Notes under the pieces: model-generated
What the model was told of the DNA's origin: nothing
Databases searched by the model: none
The model's input: only the letters and a program-made list of their open reading frames with translations
Shown here: one piece after another, positions 1 through 47,053 of the stretch
Position numbering within the stretch: position 1 is the stretch's first letter
Layout of the letters: the number at the start of each line of letters is the position of its first letter
Virus record (IMG/VR): IMGVR_UViG_3300022924_000020
Location: 1-47,053 of that record
Source of the DNA: a virus
Strand: one strand, 5' to 3'
DNA: 47,053 bases
Program-made: the position numbers and the translations under genes

Positions 1-1913
1 TAGCTGATCTTGTTGATACCTCGAACTTGATTAGAGGCCGACGTGGCCACCGGAGTGCTCGCATTCTTACCAGAGTAATCCAGTAGGTATGCTGTAGCAA
101 TAGCATCTTTCTCTGTTCTCTTATCTCTTGGTATGTTTTCGTCTACTCCAAACGAAAGCGTTGTGTAGGTGACATTATCAATCCTAATCTTAGCATGACA
201 AAACAAATAGCTGTTCTCTGGCAAAGTAGGTTTGTTGAATAATATATCGAAGGCGTGAAAGCGTACTCTCTTAGGTAGTAAACCTATCCTAAGGTTGGCT
301 CTACCACCTCTATCAAATCTTTCTGTTTGTGAACTCCAGTTACCTCCTGAGCTTATGATAGCATTTGGTTGCCCATAGATTCTAACATCCTGAGCAGCAA
401 GTAGCATCATTGATTGACCAAGTACTGTAGAATTACCTACGGTTCTTCGTGCGAACAAGATCTGGTAACCAGACACTTTCCCTGCTAATTCTGGTGGTAC
501 TATTACATTAGAGATTTCAAGTCCCAGTAAGTCAAGCTTACTCTTCATGTATTCTGTCTCACCTTGGTAGAAGTTCTCCTTGCAGTACCTTAATGATGGC
601 ATCCTGTGGTGTCTTACTTTCTTTCCACGAAGATCTTCTCCACCTATTGCACTACTATCAAACTGAGGGTGATTTGGATATGTCTCATCTTGGTTCTGCC
701 ATATACCAGTACTACATGTCTTGTCATAGAAGTTTGGAGCTCTGTTGGTATCTTGCAACTGGAACTTAGGCGCTGTAGTACTTCCCTGTGTAAATGAGGC
801 CAAGTCATCGAATCCAGGTAGTAAACCTGGGATATGGAATGCAGCACTGGTTCCACCTGAAGTAAGTGTCCATTGAATGTACAAGCCGTATGCTTCTTGG
901 TGCATCATACTCTTCTTTGTTCCAGAGACAATCTCTTCTGGTATGCTGGTAAGGTCTACAAGTTCAGACTTGACTCTGACTTGAATCATGTTAGCATATC
1001 TTTGGTACAACAGATTCTCCCCTATCTCAAGATTACCTAAGAAGAGTTCATCATTAAGCTGACCAATAGTGCCAACACGAGTATATACAGCAGGCTTAAC
1101 AAGGATTTCGTCTAAGGTTACAGGTTGAGTTAAGTTGTTTCCAGTATATACGATACTAACTGTTTCTGCGACTGGAATGGGATCAAGTTGTACTGCTGAT
1201 GTTACTCCTTTTACTTTAGAGATTATGGCTACTATAACAAACTGGAAGCTAGTGTCTACGTTTGTAAGTTCTATACGCAGGGCTTTATCAGATACTTCGT
1301 TTCCATCATTGCTTGTCACTATGACAGGAGCAGAGGTAGCTATGTAAGGAGTTTCTGAACCATCAGCTTTGGCTAGCTTTACGCTAACATAGTGAGAACC
1401 AACTAATACACTACCACCACTTTCAGCAGTTGTAGTAATCGTCGGAGTCTTTGATTTCATGAACAGTAGGATGTCCTCAGGGTTTACTATCTGTGGATCA
1501 TTACAGTTGATGATTCCCGGGTTCTTTACTTTATCTGTAAAGGCTACTACGTACTGCCCTTTGTTATTCTTCTGGTATTGTCCTGTGATGTAGTTTTCTC
1601 TCTTGAAGCCGAGCTTCCAGTTCTTATCAATATCAGAGAAGATCAACTCGTAAGAGTCAGTGGTTTCATCGTACCAACCAATAGCACTATTCGTATCGTC
1701 AGTACTGAATATGACGGTACGTGTATCTGTGTCAACAATTCCCATAGGAGTGTATGGAATACTAGATGAGCTTTTGATAAAGCCGGGCTCATTGATAGTA
1801 GCACCTTTAACATCCATCTGTATCCCATTCTTACCGAACGGATATGTCCCATCAATCTGATCTTGTTCCCTTGTGTCAAGAGATAAGCCCTTCAGGACTT
1901 TCTTATTAGCCAT
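1..1913 (-). CDS. Large virion structural protein (tail/muzzle region), partial
   Basis: The frame runs from ATG at 1913 off the left edge, giving at least 637 residues and lacking its C terminus. It starts MANKKVLKGLSLD, overlaps the end of the previous gene by 8 nt (ATGGCTAA) and has a GGAGGAATC ribosome-binding-like stretch just upstream. The product is rich in beta-prone Thr/Ser/Gly segments and has no signal peptide or membrane segment. By position, last in the capsid-to-tail series of a crAss-like morphogenesis block, it should be a tail hub, muzzle or stabilisation protein. That role is inferred from gene order; I do not recognise a catalytic motif. Confidence 0.7.
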   Translation of the reverse strand, partial: MANKKVLKGLSLDTREQDQIDGTYPFGKNGIQMDVKGATINEPGFIKSSSSIPYTPMGIVDTDTRTVIFSTDDTNSAIGWYDETTDSYELIFSDIDKNWKLGFKRENYITGQYQKNNKGQYVVAFTDKVKNPGIINCNDPQIVNPEDILLFMKSKTPTITTTAESGGSVLVGSHYVSVKLAKADGSETPYIATSAPVIVTSNDGNEVSDKALRIELTNVDTSFQFVIVAIISKVKGVTSAVQLDPIPVAETVSIVYTGNNLTQPVTLDEILVKPAVYTRVGTIGQLNDELFLGNLEIGENLLYQRYANMIQVRVKSELVDLTSIPEEIVSGTKKSMMHQEAYGLYIQWTLTSGGTSAAFHIPGLLPGFDDLASFTQGSTTAPKFQLQDTNRAPNFYDKTCSTGIWQNQDETYPNHPQFDSSAIGGEDLRGKKVRHHRMPSLRYCKENFYQGETEYMKSKLDLLGLEISNVIVPPELAGKVSGYQILFARRTVGNSTVLGQSMMLLAAQDVRIYGQPNAIISSGGNWSSQTERFDRGGRANLRIGLLPKRVRFHAFDILFNKPTLPENSYLFCHAKIRIDNVTYTTLSFGVDENIPRDKRTEKDAIATAYLLDYSGKNASTPVATSASNQVRGINKIS

Positions 1914-2691
1914 ATGATTCCTCCTCTGCTATAGAACCAAAGTTCTCCCAGTAACCTACTGGTTTAATAAGTCGTACCTGTGATAGTACCATTTCATTCA
2001 TTCTGTCTACTGATGGCCATGTGATCTCACTGATAGCTCTACCGGCGTATGTCTCATGCCTCTGCATGCATTCTCTTTCACCTAGGATAGGATCAACTAA
2101 CAAGCCAGAAGCAATAAGCTTAGCTCTTACGTAATAGTAAATCGACTCCTTGTAGTTGGAGTTATCTGGAATAAGAGGCAGACCGTTCTTATCTAATGGG
2201 ACTCCAAGATAATGGATACGAACTGTACCAGTCTCAAACGAAGTGATAATCGCATCCATGTTGGTTTGATAGAACTCTCCTGTGTAGCTATTTGGTAGCT
2301 GCATGATAGCTTCTATGCTCTCACTTAAAAAGGGAAAGTTATCACCAGTAATAGGATTCAGCTGTTCTCCTCTTACAGATCGATAGACGTATGGGCTTGA
2401 TCCTCCTGATTGTGGAATACTGCGTACGTTTCGAGTACTAGAAGAGACGTTTAATCTGCTGCCCTGATACTCTACTCCTTCGATAAGGTTAAGCCCGCAT
2501 GGTAGTCTTCCATAGTGAAACTCGATGTCTACGTCTTCGTACTTTGCTTCTAGCTCATACTTAGTTTGTAGCATCTCCATAGCCTCAGGAATCCACTCAT
2601 ACATATCATTGATAGCAGAAGCATCAGTAATCTTAGTGTTTCGAATTATACGAGAGATGAGACTCTCTATGCTTGTTGATTTGTATATCAT
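1906..2691 (-). CDS. Neck/tail ring protein (P22 gp4-like position)
   Basis: 261 aa, starting MIYKSTSIESLISRIIRN. The N terminus is helical with a WIPEAMEML segment, as in the ring or head-completion proteins of crAss-like and other podoviruses, which begin with helical bundles docking on the portal. The ATG overlaps the previous stop by one base (TAATG), so translation is probably coupled. The middle (about 60-130) is polar and beta-prone. Assignment to a portal-proximal ring or tail-stabilisation protein rests on this helical start and on the neighbours. The exact ring (R1-R4 type) cannot be decided by eye. Confidence 0.6.
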   Translation of the reverse strand: MIYKSTSIESLISRIIRNTKITDASAINDMYEWIPEAMEMLQTKYELEAKYEDVDIEFHYGRLPCGLNLIEGVEYQGSRLNVSSSTRNVRSIPQSGGSSPYVYRSVRGEQLNPITGDNFPFLSESIEAIMQLPNSYTGEFYQTNMDAIITSFETGTVRIHYLGVPLDKNGLPLIPDNSNYKESIYYYVRAKLIASGLLVDPILGERECMQRHETYAGRAISEITWPSVDRMNEMVLSQVRLIKPVGYWENFGSIAEEESYG

Positions 2692-3260
2692 TATTGATCC
2701 TCCTGATCTAAGATGTATGGAAAGTACTCATACCTGTATCTAAGTAGCTTGTTGTTCTGTAGTGCTTGGTTGAACTCATATCTGAATCCTTTACCTTGTC
2801 CGTCATGTGGTGTTGGCTTGAAAGCATAAGCCCACATGTTCTTTATCTTGTTTGTCTTCTTCCAACCTATTCTACACCAATCAGGTTCTGTGTGATAGAT
2901 GATCTTGCTCGGCTTACCCTCCTCATTCTTAGGTTGCTTGGCAGTCTCTGCATAGTTGATCACTTTGTTCTTAAAGTTTCTCTCTACTCTCCGTGCTGCA
3001 ATCTTTCCAAGATCATTGCCAAGGTTGAACTCATATCCTTCTATGATATAGAATCGAGCCCGTTCGAAGTACTTATCTACAATCTCCTTGAACTTGTTAT
3101 AGCTCATGACTTCTACTACTTCTCTACCTTTGTGAGAGTAGATGGTAGCATTCCTAATTCGTTGTCCATACTGTCCCCAGTACTCCGGGTTATCAAGGAG
3201 AAGCTTTTCAGCGTAAGCCTGATAAACTTCTTTACAGCTGAATATACTATTTGTCTTCAT
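2691..3260 (-). CDS. Conserved morphogenesis-block protein of unknown role
   Basis: 189 aa, starting MKTNSIFSCKEVYQAYAE. Rich in aromatic and basic residues (YFERARFYIIEGYEF, RRVERNFKNK, WCRIGWKKTNK), with no membrane segment or signal peptide. It overlaps the upstream gene by 14 nt and the downstream gene by one base, so it belongs to the same tail/neck transcript. The basic, aromatic composition suits a protein bound to DNA or to other virion parts. I see no catalytic motif. It could be a minor structural protein or an assembly factor. Confidence 0.55.
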   Translation of the reverse strand: MKTNSIFSCKEVYQAYAEKLLLDNPEYWGQYGQRIRNATIYSHKGREVVEVMSYNKFKEIVDKYFERARFYIIEGYEFNLGNDLGKIAARRVERNFKNKVINYAETAKQPKNEEGKPSKIIYHTEPDWCRIGWKKTNKIKNMWAYAFKPTPHDGQGKGFRYEFNQALQNNKLLRYRYEYFPYILDQEDQ

Positions 3261-3900
3261 TCACTGGTATTTCAGTTTCCGGTATCTCTTTGTCCTGTAC
3301 TATGCCCAGATCGATTGTCATGATAGACTGTATGATGAGCTGTACGATATCGTTAGGAGCAGCAAACGGTGTGTTGTCGTAATCACAAACAATCCCAGCA
3401 CTAGAGCATCTCATTCTTTCTACTTGTTCGGGGTCATCAAAGACTCCTTCAATTAGAACGTATGGAAGCTGTTCTGTATATACTTGGATTCTTCTGTTTA
3501 AGAAGGTAAAGTTCTTTAGAGTACCAGAGTACTTATCATGGCTTCTGTACTTTAACCAGCTTCTCTCTACCCATGTGAAGGCACCAGTACCATCAGGCAT
3601 ACCAACGAATTCGAATAGTAGTTTGTTGGCTGTGATAGGAGTAGGTACTTCATCAACTGTCTCCATAAGATAACAGTTCAGAGGGATACCGCATTCTGCT
3701 GCAGAACGTCTTACCATAGGTAAAGTCAGAGACTGCAAGAAGAACTTACGACGACCTGGATCTTTGTTGATAGCATCTTTAATAAGACGTGATCTCCATA
3801 TCCTAGCTCTGTCTTTGATCATTTCTCTAAAGGGTATATCTAGCTGACGCTTAGCCCTTTCTGCAATCAATACAGCTATTTCATTCAAAGTCATACTCAT
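3247..3900 (-). CDS. Neck/tail-associated structural protein
   Basis: 217 aa from ATG at 3900 (MSMTLNEIAV). The frame opens a few codons further up (ATG at 3918), but a TACCTTTG promoter element covers 3906-3913, which would place the transcript start almost on the 3900 ATG. I therefore prefer 3900. The N terminus is a basic amphipathic helix (ERAKRQLDIPFREMIKDRARIW) followed by mixed alpha/beta sequence. There are no membrane segments. Position between the terminator of the preceding unit and the ring proteins suggests a neck or tail component. The family is not recognised. Confidence 0.55.
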   Translation of the reverse strand: MSMTLNEIAVLIAERAKRQLDIPFREMIKDRARIWRSRLIKDAINKDPGRRKFFLQSLTLPMVRRSAAECGIPLNCYLMETVDEVPTPITANKLLFEFVGMPDGTGAFTWVERSWLKYRSHDKYSGTLKNFTFLNRRIQVYTEQLPYVLIEGVFDDPEQVERMRCSSAGIVCDYDNTPFAAPNDIVQLIIQSIMTIDLGIVQDKEIPETEIPVNEDK

Positions 3901-3905
3901 GGAAT

Positions 3906-3937
3906 CAAAGGTATACAAAAAAACCGGCCCTGTAAAG
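3906..3937 (-). promoter_or_regulatory. Bacteroidota-type promoter, possibly leaderless
   Basis: On the minus strand TACCTTTG (3913 to 3906) matches the Bacteroidota -7 consensus TAnnTTTG exactly. The -33 position holds only a weak CTTTA-like sequence (about 3933-3937), inside the terminator of the preceding gene. A start about 6-7 nt downstream would fall next to the ATG at 3900. Confidence 0.45.
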
Positions 3938-3943
3938 AGCCGG
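3916..3943 (-). terminator. Rho-independent terminator after the 313 aa structural gene
   Basis: On the minus strand a GC stem (GCCGG/CCGGC plus an inner AG/CT pair) is followed by seven Ts. It sits 24 nt past the stop of the gene ending at 3967. Confidence 0.75.
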
Positions 3944-3966
3944 CTTCCTGTAAGGTTTTATTCTGC

Positions 3967-4908
3967 TTATGGTTGAGCATCAACACCTAGGATGATTCCT
4001 AACTGAGTGTTAGGGGATGTACCTGTAGAAGGTACTGCGATCACCTGGAACTTCTTGTGGAAGTGACGATCAACTGGGGTTGGTGATGCTTCTGACTGCC
4101 ATGGAGCAAGTACATAAAGGTTGTATCCTAAACTTGCAGAAGCAAACTTAGTAGGCTCACCGTACTCTCCTGGTAATCCGAATGCTGGATAGTTAGTAGT
4201 AACACCATCGAAGATGATTCCTTCTGCTTCCAATCCTGCTACGTTGTCGTAAGTACCAACACCTTGTTTGTAAGGAGTAGTAGTTGCTACTGTAGCCTGC
4301 TCACCTAACTTCTGACGAAGTACTACTTTGAAGAAAGTACCAAAGTCTTTAGCAGTGATGACAATGTTATTACCAGATACAGCTGCTGTTGCAATCTGTG
4401 AGTAGTAGTTACCACCATCTTTTGGGTCATTGATCTTAGCTGCTAAACGAGCTGTTAAAGCTGCCTGTGTCTCACCTGCTTTCGCATACACTTCAAAGTT
4501 TGAAGTTGGGAAAGGCTGTTGTACCATAGTCTGGTCGATTAAAACCAACTCGTATACATCACCTTTAGTAACTACTGGACTGTTCGGTGTAGTGATTGTT
4601 ACAGTACTAACCTGCTTCACAGCAGCTGAGTAAGCTGAACGAGTTACTACATTAGCTTCTAAGCGAATCACTGTAGTCTTGTGGATCAAAGCATCACGCT
4701 TCTGAGCAATGAAGATCTCTGTACCTGCTGGTGCATTCAATACTCCTGACAATGTTGCTTTGGTGTTAGCATTGAATACTCCGATTTCTCCTTCAACCGC
4801 ATTCACTACGAATAGGTCATAGGTGGCATCATCAGTATAAGCTACAGCCTTTGCAACAATCACCTCTGCATTGAAGCCTTTTGTTGTTTTGAAGAAACGG
4901 TTTCTCAT
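3967..4908 (-). CDS. Putative virion protein (capsid accessory or decoration)
   Basis: 313 aa, starting MRNRFFKTTKGFNAEV. The sequence is Ala/Thr/Val-rich and beta-prone throughout, with few charged runs, typical of exposed virion proteins. It has no signal peptide or membrane helix. It is followed by a strong terminator with a T7 tract, so its level can be set separately from the tail genes, as expected for an abundant protein. Possible roles are auxiliary capsid protein, head fibre base or tail component. The family is not recognised and the role is inferred from composition and place. Confidence 0.55.
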   Translation of the reverse strand: MRNRFFKTTKGFNAEVIVAKAVAYTDDATYDLFVVNAVEGEIGVFNANTKATLSGVLNAPAGTEIFIAQKRDALIHKTTVIRLEANVVTRSAYSAAVKQVSTVTITTPNSPVVTKGDVYELVLIDQTMVQQPFPTSNFEVYAKAGETQAALTARLAAKINDPKDGGNYYSQIATAAVSGNNIVITAKDFGTFFKVVLRQKLGEQATVATTTPYKQGVGTYDNVAGLEAEGIIFDGVTTNYPAFGLPGEYGEPTKFASASLGYNLYVLAPWQSEASPTPVDRHFHKKFQVIAVPSTGTSPNTQLGIILGVDAQP

Positions 4909-4931
4909 CTCTGTTGGGTTTTAGTTTATTA

Positions 4932-5591
4932 TTAGATTACTTGATTCTGTTGTATCTTCAGTTGTGCGTTAGGTGCTTGTAAGTCAACCAGTAACAACTC
5001 AACTGTTATGTCGCATACTTCCTGCCAAAATTCTGCTGGTAGTTCACAAGACAATGATAGAGAGATTTCACGAGCCTTCCTAATGTAATCGATATAGATG
5101 GCCTTTACTGTGAAGTTTTCGTCATTAAACACCCGTAATCCTTCTGAGTTTAGAGTACTCAATGGAGACGAAGACTTGGTTCTGTAGTACGGTGTAAACT
5201 GTATTTCTCTAATCACAGCATGACTAGTAAGTCTATTTGGTACTAAAACTGGAATCGTTTGTTCTCCTTTACAGTCAATCACATCTGTTGCATCATTAAG
5301 AAGATAAGCATAGTCTGTTGGTATTGCTCCAGTACTATATTTTGGAGTACTAGTCAATGTCAACGAGACCATCTCTTTTGTCCAGATACGAAGAGCATCA
5401 GCATGCATCTGATCGATCTCATAAGCACCAGAGTTGTCTGCTTTTCTACGTAGCTTAGAATCCCTGAACTTCAGCTGAGCTTTGTTAAGAGCCCATATGA
5501 TCTCCTGATCTAATAACTTACGTGTCTTAGCTGATCCTTGCTTTTGAAGTTGCTGTTGAACTTCGATGATCATGTCTGCTGTTGTCTGCAT
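4932..5591 (-). CDS. Neck ring/head-tail connector protein
   Basis: 219 aa, starting MQTTADMIIEVQQQLQKQ. The first 60 residues form strongly predicted amphipathic helices (RKLLDQEIIWALNKAQLKF), resembling the start of the 261 aa protein at 1906-2691. That is the arrangement seen when several related ring proteins stack below the portal. The rest is mixed alpha/beta. It lies 23 nt upstream of the 313 aa gene and after a hairpin terminator at 5602-5628. Connector function is inferred from the helical start and location. Confidence 0.55.
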   Translation of the reverse strand: MQTTADMIIEVQQQLQKQGSAKTRKLLDQEIIWALNKAQLKFRDSKLRRKADNSGAYEIDQMHADALRIWTKEMVSLTLTSTPKYSTGAIPTDYAYLLNDATDVIDCKGEQTIPVLVPNRLTSHAVIREIQFTPYYRTKSSSPLSTLNSEGLRVFNDENFTVKAIYIDYIRKAREISLSLSCELPAEFWQEVCDITVELLLVDLQAPNAQLKIQQNQVI

Positions 5592-5601
5592 ATCTGTTGT
5601 A

Positions 5602-5628
5602 TAAAAGAAATGCCGGTGTTACCCGGCA
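5602..5628 (-). terminator. Terminator after the 308 aa structural gene
   Basis: On the minus strand TGCCGG, a six-base loop (GTAACA) and CCGGCA are followed by TTTCTTTTAT. The perfect 6 bp GC-rich stem plus T-rich tail lies just after the stop at 5636. Confidence 0.75.
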
Positions 5629-5635
5629 CTCTGTG

Positions 5636-6562
5636 TTATTTTCTCTTGGCCGATCTCTTCTGTACCTTAGCTGCCATCTTCTCCTGTAACAGAGTCTTCA
5701 GTGCAACCATCAGCTGTTCATTCTTCTGATCTTCGATCTCGAACAAAGCTTCTTCCTGACTGTTACCTAAGATTGCATCAGTCTCTGCTACGATGTAGCG
5801 AGGACCTACCCTCTTAAGTACTCCAGTAAGTACCATCTTCTCAAGTAACGACTTGTTCTCAAGCTTAGGATCTTCATACAGTGTTACGAAGTCATTCACT
5901 TTCTCAGTCTCTCTACTATTGATGATGTTGGTTAAGAAGTCCAACTTCTCCTGCTGATCTTCAAAGCCACGTGGATCTTCTCCAAGCATAGCCAAGAAGT
6001 TATCAAGCTTTTCTTTATCTTTCTTAAGTAGCAAGTAGTACTCCATCGCAGTATCACGAGCATCGATAAGATCCTGGTTCTTAGCTTTCAATCCTTCTGG
6101 ATCAAAGATGTAGTACGAGATCAACTGGTTACCCATGGCCTCGTCTTTGTTATCAGCTACTTCCGGGTGTCCTAATGCATGGCGCCACCTGATGTAATCC
6201 ATGATACTGATAGGAAGGTTGTCTTTAGATACTGGTTTATCGTTATCAACAGACAACCCAATCTCGAGCTTTAAGCCTTCTTTGTGTGGTATCTTGGTGT
6301 TGATCTCATCAAAGAACTCTTTAACCTTCTTACGGAAATCTTTATCTTCTGTGGACAAGTCAATCATCTCAGGCATCAGCAAGTTCTGCTCGGAGATAGA
6401 TAAACCAGTACCAGTCTTCTTACTAGAAGTACTCTCCCAGTAACTGCCAATACTCTTGGTAGACTGTGCAAAGAAGTCATCTAGTCCTTTCTGAGCATCA
6501 GCCACAAAGCTACGTGCGCGAAAGATTGTTACCTGTTTACTGTTTGGATTCTTGTAACTCAT
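5636..6562 (-). CDS. Capsid-adjacent structural or internal protein
   Basis: 308 aa from ATG at 6562 (MSYKNPNSKQVTIF). An in-frame ATG exists at 6601, but a TTTG-N20-TAGCTTTG promoter spans 6589-6620, so transcription should begin between the two and 6562 is the usable start. The product is highly charged and mostly helical, with Lys/Glu/Asp-rich stretches (residues about 85-260) and a basic C terminus (KMAAKVQKRSAKRK). It has its own promoter and terminator directly after the capsid gene. It could be a cargo, internal or assembly protein; no family is recognised. Confidence 0.6.
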   Translation of the reverse strand: MSYKNPNSKQVTIFRARSFVADAQKGLDDFFAQSTKSIGSYWESTSSKKTGTGLSISEQNLLMPEMIDLSTEDKDFRKKVKEFFDEINTKIPHKEGLKLEIGLSVDNDKPVSKDNLPISIMDYIRWRHALGHPEVADNKDEAMGNQLISYYIFDPEGLKAKNQDLIDARDTAMEYYLLLKKDKEKLDNFLAMLGEDPRGFEDQQEKLDFLTNIINSRETEKVNDFVTLYEDPKLENKSLLEKMVLTGVLKRVGPRYIVAETDAILGNSQEEALFEIEDQKNEQLMVALKTLLQEKMAAKVQKRSAKRK

Positions 6563-6588
6563 TGTGTTTTCGTGTTTTGTTTCTGAAG

Positions 6589-6620
6589 CAAAGCTACTCA
6601 TTGTCAGTCAATAGTACAAA
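6589..6620 (-). promoter_or_regulatory. Bacteroidota-type promoter for the 308 aa gene
   Basis: On the minus strand TTTG (6620-6617), a 20 nt spacer and TAGCTTTG (6596-6589) match the TTTG/TAnnTTTG consensus exactly. It follows directly on the capsid-gene terminator and predicts a start near 6582, just upstream of ATG 6562. Confidence 0.7.
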
Positions 6621-6649
6621 TAAAGAAAGCCCCAGATTTCTCTGAGGCT
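6618..6649 (-). terminator. Terminator after the major capsid gene
   Basis: On the minus strand a 9 bp stem (AGCCTCAGA with TCTGGGGCT, one G-T pair) closed by a GAAA tetraloop is followed by TTCTTTATTTG. Very strong intrinsic terminator. Confidence 0.85.
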
Positions 6650-6703
6650 GTTCTTCGAACAAAGAAACACTAAACAGTCTCCTTGTGTGCACACGAAATG
6701 CGC

Positions 6704-8215
6704 TTATAGTCCTGCTACACACTGTAGATCAAAGCACTTGTTAGCGCGTAAGATCTGTATACCAGCGGACTTGAACCTTGTATACCCTGACTTATCCTGG
6801 TCTGTAGATAACAACTGTGCTGCATCCTGTGCAGATACGTTGAAACCTCCCATGATTTTCAGTGAACGAGGCATAGGTGTTAAACCTGCAACCACACCGT
6901 GTAAGAACGAACGTCCTGTCTGAGCAACACACTGGATGTTGGCCTGACCGTCATAGTCGTTGTCATCGATGAATACCATACGGTAAGACTCCAATGGAAG
7001 ACCTGACTCTGGGTGAAGTGGTGACTTCAAGGCGATACGCCCCATATCGAAGATAGGGTTGTACTTCAACTTGATTGTGTACCCGTCAATCATATAGATT
7101 GTATCGAAGTACCCACCTAATGCAAGGTTACGGCCTGTGCCTGTAACGAACTTGTCTGCGATGTTACCTGCTCCTAGTGGACCTAAGATAGCAGCACCTT
7201 CCGCCATAATCATACGGTGGAACTCTCTACGACCACCGGTACCAGTCTGCAATGTGATGCTCATGTTGTTAGCATCTGCCTGACCGAATAACGCGTCACC
7301 TACTTTGTTGGTGAATGACTTGTAAGTCAATGTAGAGTATGTTGATTTGTTCTGGATCTGTTCTAAGATACCTGATCCACGAGGAATAACCTTACCAGTT
7401 AGTAAGTCCTTTAGAGGGATCTCACCGTTTACCTGACGGTTATAACGTGAGTACCAATAAGCGTGCTCACACTCGTTTAACCAACGCTTCTCGAACTGCC
7501 ACATAAAGTAGTCCATCCACACATCAGTTTCGCCCTTCTCGGTACGAACCTTGATCTTCATTACCTTGTTGGCAGAGTTACCAGCCCATGAGAAACCAGC
7601 ACGGATGAATCCCATCTGATTCTTGTATAGGCCAGGTACTGACATTTTGCTTTCAGTAGTACGAGACTCTGATTCAGCAACGTGTGCAGTTAAATCTACC
7701 CAAAGGGTTCCTGCTTCAAGCTCTGTCAAAGGACAGAAATCCTGAGGTCCTACAGCATCTAACTGTACTGTGTACTCAAAAGTACCATCACCCAAAGGCT
7801 TAGCATCTTCTAATACATATGCCTGAACACCACGAGAAGACTCGATAATGTAGAAGCGTTTGATCCAGTTGTCTGTGAAACGGATCTTGAATGAACTGTT
7901 ACCTACTCCTGGCTTATCTCCACCAGAATAGATTGTGTCTGATACAACTGATGCCTTGTCGTCACGACCCATTACAGGATAAGTGAACTGTACGTCATCA
8001 ACTTCTTTCGCGCTATTCATGTTTGGTGAGTAACCAATACCACCCACAGTCATTAAACTGATAGGGTAATTCTTAGTATAGTCACCTAGGATGTACGTCA
8101 GCTTCTTAGTCAACTCAGAGGGAGCCCCCTGGCGTTGGTGGTAGAAGTTGTTTTCATCCAACATCGATTTAGCGTCGTAAATGGTTTCTTGAACCTGATA
8201 CTGTAATGATGCCAT
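6704..8215 (-). CDS. Major capsid protein
   Basis: 503 aa, starting MASLQYQVQETIYDAKSM. The length fits crAss-like capsid proteins (about 490-510 aa, HK97 fold). It follows portal and scaffold-like genes in the canonical order and ends at the strongest terminator in the block. The mixed alpha/beta sequence with long loops and no signal peptide fits a capsomer subunit. No single motif proves the fold by eye; the assignment comes from length, order and gene-specific termination. A tail protein is the main alternative and much less likely here. Confidence 0.8.
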   Translation of the reverse strand: MASLQYQVQETIYDAKSMLDENNFYHQRQGAPSELTKKLTYILGDYTKNYPISLMTVGGIGYSPNMNSAKEVDDVQFTYPVMGRDDKASVVSDTIYSGGDKPGVGNSSFKIRFTDNWIKRFYIIESSRGVQAYVLEDAKPLGDGTFEYTVQLDAVGPQDFCPLTELEAGTLWVDLTAHVAESESRTTESKMSVPGLYKNQMGFIRAGFSWAGNSANKVMKIKVRTEKGETDVWMDYFMWQFEKRWLNECEHAYWYSRYNRQVNGEIPLKDLLTGKVIPRGSGILEQIQNKSTYSTLTYKSFTNKVGDALFGQADANNMSITLQTGTGGRREFHRMIMAEGAAILGPLGAGNIADKFVTGTGRNLALGGYFDTIYMIDGYTIKLKYNPIFDMGRIALKSPLHPESGLPLESYRMVFIDDNDYDGQANIQCVAQTGRSFLHGVVAGLTPMPRSLKIMGGFNVSAQDAAQLLSTDQDKSGYTRFKSAGIQILRANKCFDLQCVAGL

Positions 8216-8241
8216 TGTATGTTTGTTGTTTTAGTTACGTA

Positions 8242-9438
8242 TTAAATCTGGCCTAGAGTAAATCCTCCTGAGCCTCCGTCAGCACCTGCTTTCGGGTTTG
8301 GTTTGTTGTTACCTAGAGTAAGTCTTTGAGCCACAAGTGACTTAGCTTTTCTCTCTACCAGCTTCTTAAGATCTCCTTTAAGATGTCCGAACAATTCAGT
8401 TTGCAACTGCTCTGCAAGGTTCTCTTTGGTCAGAGGTTTTACTAAGAAGAACTTACCGTCTTCGAAGTGAACATGATCTTTAACAGCTTGTAAGAACTTA
8501 GGCTTCTCTGCATCTGGTACTACGAACTTTAAATTGGTTCCTTCAAGGATCTCTTTGTCGAGACTAGATGCAAACGAATCGATTGCTTCTTTCCTTAATT
8601 TGGTACTTTCTTCTAAAGTCTTTGAAGCGTCAGCTAATGCTTTATCTTCTGCAGCCTTAATCTTTGTATGCATAGCCTCCGCTTCTGCTGCGAGATCACC
8701 ATCTTTAATGGCCATTTCTATCAGAGCTTTGACTTGTTTCTCAGGTAATCCCTGTTCGACTAAGCCCTGTCTGTAGACCTCTCTCTGCAAATCTACACTA
8801 TCTTTCATTGCATCCAAATCAGGAAGTACTGTAGCACCCTTACCTAGGAAGTCAGCATCACTACCACCATTCTGTCTGTGCAGTAAATAGGCATAACCTC
8901 GTGGGTCTGTAGCTTTAAGATGAGCCTCAAACTTAGCTTCTGCTTTTGCTTCTAAAGCTTTATCACGGAAGTGAACTCCTTCAGGAGTAGTAGGGTCAAC
9001 ACCTTCAGGATACTCGAGAGTCTGATCGAAATCGTCTCCACGTAGCTTTGATACTACATCGAAGAATCCTTCACCATCTGCTCCTTCTTCACCTTCGGCT
9101 GCTGCTGCTGCCGCATCTGCTGCTTCCTGAGCCTCACGTGCTTCTTTCTCTGCTTCTGTTTCCGGAAGCTTCTGAGCTTTGTCAGCAGGATCATCAGGCT
9201 TGGCATTAGGATCAGGTTTACCATCTTCTCCAACTGGTTTAGCATCATCTGCTAAAGAGTCGAGTTTATGTACTCCGCCAATACCCTGCTGTTGCTGGGC
9301 TTTGCGTTCTAGTTCTTCTGCTGACAGTTCGAAGCCGGCATCTGTTCCTCCACCAATGTCATCAAGAGTAGCACCGGGAGTACCGCCTCCACCACTACCA
9401 TCAACTTCAGGGGATCTGTAAAAAAATTGTCTGTTCAT
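8242..9438 (-). CDS. Scaffold-like capsid assembly protein
   Basis: 398 aa, starting MNRQFFYRSPEVDGSGGG. Residues 12-130 are low-complexity, acidic and Ala/Gly/Pro/Asp-rich with a run of alanines. Residues about 150-300 form long charged helices (ALEAKAEAKFEAHLKA, KIKAAEDKALADASK). A Gly-rich C terminus (GGSGGFTLGQI) follows a basic segment. Between portal and capsid genes, this composition is characteristic of a scaffolding protein that guides shell assembly and leaves or stays inside. No protease motif is seen, so removal by cleavage is not shown. Confidence 0.65.
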   Translation of the reverse strand: MNRQFFYRSPEVDGSGGGGTPGATLDDIGGGTDAGFELSAEELERKAQQQQGIGGVHKLDSLADDAKPVGEDGKPDPNAKPDDPADKAQKLPETEAEKEAREAQEAADAAAAAAEGEEGADGEGFFDVVSKLRGDDFDQTLEYPEGVDPTTPEGVHFRDKALEAKAEAKFEAHLKATDPRGYAYLLHRQNGGSDADFLGKGATVLPDLDAMKDSVDLQREVYRQGLVEQGLPEKQVKALIEMAIKDGDLAAEAEAMHTKIKAAEDKALADASKTLEESTKLRKEAIDSFASSLDKEILEGTNLKFVVPDAEKPKFLQAVKDHVHFEDGKFFLVKPLTKENLAEQLQTELFGHLKGDLKKLVERKAKSLVAQRLTLGNNKPNPKAGADGGSGGFTLGQI

Positions 9439-9444
9439 GTTCTG

Positions 9445-11901
9445 TTATTTTTGTCCTACTACTTTGTTCTTAAGAGCTGTTTTAGCTTTAAGCTTTTCTA
9501 TTTCTAGTTTGTTCTTTCTGTCTGCTTCTGAGTTGGCTAAGTCCTGTTGCTTGTGCTTATCAGCCAGAGCTAGCTTCTGCTGCTCTAGGATAGCTCCACT
9601 TTGGATCTTAGACACCTCTATTTGGTTCTTAGCAATCTCTGCTGAATCTGGAATACCGTTATCATTGTTATCCCCATCATTAGTCTTACCTGCATCAAAT
9701 AGCTTGTACTCACCCTTGATGTGTTCAAGTTCAGCTTTACGGTCGTATTCAGCTTGCATAAACACAGTGTCAAGTTGTTTCTCGTACTGCATGAACTTCT
9801 GCTTAGTTTCTTCTAACTGTTGATTTGCTTCTTGTTCATTCTGAGCCATAGACTGTGCAGCCTTGGCTTCCGCTTCTTCTATCTTATGTAGAATAGATCT
9901 CAACTTCGATACGTTGTTTGCAGAGACTACTTCTAATATGGTACTCGGTTTAGCATCAGGATTCTGAGCCAGTCTGTTGGTAGCATAAGCTTCCATCTTC
10001 TGTAGCTTAGTATTCTCTGTTGAGCTGTCTGTTACGAACAAGCCGAGCTCTGCATTAGCATAATCACTACCATCTATCTCAAGTAGTTCGTACTCAAACT
10101 CAGTCTGGTTGTAAAGCTTTCTAACTCCATCTACGTTGATGAACTTAGAGAGATCAAGCATACCCTGCAGTTCTTTCTGTACGAAGTCCTCAAAGCCCTT
10201 GAAGATCATATCTGTAATTACAGTACTCTGGAATAAGGCTTGTTCTCCGGAACCTACTGTATCTGATGCGTATGTCTGTCCTTTTCTCTGTCTGTTGATA
10301 CCAAGGATATCATCCCACTCTTGTTTCAAGTGAGCTTGTAGTTCTATCAGTTGTTTGATAGACTCATAAAGAGTCATGTCTTCAACTTTGTATTGGTTGT
10401 AACTCTTATCTACTCCAATTTGGCTACGATCAAGTAGTGCGTATCCAAGTGACTCAGCGTAGTAGAAGAACTTCTCTTCATCCCATCCACCAGTTTTTGG
10501 TATTGCAGCCTTATCCATGAACATGATCTTACCCTTGCTCTTAGCTATGGTGAGCTCTAATGATCTGGTTACAATGATATAGAGGATCTGGAATGGTATT
10601 CCTATTTCTAGTACTGATATATTCTGGGAATGAGTATCAGAGTATCTCTTACCGTTTACTGGTAGCTTCAAGCTTGAGAAGTTGTTCATCTCATTTCTTT
10701 GATGTTCGAACTCTCCCATTTCTAAGTAGATACGACCAATATTTGAATCACCAATAACCCAGGTCTCATGACCTATGTTACCCCACATCACCTCTTCTGT
10801 CTCTCCTGCTGCTTTATCTATTATGTAATCCTCTCCTACCGTGTCAGTTAATGACTCACCAGTAAGTGGATCTTTGTATGTGATCTTACGAATCTTTTGC
10901 TTCCCTTTCCACATTACATGGTATACAGGAGTCTTACCACCAGAGGTAGTCTTATCGTTGTATACTCCGCTAAGATAAGAGAAGAACGCACCAGGGTTAC
11001 CGAAGTACTGATCATTGTCAAGCTTCTTGTTGTCTTCCTCTTTGAGGGAATCATAGAACATGTCTACGATATCAGAGTTAGTCATCGGGTAGTAGATCAC
11101 TGCCCACTCACCATCTTCGATTAACTCCTCTTCCTCTGACTTATCATAAGCAATGTTGAGAGGACTTATTCTACGGTATTCTAACTTACCTCGTCTGATC
11201 CCTTTGTAAGAATAAGCTTCACCAGCTATCAGCCAATCTTTGAACATCTTAGCTTGTATCCTACGAATGTCGTTCTCAACTAAGGCTCTGTTCAACCAGT
11301 TTTGGCCACGAATGGCCTGTTTGTCTTTGTAGCTAGCTTTATAAGCTGTTGCTACATCCTCCGGAGTCGGGAAGTTAGCTAGTAGTTGTTCTACCTGCTG
11401 CTGTCCCTCATCACTAGTCATATCTATTCCCTGCTCTTTAGCAGTCTGCATAGCTATCTGCATGAAGTGCTTTTGCAAGTTGTCATTGACAGCCTTGTTC
11501 ATTCCATCCAGATAACTGTTGTAGCCATCATCTCCAAGGTTTGATACGTGGAAAGCAAATGGTCTACGCGGATACTCACCGGCAAGAAGATCTATGTTTG
11601 TTCTAAGGATTGTGGTTGGACGTATCTTGGTAGGGAAACTCTTGTGCTCAGCTTTCTTGGCACTAAGTGGATCTGTTACGTGCTTGAACCATTCCAATGG
11701 AAGCTTGTTGTTGTACACCTCATAAAGCTGTCTAATGTTTCTAGCATTAGGAGAAGCAGTACTAGTACCTTTCTCAAAGTTACTTGCAGCAATAAACCAG
11801 TCAGCAGTACCTTTATAGTACTCCTGTTTGTTGGCTTGTTTCTCTGCGTAAGATATTCTCTGTAAGGGCTTACCTTGCCTGTCTACTCGTTTCTCTTCCA
11901 T
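9445..11901 (-). CDS. Portal protein
   Basis: 818 aa from ATG at 11901 (MEEKRVDRQGKPLQR). The frame is open four codons further to a TTG, but a promoter overlaps that stretch. Length and order (terminase, portal, scaffold, capsid) match crAss-like portals. The N-terminal two thirds are mixed alpha/beta. From about residue 690 the protein becomes a long charged coiled coil (QEANQQLEETKQKFMQYEKQ and on to the end), consistent with an extended portal barrel reaching into the head. It forms the dodecameric DNA gate at one capsid vertex. Confidence 0.8.
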   Translation of the reverse strand: MEEKRVDRQGKPLQRISYAEKQANKQEYYKGTADWFIAASNFEKGTSTASPNARNIRQLYEVYNNKLPLEWFKHVTDPLSAKKAEHKSFPTKIRPTTILRTNIDLLAGEYPRRPFAFHVSNLGDDGYNSYLDGMNKAVNDNLQKHFMQIAMQTAKEQGIDMTSDEGQQQVEQLLANFPTPEDVATAYKASYKDKQAIRGQNWLNRALVENDIRRIQAKMFKDWLIAGEAYSYKGIRRGKLEYRRISPLNIAYDKSEEEELIEDGEWAVIYYPMTNSDIVDMFYDSLKEEDNKKLDNDQYFGNPGAFFSYLSGVYNDKTTSGGKTPVYHVMWKGKQKIRKITYKDPLTGESLTDTVGEDYIIDKAAGETEEVMWGNIGHETWVIGDSNIGRIYLEMGEFEHQRNEMNNFSSLKLPVNGKRYSDTHSQNISVLEIGIPFQILYIIVTRSLELTIAKSKGKIMFMDKAAIPKTGGWDEEKFFYYAESLGYALLDRSQIGVDKSYNQYKVEDMTLYESIKQLIELQAHLKQEWDDILGINRQRKGQTYASDTVGSGEQALFQSTVITDMIFKGFEDFVQKELQGMLDLSKFINVDGVRKLYNQTEFEYELLEIDGSDYANAELGLFVTDSSTENTKLQKMEAYATNRLAQNPDAKPSTILEVVSANNVSKLRSILHKIEEAEAKAAQSMAQNEQEANQQLEETKQKFMQYEKQLDTVFMQAEYDRKAELEHIKGEYKLFDAGKTNDGDNNDNGIPDSAEIAKNQIEVSKIQSGAILEQQKLALADKHKQQDLANSEADRKNKLEIEKLKAKTALKNKVVGQK

Positions 11902-11910
11902 TGTTATTTG

Positions 11911-11941
11911 CAAATCTACTTACTCTCTGTGTCAGTTACAA
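11911..11941 (-). promoter_or_regulatory. Bacteroidota-type promoter for the portal gene
   Basis: On the minus strand TTG (11940-11938), a 19 nt spacer and TAGATTTG (11918-11911) match the -33/-7 consensus. The predicted start is near 11904, directly in front of ATG 11901, so the mRNA would be nearly leaderless. Confidence 0.6.
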
Positions 11942-11947
11942 GTAGTA

Positions 11948-14050
11948 CTAGTATGAAGATGTAACTCCCTCTTCTGGTGTAGCGTTAACATCAGCACCAT
12001 ATAGTACTCGGTTATTGAAGAAGCTGTCCTTATCATCTTCTATTACAATTTGTCTGTGGACGTTCTCTTTTAGCATATACATAGCTATGATAGCTGTAGA
12101 TACCCTATCAAAGTTACCCTTATCATTGTACTTACGCATCTCTCTAAGCAGAGCTAAGTCATAGACTCTGTGGATATTGAGTACAGGTTGTCCATTCTCA
12201 TCTGATCCTCTTTGCTGCATGTGCCAATCTTGGAAGTACTTGAGACCAAGTATCTTCTTCTCTGTGGCCATGTTCATGAAGTAGGTTCTGTTCTTACCGT
12301 TCTTACCAATCTCTTTGTTGTGTAGGAATTCTGGTTCGAACTCAATCTTATGAAGCTGCTTAGTCTTACGTGCATAATCTACTATACCCTGACCACCACC
12401 GGCGATCTCTGATTGCACTTGCGCGTTGTAGTAATCAGCTAGCTTGAAGATGATGTCATAAGCCTGATCAAGTAACAAAGGCCGACCTGCCCACCATGCT
12501 ACAGGAAGTCCTTCATTAGCTGGGTCAAGTCTGTTGTACTGCTTCCACACTTGTACAGAGAACAGTGAAGTAGTACTCTCTGATTCTTCTTTGTAGTATG
12601 GATCGACTATTACCATGTACATTCCTGCTGGTACTTTCTGGTTAGGGCCAAGTACTGGCTTCTCTAGGATTGTGATAGCTCCTGCCAGATCATCTCCATT
12701 CTCATGTGGGAACTTGAGGATTGGTTTGGCATTAACGTTAGGTAAGAACTGTGGCCCAGTCTCCGTACGTATGATATCTCCTGCTCTTAAGAAACTCTGC
12801 AGAGCTCTGTTGCTTTCTACCTTACGAATCTGTGCATCTATCTCAGCAATGTTGAACCCGTTGTTGTTTAACCTCTGGAATGACTCCGATGGTTTTCTTG
12901 GGTACTCTGCTTTTCTTCTATCTAAAGCTTTAGGATCAGATGATTTCTTTTTCTTATCTCGTTCTTCGTCATCAGCCTTGACAGCTAAGTCATACAGTAG
13001 CCCACCATTGTCAGTCATGGCAAGCGGGTTCATACTTGTACAAGGTACAAAGTATCCACACTTGGTAGCTTCATAGCCTTCTTCCCAACGGTTAGAGAAC
13101 TCTATCATATCCCATACTGCTGGGTTGTAGAAGATATCCTCAAGACCTTCAATAGATGGTCCCTCCTCACCACCAGTACCAAAGATAGACGCTTGACCTA
13201 CGTAGATCTGAGATGCACCATCACGGAGAGAACCCAGTGAAATCTCTAGTGCCTGCTTTAAGTTTCTGAATGATCCAGATTCTTCAAAGGTGATCTTTCT
13301 ACCACGCTTACCACGAGTCTTATTCGGGTCATTGACAATGATACCCATGATCGCAGACATATCCCCTTGGAGCTGTCCTTGTGTATCCACGAATGAAGCT
13401 TTGAACTCCATCTGCTTTAATGAGTTACCCTTCTGTCTGTTCTGCTTCCAGAATGGTATATGCTTGTTGATGAAGTCTAAGTTGTGCTCTACCTTGTCTA
13501 GGATAGCATCACCAACCAAGAAGTCTTCCCTTGAAGCGAAATAGTAGTTCTGTGAGCCAGGAATGAAGTTGTAGTTGTACACACCATCGCATGCTTCCAG
13601 ATAAGAGAACCCAGCACCACGAGTCTTAGCACAACCAATGTGCTTACCACCCGGGCAATAGAGTCCTTCGAAAGTACCACCGTTCCAAGCTATGTGTTTA
13701 TAGTTCCACCATTCCCAGTGAACCTCATAAAAGGAAGGAAAGTCCCAGTCCTTATCAGCAATAGGAGCACCACGTAGTTTACCATATTTCTGAAACTCCT
13801 TGGCCTGCTTACGCATTAGTGCTCTAGGTACTTGGTATACCTGAAAGAAGTTGAGCCAGAAGTACATACGTCCGGGAATCCACATACCACCAACCTCGAA
13901 ACCGAGCATACAGCGTTGTTCCTGCAGTTCCCAGTATTCATAGTACTCCTTAGAACCACGGGGAGCTTTGGTGTAGTGTCCGTTGTTTCGTCTGAAATCG
14001 TTGGCAGCTTCAGAGAATAGTTCTGTGTTAACTAGATGATTGAATCCCAT
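11948..14050 (-). CDS. terL: Terminase large subunit
   Basis: 700 aa. The ATPase half shows a Walker A-like loop AKTRGAGFSY (141-150) and a Walker B TFEES (about 254-258), followed by a GSFRN coupling segment. The C-terminal nuclease half carries an acidic MVIVDPYYKEES strand near residue 480 and a conserved EIAGGGQGIVDY stretch. It powers DNA translocation into proheads and cuts concatemers, docking on the portal encoded just downstream. Length and motifs fit crAss-like TerL. The ATG follows the previous stop with a one-base overlap. Confidence 0.9.
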   Translation of the reverse strand: MGFNHLVNTELFSEAANDFRRNNGHYTKAPRGSKEYYEYWELQEQRCMLGFEVGGMWIPGRMYFWLNFFQVYQVPRALMRKQAKEFQKYGKLRGAPIADKDWDFPSFYEVHWEWWNYKHIAWNGGTFEGLYCPGGKHIGCAKTRGAGFSYLEACDGVYNYNFIPGSQNYYFASREDFLVGDAILDKVEHNLDFINKHIPFWKQNRQKGNSLKQMEFKASFVDTQGQLQGDMSAIMGIIVNDPNKTRGKRGRKITFEESGSFRNLKQALEISLGSLRDGASQIYVGQASIFGTGGEEGPSIEGLEDIFYNPAVWDMIEFSNRWEEGYEATKCGYFVPCTSMNPLAMTDNGGLLYDLAVKADDEERDKKKKSSDPKALDRRKAEYPRKPSESFQRLNNNGFNIAEIDAQIRKVESNRALQSFLRAGDIIRTETGPQFLPNVNAKPILKFPHENGDDLAGAITILEKPVLGPNQKVPAGMYMVIVDPYYKEESESTTSLFSVQVWKQYNRLDPANEGLPVAWWAGRPLLLDQAYDIIFKLADYYNAQVQSEIAGGGQGIVDYARKTKQLHKIEFEPEFLHNKEIGKNGKNRTYFMNMATEKKILGLKYFQDWHMQQRGSDENGQPVLNIHRVYDLALLREMRKYNDKGNFDRVSTAIIAMYMLKENVHRQIVIEDDKDSFFNNRVLYGADVNATPEEGVTSSY

Positions 14051-14754
14051 TAGTTAATCTCCTCCATTCTATTATCTATCTCATCTTGAGTATCAGCTTC
14101 TATCTGTGCTGACTTAACCTGACCCTCATTCCAAACCGGTCTCTTTCTTCTACCATCTTCTCTATCTCCCATATCAGCAGAACCACGTATACCAGTAGAC
14201 TGCTTCAGTTCTTCCATAACCATAGCATCGAACTCCTTAACAGCTTGGTGTAACTGCTTAAGGTTCTTTACGTTAGTAATGTGCTTAGATACGTCATGTA
14301 CTAACGCACCTTTCTTATCTCTGTCATCAAAGTTAATGCTGTCGAAGTGATTCTGTACTTTAACCAGAGAGTGCTTAGCTGATCGAAGCATAGGAAGACT
14401 AGGTACTGCTATCTCTAACATGTACTCATACTCATCTAAAGCATCAAGCATGATCTCACTGGAAGCTTCTTTGTCTGTGATCCCTGAGTACTCTAGTGCT
14501 TTCTTTCTGCGTTCGCCTTGTTTCAGTACTTCAGCATTCTCAATCGGAGTACGAGGGTCGAGCATGTGAAAGATAAAGGTGAACTGCTTTGTAGCCCACA
14601 ACTTTTTATCCCCACGATAGTCTCCCTCAGAACCTTTATCGGCTCTTAGTATTGCATTGTACTGTGGTATTAGTTGTAGCCACTCTTTATTGAGTACTAC
14701 TGTAAAGCCATCAGCTTCGTTAACGTCGAAGAGACGTAGTGATCCGTTAGCCAT
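14050..14754 (-). CDS. Possible small terminase subunit
   Basis: 234 aa, starting MANGSLRLFDVNEADG. Helical and highly charged, ending in a disordered acidic/basic tail (DREDGRRKRPVWNEG, then DTQDEIDNRMEEIN). It lies directly upstream of terL with a one-base stop/start overlap, the usual place for the DNA-recognition subunit. I cannot pick out a convincing helix-turn-helix by eye, so the terS role is positional inference. A head-completion or regulatory protein is possible. Confidence 0.45.
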   Translation of the reverse strand: MANGSLRLFDVNEADGFTVVLNKEWLQLIPQYNAILRADKGSEGDYRGDKKLWATKQFTFIFHMLDPRTPIENAEVLKQGERRKKALEYSGITDKEASSEIMLDALDEYEYMLEIAVPSLPMLRSAKHSLVKVQNHFDSINFDDRDKKGALVHDVSKHITNVKNLKQLHQAVKEFDAMVMEELKQSTGIRGSADMGDREDGRRKRPVWNEGQVKSAQIEADTQDEIDNRMEEIN

Positions 14755-15019
14755 GTTCTTGTTCTGTATAAATGTTCTTCTCCTGTACCGGGAATCCTTT
14801 CCTAGCTTCTTTGTAGCTAATCAGCTTGAGCTTGGGTATGATCTTACCGAAATGAGGAAAGCTGACCCCTTCATAGAGACCAGCTTTAATCGTTTTGGCT
14901 GTGAAGCCAGTATAGAAGTTAATGATAGACAACACTTCTGATTTTTCGATTCCCATCAGTGTTGCTGTTTCCTGTGTTATAAGTTTATTAGCCTGTCGTG
15001 CTTTGCTCCTTATTGCCAT
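14747..15019 (-). CDS. IHF/HU-like DNA-bending protein
   Basis: 90 aa. The SFPHFGKIIPK segment (about 54-64) corresponds to the GFGxF region that starts the DNA-embracing arms of HU/IHF proteins, and the N-terminal 45 residues form two helices as in the family. Similar small IHF-like genes next to packaging genes are a known feature of crAss-like phages. Probable roles are bending of replication or packaging sites. It overlaps its upstream neighbour by 32 nt and its downstream neighbour by 8 nt. Confidence 0.7.
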   Translation of the reverse strand: MAIRSKARQANKLITQETATLMGIEKSEVLSIINFYTGFTAKTIKAGLYEGVSFPHFGKIIPKLKLISYKEARKGFPVQEKNIYTEQEHG

Positions 15020-15608
15020 ATCCTATGTTGTTCTCAGGATTCGAGACAATGCCTAACGTAATACCGGCTCCTATTAGTTCGTATAGGATCTCACTGTATA
15101 GTGTTAACTTCCATTCTCCCTCATCCATAATCTGTCTCTTATGAGTGAAGTTGTAAACTTTGGCGATTAGTACTCGACCAACGCCATTTTCCCTAATCTC
15201 TACACGTACAGAGGCTTGGGCTACTGCACCTGTTCCATTAGGTTCATCAAAGATACGGTTGTTAAGGGTAAGAGCCAAGCTGATCTTGTTGTCAGGGTGC
15301 ATTGTATTGTACTTGTTCTTGAACTTCTCGAGGTTCTTCTCGATAGCATCCTTGTAGATCTCAGCCAATGCAAGCTGAGTTAAGCTAAGACCCTGTCCTC
15401 TTTCTTGCTGTTGTTCCCAACGAGCTTTACGAGCTCCAGGTCTGCGTGCCTGTACACTACCTGCTACACTTGCAGCATCTTCTACTGTAGGCTGATCAGC
15501 AAACTTACCCTCACGTACTTCTTTGTGGTACTGTTTAAGCTGTCTCTCTTGTTCTTCTTCTGGTAGGTCTTCGTAAGAGAAGATTCCTTTTGTTCCTTCG
15601 TCACTCAT
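14988..15608 (-). CDS. Unknown protein of the packaging operon
   Basis: 206 aa from ATG 15608 (MSDEGTKGIFSYEDLP). A longer frame to 15647 would overlap the nuclease gene by 38 nt, and the A-rich leader before 15608 looks like the other starts here. The N-terminal 80 residues are charged and probably disordered (PEEEQERQLKQYHKEVREG). The second half is beta-rich (VRVEIRENGVGRVLIAKVYNF). I do not recognise a family. Between a nuclease and an IHF-like gene it may bind nucleic acid, but that is a guess. Confidence 0.55.
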   Translation of the reverse strand: MSDEGTKGIFSYEDLPEEEQERQLKQYHKEVREGKFADQPTVEDAASVAGSVQARRPGARKARWEQQQERGQGLSLTQLALAEIYKDAIEKNLEKFKNKYNTMHPDNKISLALTLNNRIFDEPNGTGAVAQASVRVEIRENGVGRVLIAKVYNFTHKRQIMDEGEWKLTLYSEILYELIGAGITLGIVSNPENNIGYGNKEQSTTG

Positions 15609-15609
15609 A

Positions 15610-16371
15610 TTATCTGCGTTTTCTGTTTTGTTTTCTGTAGTCCTCAAGTATTGCTATCACCTCATCTCTAAGGTATGGCAGCTTGTATATCTGCGGTTTG
15701 ATATCCTCGAAAGGATTGTCTGGGTTCTGGTGTGGGTAGTGAGTAAACTGTAAGTCTCTTGGTACAAAGCCTTCACATTCAAGCATGTACATGTAGAAGC
15801 TAATCTGCAGTGCGTAGTGCCAGAAGTTACAGTCCATGATGTGAGCTACTGGGTACTTCATCATCTTAGGACCTTGAGTAGGATGTACCCAAGACTTGGT
15901 ATAGATAGCTTTGTTGGTCTTGTGATCATCCAAGTCAGCATATCTCGTATGACCTATGGTCTCTAAGAAAGCTTTATCACCAGTACCAGCAAGACGGTAA
16001 CCTGCATGCCATAAACGGAGTTCAGGATAAAGCCCATCAGGTAAATCATAGACACTCTGAACCATTCTCATCTGCAAGCCAGGGTTCTGTACTTCTACAG
16101 GCTTACCACGGTTCATATCTACACCACGACCTAGAAGCAAATCCTCTTGTTCTTCGTGGAAGAGTGTACCTCTATCACATGCCTCGTTCTTGGTATGTTC
16201 CCACTTCTGTTGCCAGTACTCTGGAGTCTGTCCGTTCTTTTCAGCATAGCGTTTAGAAACAGCAACTGTATCAAACGGCTGTTTGTATAACCCAATCAGC
16301 TGTGTTACGCTGATATAAGTATTCCCATCTGCATCTGTGTATTTGTGTAGTACTTCGTCAAAGTTAATCAT
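15610..16371 (-). CDS. PD-(D/E)XK family nuclease
   Basis: 253 aa. The core motifs are visible in order: E117 in YPELRL, GTGD (129-132) with the metal-binding Asp, DDHKT (148-152) with the D-x-K signature, and Q189-x3-Y193 (QISFY), the RecB/Cas4-type helix. This matches the nuclease conserved in crAss-like phages near the packaging genes. It probably trims DNA ends in recombination, replication or packaging. Its ATG overlaps the previous stop (TGATG). Confidence 0.8.
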   Translation of the reverse strand: MINFDEVLHKYTDADGNTYISVTQLIGLYKQPFDTVAVSKRYAEKNGQTPEYWQQKWEHTKNEACDRGTLFHEEQEDLLLGRGVDMNRGKPVEVQNPGLQMRMVQSVYDLPDGLYPELRLWHAGYRLAGTGDKAFLETIGHTRYADLDDHKTNKAIYTKSWVHPTQGPKMMKYPVAHIMDCNFWHYALQISFYMYMLECEGFVPRDLQFTHYPHQNPDNPFEDIKPQIYKLPYLRDEVIAILEDYRKQNRKRR

Positions 16372-16754
16372 CAGTCTTCCTTTCCTTTCTCTTGTACTGC
16401 CAAAGCCATAGCCATTGCTTGCACTGCATCTTGCTTGAGTACTCTTGAACCAGCTCGTCTTGTCTTCATCACTATCATCTCTTTCTTTTCTGTATCTTCT
16501 TCAAGTGACTCTGCTATCATCTGATTCAAAGCAGCTTTCATCTTCTCTCCTGTCCACATCTGATACTCTGGAGGATTTCTTTTGATCTGTTCCATGATTC
16601 CATTACCTGTTGGTATAGGTCTTGGTTCGTCAAAGAAAGGGTTATGCATGAACTTTACATTGAACTCACCTATCTGCTGTTCTATATATGTTGGTTTATG
16701 CTCCTGATACTCAGCAGGTAGTAGTCCTCTATCCTTTGCTTCTTGTGTTGTCAT
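16371..16754 (-). CDS. Unknown small helical protein
   Basis: 127 aa, starting MTTQEAKDRGLLPAEYQ. It contains a PPEYQMWTGEKMKAALNQM segment and a charged helical C terminus. There is no membrane segment or signal peptide. It is coupled to the nuclease gene by a one-base stop/start overlap, so it may serve as a partner or regulator of the nuclease. No family is recognised. Confidence 0.5.
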   Translation of the reverse strand: MTTQEAKDRGLLPAEYQEHKPTYIEQQIGEFNVKFMHNPFFDEPRPIPTGNGIMEQIKRNPPEYQMWTGEKMKAALNQMIAESLEEDTEKKEMIVMKTRRAGSRVLKQDAVQAMAMALAVQEKGKED

Positions 16755-16758
16755 GCTG

Positions 16759-16974
16759 TTATTTTATAAGTTGTACTGTGAGTGTCTTGGTGTTGGCGTG
16801 GAAGTTTACCCTGTGCTCAGTCTTCAGTCTTCGCTCTATTGCTCTTACCAGATTCTTGTGAGCCTCTGGATGATCGTAGTGATCTCTTACTTCTACCTTA
16901 CCATCTCTGAATAGTACTTGTATGGCCTCATCTACTAACCTTGTAGTCTGGCCTGTCATTCTGTTTTCTTCCAT
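16759..16974 (-). CDS. Small unknown protein
   Basis: 71 aa, starting MEENRMTGQTTRLVDEAI. It has an N-terminal helix and a basic, His-containing middle (DHYDHPEAHKNLVRAIERRL). The TGQTTRL stretch is loosely reminiscent of a truncated P-loop, but the protein is far too short for an NTPase and no Walker B exists. It is tightly spaced (3-4 nt) with both neighbours in the operon. Function unknown. Confidence 0.5.
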   Translation of the reverse strand: MEENRMTGQTTRLVDEAIQVLFRDGKVEVRDHYDHPEAHKNLVRAIERRLKTEHRVNFHANTKTLTVQLIK

Positions 16975-16977
16975 TAC

Positions 16978-17208
16978 TTATATTCCTGTTAAATAATCCT
17001 CTGTTAGCTTCATCATTACGTAACCACTCATATCTTCTATGGATACACAACCTATTTTGGTTATCACTAGCATCTGCTTGTTGAACTTATTACGGTATAC
17101 AAACTTGGTTACGTCCTCGTCTATACTGTACTTGATGTAATAACCAGCTTCTTTATCCTGCTGTTTTGCCCCTTTGATAGCTTGTGATAATCGTTCTCTG
17201 TTTGTCAT
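16978..17208 (-). CDS. Small unknown protein
   Basis: 76 aa, starting MTNRERLSQAIKGAKQQD. A helical start is followed by beta-prone sequence (KFVYRNKFNKQMLVITKIGCVS). It overlaps the preceding RepL-like gene by one base and is spaced 3 nt from the next. Tight coupling suggests a function with the RepL-like protein, for example as an accessory, but nothing in the sequence shows it. Confidence 0.5.
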   Translation of the reverse strand: MTNRERLSQAIKGAKQQDKEAGYYIKYSIDEDVTKFVYRNKFNKQMLVITKIGCVSIEDMSGYVMMKLTEDYLTGI

Positions 17209-17663
17209 TACTTCTCTATTTGTGCTGTGAATGTGAGCTTACTCTTCTGTTTAAGCAGGGCAGCTCTGTGATTAGTATCTCCTTTCCAGAAGATTCGAGC
17301 ATTGATCTCATATGTACCTCTTTCTCCGGTGATTAACTCAAGCTTCTTAAGTCTAGCACAGGAGTTACTCATAGTCTGAGGGGTTATACTCAACTGGTCC
17401 ATGATCTCCTTACGGATGTTTGAGGTCATCAGGACTTTACCAGTGTTGTACTCAGCTCTTTCACACATCTTGGCTAGTACTTTGACGTCAGTAAGGTTCT
17501 CAATAGCGAATATACCTTGCATAGCTCCAATAAAGGTCATGTAGAAAGTCTCTGCAGAGGTAGCAATAGAGAACTTCTTCGTAGTCTCTGTTACTGTGAT
17601 CTCTCCAGTCCCTCTATCTGTGTGCTCTGTCTGCTGTACAGACTGTAAAACCTTCTTACCCAT
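17208..17663 (-). CDS. repL: RepL-like replication/regulatory protein (winged helix)
   Basis: 151 aa. After a short polar N terminus (GEITVTET), residues 30-130 follow the RepL pattern: FYMTFIGAMQGIF, a central helical region, IRKEIMDQLSITPQTMSNSCARLKKLELI as the winged-helix DNA reader, then an EINARIFWKGD end that resembles the NPxLxxxGD end of plasmid RepL proteins. crAss-like phages are known to carry RepL homologues. It probably binds an origin or operator, perhaps the repeats at 18456-18561. Confidence is moderate because the match was made by eye. Confidence 0.65.
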   Translation of the reverse strand: MGKKVLQSVQQTEHTDRGTGEITVTETTKKFSIATSAETFYMTFIGAMQGIFAIENLTDVKVLAKMCERAEYNTGKVLMTSNIRKEIMDQLSITPQTMSNSCARLKKLELITGERGTYEINARIFWKGDTNHRAALLKQKSKLTFTAQIEK

Positions 17664-18031
17664 TAGAAATCGAAGCCTGTTACTCCCCTCCAGTATTTAT
17701 ATCCTTGATTCTCACTTGGTTCTGTTGCTGCCTCTTGGTAGTCTGTTCTCTCATAGACCTTACCATCTTCTAACCAAAGCATTCCTCTATCGTGAGTCAT
17801 GATGAAGTGGCCTAATCTAGTAGGAGTTGGTTCTGTATACGGTACTCCAAACTTCTCGTGTGCTTGTTTTCTAAGCTCTTCTGTGATTTCTACACCATAG
17901 AATATTCTTTGCCAGTATAGATACTCATTCATAGCCATCCATTTCTGTTGGAAGAGCCATTCCTCTGCGTTTATCCAGTACTGTTTGTCATCTATACTGA
18001 CTGACATTACTTGTTTATCTGTACTACTCAT
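17663..18031 (-). CDS. Unknown Trp/Tyr-rich protein
   Basis: 122 aa, starting MSSTDKQVMSVSIDDKQYW. Rich in aromatic residues (EEWLFQQKWMAMNEYLYWQRIFYG). No signal peptide or membrane segment. It overlaps the first gene of the leftward block by 8 nt and the RepL-like gene by one base. As one of the first genes after the divergent control region it may be regulatory or expressed early, but its family is not recognised. Confidence 0.5.
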   Translation of the reverse strand: MSSTDKQVMSVSIDDKQYWINAEEWLFQQKWMAMNEYLYWQRIFYGVEITEELRKQAHEKFGVPYTEPTPTRLGHFIMTHDRGMLWLEDGKVYERTDYQEAATEPSENQGYKYWRGVTGFDF

Positions 18032-18293
18032 GCTTCATATCGTATATAACAAACTCTCTTACTCTCTTAGCAAGCTCTACTGAATCTTCTCCGAAGAACA
18101 TGTACACATCTTGGGGTAGATATCCTTCCTCGCTACAGGCTATTAGCTGCTGTCTGTTGAGCTCAAACACAAAGGGACGTATAAGTACCCCAATCAGGTT
18201 AGATTTGCTGTAGAAGAAGCGTTCTGCAAGGAACTTTCCCTCTGTCCAGTCTGTGACCTTCTCGACTGTCTGTGCTAGTAGTGCTTTCTCCAT
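18024..18293 (-). CDS. First gene of the leftward block, unknown
   Basis: 89 aa from ATG 18293 (MEKALLAQTVEKVTDW). The frame is open to an upstream ATG at 18350. I prefer 18293 because the stretch between them reads like leader (HTIHIWHQT) and a CATATTTG near-match to a -7 promoter element lies at about 18304-18311. The product is mixed alpha/beta with no membrane segment. Its place at the edge of the control region suggests an early or regulatory gene. Function unknown. Confidence 0.45.
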   Translation of the reverse strand: MEKALLAQTVEKVTDWTEGKFLAERFFYSKSNLIGVLIRPFVFELNRQQLIACSEEGYLPQDVYMFFGEDSVELAKRVREFVIYDMKHE

Positions 18294-18455
18294 AGTTTGA
18301 TGCCAAATATGTATTGTGTGTACCCTAATATTCGTCCGGAATAGATCCAACCGCCCTCTACTGGCTTTGGTATAGTGTCTATTAAGAACTCGTGTTCTCT
18401 GTATATGCCTAACCTTCTTAATAATCTCATAAAGTCTCTGTTTGACACTGCAATA

Positions 18456-18493
18456 TTACAAACAAATTGTAAGAATTACAAATCAAATTGTAA
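18456..18493 (+). repeat. Tandem pair of inverted repeats TTACAA-N5/6-TTGTAA
   Basis: Copy 1 (18456-18472) is TTACAA, ACAAA, TTGTAA. Copy 2 (18476-18493) is TTACAA, ATCAAA, TTGTAA. Starts are 20 bp apart, about two helical turns. Such paired dyads suit dimeric repressor or initiator binding. Confidence 0.75.
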
Positions 18494-18520
18494 ATAGTTA
18501 TCACAGTGGTGTACTTCTTT

Positions 18521-18561
18521 CGCCTGTAGGTATAACTTTATACGTCTGTAGGTATAACTTT
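18521..18561 (+). repeat. Two 19-nt direct repeats spaced 22 bp
   Basis: CGyCTGTAGGTATAACTTT occurs at 18521-18539 and 18543-18561 with one difference. The 22 bp period places both on the same DNA face, as in plasmid iterons. Confidence 0.8.
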
Positions 18562-18927
18562 TGTTTGCTGTAATCGAGCTTGGGGCTGTCAGGAGAGCTG
18601 TTTTCTGCTATCTCTCTATCTTATCTGTTCTAGGTAAGGTATATCAAAGTAGATGTTCTCTTTGTTCTGGCCGAAAGTCCGGCAGGCTGGCTTTTCGGGA
18701 GAAGCTCGTCAAAGCTGGTTCATAGTACTCAGTAAAGTGGGACTCAGGTGTGCTGTTCGAGGAGTTGGGCTGTATGGGTTGGGTTCTCTGCTAATTTTTT
18801 TTTTAGTTTTTTGAGAGTGTGGATATCTGTGGTAGGAGAGACCACCTCATGGCCCCCACCCCTACTAAGTTTTGCGGTGCGTGGTGCCCCGTCCCCTTGT
18901 CAGGGAGATAAGACAAACAAAGACAGT

Positions 18928-19551
18928 ATGAAAGTTTCAGCAGAATTCGCAACAGCACAACTAACAAGAGCAAGACAGATCCTAAGCTCACGTAAATTGA
19001 TCACAAGCTCAGAGCTAGGTCAGGTTGTAACAGTAGCCATCCAAGGCAATGGTAACATGCTTAACAGCAGACCAGCTATGATCTACAACACCAATGCTAC
19101 CACTACAGACAGACTGTTGGCAGCTAAAGCGTTGTTAGGTACAGCCTCGTTCATGGCAGCTATTGAAGATGCAGATGAGCAAGGTGTTCAGGACTACGTT
19201 AACAGTGTTCTTAACGATGCACAGTTGAGCTTTACAGTACCATTGACTAGCAGTCAGACATTCCAGAACAGGGATCTTGTGACTGCATTGGTTGAAGAGT
19301 ACAGCCGTAAAGCAACTGATGAGAACCCAACTCCCGGTAAAGGTGTAGGTTTGAACAACGTTAAACCAGTCAAAGCAACAGCTATCGGCAACGCAGCAAG
19401 CTTGCTTGGTAACTGGGATGAAGATGAGGATGCTACTATCACAGATGGTACAGACTCAGCAGCAGCTCCAACAGCAGAAGCAGATCCATTTGCAGACAGC
19501 AACGTTGATCCTGCAACAGTTCCAGACGCAGCGGCAACTCCAGCTCCTTAG
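18928..19551 (+). CDS. First rightward gene: protein with acidic C-terminal tail
   Basis: 207 aa from ATG 18928 (MKVSAEFATAQLTRARQI). The frame is open further upstream, but that part lies in the control region and has no suitable start. Residues 1-150 look like a compact alpha/beta domain. From about 160 the tail is acidic, Ala/Pro/Asp-rich and disordered (GNWDEDEDATITDGTDS, then ADPFADSNVD), like the tails of single-strand binding proteins. A strong terminator follows at 19615, so it is a one-gene unit, perhaps abundantly made. An SSB-like role is speculation from the tail and position. Confidence 0.6.
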   Translation: MKVSAEFATAQLTRARQILSSRKLITSSELGQVVTVAIQGNGNMLNSRPAMIYNTNATTTDRLLAAKALLGTASFMAAIEDADEQGVQDYVNSVLNDAQLSFTVPLTSSQTFQNRDLVTALVEEYSRKATDENPTPGKGVGLNNVKPVKATAIGNAASLLGNWDEDEDATITDGTDSAAAPTAEADPFADSNVDPATVPDAAATPAP

Positions 19552-19614
19552 AAGAGCACAACTCAGTACATGAGCTAAGACATTGCTCAGTACTACAATT
19601 CAAAGCATGAAGCA

Positions 19615-19645
19615 GAGCCAACCCAAGTGGTTGGTTCTCTTCTTT
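19615..19645 (+). terminator. Terminator after the first rightward gene
   Basis: A 9 bp stem (GAGCCAACC with GGTTGGTTC, one G-T) closes a five-base loop and is followed by TCTTCTTT. Confidence 0.8.
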
Positions 19646-19982
19646 ACAACACGGCTCGCATCAAGAACGCTCTAAGTATGAGCTCTATCTTCGCAACTGG
19701 AGGTCTCAAGCACGACTCAAGAGTGAGAAGGTGAGAGATCTGGCTCGGGAAGGAGTGAATCAGGAGATCAAATAGATCCCATATCTCACATCTAAGCTCG
19801 CATCAACAACGCAAGCACAACAGACATGGGAGCTGTAAGGTAAACCAGCAGTGAGAGACAACAGAGCTCACCTAGAACAACAACACAATGAGCTCTATCA
19901 GCTCACACTAAAGCACCACTAACTAACAACTAATTCACAGAACATTTACACATAGAGCACACACGCTCACAACTTCATTGGC
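19646..19982 (+). other. Gene-free stretch with repeated short motifs
   Basis: About 340 nt without a convincing gene. ATGAGCTCTATC occurs at about 19678 and 19896, GCTCGCATCAA-AACGC at about 19656 and 19796, and GAGCTC-type words recur. Composition is purine-rich on the plus strand. It could be a long leader, an untranslated RNA or a replication element. Confidence 0.4.
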
Positions 19983-20177
19983 ATGAAAAAAATCTATATC
20001 AGACAATCCTCTCTTACAGAAGATGACGGATTCAACAACACACAGTACACATTCTACGTACAGTTCAAAGGAGAGGGAGCTTATGCTTACACAATCAAGG
20101 CAACAGCTGATGGCTTCGGTCATACAACTGAGCTGTGGGAACAGGCAGGGTACGAGATAGTATACAAAAAAGACTAA
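19983..20177 (+). CDS. Small beta-rich unknown protein
   Basis: 64 aa, starting MKKIYIRQSSLTEDDG. The pattern of alternating hydrophobic residues (QYTFYVQFKGEGAYAYTIKA) predicts a small beta sheet with a C-terminal helix. No membrane segment is present. It opens the rightward small-gene series after the 19646-19982 gap. Unknown function; size and position fit an early host-takeover gene. Confidence 0.55.
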   Translation: MKKIYIRQSSLTEDDGFNNTQYTFYVQFKGEGAYAYTIKATADGFGHTTELWEQAGYEIVYKKD

Positions 20178-20210
20178 GTATTCACAACTAACAACTAAGG
20201 AGGACTAACC

Positions 20211-20426
20211 ATGGAACAATGGGACATTAAAGACAGACTAAACAGTATGTCAGCTGACACAGTACTTGATATTGCAACAGAACCAGAGCCAGGTGAAACA
20301 TACTTAGCTCTTATGGCTCTACCTCAGATGGAAGCTGTAAAGCTATTACTGGGTAGATTAGCTATTGAGAGGTCTAAAGTAGAAAACCTGCTTCATGAGC
20401 GTAACCACAAACCACAAAGAGGCTAG
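20211..20426 (+). CDS. Small helical unknown protein
   Basis: 71 aa, starting MEQWDIKDRLNSMSADT. Helical, with AVKLLLGRLAIERSKVENLLHERN near the end as a likely coiled coil. The start is preceded by AAGGAGGACTAACC, a clear Shine-Dalgarno-like sequence of a kind seen repeatedly in this block. The next gene begins 2 nt after the stop. Unknown function. Confidence 0.6.
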   Translation: MEQWDIKDRLNSMSADTVLDIATEPEPGETYLALMALPQMEAVKLLLGRLAIERSKVENLLHERNHKPQRG

Positions 20427-20428
20427 CC

Positions 20429-20611
20429 ATGGGAGAGATCGTACCATTACTAACTGAGGCTAAGTGCATTCAGTTGGTACAAAGATGTGATACCTTGGTC
20501 GCATTGAACTTATTACAAGTATACTTTGAAGTTAAGAAGGTAGACATGAGCATAGATATGATGTTTGCTGTTCTTGAGCATGAAAGTAGATTAGAGTTAA
20601 AAGGAGGATAG
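20429..20611 (+). CDS. Small unknown protein
   Basis: 60 aa, starting MGEIVPLLTEAKCIQLVQ. Helical and neutral, no membrane segment. Spaced 2 nt from the gene before and 3 nt from the gene after, with AAAAGGAGGATAGGCT at its own end serving as the next gene's ribosome site. Part of one coupled operon 20211-21548. Family unknown. Confidence 0.55.
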   Translation: MGEIVPLLTEAKCIQLVQRCDTLVALNLLQVYFEVKKVDMSIDMMFAVLEHESRLELKGG

Positions 20612-20614
20612 GCT

Positions 20615-21409
20615 ATGATAACAAAAGAAGAAGCAGCAAGGTTAAAGGCTTTGCTGCCATCATCATGGGCAGTAGTTGATGATGGTTCACAGTTGTTTAG
20701 AGATACTGTTTGTGGTTACTTGAACACATTCAAAAATCTCTATGCTACCAGAGCAACAAGTGAATACATAGACCACTACTACGGGATTAATGGTATTGGT
20801 ACCAGCTACTCTCGTATAGATATACCTGAAGGGGCTACATTACTGACGCTACAACTATTCACAAAGCTCTTTAATGAGGCATTGAACTACAGCCATAAGC
20901 CTACACCAACTCCACAGAGAGGTAAGATCACCATGGAACAAGCTGTACGCCTTAGAGGAATGCTAGATAATGATCATACTCCTATTCAAGTAGAAGATGA
21001 TGGCAGTAAGCTGTTTAGAGAGACAGTAGTAGACTACATGATTAAGCTGAGAAGTGGAGGTATAAGTCCTACTAGAAATGGTACTAGCAGTGCTTGGTAT
21101 TCTATAACTACTTCAGGTCAAGTAAATAAGATGGCTTTTAGTTCTTATACTGATGCTAAAACATTCACACTTAGTGAGTTCGTAAAGCTGTATGATCAAG
21201 TAATAAGCAACACAACAACAGATAATAATTCACAAACTAAAACACAAGAAAGTGGGAGTAACAAAACAAAAGGCCAAATCGCTGAAATACAGCGAATTAC
21301 TGGCACAGTCACAACTGGACAAAGACCAACAGGAACAACAGTATCAGGTAGAGGATGCAAAACAGCAGTTGAGGTCGGACATCTTAGCAACAGAGCGTGC
21401 TCTGTCTAG
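20615..21409 (+). CDS. Protein with internal duplication; C terminus probably out of frame
   Basis: 264 aa as read. Residues 1-95 and 104-200 are two copies of one domain: KEEAARLKALL / MEQAVRLRGML, DDGSQLFRDTV / DDGSKLFRETV, and LQLFTKLFNEAL / LSEFVKLYDQVI align in order. After about residue 200 the sequence turns into Thr/Ser/Gln-rich text with no match to either copy and overlaps the next gene by 158 nt. Tandem stops (TAATAA) occur in other frames at 21201 and 21223, followed by a typical intergenic leader. The gene may once have ended there and lost its stop by a one-base indel. Function unknown. Confidence 0.6.
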   Translation: MITKEEAARLKALLPSSWAVVDDGSQLFRDTVCGYLNTFKNLYATRATSEYIDHYYGINGIGTSYSRIDIPEGATLLTLQLFTKLFNEALNYSHKPTPTPQRGKITMEQAVRLRGMLDNDHTPIQVEDDGSKLFRETVVDYMIKLRSGGISPTRNGTSSAWYSITTSGQVNKMAFSSYTDAKTFTLSEFVKLYDQVISNTTTDNNSQTKTQESGSNKTKGQIAEIQRITGTVTTGQRPTGTTVSGRGCKTAVEVGHLSNRACSV

Positions 21410-21548
21410 TGCTAAGAGAGCTTACGGAGACACTGTGATCGCAGTACCATTCAACAGTGCTAACATCATAGCAGCAGCTGTGAAGATTGAGTCATTAGAA
21501 GATGGCTTACAAAGACTACAGACACTCGATAACGAGTTGTTTGGATAA
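21252..21548 (+). CDS. Small coiled-coil unknown protein
   Basis: 98 aa from GTG 21252 (read as Met). Long charged helices (QSQLDKDQQEQQYQVEDAK, then IESLEDGLQRLQTLDNELFG) predict a coiled coil. The helix-rich coding pattern of this frame looks more natural than the competing end of the 20615 gene, so I take this frame as the real one in the overlap. The A-rich leader CAAACTAAAACACAAGAAA before the GTG is like other starts here. Unknown function. Confidence 0.55.
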   Translation: MGVTKQKAKSLKYSELLAQSQLDKDQQEQQYQVEDAKQQLRSDILATERALSSAKRAYGDTVIAVPFNSANIIAAAVKIESLEDGLQRLQTLDNELFG

Positions 21549-21636
21549 GATTAAACTTCCTGCTTGAATGCAGACAGTAGTAAGGTGAAGACACACGGGC
21601 AAGACTCAAAACGTAATTACTATAAGCTAGATCCAA

Positions 21637-21712
21637 TAGCTGTTGTCTGATGGTCGAGATACTGATGCTGGGGCTAGCAGTGGTGAATGTGGTTCGAATC
21701 CACACCAGCTAT
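21637..21712 (+). tRNA. tRNA-like element, anticodon uncertain
   Basis: 76 nt with a T arm (TGTGG-TTCGAAT-CCACA) and an acceptor pairing TAGCTG with CAGCTA. The D stem is short (TCT/AGA). The anticodon arm is abnormal: ACT and GCT pair with AGC and AGT around a GAT bulge and a GGGGCT loop. A specificity cannot be assigned. It lies in the 350 nt gap before the paralogue pair at 21900. Confidence 0.45.
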
Positions 21713-21756
21713 CACAGTTTCCTTGGAAGCGGGACAGGAAGTTTAACAACAAGAAT

Positions 21757-21790
21757 GAGAGGGGTTCTCCAATGGCTCCTCTCTTCTTAT
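21757..21790 (+). terminator. Terminator after the tRNA-like element
   Basis: An 8 bp stem (GAGAGGGG with CTCCTCTC, one G-T) around an 11 nt loop is followed by TTCTTAT. Confidence 0.6.
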
Positions 21791-21899
21791 ATTCTACAGT
21801 ACTATGTATTAATGTACCACAACTCACTTCCCAAGGATGAGCAGCATAAGCTGAGTACAGAGGGGTACAAATAACTAATTCACAACTAATTGAGAAATC

Positions 21900-22520
21900 A
21901 TGGCAAGAACACCAAAAACACTAAAAACGATCCTGAAAGCAGTATTTATCTCTAAGCTAGCAGGTATCAGGAGTATTATTGAGCGCAATAAAGCGTTCCA
22001 TGCTCTGTCTGATGAAGACAAACGTAAAGAGATAGCATTTGATGCTTTGAATCTACTAGTGACTAGTGGCATTGTAGCTGCAGAATCAATCTATTGGGGA
22101 GACAAAATAACAGAACATCTTGACCCAGAAAATGAGGCTATAGAATTAGAAAGTAAAAAACTACAAAAAGAACTGCTTAAAGTTGGTAAAGATCTGACTG
22201 AGTGTGCTGTATGTGCTAGAGGAGCAGTAATGCTTAGTACTGTAAGATTAGGTAACTGCTTGAGTCTTCAGGACACCAACTACGGATCAGGTAAAAGAGG
22301 TAAGATACAAGGATTCGATTGGAGTATTATGGAAGCAATGGAATCTGAGTTTGAAACAGGCCATATAGCTGAAACACACGTTGATAACAGTGATGCTAAG
22401 CTCGGTAACATACTGCTTAACGTAATTGTTAACGGTGACTTCAAGCCATCAGACTTGACTGATTATGTTGCTCAATTCAAACTGAAGTTGAATGAATCCC
22501 CAAGCCAGACCAATAACTAA
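21900..22520 (+). CDS. CxVCARGA-motif protein, paralogue 1
   Basis: 206 aa. It shares with the next gene the order NKAFHALSDEDKRKEIAFDAL, a central helical part, and CAVCARGAVMLSTVRLGN (about 99-116). The two-cysteine motif CAVCARGA is the most conserved stretch. Similar C-x-x-C-A-x-G-A segments occur in uncharacterised phage proteins. The two Cys could bind a metal or cofactor, but only two are present. The ATG of the next gene overlaps its stop (TAATG). Confidence 0.6.
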   Translation: MARTPKTLKTILKAVFISKLAGIRSIIERNKAFHALSDEDKRKEIAFDALNLLVTSGIVAAESIYWGDKITEHLDPENEAIELESKKLQKELLKVGKDLTECAVCARGAVMLSTVRLGNCLSLQDTNYGSGKRGKIQGFDWSIMEAMESEFETGHIAETHVDNSDAKLGNILLNVIVNGDFKPSDLTDYVAQFKLKLNESPSQTNN

Positions 22521-23080
22521 TGAAAACGATCTACAAATCTGTGCTCACTGGTATCAAGGATATCAAGGCACGCAACGAGGCATTCAAAGACCTCACAAAT
22601 GAGGCAAAACGCAAGGAGATAGCCTATGATAGTCTTCTACTACTAACAGCTGGTACTATCAAAGCTGCTAGAGGTAGTTACTGGGACGGTAATCTTCATG
22701 AGCTAGCAAGAGAAGCTGGAAGAACCAAGGAAAAACTACAATGCACTTTGATTGACATTAAAAAGTCTGACGATTGTTCTGTTTGTGCTCGTGGGGCTAT
22801 GATGTTATCAGCTATTAGGATTGGTAACAATACTACCTATAATGGACGTAACGGTGGAGAGGTTGCAAGTGGTTCTGAAGATACCTTAAAAGGTAAGGGT
22901 TTCGAATTCGATAACTTCCTAGACATGGAAAAAGAATACGAGACAAGCCAGTTCAAACATCCTTACAATGCTAGAGGTAAGAAGAAGCTGGCTAACATCT
23001 GCTGTAACGTCATCATGAATGGTGAATTCAATACTACAGACAAAACTGATTACCTAACTGAGTACGAAATCAAAGTATAG
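22520..23080 (+). CDS. CxVCARGA-motif protein, paralogue 2
   Basis: 186 aa, homologous along its length to the gene before: NEAFKDLTNEAKRKEIAYDSL and CSVCARGAMMLSAIRIGN align with its partner. The insert between motif and C terminus differs (NTTYNGRNGGEVASG). Both end in a TDYL/TDYV segment near the C terminus. A recent tandem duplication, possibly forming a heterodimer. The stop TAG overlaps the GTG start of the next gene. Function unknown. Confidence 0.6.
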   Translation: MKTIYKSVLTGIKDIKARNEAFKDLTNEAKRKEIAYDSLLLLTAGTIKAARGSYWDGNLHELAREAGRTKEKLQCTLIDIKKSDDCSVCARGAMMLSAIRIGNNTTYNGRNGGEVASGSEDTLKGKGFEFDNFLDMEKEYETSQFKHPYNARGKKKLANICCNVIMNGEFNTTDKTDYLTEYEIKV

Positions 23081-23316
23081 TGGGACAACAACCAAAAACA
23101 GTGGAACAGAGGCTCCAGGAGCTTCCGGAACCACAAAGAACGCAAGCACTCACTAATGCTCCAATGTCCAATAAGGTAGCAATACCTGATGAAGATGAAG
23201 AGTTGAGCAGCGTGCTACAAGGGGCATTCAACTGGGACAAAACACCAGAAGGTTTTAAGTACTGGGCGAATGTATTTGACAACTTAATTGTAGAGGAGAG
23301 ACAAAGCCATGAATAA
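23080..23316 (+). CDS. Small Gln/Glu-rich unknown protein
   Basis: 78 aa from GTG 23080, which overlaps the previous TAG by one base (TAGTG), so starting by re-initiation is likely. Starts as MGQQPKTVEQRLQELP. The first half is polar and proline-containing, the second half helical (VLQGAFNWDKTPEGFKYW), reminiscent of short phage proteins ending in W-x5-FW-like blocks. Unknown function. Confidence 0.55.
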   Translation: MGQQPKTVEQRLQELPEPQRTQALTNAPMSNKVAIPDEDEELSSVLQGAFNWDKTPEGFKYWANVFDNLIVEERQSHE

Positions 23317-23710
23317 GCAGTGGTACATTGACAACGTCAACAACACAGAGGACACAGAGTTCATTCAGACTCTAATGGTTACAGCTAGAGGTGATGAAGA
23401 TGTCACAGCTCTTGATTGTGCTTACATCACCAAGAATGCTGCTACTAAAATAGATCAGCTCAATGGTAATGAGGAGAAGTCTAAACGTATGGGTCTAGCA
23501 ACAATGCACATAGCTCTTGAAGAGGCAACAACTCAAGAGGAGTTCACAGCTGCTATTGATACTTTCAAGCTCTGGATTTATGATTCCCTTACTGCTGGTA
23601 ACTTTCATGATCTCGATACTTTGAAGATAGGAGCTCAGTTATCTGCGCTTATGGGTAAGCAGAAAGGCTTCGATAGCAAAGGGAGTTCATTCCGTGACAT
23701 AAAGTTGTAG
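23309..23710 (+). CDS. Helical unknown protein
   Basis: 133 aa, starting MNKQWYIDNVNNTEDTEF. All-helical, with the line ATTQEEFTAAIDTFKLWIYD that recalls the ATTQEDLDTVEAEL segment of the gene at 26508. It may thus belong to the expanded helical family at 25827-27483. It overlaps the previous gene by 8 nt and is followed 3 nt later by the four-copy paralogue array. Unknown role. Confidence 0.5.
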   Translation: MNKQWYIDNVNNTEDTEFIQTLMVTARGDEDVTALDCAYITKNAATKIDQLNGNEEKSKRMGLATMHIALEEATTQEEFTAAIDTFKLWIYDSLTAGNFHDLDTLKIGAQLSALMGKQKGFDSKGSSFRDIKL

Positions 23711-23713
23711 ACT

Positions 23714-23908
23714 ATGAAGAGGACAAGGTATAAGGTCATTGAGAACACTTTCGCAGCATCATTCGCTAATGAGCTTGAGTCATTTTGTAATCAACCCAGA
23801 ATTGAAGTACTTGCTATCCAGTACTCTGCGTCTGCTACACCTTATGGTAGTTCTAATTCCTCTATTAATAAGTTCTTTACGGCACTCATTGAGTACACAG
23901 ACAAGTAG
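23714..23908 (+). CDS. Array paralogue 1 (YKVI...AIQYS...EY family)
   Basis: 64 aa. First of four tandem related proteins. It reads RTRYKVIENT, then SFANELESF, VLAIQYSAS and TALIEYTDK, giving the family frame basic-YKVI, a helix, an AIQYS strand and a final EY strand. The fold is probably beta-alpha-beta-beta, weakly reminiscent of small DUF1737/Cse60-type phage proteins. Unlike the others it has an extra loop with Ser/Thr before the last strand. Function unknown. Confidence 0.6.
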   Translation: MKRTRYKVIENTFAASFANELESFCNQPRIEVLAIQYSASATPYGSSNSSINKFFTALIEYTDK

Positions 23909-23911
23909 AGT

Positions 23912-24133
23912 ATGAAACAGCAACTAAAGTACAAAGTATTAAGGAATACAAACCACGAGGAATTCGAGAAGAACCTAGCGGAGTCAGTGAATCGTGAGGA
24001 CTTGGTTGTCTTGGGTATACAATACTCAGTAGTAGTTATGCCTAACGGTAAGATCATGAACTGTGCTCTAGTTGAGTATTACCTTTTACCTAAACCACAA
24101 GCAGATGAAGAAGCCAAAGTACAAGGTGATTAA
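23912..24133 (+). CDS. Array paralogue 2
   Basis: 73 aa. LKYKVLRNTNHEEFEKNLAE, LVVLGIQYSVVV and CALVEYYLLPK align with the other array members. The C-terminal extension after the EY strand (PKPQADEEAKVQGD) overlaps the start of copy 3 by 29 nt, so the last residues are shaped by a second reading frame. It starts 3 nt after copy 1. Function unknown. Confidence 0.6.
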   Translation: MKQQLKYKVLRNTNHEEFEKNLAESVNREDLVVLGIQYSVVVMPNGKIMNCALVEYYLLPKPQADEEAKVQGD

Positions 24134-24275
24134 AGAGAGCCAAGCATACGATTTTGAGTCCTCATTAAACAGTTTTATCGATAAACATGAGACGATGGCT
24201 ATACAGTGCTTTGTTAAAGGAGACTACTACATAGCCATCGTTGAGTATATACCACAAGAAAATGCAAAAACTTAA
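24105..24275 (+). CDS. Array paralogue 3
   Basis: 56 aa from ATG 24105 (MKKPKYKVIKESQ). An upstream in-frame start at 24072 would add residues from inside copy 2 without homology, so I reject it. SSLNSFIDKHETMAIQCFVKG and YIAIVEYIP match the family; the usual Y-S after AIQ is C-F here. It overlaps copy 2 by 29 nt and copy 4 by 14 nt, so translation is coupled. Function unknown. Confidence 0.6.
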   Translation: MKKPKYKVIKESQAYDFESSLNSFIDKHETMAIQCFVKGDYYIAIVEYIPQENAKT

Positions 24276-24486
24276 GTACAAAGTAATCGCGGCTAGTACT
24301 CTGGAGACATTTGAAAATGGTCTGAATAGTTTCATTGAGAACAATGAGGTGTCTGCGATACAGTACTCGATTCACAACGGCAATTACACAGCTCTGCTTG
24401 AGTATAAGCCAGTAATGCCTTCAGATAAGACACATCAAAAGGATTATAACCCATTCTTCTGGTACCCACAACCTAAAAAGTATTAG
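24262..24486 (+). CDS. Array paralogue 4
   Basis: 74 aa from ATG 24262 (MQKLKYKVIAASTLETF). NGLNSFIENNEVSAIQYSIHNG and YTALLEYKP place it in the family, closest to copy 3. A C-terminal proline- and aromatic-rich tail (NPFFWYPQPKKY) is unique to this copy. The next gene begins 2 nt after the stop. Retention of four diverged copies suggests several related targets, but none is known. Confidence 0.6.
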   Translation: MQKLKYKVIAASTLETFENGLNSFIENNEVSAIQYSIHNGNYTALLEYKPVMPSDKTHQKDYNPFFWYPQPKKY

Positions 24487-24488
24487 AC

Positions 24489-25442
24489 ATGAGATTACCC
24501 AGATTTGCAGTAAAGAAGTCTCGAATAGCTGCTATCAGGGAGTTGATAGAGCTAATTGAGCATGATGACGTAGCTAAGGAGTTCCAGAACAGGCTGAGCT
24601 TAATTGAGACCAGGGAAGAGAAGTTTGAACGTGCTCGTATTGCTATCAAAAGTGCTGAAAGGTTAAGTGAGCTTAGAACAGAGCAGTTAGACGAACTGAA
24701 AACTGCTTGGTTTAACATGACTAAAGCTACAGCTGAGATGTATCAAAGTGCTAAAGAGCACAATGAGAACCTCAAGAAAATGGCTAAGCACGATTATGAT
24801 CAAATCATCAACAAAGCAAAAGCAGAAGCTGCTGAATTAGTAAAAGTGGCTAGTGATTCAGCTTATCGTATACAAGGTGAAGCTAGGGAGATCAAGCGTA
24901 AAGCAGAAGAACAGGCTATCGTGATCAAACAGAACGCAACAGCTGATGCTTTGGTGATCAGAGACCAGGCCAAGTACACACAGTATCGCGAAGTACTTGA
25001 AAGAGCAATACAAGATGGGTACTGGAAAGGCATGATGGGAGTACCATTACATTTGAGTGTAATTGAGATCAATCCCTATGCTAGTGAAGTTTTCATTGAC
25101 AATCAAGGACAGAAGCTTTATGATCTGTCTCTTATTGGACCAGGTGGTAAGCGTATGTTCACAGTTAGATCATTCTACATCGAACACGGATGTAAGATAC
25201 TCCTTGATTCGGTACTTCAAATGGGAGTAGGAACTCGTATTGAGCAGATTGAACAGGGTATTTCAGGTGACTGGACTATCATGGATGATCACAAACCAGA
25301 ATATGTTGAACCTAAGCCTGTTAGCAGACTAGGACACATGGGTATGCAAGTACGACACCCAAACAGCTTTATGAGTCACCACTCAGTGGATGAGCTCAGG
25401 AGAAATAATGGTCTACCAGATAGTATGTTCGACAGACTTTAA
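24489..25442 (+). CDS. Long coiled-coil protein
   Basis: 317 aa. Residues 1-165 are continuous charged heptads (KIIN-type helices: IINKAKAEAAELVKVASDSA, EAREIKRKAEEQAIVIK), forming a long coiled coil. Residues 180-260 are beta-prone (PLHLSVIEINPYASEVFID, LSLIGPGGKRMFTVRSFY). The C terminus is polar. The helix resembles that of SPFH or scaffold proteins, but no membrane anchor precedes it. It is followed by a lipoprotein gene. Possible envelope or scaffolding role, not proven. Confidence 0.55.
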   Translation: MRLPRFAVKKSRIAAIRELIELIEHDDVAKEFQNRLSLIETREEKFERARIAIKSAERLSELRTEQLDELKTAWFNMTKATAEMYQSAKEHNENLKKMAKHDYDQIINKAKAEAAELVKVASDSAYRIQGEAREIKRKAEEQAIVIKQNATADALVIRDQAKYTQYREVLERAIQDGYWKGMMGVPLHLSVIEINPYASEVFIDNQGQKLYDLSLIGPGGKRMFTVRSFYIEHGCKILLDSVLQMGVGTRIEQIEQGISGDWTIMDDHKPEYVEPKPVSRLGHMGMQVRHPNSFMSHHSVDELRRNNGLPDSMFDRL

Positions 25443-25468
25443 CAATTAACAATTAACAACCGGCAAGG

Positions 25469-25810
25469 ATGAAGAATTTAAAGGGAGGAGTCCTACTCAT
25501 TGCACTTGTAGCTCTATTGAGTTCGTGCACAACGAAGTCTCAACCGTTCACACGGGAGGTATTTTTAAGAAAGATAGACTCTGTTGAGACTGTCTTAACT
25601 AACAAATTTGACTCAATAGAACGTCATGCATTGATTGACTCTGTCAAGCTTCGTAAAGAAGTAGATGGGCCAGCTAATGAGTGGCAGCTATGGAGATCTG
25701 ACAGTTTGCTTACTGTGTTAAAACAGCATGTAAAAGAACAAAAGGTTATACTAGCTGATCTACAGTCTTGGCGTCGTGTCAGGGCTGAAGTAGAAGCAAC
25801 TAAAAATTAG
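25469..25810 (+). CDS. Predicted lipoprotein
   Basis: 113 aa. A basic N terminus, a hydrophobic stretch (GGVLLIALVALLSSC) and a lipobox ending at Cys20 mark a Bacteroidota lipoprotein, exported and lipid-anchored. The mature part is charged and helical (RKIDSVETVLTNKFDSIERH), probably a coiled coil in the periplasm. Candidates are an outer-membrane spanin-like lysis protein or a superinfection-exclusion lipoprotein. The neighbouring coiled-coil gene may act with it. Function is inferred. Confidence 0.7.
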   Translation: MKNLKGGVLLIALVALLSSCTTKSQPFTREVFLRKIDSVETVLTNKFDSIERHALIDSVKLRKEVDGPANEWQLWRSDSLLTVLKQHVKEQKVILADLQSWRRVRAEVEATKN

Positions 25811-25826
25811 AAGGGAGAAGATTACA

Positions 25827-26180
25827 ATGACAGAACAGGAATTGAGTACTAGCATAGACAATGCTACTACTGTAGATCAGATTGATCAGGCTATTATAAG
25901 TGCTACTGATGGAGAAGGAATCAGCAGCTCCTTATCTCTAACCAGCTTCGTAAGACAGGCTATCAGAGCAGCAGAGAAACGTGAAGCTATTGGTGGTTGT
26001 AAAATTGAAGCTCAGAAAGCTATCTTTTACAACAGAGCTACCAACATCATGAATGCTCGCACTAATGAAGAGTTGTCGCAGAACTTAGGAGCTGCAGCAG
26101 CTGATGGTAACATCACTATTGTTGATATGCACTACTTATCATCACTTGCTAACGAGAGACAAGAACAGGAGGGCTGGTAA
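25827..26180 (+). CDS. Small helical family protein A
   Basis: 117 aa, starting MTEQELSTSIDNATTVDQ. All-helical. The repeated style (DNATTVDQIDQAI, NARTNEELSQNLG) is shared with the following genes and predicts a bundle of helix pairs. No membrane segment. It overlaps the next gene's ATG by one base (TAATG). An expanded set of such proteins follows, suggesting duplication and divergence. Function unknown. Confidence 0.55.
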   Translation: MTEQELSTSIDNATTVDQIDQAIISATDGEGISSSLSLTSFVRQAIRAAEKREAIGGCKIEAQKAIFYNRATNIMNARTNEELSQNLGAAAADGNITIVDMHYLSSLANERQEQEGW

Positions 26181-26518
26181 TGAATAGTAAAGAAAAGCTA
26201 TTAGATAGTATTAAACAAGCAGAGACTGTTGGAGCCTTGTTCGTATTAATGAGCGTAGCAGAAAGAACTGATATGAAGTTTATTGAGCATGTCGAAGTTG
26301 GTAGAGCTATTATTAACCGTGCACCAGAGATCGGATTACCTCCGTTCCCTCACGATCAGCATACACGGTTCATGCACAATGTTCTTGATGCTGACAGTGA
26401 AAGCATGCTCGAAGAGATAGTAAAAGCTGCTAAAGCTTCTGATCTTCATCCAGGTGAATTACAGGAAGTACTTAATCTAGTACTCGAAAAGAAAGGAGAA
26501 CTAACAAATGGCAACTAA
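26180..26518 (+). CDS. Small helical family protein B
   Basis: 112 aa, starting MNSKEKLLDSIKQAETVG. It shares with the next gene a layout of a helical start, LFVLMSVAERTDMKFIEHVEVG, then a RFMHNVLDADSESMLEEIV block, which matches ALVIKR-free RFIDGIVEATTQEDLDTVE of its neighbour. The two look like diverged duplicates. It overlaps the next gene by 11 nt. Function unknown. Confidence 0.55.
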   Translation: MNSKEKLLDSIKQAETVGALFVLMSVAERTDMKFIEHVEVGRAIINRAPEIGLPPFPHDQHTRFMHNVLDADSESMLEEIVKAAKASDLHPGELQEVLNLVLEKKGELTNGN

Positions 26519-26855
26519 AGCCGAATACATGGAGAGCGTAGCTAAAGTAGATACGTCTCTTGGAATGCTGCTTATCATTATGGCAGTATACAAAGACAAG
26601 AGCCTGAAAAAGCTTGAAGCAGCTGAGGTAGCTTATGAAATCAGAAAGCAAGGTGAGAAACGTATGGGCGTAGAAGCCCAAGATGCTAATCTACCTCACA
26701 TTAGGTTCATTGATGGTATCGTTGAAGCTACTACTCAAGAAGATCTTGATACTGTTGAAGCTGAATTAAGAGCACGTCCTAACTTCACAGAAGAGAAGAA
26801 CGAAGCTAACCTGGCACTTGTTAAAGAGAAGAGGGAGGCGTTGGCAAATGGCTAG
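26508..26855 (+). CDS. Small helical family protein C
   Basis: 115 aa, starting MATKAEYMESVAKVDTSLG. Pattern MLLIIMAVYKDKSLKKLEAAEVA then RFIDGIVEATTQEDLDTVEAEL follows gene B. GAAAGGAGAACTAACAA precedes the start as a ribosome-binding-like site. It overlaps the previous and the next gene by 11 and 8 nt. Likely a paralogue of gene B. Function unknown. Confidence 0.55.
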   Translation: MATKAEYMESVAKVDTSLGMLLIIMAVYKDKSLKKLEAAEVAYEIRKQGEKRMGVEAQDANLPHIRFIDGIVEATTQEDLDTVEAELRARPNFTEEKNEANLALVKEKREALANG

Positions 26856-27483
26856 AGTAGAAGATTACATCAGAGAGATACAGAACTCTTACAAAATAGA
26901 CCAAGTTATACACTGGCATCAACTATCTCAAAGTGACGAAGAACTAAGTGTGGAAGATGATGATGAACTTGACTCTATTGCTAACGCAGCTATTGAGCGC
27001 ATCAAAGTCAAAGGCAGACTCAACGAGGAGACCAGTGCTGGTAGTACCAGTGGTAAAGCTCATCCGGTAACAACTGACGTAGCCTATCCAGTTCCTGTTG
27101 AGGAGAAGAAAGGTGAACCTCGTGTTGAGAGTGAGCTATTTCTGGATTACAGGAAATCACTAGGTGAAGCTAAAACAGAAAAAGAAGTAGACGTAATCAT
27201 GGATGGCGTTTTCGATGAGCCAATATCAAAGTTGAACCAAATCGATCGTATGTGGCTTCGTAAAGATAGACAGCAAGCACTTAATAGAGTAGAAGGTAAA
27301 ATCAAGCCTTATAATCCATTTGTAAGGGCTGGTCTTGACCTTATGGCTGTACAAGATCGAGTTGATTTGGTCAACTTTACTGAGGATAACATCAAAGGTA
27401 ACAAAAGAGATCTAAACTCTGGTCAGAGAGAAGTTCTTCGTCAAGTAGCTGAAGAGATCAAGGTCATAGAAGGCTGGGATTAA
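26848..27483 (+). CDS. Larger helical family protein D
   Basis: 211 aa from ATG 26848 (MARVEDYIREIQNSYK), overlapping the previous stop by 8 nt. A longer reading to 26818 lies inside the preceding gene and starts with an unlikely RRGRRW run. Two helical blocks, about 1-60 and 105-210, are joined by a low-complexity linker (ETSAGSTSGKAHPVTT). The second block (YRKSLGEAKTEKEVDVIMDG) resembles the small family members, so it may be a two-domain relative. Function unknown. Confidence 0.55.
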   Translation: MARVEDYIREIQNSYKIDQVIHWHQLSQSDEELSVEDDDELDSIANAAIERIKVKGRLNEETSAGSTSGKAHPVTTDVAYPVPVEEKKGEPRVESELFLDYRKSLGEAKTEKEVDVIMDGVFDEPISKLNQIDRMWLRKDRQQALNRVEGKIKPYNPFVRAGLDLMAVQDRVDLVNFTEDNIKGNKRDLNSGQREVLRQVAEEIKVIEGWD

Positions 27484-27542
27484 GAATAAGAGCAAAGTCC
27501 TGAGGCTCGAAGTGAGGGACAGTAACAATTAACAACTACAAA
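27484..27542 (+). other. Short hairpin-bearing gene junction
   Basis: After the stop, CAAAGTCC leads into a GTCC/GGAC-closed hairpin (27497-27520). The CAAAGTCCT words recur at the start of the structured junction at 28193. It ends in the leader CAATTAACAACTACAAA before GTG 27543. Confidence 0.35.
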
Positions 27543-27683
27543 GTGAAAGCAATTAGCAACATTTTAGAACACGGTTCTACCTTAGAGATCATAGCTCTAG
27601 CAGCTTTCGTTTGTGCCTGTTTAGCAGGTATACCAGCGATAATCATTGCAGTGTGGAAGACAGCAGGAGGTCATGATGACTAG
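27543..27683 (+). CDS. Small single-pass membrane protein
   Basis: 46 aa from GTG 27543 (MKAISNILEHGSTLEI). Residues 16-39 are a hydrophobic helix (IIALAAFVCACLAGIPAIII) followed by a short polar end. It starts after the recurrent leader AATTAACAACTACAAA. It overlaps a second tiny membrane protein by 8 nt. A holin-like or inhibitor-like pair is possible; neither has a proven family. Confidence 0.5.
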   Translation: MKAISNILEHGSTLEIIALAAFVCACLAGIPAIIIAVWKTAGGHDD

Positions 27684-27771
27684 ATTCGGAACGAATACGA
27701 ACAACGATGTGTTGCTATTACTACTCATTGTAGTTTTAGTTGTATCATACGTCTGTATAGGACGAAATTAG
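27676..27771 (+). CDS. Very small membrane protein
   Basis: 31 aa from ATG 27676 (MTRFGTNTNNDV), then an unbroken hydrophobic helix (LLLLLIVVLVVSYVC) and IGRN. Too short for a globular fold; it should insert as a single helix with the polar N terminus. Overlap with the preceding membrane gene argues for co-expression. The reading is short, so confidence is moderate. Confidence 0.45.
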   Translation: MTRFGTNTNNDVLLLLLIVVLVVSYVCIGRN

Positions 27772-27776
27772 GAATT

Positions 27777-28190
27777 ATGAAACTAAAATCATATGACCCG
27801 AACACTAAAACACAATTGTTCGGTGTCGAGGCTGAGAGAACCAAAGAGTTACTTAACGCAAGTATAGATCAGTTAAAGATAGATTTCCCAAAAAGCTACT
27901 CTACTGCTGACTTTGCTGGTGTTATAGTAGGTCAGTGCAAGAACATCAACGAGGTGGCTGCTTGCTTAACTTATCTGCCAAAAGCAATAAGAGATATGCA
28001 AATCAAGAAGCTTGAAGAGATGGGCAACGAAGCTGTAGAGTCAGCACGTAAAGTTACTGATGAGGTAACTGCTGGTGTTGATAAAGCTATGGACATCTTG
28101 TGCTCTGCATTGAGTGCTTGGGCTAAACAACCTTCAGAAAAGGAAAAGCCAACATCAGATGCCGCACCGGTAGATGGTAAAGGTGAGTAA
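27777..28190 (+). CDS. Unknown helical protein
   Basis: 137 aa, starting MKLKSYDPNTKTQLFGVE. Helices through residue 110 (RTKELLNASIDQLKIDF, AVESARKVTDEVTAGVDKAM) and a disordered Pro/Glu/Lys tail (QPSEKEKPTSDAAPVDGKGE). One candidate metal/disulfide Cys pair is widely spaced. It follows two tiny membrane genes by 5 nt and is followed by a structured junction. Function unknown. Confidence 0.5.
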   Translation: MKLKSYDPNTKTQLFGVEAERTKELLNASIDQLKIDFPKSYSTADFAGVIVGQCKNINEVAACLTYLPKAIRDMQIKKLEEMGNEAVESARKVTDEVTAGVDKAMDILCSALSAWAKQPSEKEKPTSDAAPVDGKGE

Positions 28191-28192
28191 AC

Positions 28193-28284
28193 CAAAGTCC
28201 TCCCAGCAATGGGAGGCAACCGCCTAGATAACTAGGGAAACAGCAACAGGCGTTAAATCGTGCGGGAATAGCTGGAATTAAGTA
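28193..28284 (+). ncRNA. Structured intergenic RNA candidate
   Basis: The junction between genes contains a 6 bp hairpin CCTCCC-AGCAAT-GGGAGG (28199-28216), then CGCCT (28222) pairing with AGGCG (28249) around an inner hairpin CCTAG-ATAA-CTAGG. Together they form a compact three-stem layout with purine-rich joints (GGGAAACAGCAAC). It may be a riboswitch-like leader, a processing site or an RNA stabiliser for the gene at 28308. Confidence 0.45.
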
Positions 28285-28307
28285 CTAAACAATTAACAAC
28301 AATCAAA

Positions 28308-28589
28308 ATGGCAAGAACAAAATTAACAGTAGTAGTAGATGAGGTAAGACCTCTAGCAGGCTACAGAATGACTTTAGGTGATATCGTAATGGGTATGAGT
28401 ATAACCTCAACGGGAGAAGTAAGGGAAGTAAAGTACGAAAGTGGAATTGATAACTTTGAGTTACGTGCTGAGTTCGGCAGTAAAAATTGGAACGCTATTA
28501 TTCGTATGGACGATGAAGCTTTTGATAAGTACATCCAGACAGAAACTGCTGTACGTAGGTTCGTACGCAAAGTAAACAAGTTTCAGTAG
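28308..28589 (+). CDS. Small beta-rich unknown protein
   Basis: 93 aa, starting MARTKLTVVVDEVRPLAG. Beta strands dominate (VREVKYESGIDNFELRAEFG, NWNAIIRMDDEAF). The leader AACAATTAACAACAATCAAA before the ATG is the recurrent A-rich start context. TAGTG joins it to the next gene. It follows the structured junction. Function unknown; a small RNA- or protein-binding fold is possible. Confidence 0.55.
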   Translation: MARTKLTVVVDEVRPLAGYRMTLGDIVMGMSITSTGEVREVKYESGIDNFELRAEFGSKNWNAIIRMDDEAFDKYIQTETAVRRFVRKVNKFQ

Positions 28590-28780
28590 TGGATATTACT
28601 GAGTACTTAGATCGAATCGCTAAGAGTGAGGACATCCCAGAGATCCTCAAGATAGCTGATGAGGCTATTGAGGATGAAGAGCTCATTGTCGAAGGTAAGA
28701 TGCTGGTATTCAGTAGAGCAATCAGCAGGTCCAATGTATTACAGGGTAACTCATGCCCACTAAGAACAAACGCAGGATGA
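28589..28780 (+). CDS. Small acidic unknown protein
   Basis: 63 aa from GTG 28589 (MDITEYLDRIAKSEDI), overlapping the previous TAG by one base. It is acidic and helical up to residue 45 (ILKIADEAIEDEELIVEG). The last 28 nt overlap the next gene, whose start at 28753 lies inside it. Function unknown. Confidence 0.5.
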   Translation: MDITEYLDRIAKSEDIPEILKIADEAIEDEELIVEGKMLVFSRAISRSNVLQGNSCPLRTNAG

Positions 28781-29097
28781 GAAGAGCAACATTTAGCTAT
28801 CATTTAGAGCAAGACGAAAAGGTAGGTTGTATCGTAGACCTTAATGGTATGACATCAGTCACCAACGACATTGAGAATGTTATAGAAGACATCTCAGACA
28901 AAGAGAATATCAACCCATCAGAGTGGAACTGGATCTACCAAGACTCAGACAACATGTGGGATGGGTTTGATCCAAGTACTGGTTCATTCATCATAATGCA
29001 GATGAGACGCAGAGAAGATGCTATGAGAGAGATCTTAGAGTACCGTAAGCAAAGCCAGATTGGTGGATGCTGTGGAGGAGGATGTCACTGTGGCTAG
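28753..29097 (+). CDS. Unknown protein with Cys/Gly-rich C terminus
   Basis: 114 aa, starting MPTKNKRRMRRATFSYHL. A basic start is followed by an alpha/beta middle with Trp-rich NPSEWNWIYQDSDNMW, and the chain ends GGCCGGGCHCG, four cysteines and a histidine within 11 residues. That tail could bind a metal or iron-sulfur centre, or be a lipidation or redox tag. No full known motif is complete. It overlaps both neighbours. Confidence 0.5.
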   Translation: MPTKNKRRMRRATFSYHLEQDEKVGCIVDLNGMTSVTNDIENVIEDISDKENINPSEWNWIYQDSDNMWDGFDPSTGSFIIMQMRRREDAMREILEYRKQSQIGGCCGGGCHCG

Positions 29098-29305
29098 TCA
29101 AACATTAGTAACCATGTTCTCTATCGGAGATAGGGTGTGGTGTATGTTCAGTAACAAAGCTCATGATGGTATCGTTACTGGTATCATTGTAACAGTACTA
29201 CCGGACAAAGAACCTATGGTACTCTACACAACAAGTACCTTACCAAGCAAGTTGCTTGAAAGTTCCCTGTATGAGAGTAAAGAAGCACTACTAGCTTCTC
29301 TTTAA
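29090..29305 (+). CDS. Small SH3-like unknown protein
   Basis: 71 aa if GTG 29090 is used (overlapping the previous stop as GTGGCTAG), or 63 aa from ATG 29114 (MFSIGDRVWCMF). The pattern SIGDRVWCMFSNKAHDGIVTGII fits a small SH3-like barrel that binds nucleic acid or protein, as does the gene at 42428. Start uncertain; overlap habits in this block favour the GTG. A hairpin (AGAAGC/GCTTCT) lies at its end. Confidence 0.5.
   Translation: MASQTLVTMFSIGDRVWCMFSNKAHDGIVTGIIVTVLPDKEPMVLYTTSTLPSKLLESSLYESKEALLASL
29281..29299 (+). repeat. Hairpin at a gene end, before a tRNA-like element
   Basis: AGAAGC, a seven-base loop and GCTTCT pair perfectly, within the last codons of the upstream gene. It lies 12 nt before the tRNA-like element at 29311. 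Confidence 0.4.
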
Positions 29306-29310
29306 GTTAT

Positions 29311-29384
29311 GAAGCCGTCGTCTAAAGGGACTAGGACGTACGTACACAATGCGTGAGATTGAGGTTCGATCCCTCACCGCTTTA
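29311..29384 (+). tRNA. tRNA-like element, possible anticodon ACA
   Basis: 74 nt. Acceptor GAAGCCG/CCGCTTT has one C-C mismatch, the D stem is GTCT/GGAC with a GG loop, and the T arm is TGAGG-TTCGATC-CCTCA. The anticodon arm can be set as TACGT-ACACAAT-GCGTG or with a C-A-closed GTACACA loop. Both read ACA, which would be an unusual Cys decoder with A34. Specificity is uncertain. Confidence 0.5.
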
Positions 29385-29410
29385 CACAAAACCTTGCCAA
29401 TGGTTGAAGT

Positions 29411-29460
29411 AAGTAGGTATCCCCAGGTTTGTTGATATATCCTGGGGTACTTTACTTTAC
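29411..29460 (+). terminator. Terminator after the tRNA-like element
   Basis: CCCCAGG (29421) pairs with CCTGGGG (29441) as a 7 bp GC-rich stem, extended outside by imperfect AAGTAA/TTACTT pairing, followed by TACTTTACTTT. Strong hairpin with a moderately T-rich tail. Confidence 0.7.
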
Positions 29461-29512
29461 TATGGCACAACGTATTAACTAACAGATTTTTAAAACAAAA
29501 CACAATTCAATC

Positions 29513-29944
29513 ATGGCAAAACCATTTCTAATTATGCATCGTACCGGCTTCTTTAAGCCTGGGATGGTTACAGACAATCAGTGCAGCAAGTGTGGACAAG
29601 AAGAGTACCACTATCGCTTAATCATGGCATTCGACAACACAGTCACGCTTAATGACATGCAGTTCATCTTTGATAGCATGGAGTTAACAGACAGAGTATG
29701 TGCCCTTGATCCAGTAGGATCTTGTGAAGAGATGCACTATCAATTAGCTGAGTGTATCAAGAACTACTTCGAAGAGAAGCAAATTCCTGTTCTTGTTTAC
29801 AAGTTCAGTATCGTAACAAAGGTTGAAGCAGCTCTAAACAGAGCTTGGTTCGATCATGTGAGCTTACCATTGCCCCCTAACGATGTAGATCCACAAGACA
29901 GGAAGTTTGCGTTAGCAATGGCACTATCACCACACTGTATCTAG
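29513..29944 (+). CDS. Unknown protein with a CxxC pair
   Basis: 143 aa, starting MAKPFLIMHRTGFFKPG. An early CSKCGQ (about 24-29) is a possible half zinc site. The middle is helical (LNDMQFIFDSMELTDRV, MHYQLAECIKNYFEEKQ). The leader AAAACAAAACACAATTCAATC before the ATG is typical. It opens a new unit after a terminator. The QueD-like look of the HYQLAEC helix is too weak to name it. Confidence 0.5.
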   Translation: MAKPFLIMHRTGFFKPGMVTDNQCSKCGQEEYHYRLIMAFDNTVTLNDMQFIFDSMELTDRVCALDPVGSCEEMHYQLAECIKNYFEEKQIPVLVYKFSIVTKVEAALNRAWFDHVSLPLPPNDVDPQDRKFALAMALSPHCI

Positions 29945-29945
29945 T

Positions 29946-30236
29946 ATGAACAGTGTAGCATGGAAAAGAGAGCAAACCGCTGGTGCTCAGTACTTAGTAA
30001 AGACATTCGAGATTGACTCTTTTGAGCAACTACACACATTCTTACAAAGGATCAGTACCACCGGCACTGCTTTAGGGCATGACCCAGACGTAGCTAACAA
30101 CACAGTTACGCCACGTAAAGCAGGATCAGTTCAGCTTAGATACACTACCAATGACAAAGGTAAGGTAGTAACAGAACTAGATCACCTGATGGCTGCTGTC
30201 ACAGACAGAGTCTATCAGTTAGTAACAAGTAATTAA
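29946..30236 (+). CDS. Small unknown protein
   Basis: 96 aa, starting MNSVAWKREQTAGAQYLV. Alternating helix and strand (EIDSFEQLHTFLQRIST, ELDHLMAAVTDRVYQLV). It starts 1 nt after the previous stop, so the two are coupled. No motif recognised. Size and position suit another early host-interaction gene. Confidence 0.5.
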   Translation: MNSVAWKREQTAGAQYLVKTFEIDSFEQLHTFLQRISTTGTALGHDPDVANNTVTPRKAGSVQLRYTTNDKGKVVTELDHLMAAVTDRVYQLVTSN

Positions 30237-30262
30237 GTACACACAACTAAAACAAAATCACG

Positions 30263-30541
30263 ATGAGTGGATTTAAAGTAACAGAACTACCAGAAGGGCA
30301 GTTAGACGCGACATTACCTCAAGTATTAGGTATCGAAGACAGTAGAGCAGATGAACTCTGTGACGCTTTAGCAGAGAAGGCTGGGGACAATATGGCTGTA
30401 GGTGTAAACAGTATTCACCTTATTACCGAAGACGAGAACGAGAGAGCATTCTTGTACGTCTTTATTGGTACTATGGTAGGAGCAGCTAGCGGCCCTATAA
30501 GGGAAGAAGTGAATCCAGTTGATAACCATACAGGAGGATAA
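30263..30541 (+). CDS. Small acidic unknown protein
   Basis: 92 aa, starting MSGFKVTELPEGQLDATL. Acidic, helical start, with a strand-rich LYVFIGTMVGAASG end. Gly-rich C terminus (NPVDNHTGG). AAACAAAAT leader before the ATG; the tail AGGAGGATAATC serves the following gene as a ribosome site. Function unknown. Confidence 0.5.
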   Translation: MSGFKVTELPEGQLDATLPQVLGIEDSRADELCDALAEKAGDNMAVGVNSIHLITEDENERAFLYVFIGTMVGAASGPIREEVNPVDNHTGG

Positions 30542-30543
30542 TC

Positions 30544-30888
30544 ATGGGAGTATTAGATGACTTACGCAACACACCTCTAAAAGGTAAACGCATTTGTAAG
30601 ACTCTGGTTCACCCATTCACACCTACTGGTATCTTCCCAAACAGAAGAGAACGTAGAGTTGCGATATTCGTAAGAGACAGAATCAACAACCGTAAACGCA
30701 CCAAAGCCCGTGCTGCTACCTATCAGGAGGTCTTAGTACCACTAGAAGGTCCGTATCAGAAGCTGTCCTTGAAAGAGATGAGAGAGAAAGGTATTCGTGT
30801 GTGGAAGAAATTTGTAGATGCTGTAACAGGTAAATACAGAACTACCACCATACGCCATCTGCCTTATTCTGCTCTAAAGGGTGGCTAA
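30544..30888 (+). CDS. Basic unknown protein
   Basis: 114 aa, starting MGVLDDLRNTPLKGKRI. Highly basic in the middle (FPNRRERRVAIFVRDRINNRKRTKARA), suggesting nucleic-acid binding. A short AGGAGGATAATC site precedes its start. It overlaps the next gene by 8 nt (GTGGCTAA). A phage RNA- or DNA-binding role is plausible; no family is recognised. Confidence 0.5.
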   Translation: MGVLDDLRNTPLKGKRICKTLVHPFTPTGIFPNRRERRVAIFVRDRINNRKRTKARAATYQEVLVPLEGPYQKLSLKEMREKGIRVWKKFVDAVTGKYRTTTIRHLPYSALKGG

Positions 30889-31258
30889 CTACGAACCAAA
30901 GGGTAGTGTTAAAGAAGGAGTTCCTCTAAAGTATACCGGTTCAGCAATGACTGGTATACACATGGGAACTGGTTCTACACTATCAATGGAAGATGTACGG
31001 GCTAAATGGGAAAAGAAAGAAAGAGTTAAAGCAGCTAAAATCAGAGCTGGAAAAGTATCAGGAGTTGTACGTAGTACCAAGACATTAGAGAAACAGAGGC
31101 TGGCATACCTCAGGTATCTTGAACTCTTGGTACTGTATGCTCCGAATTCACGTAAGACTGTAGCTAAAACTGCAGAGGAGCTTGGATTCAACGTAGCCTT
31201 TGTAGAAAGGGCAATAGTAGCAGGATTAAAGAACAAATGGCACAAGGAGGTGCCCTGA
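30881..31258 (+). CDS. Basic unknown protein
   Basis: 125 aa from GTG 30881 (MANYEPKGSVKEGVPL). Basic, with helical C-terminal half (RLAYLRYLELLVLYAPNSR) and SNRKTVAKTAEELGFNVAFVERA resembling a helix-turn-helix (about 88-110), like a short DNA-reading module. It ends in the AAGGAGG ribosome site of the next gene. A small regulator is possible. Confidence 0.5.
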   Translation: MANYEPKGSVKEGVPLKYTGSAMTGIHMGTGSTLSMEDVRAKWEKKERVKAAKIRAGKVSGVVRSTKTLEKQRLAYLRYLELLVLYAPNSRKTVAKTAEELGFNVAFVERAIVAGLKNKWHKEVP

Positions 31259-31259
31259 A

Positions 31260-31778
31260 ATGATTACAGATTTAAAACACATCCTCGGTGTCACAGAGAA
31301 CCTAAAGGAAGATTACAAAGAAGCTGGACTTACAATTAACGTTGAAGAGTTCGAAAGTAAAATACAAGGCATAGGTCAGCCTATCATTAACAGGATCAAA
31401 GATGAGGTTGTTAAACAATGTACAGCATCGTACTACAACTCCAGAGAACACGGTAAGAAAGACGCGATGCTTTCAATCCCTGGTATTCAAGCAGAAGACC
31501 GCAAACAATTCTTGGATCTTATAACTGAGTACTTCATTACACCATTTCCGGGTAACGAAGCTGCTTTAGTATTCGCTGGTCACCAGTATGGTCATGTGCT
31601 GTTGGATATCAACATGTTCATCAACAGAATGATTGAGCAAGTTGCTGAATACACGTTAGAGAAACTCGCTGAGGAGAACGGTGATGCTGTTAGCACTGTC
31701 ATAGGTGTTGGCAAGCAGGACTTCCAAGACAAGATGAGAGCAGCCGGTAAAAACCCAGACAAGTTCGATATCAATTAG
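31260..31778 (+). CDS. Unknown soluble protein
   Basis: 172 aa, starting MITDLKHILGVTENLKED. Helical throughout, with a charged first third and a hydrophobic second half (AGHQYGHVLLDINMFINRMIEQV). No membrane anchor. It lies just before the uracil-DNA glycosylase gene. Could belong to the DNA-processing set but no motif shows it. Confidence 0.5.
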   Translation: MITDLKHILGVTENLKEDYKEAGLTINVEEFESKIQGIGQPIINRIKDEVVKQCTASYYNSREHGKKDAMLSIPGIQAEDRKQFLDLITEYFITPFPGNEAALVFAGHQYGHVLLDINMFINRMIEQVAEYTLEKLAEENGDAVSTVIGVGKQDFQDKMRAAGKNPDKFDIN

Positions 31779-31789
31779 CAACAACTGTT

Positions 31790-32467
31790 ATGCCTTCAGT
31801 TAAACAAGTAGGAGAAGGATGGTTCAAGGAACTAGAATCCGACTTCAACTCAGACTGGTTCAAGAGCATAAAGGGTGTAGTAGCACAAGCTTACGCAGCT
31901 AAGAGAATCAGACCTGAACCCACCAATATCTTCCGGGCACTCCGGGAGACGCAGCCTGACAGTGTCAAGGTTGTAATGCTTGGCCAAGACCCATACCCGG
32001 GAGGAGGCCATGCAGATGGGCTTGCATTCAGCAGCCAACAAAGAGAGACTCCGAAGTCTTTAGAGATCATATATCAAGATCTCGAACGTATTTATGGTTC
32101 TAAACCGAAGACTAACGATCTGACGTTCTGGGCCAAACAGGGAGTATTACTCCTTAATACGTCACTCACCGTAATCAGCGGTGTACCAATGTCTCATCAT
32201 CACATTGGTTGGGATAAGCTTATTCGCAGCATATTCAAAGTACTCAGTAATAAACAGGGGCTTGTGTATGTAGCTTGGGGAGGACCAGCTAAAGAGGTTG
32301 TAAGGGGTTTATTGACTCCAGAACAGTACAAGACTAACAAAGTCATAACTGGAATACACCCTATAGCTCAGTCCTACTCACAAGGTAAGCTTCAGTTCAA
32401 CGGTAGATTCGATGAGATCAACCAATATCTAAAAGAACAAGGAAAGGAACCGATACAATGGATATAA
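31790..32467 (+). CDS. ung: Uracil-DNA glycosylase, family 1
   Basis: 225 aa. VVMLGQDPYPGGGHADGLAFS (61-81) is the family 1 water-activating motif with catalytic D67; its usual His after PY is Pro here. LLNTSLTV (121-128) is the uracil-pocket strand, and HPIAQS (190-195) replaces HPSPLS with the reactive His kept. The C terminus PIQWI matches the PIDW ending. It removes uracil from DNA by base excision. It could protect phage DNA or, if uracil is used, act on host DNA. crAss-like phages often carry it. Confidence 0.85.
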   Translation: MPSVKQVGEGWFKELESDFNSDWFKSIKGVVAQAYAAKRIRPEPTNIFRALRETQPDSVKVVMLGQDPYPGGGHADGLAFSSQQRETPKSLEIIYQDLERIYGSKPKTNDLTFWAKQGVLLLNTSLTVISGVPMSHHHIGWDKLIRSIFKVLSNKQGLVYVAWGGPAKEVVRGLLTPEQYKTNKVITGIHPIAQSYSQGKLQFNGRFDEINQYLKEQGKEPIQWI

Positions 32468-32802
32468 GCACAAATACGTTGCTCATAGTCGATATAGTAA
32501 CTACTGTCTTAACTTTTGTCTGTGTAGCCTTATGGATACGCGGATCAGTATGGGATAGTAACCAAGAGCTCGCTAGAACGATGTCACATGAGATGGCACT
32601 CGGATTAGAAGCCAAAGGAGAAGAAGAAGCTGGAAAGCTCAACTTTGACAAGGTAATAGGAGTATTCGTGGAAATGAGCGATACGGCTAAGGCCACATTC
32701 CTTTATCGACTTGTAGCTGTTATGGATGAGGATCACCTCGTCACACTGGACCGCTACATACAGATGAAGAGGAAAAAGAAAACAGATAAGAAGAACACCT
32801 AA
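32458..32802 (+). CDS. Small N-terminally anchored membrane protein
   Basis: 114 aa, starting MDISTNTLLIVDIVTTV. Residues 7-28 form a transmembrane helix (LLIVDIVTTVLTFVCVALWI). The rest is charged and helical (ELARTMSHEMALGLEAKGE), ending in a Lys/Arg cluster (RKKKTDKKNT). It overlaps the glycosylase gene by 10 nt. A membrane-tethered small effector is likely, but no family is known. Confidence 0.55.
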   Translation: MDISTNTLLIVDIVTTVLTFVCVALWIRGSVWDSNQELARTMSHEMALGLEAKGEEEAGKLNFDKVIGVFVEMSDTAKATFLYRLVAVMDEDHLVTLDRYIQMKRKKKTDKKNT

Positions 32803-32814
32803 CCACATCTCTAC

Positions 32815-33351
32815 ATGAAAATCACGTACGGTTTGCTCATACTTGAGCGTTTAATACACAAAGGATCAGCACATTATGCTCATTTGAAGCAGCACATTAA
32901 CTGTGAACTCAGTAATGATGAGGTACAACATGAGAGCGAGTTGCTTGGATTCAACAGTAATGGTTCATGTACGAGAGAGGTTTATTACAGGATACCTGCA
33001 AGAACACAGAAGGAAGACTTTGAGTTGTTCTTGCAGAGTTACCCTGATGCTCGTATCATTCGTATTATAGATAATGAAGCAGTACTATCACAGAGGCAAA
33101 GGGAAAGAGTACAAAGTGGAGTAGTAAGTATGGCTGACATAGCTAAGACTCAAGTAATTCTTGATAAGGACAAAAGAGCTGTTATTGATCTATTCGGTCT
33201 GGCTGTCTATGGACAGAACAGGCTATCCCTAAGTGGGAACTTACAAGACCAGGATTATCGTTGGCCACTAACAGCTAGTGGTGCTGAGATCGAAGATGCT
33301 CAGGAAACTAAATCACAACTCACATTAACGAAAGAGAGGATCAAAGTATGA
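32815..33351 (+). CDS. Unknown DNA-associated-looking protein
   Basis: 178 aa, starting MKITYGLLILERLIHKG. The first 70 residues resemble a short winged-helix/transposon-repressor-like fold (LERLIHKGSAHYAHLKQHI). The rest is polar and helical. The ATG of the next gene overlaps its end by 4 nt. Its neighbour carries a helix-turn-helix, so regulatory function is possible. Not proven. Confidence 0.5.
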   Translation: MKITYGLLILERLIHKGSAHYAHLKQHINCELSNDEVQHESELLGFNSNGSCTREVYYRIPARTQKEDFELFLQSYPDARIIRIIDNEAVLSQRQRERVQSGVVSMADIAKTQVILDKDKRAVIDLFGLAVYGQNRLSLSGNLQDQDYRWPLTASGAEIEDAQETKSQLTLTKERIKV

Positions 33352-33836
33352 AGTTATTAAGTTTTGGACTGCTACCAGAGACACTCTGGATTACAGTAGT
33401 CTGTGTTATCGTCGCTCTTATTCTAGGAGCACTATTAGGAGCCTGGCTTCAAAGGCATGCAGATCAAACTGCAGTAGAGGATAAGCTGGAAGCATACGCT
33501 GATGAACTGGAAAGAGAACAGCACCATGCTGTAACAGACTTCCGGTACAAAGATGACTACGAAAGACAGTATTGGGATCTCGATGAGTCTGACATGAAGG
33601 AAGTCAGAGAGAAGATCAAGAACTATATCAAGGAGAAGAGCATTCCACAACACAAGCTTGCTACACGAACAGGTGTTTCACAAGCTCACGTATCGCGTAT
33701 GTTAAGTACCAGTGACACGACCATCAAAGTTGGCTCGTTCACAGTAGGCCCCTTTAATGCGGTACTCAAAACTATGGGATTGAAAGTTGTACTGATCTCC
33801 CAAAAGAAAGAAAAGTTCACACCTAAAGCTAAGTAG
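33348..33836 (+). CDS. Membrane-anchored helix-turn-helix protein
   Basis: 162 aa. Residues 10-33 are a transmembrane helix (ETLWITVVCVIVALILGALLGAW). A coiled-coil linker follows (about 40-80), and IPQHKLATRTGVSQAHVSRML (99-119) is a canonical XRE-type helix-turn-helix. A DNA reader tethered to the inner membrane could link phage gene control to the envelope. The C terminus is basic (KKEKFTPKAK). The overlap with the previous gene suggests coupled translation. Confidence 0.65.
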   Translation: MKLLSFGLLPETLWITVVCVIVALILGALLGAWLQRHADQTAVEDKLEAYADELEREQHHAVTDFRYKDDYERQYWDLDESDMKEVREKIKNYIKEKSIPQHKLATRTGVSQAHVSRMLSTSDTTIKVGSFTVGPFNAVLKTMGLKVVLISQKKEKFTPKAK

Positions 33837-33837
33837 T

Positions 33838-34176
33838 ATGAAAAGTGAAAGCTTACTTGCAAGACGTACTGCAGAAAGTATATCTTTGCAGGACATAACC
33901 CGTCCTATTTATACTGGTAACAATCCTGAGGCTTTTAGCCTTGGAGGAGAAATCGATGATCAAGATCGCCTATCAAAGGGCTCGTCTTGTTGCGGTGGTA
34001 ATGTCTACGAGACTAACAATCAGCTGTTTTGCTCTAAATGCGCTCAAGAGTGCGATGAAGAGTTCGAAGATGATGACGAGTACTTAGATCGTATTGCTCT
34101 TGAAGAAGAGAACGAAGAAGAGCTCAATGGTCTTATCGATGATGCTTACGATGCAGAAGAAGAGGGAGGTTACTAA
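33838..34176 (+). CDS. Zinc-ribbon-like acidic protein
   Basis: 112 aa. SSCCGGNVYETNNQLFCSKCAQEC (about 42-65) is a CC-x-n-CxxCxxxC pattern typical of small phage zinc modules. The C-terminal half is very acidic (DEEFEDDDEYLDRIALEEENEEE), probably disordered. A TATCTTTG match to the -7 promoter consensus occurs inside the gene's first codons (33876), so a shorter internal transcript is possible. Could act as an adaptor for replication proteins encoded downstream. Confidence 0.55.
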   Translation: MKSESLLARRTAESISLQDITRPIYTGNNPEAFSLGGEIDDQDRLSKGSSCCGGNVYETNNQLFCSKCAQECDEEFEDDDEYLDRIALEEENEEELNGLIDDAYDAEEEGGY

Positions 34177-34394
34177 TGGATGCATATACACCGGAATTAG
34201 AACCAGAAGTTAAGGAGAGAATAATGCTTGTACAACAAGTTATTGATCGTCTTGTAGATCCTACAAATGAGTACTATTTCAAGTTTCAGCTTGGAAAGTT
34301 GCTTGCAGAATATCCAGCTAACGAGCGCCCGCTGGACTACACAGTACCTAACCTAATCCTCATGAATGGGGAGAAGAAGAAAGTTACCACGTAG
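34176..34394 (+). CDS. Small acidic unknown protein
   Basis: 72 aa, starting MDAYTPELEPEVKERIM. Mostly one helix with a polar end (YLGKLLAEYPANERP in the second half). It overlaps the gene before by one base and precedes the polymerase gene by 26 nt. Size suits a replication accessory, but no motif shows it. Confidence 0.45.
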   Translation: MDAYTPELEPEVKERIMLVQQVIDRLVDPTNEYYFKFQLGKLLAEYPANERPLDYTVPNLILMNGEKKKVTT

Positions 34395-34420
34395 AGAAGA
34401 GGTGCTCAACAGAGTACACT

Positions 34421-36637
34421 ATGATTAAACTGATAGGTAACGCACCAGTAAGTACTAAGTACAAACCTGGTACTTTTGCGGAGTTTCTTGCTTGGATAAA
34501 GCTACAACTAGAGTATCAACTCGATATCGAGACTGATGTGACTCCGTGGTGGTGCAACAAGAAGCTTATTACCCTGCAGTTTGGTGATCTATGGGATAGG
34601 GAACAGTGGGTGATCCAGTGGAGTTCCCTTACCAATTTACAGAAGCAACAGCTCAAGGAAGTACTGAGAAATGATAAACAAGTCAAGCTGATTCATAATG
34701 CTACGTTTGAGTATGTTGTACTACGATTCTACGATATTATCATCGAGAACGTGTACGATACGATGGTAGCAGAGAAGATCTTGCTTGGCGGTATCATGGC
34801 TAAGAAAAACGAACCATCTAACTACAAGTTGATGGATCTGGTTTTGAAGTACCTTAACAAGGAGATGGATAAAACAGAGCAAACCACCTTTGGAGATGAC
34901 GTTCTTACCGAGAGTAAGGTTGTGTATGCTGCTGATGATGTGAGGCCGTTAGGCTTTATCAGACGTATGCAGATCATGCAGCTTAAGAATGAGAGACTGG
35001 AAGCAGTAATGGCTTTAGAGAATGAAGCCGTGCTCGCTTACGCTGATGTTACTTTCAATGGGATGGAACTTGATGTTCCTATGTGGCTATCAAACCTGGA
35101 ACTAGTAGGTCCGCTCATCAAGCAATCAGCTGATGCGTGTGATGCTCTGGTTCTGGGACATCCAGGTTTACTTGCTAAGGCTACAGCACTAGGATTCTAT
35201 GCTGATCAAGACCAGATGATGATGAACTGGAATGCTCCTAAGCAGAAAGAGGAGCTATATCACCTGATTCTACCCGGATTGGCTGGAAGCTCTAAGGTTC
35301 TGATTGGAAAGTGGCTCAAAGACATTGGTGCTAGTCCTAAACATCATACAGTACTCCAACGTGTCCCTTTTGCCTTTAAGCAGATCTTTGATTCCGGTGA
35401 CTTCACTGAACTGGAAAAGATCTTGATAGAGAGGCATAAGGACAAGCTTGTAGAGTTGGGATATATCATTCCCGCTGGTACTGTAACCATCAACTGGAAC
35501 AGTGTTAAACAGGTCTTACCACTTCTCCAAGTACTTAATCCAAAAGTGATGGACATGGAGAAGGAGACCTTCGAACGCCATGGTAACCATAGGTTGTTCA
35601 TTGACGTCAAGGAGTACAAAGCTACTTTGAAACTTGGTTCCAGTTATGGGCAAGCCTTTATTGATAAGCACGTAGAGCCTGACGGGAAGGTGAGAACCAA
35701 CTTCAATCAAGTACTTACTACAGGTAGAACTAGTTCGTTTAACCCTAACATGCAGAATATTCCTGCAAAGGAGTCTGTAGGTAACCGGTATCGTAATGCT
35801 TTCAAAGCCATGGAAGGGTTCAGCTTTGTAGATAGTGACTACAACTCTCAGGAGCTTGTGGTTATCGCATTCCTAAGCAATGACCCGGTATGGATGGAAG
35901 CGTTACGTAAGGGACAGGATCTGCACTCTGTATGTGCTCAGCTTGTTTATGGTAAGAAGTGGCTTGATGCTGCTGATGACAACTGTGCTTACTATGCTCC
36001 TACAATGGATGGTATAGCTAAGAACAAATGTGATTGTAAGAAGCACAAGTCCATGAGAACTGGTGTTAAGACCATCAACTTTGGTTTAGCTTATGGTATG
36101 TCAGCCTTCAAGCTTGCAGCAACTCTGAACATTACTGTTCCAGAAGCTCAGGCTTTGATTGATGATTACTTCGTAACTTTCCCTAAGATAGGTGCTCTGT
36201 TGAATTACCTTGGACGCTTTGGTGTCACCAACGGGTTCATACAAACGGTAGCTCCGTTCTTTAGGAAGAGGTACTATCCAGAGTGGAAGAAAGTACCACA
36301 GTATATCATTGATGCCCATGTAAGTGGGACTCAGTATAACCCGACACTTGGTAAGATAGAGAGAGCTTCCAAGAATCAACCGATTCAAGGAACATCAGCA
36401 GATATTGCTAAGCTCTCTATGGTACTGATTCGTTGGTTCATCAGAGACAACAAGATGTGGGAAAAGATCTACTTAGTAGCTCAGGTTCATGACCAGGATA
36501 CCACTATTGCTCATAACAGTGTAGCAGAGAAGTGGAAGCCTAAGATGACCAGACTCATGGAAGAGGCAGCCTACTTCGTTATACCTAACGGATTATTAAC
36601 CAGTGAGACTAATGTCACCGAGAGGTGGAGTAAGTAG
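34421..36637 (+). CDS. polA: Family A DNA polymerase with 3'-5' exonuclease
   Basis: 738 aa. Exonuclease: LDIETD (34-39, D35/E37), a HNATFEYVVL Exo II segment (about 91-100) and YAADD (Exo III Tyr/Asp). Polymerase: motif A DSDYNSQEL (471-479), motif B KTINFGLAYG (550-559) and motif C VHDQD (689-693). The usual VHDE is VHDQ here; the second acidic position is Gln. It should copy the phage genome with proofreading. Family A replicases are used by several crAss-like groups. No 5'-3' exonuclease domain is present. Confidence 0.92.
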   Translation: MIKLIGNAPVSTKYKPGTFAEFLAWIKLQLEYQLDIETDVTPWWCNKKLITLQFGDLWDREQWVIQWSSLTNLQKQQLKEVLRNDKQVKLIHNATFEYVVLRFYDIIIENVYDTMVAEKILLGGIMAKKNEPSNYKLMDLVLKYLNKEMDKTEQTTFGDDVLTESKVVYAADDVRPLGFIRRMQIMQLKNERLEAVMALENEAVLAYADVTFNGMELDVPMWLSNLELVGPLIKQSADACDALVLGHPGLLAKATALGFYADQDQMMMNWNAPKQKEELYHLILPGLAGSSKVLIGKWLKDIGASPKHHTVLQRVPFAFKQIFDSGDFTELEKILIERHKDKLVELGYIIPAGTVTINWNSVKQVLPLLQVLNPKVMDMEKETFERHGNHRLFIDVKEYKATLKLGSSYGQAFIDKHVEPDGKVRTNFNQVLTTGRTSSFNPNMQNIPAKESVGNRYRNAFKAMEGFSFVDSDYNSQELVVIAFLSNDPVWMEALRKGQDLHSVCAQLVYGKKWLDAADDNCAYYAPTMDGIAKNKCDCKKHKSMRTGVKTINFGLAYGMSAFKLAATLNITVPEAQALIDDYFVTFPKIGALLNYLGRFGVTNGFIQTVAPFFRKRYYPEWKKVPQYIIDAHVSGTQYNPTLGKIERASKNQPIQGTSADIAKLSMVLIRWFIRDNKMWEKIYLVAQVHDQDTTIAHNSVAEKWKPKMTRLMEEAAYFVIPNGLLTSETNVTERWSK

Positions 36638-36654
36638 CACACAACAACAAAGCA

Positions 36655-36885
36655 ATGAGTAGAATTAGAAAAAGATCTATTTGGGAAACTCTCGTAGCTG
36701 TTCTTAGTGGTGATCACTTTCTTTCTCCTGGTTTTCATTCTGTATATTACAGACATGACGCTGAATGGGGAATGCATGTATTTGAGTGCCCCGGAGTTAA
36801 CTGGAGTACTACAGTATCAGATAGAGTCACCAAAAGCACAGCATGGGAAATTGCCCAACATCGTATGAGTACCGGTTTATTCTAG
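36655..36885 (+). CDS. Small His/aromatic-rich unknown protein
   Basis: 76 aa, starting MSRIRKRSIWETLVAVLS. Basic N terminus, then His- and Tyr-rich FHSVYYRHDAEWGMHVFECPG and VTKSTAWEIAQHR. No membrane segment is clear. It starts 17 nt after the polymerase stop with a plain A-rich context. Function unknown. Confidence 0.5.
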   Translation: MSRIRKRSIWETLVAVLSGDHFLSPGFHSVYYRHDAEWGMHVFECPGVNWSTTVSDRVTKSTAWEIAQHRMSTGLF

Positions 36886-36896
36886 TACTACAAAAC

Positions 36897-36943
36897 ACAG
36901 TATGTGAGTCGAGAAGACGTGCCCTCGGGGGCCACAAGATACT
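36897..36943 (+). repeat. Closed hairpin element at a gene junction
   Basis: CAGTAT (36898-36903) pairs with ATACTG (36938-36944) around an inner GTGCCC/GGGCCAC hairpin. It sits directly before the tRNA-like element at 36946. Confidence 0.4.
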
Positions 36944-36945
36944 GG

Positions 36946-37029
36946 TCTACGTTAAGCTCAGTTGGCTAGAGCTCTATAACCCGAAAGAGAAAGGTTGCAG
37001 GGATGTTGGTTCGATTCCAACACGTAGAA
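36946..37029 (+). tRNA. tRNA-like element with enlarged anticodon arm
   Basis: 84 nt. The acceptor TCTACGT/ACGTAGA is perfect and the D arm AGCTC/GAGCT has a GG loop. The T arm is GTTGG-TTCGATT-CCAAC. Between D and T arms, CTATAACC pairs with GGTTGCAG (one A-C mismatch) around an 11 nt A/G-rich loop without U33, so no anticodon can be read. A functional tRNA would need trimming or an unusual decoding loop. Confidence 0.45.
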
Positions 37030-37042
37030 CTAAACAAACAAT

Positions 37043-37294
37043 ATGAAGCTAGTAGTTACAGAGTACCTTAAGAAGGACGAGGTCCTAGAGGTGTTCGAAG
37101 GCAAGTGCAATAACGCCTGGGTGCACAAAAAAGATGGTACAGCTACGATCTATGCTAACGTGTTTGACATGTCACGCGCTATCTATAGAAACTGGAGCGT
37201 ACCAAGAAAGATTTGCAAGGTGGAAGAGCTTGACACCGTGATAAAACAAGCTAAAGATTACGAAGACATCAAACTAACGGAGGATAGAACCTAA
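37043..37294 (+). CDS. Small unknown protein
   Basis: 83 aa, starting MKLVVTEYLKKDEVLEVF. Beta-alpha mix (VFEGKCNNAWVHKKDGTATIYAN), basic C-terminal half. AACAAACAAT leader before the ATG. It overlaps the next gene by one base. Unknown. Confidence 0.5.
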   Translation: MKLVVTEYLKKDEVLEVFEGKCNNAWVHKKDGTATIYANVFDMSRAIYRNWSVPRKICKVEELDTVIKQAKDYEDIKLTEDRT

Positions 37295-37767
37295 TGGAGT
37301 TTTTAATTGTTGCTGTTGTATGTGCTCTAGGAGCAGGTATAGCATACACGATTATAACACTAAAGACCAAGCTCGCTCACTCTGAAGAGAGATATGATCT
37401 CTGTAACAAGCAACGTTCTATAGGAAAGATTCAAATCACGGAACTGCAAGTACAGCTTCACAAATCTGCTAAATGTAGTACCACAGCAGCAGGTAAAGAG
37501 ATGTACTTTGTAACTATACAGTTGATCGGGTTTCCAAATGGACAGCAGTCAATTACTCATTGGTCTGATACAGTCATGGCGAAAGACACTAAAGATGCTA
37601 TTGGTATCATGTTGTTTTCTGATGAGTACAAGAAGCGAAGTAGAAACAATCAGCTAGGTTTGTTCGGATGGACTGTAAGTCTTATTACCGAAGAAGACCA
37701 TAATGCTGTTGGTTACTACAAAAAAGAAGAGAGCCCAAGCAGCCAAGGCCCTGCTTCGGAGGCTTGA
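37294..37767 (+). CDS. Small N-terminally anchored membrane protein
   Basis: 157 aa. Residues 3-24 form a transmembrane helix (FLIVAVVCALGAGIAYTIITL). A short coiled coil (SEERYDLCNKQRS) and a soluble alpha/beta domain follow (EMYFVTIQLIGFPNGQQSITHW). The stop is TGA. It starts by a one-base overlap with the previous gene. A membrane-bound effector facing the cytoplasm is likely; the family is unknown. Confidence 0.55.
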   Translation: MEFLIVAVVCALGAGIAYTIITLKTKLAHSEERYDLCNKQRSIGKIQITELQVQLHKSAKCSTTAAGKEMYFVTIQLIGFPNGQQSITHWSDTVMAKDTKDAIGIMLFSDEYKKRSRNNQLGLFGWTVSLITEEDHNAVGYYKKEESPSSQGPASEA

Positions 37768-37895
37768 CAAGATGGAGGTTCTTAGATTGCCTTGGTTTGT
37801 GAGCTGTGAAGCGAGAGTAGAACTCTGCTAGAGATTATCAAGCCGGTTATCAAAGATACACCATTAATAAAAACTTACACAGTCAAAGTACAACG

Positions 37896-37927
37896 TTTGT
37901 AGTACTAGATAATGCTGTGTACATTTG
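37896..37927 (+). promoter_or_regulatory. Bacteroidota-type promoter for the phosphoesterase gene
   Basis: TTTG (37896-37899), a 20 nt spacer and TACATTTG (37920-37927) match the TTTG/TAnnTTTG consensus exactly. A start near 37934 would lie 12 nt before ATG 37946. Confidence 0.8.
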
Positions 37928-37945
37928 TGTTCAAATAGACTCTTC

Positions 37946-39193
37946 ATGAAACAACAACCATCGAAGCGGTATCTCGGGGTACTGCGAGCGATATTAGCTA
38001 GTAATCCAGGCTTGAAAGAAGCAACTTTCATACGGATTGCTAAGGAAATCATCGCTAATGCACCCACTATGGGTATAGAAGTCACTAATACCGTGGAACA
38101 GATCAGAAAAGCTGTACCAACGATGCTCTTAAACAGTGGGATTGCCGTTAATACGGTACTACCCATCAAAGTTGTGGAGGAAATTAGTGATGACTACACA
38201 GTAGATATAGAGAAACGCAAGCAAAGTTCGCGAGAGAAGCAGCTGGAGGTAAAGTATGGTAGACTACTTGTAGACTATCAGGAACTATCTGCAGCTTTTG
38301 ACGATGTGCTCCTTATAAAGGATCATAAGCGTAAGGAATCGTTCTTTGAAACAACTGATGCTCAGAACAAGAGCGAGGCTACAGCTATATTGCAGTGGTC
38401 TGATTGGCATATAGAAGAGGTTGTACACCCTTCTACAGTGATGGGACTTAACAAGTTCGGTCCAGAGATTGCCAAACAGAGAGTGGACACACTCATAAAC
38501 AACACTGTTAAAGTACTGAGAAGCCAACGTGGAGCAGTAGATATCAATCATGGTATCATACATCTTGGTGGTGACTTTATCACCGGATACCTAAGAGAGC
38601 ATGACATGCAGGATAATGCCATGACTCCGATTGAAGCTATCATCTATGCGAAAGAGCTCTTAATAGGGGCTATCGACTTTATGGTAGATCATTCAGGGTT
38701 TAAAGAGATCCTGTTCATCTGTAATCGTGGTAATCACCCTAGGTTAACTCCTAAGATGCAACCGTCTAACGACTATAAGATGAACTTAGAGGCTCTATTG
38801 TATCACATGCTGGAGAAGCACTATGCAAGCAATCCAAACTTACGGTTCGAAGTACCGGACAGTCCTATAGGTATGGTAACTCACTATGGAAAGCGTATCA
38901 GGTTCTTCCATGGTCACGAGATCCAATACAAAGATGGAGTCGGTGGATTATCAATCCCTCTGAACAAGAAGTTGCAGAAGTGGGATAGTACTCTACAAGC
39001 TGATTTCAACTTACTAGGTCACTATCACCAGTGCTTTAAACCCTTGAAGACCTGTATGATGAATGGTTCTTTGGTTGGATATAACGCGTACGCTCTCTCA
39101 GGAGGGTTTAGCTATGAACCACCAATGCAGTCATTCCAACTACTGGACAGACAAAGAGGATTTACTTTACACACAACGATTGCCTGTGAGTAG
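37946..39193 (+). CDS. Mre11/SbcD-like metallophosphoesterase
   Basis: 415 aa from ATG 37946 (MKQQPSKRYLG); an earlier TTG is inside the promoter region. The two-metal phosphoesterase motifs appear in order: SDWHIEE (152-158), GGDF (208-211), RGNHPR (261-266), FFHGHEI (about 328-334) and LGHYHQ (about 360-365). Similar proteins in crAss-like phages act on DNA ends. The first 90 residues are helical and basic (ILASNPGLKEATFIRIAKEII) and may bind DNA. Likely a nuclease partner of replication or recombination. Confidence 0.8.
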   Translation: MKQQPSKRYLGVLRAILASNPGLKEATFIRIAKEIIANAPTMGIEVTNTVEQIRKAVPTMLLNSGIAVNTVLPIKVVEEISDDYTVDIEKRKQSSREKQLEVKYGRLLVDYQELSAAFDDVLLIKDHKRKESFFETTDAQNKSEATAILQWSDWHIEEVVHPSTVMGLNKFGPEIAKQRVDTLINNTVKVLRSQRGAVDINHGIIHLGGDFITGYLREHDMQDNAMTPIEAIIYAKELLIGAIDFMVDHSGFKEILFICNRGNHPRLTPKMQPSNDYKMNLEALLYHMLEKHYASNPNLRFEVPDSPIGMVTHYGKRIRFFHGHEIQYKDGVGGLSIPLNKKLQKWDSTLQADFNLLGHYHQCFKPLKTCMMNGSLVGYNAYALSGGFSYEPPMQSFQLLDRQRGFTLHTTIACE

Positions 39194-39218
39194 GCAAGAT
39201 TGTTGCTAAATACGAACC

Positions 39219-39479
39219 ATGAGTACAACACAAAAACCAGCTGACACTGCCAAGGAGCAGGATAAGCCAGTAGTAGTTCCAACAGGAATACAAACTACAA
39301 AAGATGAAGGAGCCAAAGATGCTAAAGCAGAAGAAAAGGAAGTACAAAGTACTGAATCGAAAGATAAGCCTGAGGTATCTACAGATAATGCGGATAGCAC
39401 ACAGAGTGACTCAGAATCAACTGAGGACACTTCGACTAAGGGGGCAGCTCCATTAGAGTCTAACTCTTTCACAAAATAA
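39219..39479 (+). CDS. Disordered Ser/Thr/Glu/Lys-rich protein
   Basis: 86 aa, starting MSTTQKPADTAKEQDKP. Almost all residues are polar, with no hydrophobic core or predicted helix. A TAA stop precedes a hairpin (TGAGGG/CCCTCA). A flexible linker, decoration or decoy protein is possible. The bias could mean low-confidence coding, but the reading frame is clean and the ATG context is normal. Confidence 0.5.
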   Translation: MSTTQKPADTAKEQDKPVVVPTGIQTTKDEGAKDAKAEEKEVQSTESKDKPEVSTDNADSTQSDSESTEDTSTKGAAPLESNSFTK

Positions 39480-39484
39480 CACTA

Positions 39485-39503
39485 TGAGGGTGAAATGCCC
39501 TCA
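39485..39503 (+). repeat. Hairpin before a short tRNA-like element
   Basis: TGAGGG, a seven-base loop and CCCTCA pair perfectly. It lies 3 nt before the short tRNA-like element at 39507. Confidence 0.45.
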
Positions 39504-39506
39504 CAC

Positions 39507-39569
39507 GGGGGAATGATGGCACAGACTAGGAACGTTACTAGATGGTAGGATCGTAACCTGCTTCCTCCA
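39507..39569 (+). tRNA. Short tRNA-like element lacking a D arm, CCA encoded
   Basis: 63 nt. Acceptor GGGGGAA/TTCCTCC is fully paired (one G-T), the T arm is GTAGG-ATCGTAA-CCTGC, and the discriminator A is followed by an encoded CCA (39570-39572). The middle is too short for a D arm and holds CTAG-GAACGTTA-CTAG as the only stem. It looks like a minimal tRNA or tRNA mimic. Decoding is unlikely. Confidence 0.45.
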
Positions 39570-39584
39570 CCAAACAATAACACA

Positions 39585-39731
39585 ATGAAACAACCAACCA
39601 ACCCCCTTCTTCGGAAGATTCTATTGTTAAACATGACAATAGATGCCTTTCACACTTGTCTGCTGATAGTGTTACTGGTCGGAGCTCTTTCAACTCATTA
39701 TTATCTATCAGCAATCGGTTATTTTAAATAG
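39585..39731 (+). CDS. Small membrane protein
   Basis: 48 aa from ATG 39585 (MKQPTNPLLRKILL). A basic, proline-containing start, then a hydrophobic helix (TCLLIVLLVGALSTHYYL). Same general build as the tiny membrane proteins at 27543 and 27676. It precedes the 105 aa membrane protein gene by 7 nt. Possible holin or membrane effector; not proven. Confidence 0.5.
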   Translation: MKQPTNPLLRKILLLNMTIDAFHTCLLIVLLVGALSTHYYLSAIGYFK

Positions 39732-39738
39732 GAAACAC

Positions 39739-40056
39739 ATGTTACATCCAACCCACCAACCCGTAAGGCCCAAACAACGGCCTGCCCCCAAAGTCGTACA
39801 GACTGAAATCAAGCACGAACACATGGCTGCTTTCAATCCTGCCAGAGCTATATGCAATCATCTGGTTGGAGAGAACCACAGCGTAGTACATCGTCTTGGA
39901 GCTGGAGCCCTAATCATGGGATCTGGCGTATTAGTAGCTAAAGCAGGAGGAGATGGACTCATACTCCACTTCATAGCTGACTTAGTAGGGTACGCAATCC
40001 ATGGAATAGGGTTAATCCCATTCGTAGACAAGTTAATTGAGTTATACAAAAACTAG
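39739..40056 (+). CDS. Small membrane protein
   Basis: 105 aa, starting MLHPTHQPVRPKQRPAP. A Pro/Arg/Gln-rich polar N terminus (to about 30), then two hydrophobic stretches (VVHRLGAGALIMGSGVLVAKA and GDGLILHFIADLVGYAIHGIGLIPF) that fit two membrane helices or hairpins. Similar two-helix phage proteins include holins. It follows another membrane gene. A lysis role is a fair hypothesis; no partner endolysin is seen in the window. Confidence 0.55.
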   Translation: MLHPTHQPVRPKQRPAPKVVQTEIKHEHMAAFNPARAICNHLVGENHSVVHRLGAGALIMGSGVLVAKAGGDGLILHFIADLVGYAIHGIGLIPFVDKLIELYKN

Positions 40057-40061
40057 GACAC

Positions 40062-40199
40062 ATGGCAGAGAAAGATAAAGTAGTAGAGACTATTGACGTA
40101 CGAGGTATTTGTGCATCAATACAAGCGATGGCTATGCCCAACTTTGAGAACTTGAGACAGATCTTAGAGAAGTTTGGATATACCTTAGTCAAAAAATAG
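40062..40199 (+). CDS. Small basic unknown protein
   Basis: 45 aa from ATG 40062 (MAEKDKVVETIDVRGIC). Soluble, with a C-terminal helix (MPNFENLRQILEKFGY). Its TAG stop is followed at once by a perfect hairpin and the short tRNA-like element at 40215. Too short to place; real coding is supported by the start 5 nt after the preceding gene. Confidence 0.5.
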   Translation: MAEKDKVVETIDVRGICASIQAMAMPNFENLRQILEKFGYTLVKK

Positions 40200-40214
40200 T
40201 TAGCTTTGCTAACT
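40198..40214 (+). repeat. Perfect hairpin abutting a tRNA-like element
   Basis: AGTTAGC, a TTT loop and GCTAACT form seven perfect pairs, beginning in the stop codon of the upstream gene and ending where the tRNA-like element begins. Confidence 0.5.
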
Positions 40215-40258
40215 GGGTAGGTGGATAACCTCGGAGGGTTCGACTCCCCCGCTACCCA
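40215..40258 (+). tRNA. Mini tRNA-like element (acceptor and T arm only)
   Basis: 44 nt. GGGTAG pairs with CTACCC, the T arm is GAGGG-TTCGACT-CCCCC, and the linker GTGGATAACCTC is too short for D and anticodon arms. It may be a decayed tRNA or a processing signal recognised by tRNA enzymes. Confidence 0.4.
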
Positions 40259-40394
40259 CAAAGGGACGATCATACACTAAAAGAAAACAAATCTTCGTTA
40301 GTAGGTTGACTTGTTACTGGTAAATGTCCCGCCAGACTACGTAGAAGGGAATCACGTAACCTTCCAAAGTACTCTTGTAAGAGGGTACAACCTT

Positions 40395-40785
40395 GGGGCC
40401 GCCCGGATTTGACAGGGTAGACAAGGTATAACGTGCATGCAGGGAAAGTCTATCACCCCTTAAAGTAGGACAAACAATAATTGCAAACACAACTGTTAAT
40501 GGTGGTACCGTTCTAGGAACGCTTACTATCGAGGATGTATTGGCCGGAGCTCTTGCTCCAACTCAGGAACTAGAGTTAGTATAGTTCAACCAGACGTAGC
40601 AAGCTGCGATAAGCTTTAACCAATTATGCTGGCTGTAAGCTAAGGTTAGAGATCTCAAGAGTTTTAGAAACTCCCCAGCGTAAGCTCATGGGTTAACGAG
40701 TGGTGAGGGTGCAACACCTCAAAGAAGCATGTAGACCGTTATGGTTTGATACAACTGGACAAGGGTTCGACTCCCTTCGGCTCCA
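40395..40785 (+). ncRNA. ssrA: tmRNA (ssrA)
   Basis: 391 nt. The ends form a tRNA-like acceptor (GGGGCCG with CGGCTCC, one G-T) with a GGGTTCGACTCCC T arm, and the 5' part has the conserved GGATTTGACA block. The tag frame begins at GCA 40483 and continues 33 codons to TAG 40582. It starts ANTTVNGG and ends PTQELELV, longer than host tags and lacking the usual ALAA. Phage tmRNAs with long tags and hydrophobic non-ALAA ends have been described in other phages. It should rescue stalled ribosomes and add this tag. Confidence 0.88.
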
Positions 40786-40827
40786 CAACCTCTGGATAGA
40801 GGTTAATCTTACACAACAACAAAGCCT

Positions 40828-40865
40828 AGAGCCCGGGGATAACATCACTCCGGGCTCTTTGTATT
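40828..40865 (+). terminator. Terminator after the tmRNA
   Basis: A perfect 9 bp stem AGAGCCCGG/CCGGGCTCT around a 13 nt loop is followed by TTGTATTT. Confidence 0.85.
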
Positions 40866-40915
40866 TAACGTCGATGTTAATTCACACAGATTACTTAAAA
40901 CAAAAACAAAAGATT

Positions 40916-42385
40916 ATGTCATCACAATCAGGCAAAATGCAAGACACAGTAAACACTTTTATGCACGAGATCGTGTCCGATGAACTAAGTGAAGTACTAA
41001 TGCAAACTGGTCTTAAAATTGACAAAGGAGACACAACTGGTACTAAGTTCGTAACAACTGGTCTTCACCAAGTGTTGGTACCGGCTGCAATGAGCAAAGT
41101 ACAAGGAGCTCATAACCTATTGAAGCAGTTCAAAGAAGAAGAAACTACTCGTGTTTACAACAGAGAGTACAAGAACATCTTCGTGAATGACTTCATCGTT
41201 GTTATGAACCAGGTTATTACTAAGTACTTTGGTTTGATTCACGTATCCCGTGTTGATACTACCTTACGCCCAGCCGGAAACGATTACATTCAGATCCCAA
41301 CAGGATATGACAACAATGGTAACCTGGAACATGCTAAAGGGTATGTAGGTTCTGTTCTTGCTCCGGTATGGGAAGATGCTATCATCGACATCAGAGCTAG
41401 CGGATCAATCGCAGTACTGGCCAAATTGAAGTACGAAGGACAGGTTAACGATTTCTTAGCTGATATCGAGAAGCTGTGTAAATCAACTTCAGTTGTTAAA
41501 GGTCAGTCGGTAACAGTACAGTCTGTATACGGTGGTATGCTTGCAACTCCTATCTCTCCAAAAGAGAACAAGAAGATCATCTTGAGCGATCAGAATGAGC
41601 GTATCATCGGTAACCTTATCATCCCATCATTAGCTGATCAGAGCAAAACAAGCTTGCTGTTCACTGGTGACTTTGGAACTGGTAAGACTGAGACAGCTAT
41701 CCGCGTAGGTATTGCTGGTCAGAAGAAATACAAACGTACGTTCTTCTATCTACACAACGCAGAACTATTCGCTCAGTTGATCCCGTACTTGAAGAACTAT
41801 CAGGGTTCTATTGTGTTTGTAGAGGACGTTGATCAGTTAACAGCTGGTGATCGTGACACGAACATGAACAACTTGTTAAACCAGTTAGATGGTAACGAGC
41901 TGAAAAACGTTAACTGTACTTTCATCTTCACGACCAACAACCACGAAAAGATCCACCCTGCAATGAGAAGACCAGGTCGTATCGATCAGGTAGTTCATTT
42001 TGACTACTGTGATGTTCCTACTATTGCTAAGATTTTCGAATTGTATGCAGAAGGATTCAAAGGAGCAGAAACAGTTGACTTCATGGCTGCTGCAGAGAAA
42101 GTACCAGAGAAACTTCAAGGTGCTGTGGTAGCAGAGATCGCCAGACGTGCTCAGAAATACGCAACCAAATTACACGATGGGGTTATCTCTACTGATGTAT
42201 TCATGGATGCAGTAGCTTCTATGGACAGCCACATCAAGTTCATGCGTGCAGATCAGAAGAAAGATCTTACTGCTGAAGCATTGTTGGCTCAGGTTGCTAC
42301 AATCGTTGACAAACGTGCGTACCCAGGCAACTTTGCTAACCCGGAAGTACCTAAATCAGAGGGTACTTACGCAGCATTGATCTAG
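40916..42385 (+). CDS. AAA+ ATPase, FtsH/Cdc48-like module
   Basis: 489 aa from ATG 40916 (MSSQSGKMQDTV); the longer upstream frame lies in tmRNA and terminator. Walker A is GDFGTGKT (251-258), Walker B VFVEDVDQL (about 300-308), sensor 1 TFIFTTNN, and the second region of homology AMRRPGRIDQVV carries the arginine finger. No HExxH protease site or second ATPase follows. N-terminal residues 1-230 are a separate domain, maybe for substrate. It should remodel or unfold proteins as a ring. Placement directly after tmRNA hints at work on tagged chains (inference). Confidence 0.85.
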   Translation: MSSQSGKMQDTVNTFMHEIVSDELSEVLMQTGLKIDKGDTTGTKFVTTGLHQVLVPAAMSKVQGAHNLLKQFKEEETTRVYNREYKNIFVNDFIVVMNQVITKYFGLIHVSRVDTTLRPAGNDYIQIPTGYDNNGNLEHAKGYVGSVLAPVWEDAIIDIRASGSIAVLAKLKYEGQVNDFLADIEKLCKSTSVVKGQSVTVQSVYGGMLATPISPKENKKIILSDQNERIIGNLIIPSLADQSKTSLLFTGDFGTGKTETAIRVGIAGQKKYKRTFFYLHNAELFAQLIPYLKNYQGSIVFVEDVDQLTAGDRDTNMNNLLNQLDGNELKNVNCTFIFTTNNHEKIHPAMRRPGRIDQVVHFDYCDVPTIAKIFELYAEGFKGAETVDFMAAAEKVPEKLQGAVVAEIARRAQKYATKLHDGVISTDVFMDAVASMDSHIKFMRADQKKDLTAEALLAQVATIVDKRAYPGNFANPEVPKSEGTYAALI

Positions 42386-42392
42386 TATTAAC

Positions 42393-42414
42393 GGGAGAGG
42401 AGCAATTCTCTCCC
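42393..42414 (+). terminator. Hairpin terminator candidate after the ATPase gene
   Basis: GGGAGAG, an eight-base loop and CTCTCCC pair perfectly over 7 bp just after the stop. The following tail is only weakly T-rich, so it may also be a processing stem. Confidence 0.55.
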
Positions 42415-42427
42415 TTACAAACTACTC

Positions 42428-42655
42428 ATGAATAGAGCACAGGATTTAAAACAGAACTTTTTAAGCGTAGATCGCAAGATAGCTATGAGTTCACAAGGTG
42501 ACTACTTTAGAGTAGGAGATACAGTTAAGCACGAAGGTGCTTCTGATACTGAATCTGCTGTTATAAAGAAGTTTACTATCGACAGAACTACAGAAGAAGT
42601 AAAGGCATATACAACAAAAGGTCATTGTCATATAGACTTTTTGTACTGTCCCTAA
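42428..42655 (+). CDS. Small SH3-like unknown protein
   Basis: 75 aa, starting MNRAQDLKQNFLSVDRK. After a helix, YFRVGDTVKHEGAS and a strand-rich end (VKAYTTKGHCHIDFLY) suggest a small beta barrel, like the gene at 29090. It follows the ATPase and lies upstream of the tRNA-array promoter. Function unknown. Confidence 0.5.
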   Translation: MNRAQDLKQNFLSVDRKIAMSSQGDYFRVGDTVKHEGASDTESAVIKKFTIDRTTEEVKAYTTKGHCHIDFLYCP

Positions 42656-42674
42656 CTTTTTTCTGCAGAAAACA

Positions 42675-42705
42675 TTTGGTAATCTCAATGGTATTAGTAC
42701 CTTTG
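42675..42705 (+). promoter_or_regulatory. Bacteroidota-type promoter of the tRNA array
   Basis: TTTG (42675-42678), a 19 nt spacer and TACCTTTG (42698-42705) match the consensus exactly. The predicted start at about 42712 lies next to the first tRNA (42714), so the array transcript would begin nearly at a tRNA 5' end. Confidence 0.8.
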
Positions 42706-42713
42706 TATCATAG

Positions 42714-42787
42714 TGCGATGTAGAGGAGAGGCCGTCCTCAGGAGTCTCATAAACTTCAGATCACCAGTTCGAATCTGGTCATCGCTA
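42714..42787 (+). tRNA. tRNA-Met (CAT)
   Basis: Anticodon stem GGAGT-CTCATAA-ACTTC and T arm ACCAG-TTCGAAT-CTGGT. The acceptor TGCGATG/CATCGCT has a U1-U72 mismatch, as in initiators, but the anticodon stem lacks the three G-C pairs of an initiator. It could be Met or an Ile (k2C-type) tRNA. First in the array. Confidence 0.85.
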
Positions 42788-42803
42788 CCTAAGATACAAA
42801 ACT

Positions 42804-42902
42804 ATGAAAAGAGAACAGTATATACTCATCCCGTCGAATCAAGCCTTCTTAGGCAGTGATAAGACACGTGTGCATGTATGTACCGGGCTTGGAGTATCAT
42901 AG
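42804..42902 (+). CDS. Possible small gene between tRNAs
   Basis: 32 aa from ATG 42804 (MKREQYILIPSNQAFL), ending just before a clear terminator. The A-rich start context AAGATACAAAACT is normal for this phage. Too short for a firm call; could be a leader peptide. Confidence 0.35.
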   Translation: MKREQYILIPSNQAFLGSDKTRVHVCTGLGVS

Positions 42903-42923
42903 AGAGATTATCTAATAGTACTT

Positions 42924-42957
42924 AAAACCCGGTTCCTTCAACAGAATCGGGTTTTTT
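42924..42957 (+). terminator. Strong intrinsic terminator within the array
   Basis: CCCGGTTC and GAATCGGG (one G-T pair) form a stem after AAAA and before TTTTTT. It separates tRNA-Met and the small gene from the rest of the array. Confidence 0.85.
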
Positions 42958-42962
42958 GATTT

Positions 42963-43036
42963 GGAGCCGCAGCATATTGGCGCATGGCGCCTCGTTGTCA
43001 GCGAGGAGATTACGGGTTCAATTCCCGTCGGTTCCG
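42963..43036 (+). tRNA. tRNA-Asp (GTC)
   Basis: Acceptor GGAGCCG/CGGTTCC, anticodon stem CCTCG-TTGTCAG-CGAGG and T arm ACGGG-TTCAATT-CCCGT. Clear class I tRNA with a short D stem. Confidence 0.9.
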
Positions 43037-43112
43037 CTAGGGTTACTACTAAACTTGTAATAGGAAGTAGCGTTGAGCAGGCCACGACTGCCGATATTAA
43101 GGCGTGGTGCAG
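43037..43112 (+). other. Array spacer with a bulged hairpin
   Basis: 76 nt between tRNAs with CCAC/GTGG and GCC/GGC pairing around GATATTAA. No gene or tRNA. Confidence 0.35.
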
Positions 43113-43184
43113 GCGAGATAAGCATAAGTGGTAATGTACCGGGCTTCCACCCCGGGGAACACGGTTCGACTCCGTGATTTCGCT
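43113..43184 (+). tRNA. tRNA-Gly (TCC)
   Basis: Acceptor GCGAGAT/ATTTCGC, anticodon stem CCGGG-CTTCCAC-CCCGG and T arm CACGG-TTCGACT-CCGTG. Discriminator T, as common for Gly. Confidence 0.9.
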
Positions 43185-43328
43185 CAAACAGTACTGTTGA
43201 AGTACTGTAGAATGTTCGTTGACATCTTGGTATTAAAAGATTACGTTGCAGGAAACAAGGTCTTTGGGACAGACGAGTAAGTCTCTGTATAACTCAATGT
43301 AAAGGCGACCTGAGTTCGCGACGTAAAT
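43185..43328 (+). other. Array spacer with several hairpins
   Basis: 144 nt without a gene. CAGTACT/AGTACTG (43189-43207), ACAGAC/GTCTCTGT (about 43269-43288) and AACTCA/TGAGTT (43291-43316) each form stems. TGTAAA lies at 43298 in the last loop. Confidence 0.4.
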
Positions 43329-43431
43329 GGGGGAATTCCGGGCATGACGATCCCGGGGCTCCGCGCATCAGGCTAGATCTGGTGCAGGGAGCTAGCGAAA
43401 GCTTGTGGTGGTTTGAATCCACTGTCCCCCA
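43329..43431 (+). tRNA. Giant tRNA-like element with long anticodon arm
   Basis: 103 nt. Acceptor GGGGGAA/GTCCCCC, D-like stem CCGGG/CCCGG without GG in its loop, then GCTCC/GGAGC stacked on GCATCAG-GCTAGAT-CTGGTGC, a small AGC-GAAA-GCT hairpin in the variable position and a T arm (GGTGG-TTTGAAT-CCACT) with U at position 56. The apical loop centre is TAG or CTA, depending on the frame. A cloverleaf by topology, but not a normal tRNA. Confidence 0.5.
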
Positions 43432-43435
43432 CTAT

Positions 43436-43505
43436 GGGCCGTATTTCGATGGCAGAGCGCTTCTTTTGCAAGGAAGATGAGAGGGTTCGAATCCCTACGT
43501 GTCCA
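43436..43505 (+). tRNA. tRNA-Ala (TGC)
   Basis: 70 nt. Acceptor starts GGG with a G3-U70 pair, the alanine identity signal, but contains a bulge further in. Anticodon arm CTTCT-TTTGCAA-GGAAG is clear, the D arm is reduced, and the T arm has AGGG-TTCGAAT-CCCT. A compact tRNA-Ala. Confidence 0.8.
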
Positions 43506-43506
43506 C

Positions 43507-43743
43507 ATGAACACAATAACAACAAACGACATCAAGAAAGCTCTGTTTGTACAGAAGCCAATCACTATCTTCTCTTATGCAGACAAAGAAGGTCTTCATT
43601 ATACCACAGCTAAACCAGTCCTATTCGGTACTGAGTTGCTTATGGTACTATTTAAGATCCCTTATGCAGAGGTAGAAGCTAAGTTTGACTCAACTATGCC
43701 ATCAACACTGATGACTAAATGGGCTTATCTTGAACAACAGTAA
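43507..43743 (+). CDS. Small unknown protein within the tRNA array
   Basis: 78 aa from ATG 43507 (MNTITTNDIKKALFVQ), which begins 1 nt after tRNA-Ala; the longer frame would start inside that tRNA. Mixed alpha/beta (TIFSYADKEGLHYTTAKPV, LLMVLFKIPYAEVEAKF). It lies on the tRNA transcript, so it would be freed by tRNA processing. No membrane segment; function unknown. Confidence 0.55.
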   Translation: MNTITTNDIKKALFVQKPITIFSYADKEGLHYTTAKPVLFGTELLMVLFKIPYAEVEAKFDSTMPSTLMTKWAYLEQQ

Positions 43744-43748
43744 CATCA

Positions 43749-43820
43749 TGAAGCATGGTGTAACTGGAAGCATTTGACACTTTGAATGTCAAGGCGCCGG
43801 CTCGACTCCGGCTGCTTCAT
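43749..43820 (+). tRNA. tRNA-Gln (TTG)
   Basis: Acceptor TGAAGCA/TGCTTCA, anticodon arm TGACA-CTTTGAA-TGTCA and T arm GCCGG-CTCGACT-CCGGC with C at position 54. Clear. Confidence 0.88.
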
Positions 43821-43824
43821 CTAA

Positions 43825-43896
43825 TGGGGAGTAGTATAATTGGCAGTGCCTCGCCCTCTGACGGCGATAGTCTTGGTTCGATCCCAAGCACCCCAT
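43825..43896 (+). tRNA. tRNA-Gln (CTG)
   Basis: Acceptor TGGGG-type with one internal A-A mismatch (TGGGGAG/CACCCCA), anticodon arm TCGCC-CTCTGAC-GGCGA and T arm CTTGG-TTCGATC-CCAAG. Starts 4 nt after the TTG tRNA. Confidence 0.88.
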
Positions 43897-43979
43897 CCAC
43901 AGCTGAGCTGTAAACGACTGACGTCACGTTATAACGTCACTAAGTAGCCATGCGAGAACCACACTCCGGGCTACTATTT
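43897..43979 (+). other. Array spacer with 7 bp hairpin and TGTAAA motif
   Basis: TGTAAA at 43909, an ACGTTATAACGT palindrome at about 43927 and a perfect AGTAGCC/GGCTACT stem (43943-43975) that ends 4 nt before tRNA-Arg. Confidence 0.4.
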
Positions 43980-44051
43980 CTCTCTTTAGTTCAATGGACA
44001 GAATGCTGGGCTACGAACCCGGTGATATACGTTCGAGTCGTATAGGAGAGA
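43980..44051 (+). tRNA. tRNA-Arg (ACG)
   Basis: Acceptor CTCTCTT/AGGAGAG, anticodon arm CTGGG-CTACGAA-CCCGG and T arm ATACG-TTCGAGT-CGTAT. Clear; A34 suggests wobble inosine by a host deaminase. Confidence 0.9.
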
Positions 44052-44055
44052 CCAT

Positions 44056-44127
44056 GCCCGGTAAACATAGATGGCGATGTGCTAGTCTTGTAAACTAGAT
44101 AGTTCGGCTCGAGTCCGGAACTGGGCT
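44056..44127 (+). tRNA. tRNA-Thr (TGT)
   Basis: Acceptor GCCCGGT/ACTGGGC, D stem ACAT/ATGT, anticodon arm CTAGT-CTTGTAA-ACTAG and T arm TTCGG-CTCGAGT-CCGGA. Clear. Confidence 0.9.
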
Positions 44128-44193
44128 CTAGGAGGTATACGGGTGGGGCTGCGTTGCGAAAGCATGTAAGTCACCTACCCACTCCTCTATTAT
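44128..44193 (+). other. Array spacer with nested hairpin
   Basis: GGAG/CTCC encloses GGGT-GG/CC-TACCC pairing with TGC/GCA inside. No TTC-type T arm, so not a tRNA. Confidence 0.4.
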
Positions 44194-44265
44194 CTCTCGG
44201 TCGTTTAACGGATAGGACCTCAGACTTCTAATCTGAGTATGGGAGTTCGATTCTCTCTCGAGAGA
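44194..44265 (+). tRNA. tRNA-Arg (TCT)
   Basis: Acceptor CTCTCGG/TCGAGAG, anticodon arm TCAGA-CTTCTAA-TCTGA and T arm GGGAG-TTCGATT-CTCTC. Clear. Confidence 0.9.
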
Positions 44266-44275
44266 CACTACAATA

Positions 44276-44364
44276 GGAAGAGTGGCTGAGTTGGTTTAAG
44301 GCAACGGGTTGCTAACTCGTCGGGGCTGAGATGACTCCCCTGGGTTCGAATCCCAGTTCTTCCT
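44276..44364 (+). tRNA. tRNA-Ser (GCT)
   Basis: 89 nt class II. Acceptor GGAAGAG/TTCTTCC, anticodon arm ACGGG-TTGCTAA-CTCGT, long variable arm, and T arm CTGGG-TTCGAAT-CCCAG. Clear. Confidence 0.92.
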
Positions 44365-44366
44365 CT

Positions 44367-44443
44367 GCTGACGTATATCCTCAAGCTTATACCTTGTAGA
44401 AAGATTAATTGGTCACATGGGAGTTCAAGTCTCCTCGTCAGTA
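44367..44443 (+). tRNA. tRNA-like element, no readable anticodon arm
   Basis: 77 nt. Acceptor GCTGACG/CGTCAGT and T arm GGGAG-TTCAAGT-CTCCT are good. The middle has no GG D loop, and the anticodon arm does not fold: candidates such as ACCTTGTAGAAAG fail to pair well. Possibly a decayed tRNA or a different structure. Confidence 0.4.
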
Positions 44444-44496
44444 CTACATCGCGTAACAGCCTATTTCCCCGCGATTCACCCAATAGGGAAGGCTTT
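44444..44496 (+). other. Array spacer with alternative hairpins
   Basis: ATCGCG/CGCGAT and a bulged GCCT-TTCCC/GGGAAGGC stem overlap, so only one can form at a time. The second ends in CTTTCTTC and could terminate. Confidence 0.35.
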
Positions 44497-44567
44497 CTTC
44501 TGGTGGCGTAATGGTAGCGTAGCTGTTTTACATGCAGTTGGCGGTAGTTCGATTCTACCTCGGAAGA
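44497..44567 (+). tRNA. tRNA-Val (TAC)
   Basis: Acceptor CTTCTGG/TCGGAAG, anticodon arm GCTGT-TTTACAT-GCAGT and T arm GGTAG-TTCGATT-CTACC. D stem is weak (GC/GC). Confidence 0.8.
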
Positions 44568-44620
44568 CTGGTCGACGACTTGAGAGGATGCACGACGGTA
44601 AATAAAGTCCCCTCACTTAT
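44568..44620 (+). other. Array spacer, weak hairpin
   Basis: GAGAGG and CCCCTC can pair around GATGCACGACGGTAAAT. No gene. Confidence 0.3.
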
Positions 44621-44703
44621 GGAAGGTAGCGTCTATTGGTAGACATCCTGATTTGAAATCAGGCGCGGGGTGCAAGCTCAGGGTTCGAATCCTATACCTT
44701 CCG
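44621..44703 (+). tRNA. tRNA-Ser (TGA)
   Basis: 83 nt class II. Acceptor GGAAGGT/ACCTTCC, anticodon arm CCTGA-TTTGAAA-TCAGG and a variable arm. The T stem is imperfect beyond three pairs. Discriminator G, as for Ser. Confidence 0.88.
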
Positions 44704-44748
44704 CGAGCGCCCTGATAGATGGCCGAATGTAAATAGTCTATCACATTT
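44704..44748 (+). other. Array spacer with possible pseudoknot
   Basis: TGATAGA (44713) and TCTATCA (44737) form 7 bp, and AATG in the loop can pair with CATT downstream (44744-44747). TGTAAA is at 44728. A compact H-type pseudoknot just before tRNA-Tyr. Confidence 0.4.
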
Positions 44749-44833
44749 GCCTTAGCGTCAGAGTTGGAGAGCTTGAAGCGGTCTGTAAAACCGTTGTCGC
44801 AAGACTTACTAGGTTCGAATCCTAGATGAGGCA
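44749..44833 (+). tRNA. tRNA-Tyr (GTA)
   Basis: 85 nt class II. Acceptor GCCTTAG/ATGAGGC (last pair mismatched), anticodon arm GCGGT-CTGTAAA-ACCGT, variable arm, T arm CTAGG-TTCGAAT-CCTAG. Discriminator A. Confidence 0.88.
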
Positions 44834-44920
44834 CAATGAAGGATGACGCTACACAGAGAAAGAAAGAGAAAAAGTAGGTTAAGATGAATTGAGGTATGCA
44901 CTGTAAAAGCAATCTCACTT
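44834..44920 (+). other. Array spacer with TGTAAA motif
   Basis: Gene-free except for a 13-codon open frame that is probably chance. TGTAAA at 44902 and weak GAG/CTC pairing before tRNA-Asn. Confidence 0.3.
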
Positions 44921-45005
44921 GTTTGGGTCGCCCAAGAGGCCGAAGGGTCCGGACTGTTAATCCGGTGACGAAAGTCCATCGTAGGTTCGAATCCTACCCC
45001 AAACG
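44921..45005 (+). tRNA. Class II-shaped tRNA-Asn (GTT)
   Basis: 85 nt. Acceptor GTTTGGG/CCCAAAC, anticodon arm CCGGA-CTGTTAA-TCCGG and T arm GTAGG-TTCGAAT-CCTAC. The variable arm is long (about 15 nt with GAC-GAAA-GTC), as in Tyr/Ser/Leu tRNAs, and the D region looks like tRNA-Tyr. Asn tRNAs normally have five variable bases. Discriminator G. A chimera-like tRNA. Confidence 0.85.
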
Positions 45006-45077
45006 CTGGGAGTTATGTGTAGACAGAGGAACACTTCAGATAGGTATCCGCTAGCCAACTGTAAATGGCTGCGACAT
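45006..45077 (+). other. Array spacer with TGTAAA hairpin
   Basis: AGCCA and TGGCT close a loop containing TGTAAA (45060). Lies 13 nt before tRNA-Ile. Confidence 0.35.
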
Positions 45078-45150
45078 CGGTAGGTATCACAACTGGTAGT
45101 GAACTGCTCTGATACGGCAGGCTATGAAGGTTCAACTCCTTCCTTACCGA
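45078..45150 (+). tRNA. tRNA-Ile (GAT)
   Basis: Acceptor CGGTAGG/CTTACCG, D stem TCAC/GTGA, anticodon arm CTGCT-CTGATAC-GGCAG and T arm GAAGG-TTCAACT-CCTTC. Clear. Confidence 0.9.
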
Positions 45151-45224
45151 CAGAGGTGGAAATAAGGGGGTAATGTTCCTTCGTGTAAAATACGTGGTCT
45201 AAAATCATAGGACGCCACCCATTT
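45151..45224 (+). other. Array spacer, possibly a decayed tRNA
   Basis: GGTGG and CCACC close 60 nt that include CGT-GTAAAAT-ACG and GTCTA/TAGGAC stems. The outline resembles a tRNA but no T loop remains. TGTAAA at 45184. Confidence 0.35.
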
Positions 45225-45297
45225 GGAGCCCAAGCTAACTTGGTAGAAGCACTGGTCTGAAAAACCAGAGGATGTGGATCGAAACCACAGAGCTCCA
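45225..45297 (+). tRNA. tRNA-Phe (GAA)
   Basis: Acceptor GGAGCCC/GAGCTCC (one C-A mismatch), anticodon arm CTGGT-CTGAAAA-ACCAG and T arm TGTGG-ATCGAAA-CCACA with A at position 54. Clear. Confidence 0.85.
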
Positions 45298-45326
45298 CAG
45301 CTGCTACTAGGCAGTAACATCGAACA

Positions 45327-45686
45327 ATGAACAAAGTACTATTAACACTAATGCTCACAGTTCTCCTGATAGGATCGAGCTGTAAGAAAGTTTACAATTA
45401 CCCGGAGAAGCAACAGAGTAACGTAGGTAAACCACAAGACGTAGCACCATCAACTGGTGAGATCTCTGTATCAACACAGGCTGAGATCACAAGTAGAACT
45501 TGGATAGCTACAAAACATTACGGTTACACAGACGATCAGAAGAATGACGTTCGTCAGATCAAGTTCGTCAGTGGACAATATACAGTTACAGTAAAACGCA
45601 TGCCAGCTACACTTTTCTGGTCTCCTGACTTTAAAGAAGGAACTACGGTGAGTGGTAGTACTGTCTGGGATCTGTATCAACTGTAG
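45327..45686 (+). CDS. Predicted lipoprotein within the tRNA array
   Basis: 119 aa. The N terminus MNKVLLTLMLTVLLIGSSCKK is a Bacteroidota lipoprotein signal with lipidation at Cys19. The mature chain has Tyr/Asn/Pro, then beta-rich sequence (SRTWIATKHYGYTDDQKNDV, QYTVTVKRMPATLFW). It would be exported and anchored in the outer or inner membrane. A surface role such as superinfection exclusion or receptor masking is plausible. It sits between tRNA-Phe and tRNA-Lys. Confidence 0.65.
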   Translation: MNKVLLTLMLTVLLIGSSCKKVYNYPEKQQSNVGKPQDVAPSTGEISVSTQAEITSRTWIATKHYGYTDDQKNDVRQIKFVSGQYTVTVKRMPATLFWSPDFKEGTTVSGSTVWDLYQL

Positions 45687-45693
45687 TTCCCTT

Positions 45694-45767
45694 GCCCTCT
45701 TAGCTCAGTTGGTTAGAGTACGAGATTCTTAATCTTGGGGTCCTGAGTTCGATCCTCAGAGGGGGCA
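45694..45767 (+). tRNA. tRNA-Lys (CTT)
   Basis: Acceptor GCCCTCT/AGGGGGC, anticodon arm CGAGA-TTCTTAA-TCTTG and T arm CTGAG-TTCGATC-CTCAG. Begins 8 nt after the lipoprotein stop. Clear. Confidence 0.9.
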
Positions 45768-45852
45768 CCGATAGGCAGAGAGACGAACTGGCTTAAAGAA
45801 ACGCGTCGGTATGGGAGTACTGATCAGACCATCCCTGAGGTTAGATCATCTT
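45768..45852 (+). other. Array spacer with hairpins
   Basis: ACCGA/TCGGT and ATGG/CCAT pairings; no gene. Ends at an 11 bp inverted repeat. Confidence 0.35.
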
Positions 45853-45949
45853 TATTCTCCGGATAGGCCGTACATGGCAAACTCAAAGTCCCTGTAACAG
45901 CAGGATTACTAGAGGACGGTTCGAGTCCGAGGTGGATTTCCGGAGAATA
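45853..45949 (+). tRNA. Large tRNA-like stem-loop with 11 bp closing helix
   Basis: TATTCTCCGGA and TCCGGAGAATA form an 11 bp perfect stem closing 97 nt that include GGAC-GGTTCGA-GTCC or a GACGG-TTCGAGT-CCGAG T-like arm, CCTG-CAGG, and GCC-GGC stems. It does not fit a canonical cloverleaf: the 3' acceptor and T arm are separated by extra bases. Decayed or novel structure. Confidence 0.4.
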
Positions 45950-45952
45950 CCG

Positions 45953-46025
45953 GCCCTTGTAGCAGACCGGTTGTAGGCAACAGGTTTTTACCCTGTGAGG
46001 CGTGGTTCGACTCCACGCGGGGGCA
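45953..46025 (+). tRNA. tRNA-Lys (TTT)
   Basis: Acceptor GCCCTTG/CGGGGGC, anticodon arm ACAGG-TTTTTAC-CCTGT and T arm CGTGG-TTCGACT-CCACG. D stem weak. Clear overall. Confidence 0.85.
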
Positions 46026-46029
46026 CAAT

Positions 46030-46102
46030 GTGGAGATGTCCGAGCGGCGTTAGGTGATGCTCTGCAACAGCATTTACATGGGTTCAAGTCCCATTCTCCA
46101 CT
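46030..46102 (+). tRNA. tRNA-Cys (GCA)
   Basis: Acceptor GTGGAGA/TCTCCAC, anticodon arm ATGCT-CTGCAAC-AGCAT and T arm ATGGG-TTCAAGT-CCCAT. Discriminator T, as in Cys tRNAs. Confidence 0.9.
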
Positions 46103-46108
46103 CTATTT

Positions 46109-46184
46109 CGGGCAGTATAGGAGTCTGGTTTATCTAACCTCACTTGGACTGAGGAGCACGCAGGTTCGAATCCTGCCTGCCCGA
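46109..46184 (+). tRNA. tRNA-Pro (TGG)
   Basis: Acceptor CGGGCAG/CTGCCCG, anticodon arm CCTCA-CTTGGAC-TGAGG and T arm GCAGG-TTCGAAT-CCTGC. Clear. Confidence 0.9.
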
Positions 46185-46247
46185 CTAACTATTGAGTTGT
46201 GAAAGTCGTAAGACATATAATCAGCTAAAGGGAGTTCACTGCAATAC
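46185..46247 (+). other. Array spacer with GTC-GTAA-GAC hairpin
   Basis: TATTG/CAATA closes a stretch containing a GTC-GTAA-GAC tetraloop hairpin. No gene. Confidence 0.35.
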
Positions 46248-46321
46248 TGGGATATAGCTTAATTGGCTAAAGCACCCACTGACGGCAGGGGAGGATATAG
46301 GTTCAAGTCCTTTTATCCCAG
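46248..46321 (+). tRNA. tRNA-like, possibly Val (GAC)
   Basis: Acceptor TGGGATA/TATCCCA, D stem GCTT/AAGC, T arm ATAGG-TTCAAGT-CCTTT (one mismatch). The anticodon stem pairs badly: CCC/GGG can pair only with extra mismatches around CTGACGG, whose centre reads GAC. Specificity uncertain. Confidence 0.5.
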
Positions 46322-46329
46322 CTAAAACG

Positions 46330-46347
46330 AGGCGTCGGTTTACGCCT
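46330..46347 (+). repeat. Perfect hairpin AGGCGT/ACGCCT
   Basis: Six pairs around CGGTTT in the spacer before tRNA-His. The following CCTTTAG is weakly T-rich, so termination is doubtful. Confidence 0.5.
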
Positions 46348-46375
46348 ACCTTTAGTACTCAATAGTTTTTAAATG

Positions 46376-46447
46376 CTGCTGTTGTCCGTAATGTAACGGA
46401 GCGGGACTGTGAATCTCGTTATGTGAGTTCAAGTCTCATACAGTAGC
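46376..46447 (+). tRNA. tRNA-His (GTG)
   Basis: Acceptor CTGCTGT/ACAGTAG, anticodon arm CGGGA-CTGTGAA-TCTCG and T arm GTGAG-TTCAAGT-CTCAT. Discriminator C with a G just upstream (46375) gives the G-1:C73 pair that marks His tRNAs. The D loop (TAATGTAA) lacks the usual GG. Confidence 0.88.
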
Positions 46448-46449
46448 CT

Positions 46450-46585
46450 AGTACTACATAAAGCTATAGATAGAAGCCCGATGTCGCATTCTATAGCACC
46501 TGTAGTACTCTTCCTGCTTGATAGTTTATAGCTACCTATGCTAAAAGGCTTGATAGATATCCCTTAGGTAAGGACAGGAAGTACT
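46450..46585 (+). other. Two mutually exclusive long hairpins
   Basis: AGTACTACA (46450) pairs with TGTAGTACT (46501) over 9 bp, continued by GCTATAGA/TCTATAGC. The same AGTACT (46504-46509) can instead extend TTCCTG to pair with CAGGAAGTACT at 46575. The two long stems cannot form together, a switch-like layout. No gene lies in it. Confidence 0.55.
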
Positions 46586-46586
46586 T

Positions 46587-46662
46587 CCCTCGCTGGTCAA
46601 ATTGGTAAAGGCGCCTGACTTAGAATCAGGAGATTGTCCGGGTTCGACCCCCGGGTGAGGGA
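46587..46662 (+). tRNA. tRNA-Leu (TAG), short variable region, CCA encoded
   Basis: Acceptor CCCTCGC/GTGAGGG, anticodon arm CCTGA-CTTAGAA-TCAGG and T arm CCGGG-TTCGACC-CCCGG. The variable region is only about 7 nt, whereas Leu tRNAs are class II. CCA (46663-46665) is encoded. Confidence 0.85.
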
Positions 46663-46667
46663 CCAAT

Positions 46668-46747
46668 GGCCCAGTGGTGAAACTGGCAGACACGCACGAC
46701 TTAAGCTCGTGTTCTTCGGAGTGGGAGTTCAACTCTCCCCTGGGCTA
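46668..46747 (+). tRNA. tRNA-Leu (TAA), CCA encoded
   Basis: Acceptor GGCCCAG/CTGGGCT, anticodon arm CACGA-CTTAAGC-TCGTG, variable arm with TTCTTCGGAGT, T arm GGGAG-TTCAACT-CTCCC, discriminator A and encoded CCA (46748-46750). Starts 2 nt after the CCA of the preceding tRNA. Confidence 0.9.
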
Positions 46748-46764
46748 CCACTAATAATACCAAG

Positions 46765-47046
46765 ATGACAGCAGAACAATTCAACACCAAGTGGGCTGAC
46801 CATATCCCTAAGGGATACTACGGCCTAGAGTTTGACATTCCTCAACTCACAGAGCTCATAGACAAAACAGTAACTGGTTGGGTAGAAGTCTTTCCAAAGA
46901 TGACGATTAAACAAATCAAACTTAAGTTTGGTATGGCTAGAGTATACGTATCATTAGATACCGAACGTCTACCAGAACACAATCAGTTTACAGGTGATTT
47001 GGAGGAGAAGATCAACAAGCTATTAGCTAATCTAGGAGGAGAGTAA
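46765..47046 (+). CDS. Small unknown protein, last complete gene
   Basis: 93 aa, starting MTAEQFNTKWADHIPKG. Alpha/beta with LTELIDKTVTGWVEVF and a strand-rich middle (IKLKFGMARVYVSLD). Preceded 17 nt earlier by tRNA-Leu. Its stop TAA overlaps the next start (TAATG at 47046), which runs off the window. Function unknown. Confidence 0.55.
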   Translation: MTAEQFNTKWADHIPKGYYGLEFDIPQLTELIDKTVTGWVEVFPKMTIKQIKLKFGMARVYVSLDTERLPEHNQFTGDLEEKINKLLANLGGE

Positions 47047-47053
47047 TGACAAA

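Follow-up and report, generated by a model that had tools for sequence, protein, structure and literature searches.

The window, by which we mean the whole stretch of DNA analyzed here, is a linear, partial IMG/VR virus record of 47,053 bases with crAss-like head genes (major capsid, portal and large terminase), and the match of its major capsid protein to the Pfam Crass_capsid family (E 3.5e-59) bears out the earlier description of the phage as crAss-like. A covariance-model search with Rfam RF00023 places a one-piece tmRNA gene on the plus strand at 40395–40788, with a score of 106.7 bits (E 7.6e-41) against a gathering score of 47 bits and an alignment spanning model positions 1–374 of 374; it is the sole match above the gathering score in the entire record, and it substantiates the tmRNA that had been called from the sequence. 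The layout is co-linear with the model and is not that of a permuted two-piece tmRNA, in which the acceptor piece precedes the coding piece. ARAGORN, run on the window, made no tmRNA call at these positions. The 5′ strand of the acceptor stem, GGGGCCG (40395–40401, plus strand), pairs with CGGCTCC (40778–40784), with G3 (40397) opposite U (40782) in the G3:U70 alanine identity pair, as flagged by script and read from the sequence; the last acceptor base, 40784, is followed by the discriminator A at 40785 and then by CAA. Also on the plus strand lie the D-loop block of the tRNA-like domain, GGATTTGACA (40405–40414; sequence and Rfam alignment), the conserved tmRNA core AAGCATGTAGACC (40725–40737; Rfam alignment) and the T arm (AAGGG, loop TTCGACT, CCCTT; 40761–40777), which together with the acceptor 3′ strand covers 40761–40784 by sequence and Rfam alignment. 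The acceptor, T arm and sequence block cited in the original prediction are thus all found in the window.

A pairing compatible with PK1 was found by script at 40441–40471 (plus strand), where AGGG (40441–40444) faces CCCT (40457–40460) and GTCT (40448–40451) faces GGAC (40468–40471), and it stops 11 nt 5′ of the resume codon. Shuffled sequences equal it in 53 of 300 cases, so that it is weak by itself; it gains support from the stronger PK1-type pairings, of like layout and spacing, in the related viruses G042 (8 of 300 shuffles) and G060 (2 of 300). The whole-fold stability of the window tmRNA is not above that of shuffles (z −0.96) and is uninformative.

Downstream of the gene, a 9-bp inverted repeat, AGAGCCCGG / CCGGGCTCT, followed by TTTGT (40828–40858, plus strand) looks terminator-like by eye; it is missing from the listing of our repeat scan, whose limits its 13-nt loop exceeds. 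Beyond this repeat lies a plus-strand AAA+ ATPase gene (40916–42385; Pfam AAA E 1.8e-14, phrog_10440). We considered this gene as a dedicated partner of the tmRNA and rejected it, given the terminator-like repeat between the two and the absence of an AAA+ gene among the neighbors examined around the relatives' tmRNAs; a homolog was likewise not found in 41 related records, in a search run without a positive control. No smpB gene was found in the window, nor in 15 of the 16 virus records searched. Upstream by 137 nt, at 40215–40258 (plus strand), sits a mini tRNA-like element, GGGTAGGTGGATAACCTCGGAGGGTTCGACTCCCCCGCTACCCAC, with acceptor pairs and a T arm and without a D arm, an anticodon arm or G3:U70; it is preceded by the hairpin TTAGCTTTGCTAA and is possibly a tRNA remnant or a molecule resembling a tRNA-like domain (TLD). 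ARAGORN further reports a dense cluster of 21 tRNA genes at 42714–46750 (plus strand), one of which (46248–46322) has an undefined anticodon loop (gacg), as well as a tRNA-Cys with the anticodon ACA, which is unusual for that identity, at 29311–29385 (plus strand), where there is no Rfam tRNA match.

Within the tmRNA gene, the tag reading frame opens at GCA 40483 and runs for 33 codons to the stop TAG at 40582–40584 (40483–40584, plus strand), encoding ANTTVNGGTVLGTLTIEDVLAGALAPTQELELV with the C terminus ELELV. The sequence therefore reads as first described, with a hydrophobic, non-ALAA end in LELV. The resume codon lies 89 nt from the RNA 5′ end, compared with 80–95 nt in 11 other tmRNAs, and the stretch upstream of it, AACAATAATT (40473–40482, plus strand), carries an A at −4 (40479) and a U at −5; the equivalent of this −4 A, A86, is the chief determinant of the frame in Escherichia coli (PMC2481249). 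A conserved A at −4, an open frame and a stop thus follow one another as expected of a tmRNA, and the other two frames from the resume site close after 10 and 4 codons. The tag, at 33 residues and ending in LELV, is not of the short ALAA type read by ClpXP, with its LAA or closely related end. An alternative frame with a short ALAA-type tag, which would have undone the original reading, was sought in all frames of the entire window tmRNA, and AA before a stop was absent from every one of them. Since mononucleotide shuffles of the gene leave 33 codons open with a chance of about 0.14, the length of the frame is weak evidence; we dropped it as support for the tag, and the relatives must therefore decide.

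Because the known hosts of crAss-like phages are Bacteroidota, we took this phylum as that of the host; a host search by tRNA-Lys sequence gave no match. In 60 tmRNAs from 61 genomes drawn evenly across the phylum, three of whose tags were settled by eye (L491, L511 and L474, the last being DEYSYSLAA), all 60 tags have 9–10 residues and an AA end, mostly ALAA, AMAA or RLAA, so that host tags are indeed as short as had been supposed. The host molecules resemble that of the window in being one-piece members of the RF00023 family and differ from it in the tag, with 9–10 residues and ends such as ALAA, AMAA and RLAA against 33 residues and LELV.

A search with the capsid protein yielded 53 related loci in viral contigs, and RF00023 was run on the records of all of them (41, then 12), with four exonuclease relatives searched alongside the second batch. 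Four capsid relatives carry a tmRNA above the cut-off, G004 and G005 having the same one; exonuclease relatives yielded first G042 and later G060, G061, G074 and G081. Read at the resume distance matching that of the window, the tags are ANTNSVKAEELGSFTFDDALALMGVETAELV in the uncultivated virus G042 (31 residues, ending ELV), GKPELSSVGIEDILAHVEANTVEYKLAA in the uncultivated virus G074 (28 residues, ending KLAA), DNQLIANSILGGTIGNRQDAKVGFDFSAFNFNRVEAEQELELAA in G060 (44 residues), DNANKALVTSLGGVLGNRQDAVVRKMVPVMEAELAEAA in G041 (38 residues), ANNKKVARQEEGARLINLAFANAPVMYGEFAVAA in G061 (34 residues), DKRQQEGAAIIRMAFAADKAIAA in G005 (23 residues), DTRQTEGAAIIRMAFASEKAVAA in G009 (23 residues) and AKNGFKRSKRTLGSLVPVLVKSSGGVARLAA in G081 (31 residues), giving, with the window, a range of 23–44 residues. 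ARAGORN reads identical tags in G042, G005, G074 and G081 and starts those of G060 and G061 later, so that the latter two lengths depend on where the resume codon is placed. All the compared virus tags have at least 23 residues and small or hydrophobic final residues; most of the long-tag relatives end in xAA (AIAA, AVAA, AEAA, ELAA or KLAA), and the ELV end occurs only in the window and G042 among the virus tags read. The long tag of the original prediction is therefore a feature of the relatives too and its non-AA end, for the most part, is not: as far as the sequences tell, the shared trait of the virus tags is their length, not the LV end, which is not fixed in the group, since G074, with a window-like tag, ends in KLAA. 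No Crass_capsid match was found in G042, so that it may be a phage of a different type. RF00023 gave no tmRNA in many related records, including some of 89–99 kb, although such records may be incomplete, and the gene is thus sporadic. We excluded from the phage set the IMG/VR contig G058 (C1:18915–19826; L074, L329), whose tmRNA, with a 21-residue tag, GNVLDKMETLGLVRESEVTVA, lies beside smpB and is possibly of bacterial origin; the record represents either a phage with both genes or a bacterial flank.

Other routes to further members returned little. The pattern CAATAATTGCAAACNCAAC matched three contigs, with no tmRNA in any matched stretch; of two pattern scans allowing synonymous variants, one recovered G042 and a chance match in a coding gene (L517) and the other only the known G004, G005 and G009 loci. 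When the tags were run by tblastn against phage records there was no match; the test is uninformative for such short queries because it also missed the control, the tag of mycobacteriophage Tonenili, despite the presence of Tonenili in the collection.

The homologous tags allow the peptide itself to be compared. The window tag aligns with that of G042 at a score of 41 and with that of G074 at 40, each with a shuffle p of about 5e-4, and the predicted frame outscores the +1 and +2 frames in six of six homologous pairs, including G060–G041, where frame +2 nearly equals it, and the closely related G005–G009, whose DNA is alike in every frame. Summed over five pairs (window–G042, window–G074, G060–G041, G061–G005 and G005–G009), identities number 72, 80 and 58 of 114 at the first, second and third positions of the codon, respectively, the third being the least conserved. 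An excess in frame 0 together with variable third positions is the pattern expected of a peptide under selection, and the virus tags accordingly look selected as peptides. On balance we favor, with some confidence, a functional phage tmRNA that encodes in its message part a long tag under selection at the peptide level.

Were ribosome release all that mattered, any open frame with a stop would suffice and the tag and its end would be free to drift, as the viability of Helicobacter pylori with a tag shortened to two residues (PMC2584231), the very different tags of separate virus groups and the appreciable chance of 33 open codons would allow; the alignment of the window, G042 and G074 tags far above shuffles, the success of frame 0 in all homologous pairs with third positions most variable, and the uniform minimum length and small or hydrophobic ends of the compared tags make this rather unlikely. 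A molecule whose main role is to sequester host SmpB as a decoy, akin to one consisting of the tRNA-like domain only, such as that of phage DS6A, which strongly inhibits tmRNA (PMC4131195), would fit the smpB results given above; such a decoy would have no use for a conserved message frame, but the frame has been conserved and the window has its resume signals, and we hold this role to be highly improbable. Least credible of all is a decayed gene or a sequencing error in which a frameshift lengthened a short ALAA tag: nothing direct speaks for it beyond the failure of ARAGORN to call the gene, no frame has AA before its stop, so that a single indel cannot yield an ALAA-type end and we rejected such an origin, and a tag almost as long, with an ELV end, is found in the independent virus G042.

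Tags of the Mycoplasma type are likewise long, which lends some weight to the long phage tag being a degradation signal for a different protease or adaptor, by which the phage would recycle host chains and its own aborted chains. The retention of hydrophobic or AA ends is in keeping with this, as is the Mesoplasma florum tag, which is recognized by that organism's own Lon (PMC9097571). No partner protease is linked to the gene, however, since the AAA+ gene stands beyond the terminator-like repeat and none was found among the neighbors examined around the relatives' tmRNAs, and we regard such a signal as possible but tentative.

Returning to a working tmRNA with a selected tag, its family membership suggests a course of events. 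The RNA would be charged by the host alanyl-tRNA synthetase and brought by host SmpB and EF-Tu to ribosomes that have stalled on an mRNA that is broken or lacks a stop codon; the SmpB would presumably be the host's, since neither the window nor 15 of the 16 virus records searched yielded an smpB gene. Translation would restart at GCA 40483, and the released chain would carry the added Ala and 33 residues ending in LELV. The likeliest purpose would be to prevent ribosomes from being tied up during infection and, at the same time, to mark rescued chains with a tail that would be processed differently, and probably at a slower rate, by the host's ALAA-reading proteases and adaptors. Ends in AAV or ASV are degraded more slowly than LAA in E. 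coli (PMC9097571), and by analogy the LELV end probably weakens recognition by ClpXP; the proposal that the tag steers rescued chains away from ClpXP is in that light plausible. That phage tmRNA genes can matter, and can reach very high expression, is indicated by mycobacteriophage Wildcat, where no lytic gene is expressed more strongly than the tmRNA (PMC7474061).

Phage-encoded tmRNAs of several kinds provide a context for these tags. The actinophages Tonenili, Nappy and Kumao (Mycobacterium) and Forza and Gibbles (Gordonia) have, like the window, a one-piece phage tmRNA with a long tag, of 25–31 residues; those of Tonenili, Nappy and Forza have 25–28 residues and end in ALV. The Tonenili tag presumably matches that of Bxz1. 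Their hosts, in contrast, are actinobacterial, and their tags are not significantly similar to that of the window in pairwise shuffles. A motif common to Bacteroidota-phage and actinophage tags was picked post hoc, with non-significant pairwise shuffles, and we retain it as a lead only. The Streptomyces phages Tomas, Faust and Wakanda also encode a one-piece tmRNA, but with short, host-like tags such as DNSNVAFALAA. Among Crassvirales, the gut phages cr10_1, cr52_1 and cr60_1 resemble the window in having their own tmRNA with non-host-type tags, e.g. GNTSYVTDYTRLVA, but their molecules are two-piece and circularly permuted, with 14-residue tags ending in LVA, LAA or AVA. Closer in layout is Cellulophaga phage phi14:2 (Steigviridae, Crassvirales), with a one-piece tmRNA and a 38-residue reading, GNDTDNTQLKANMTVVHNILNGSDALIGSSVQKLAMVA, that differs in its AMVA end; it scores 46.0 bits with RF00023, just below the cut-off of 47, and ARAGORN calls the gene with the same tag end and a later tag start. 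In the record of this cultivated phage (NC_021806, 4031–4502, plus strand) the tmRNA is unannotated, and former ORF calls there were deleted in 2020. Elsewhere, Tunturiibacter phage Tunturi_4 (L283) has a permuted tmRNA, its tag 33 residues long with an AVAA end, that adjoins a release-factor gene with an RF-1 domain, so that two genes with a possible role in ribosome rescue lie next to each other, and Mycobacterium phage LilhomieP (L298, 1501–3087) has an unannotated tmRNA (98.4 bits) with a GOLLD RNA (216.4 bits) 0.8 kb downstream.

Long non-ALAA phage tags are hence not new as a kind, since actinophages already have them: long tags ending in ALV are known there, and the long tag of Bacteroidota phages, of which we found no description in the searchable papers, is a variant thereof. 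A broader proposition, that phages of Bacteroidota and of Actinobacteria independently made the tag into an extended peptide module under selection, with a helix-like motif in its interior (e.g. IEDVLA or IEAFFA) and Leu-Val or xAA at its end, diverting rescued chains from the host's ALAA-directed ClpXP proteolysis to another receptor or fate, strikes us as unlikely. The gap between these phage tags of 23–44 residues and host tags of 9–10 residues is clear and bears on why phages carry a tmRNA of their own; among crAss-like phages, the cultivated phi14:2, whose tmRNA lacks an annotation, could serve as a laboratory system. Together, the length gap and the signs of selection suggest that the tag peptide is in itself important to the phage.
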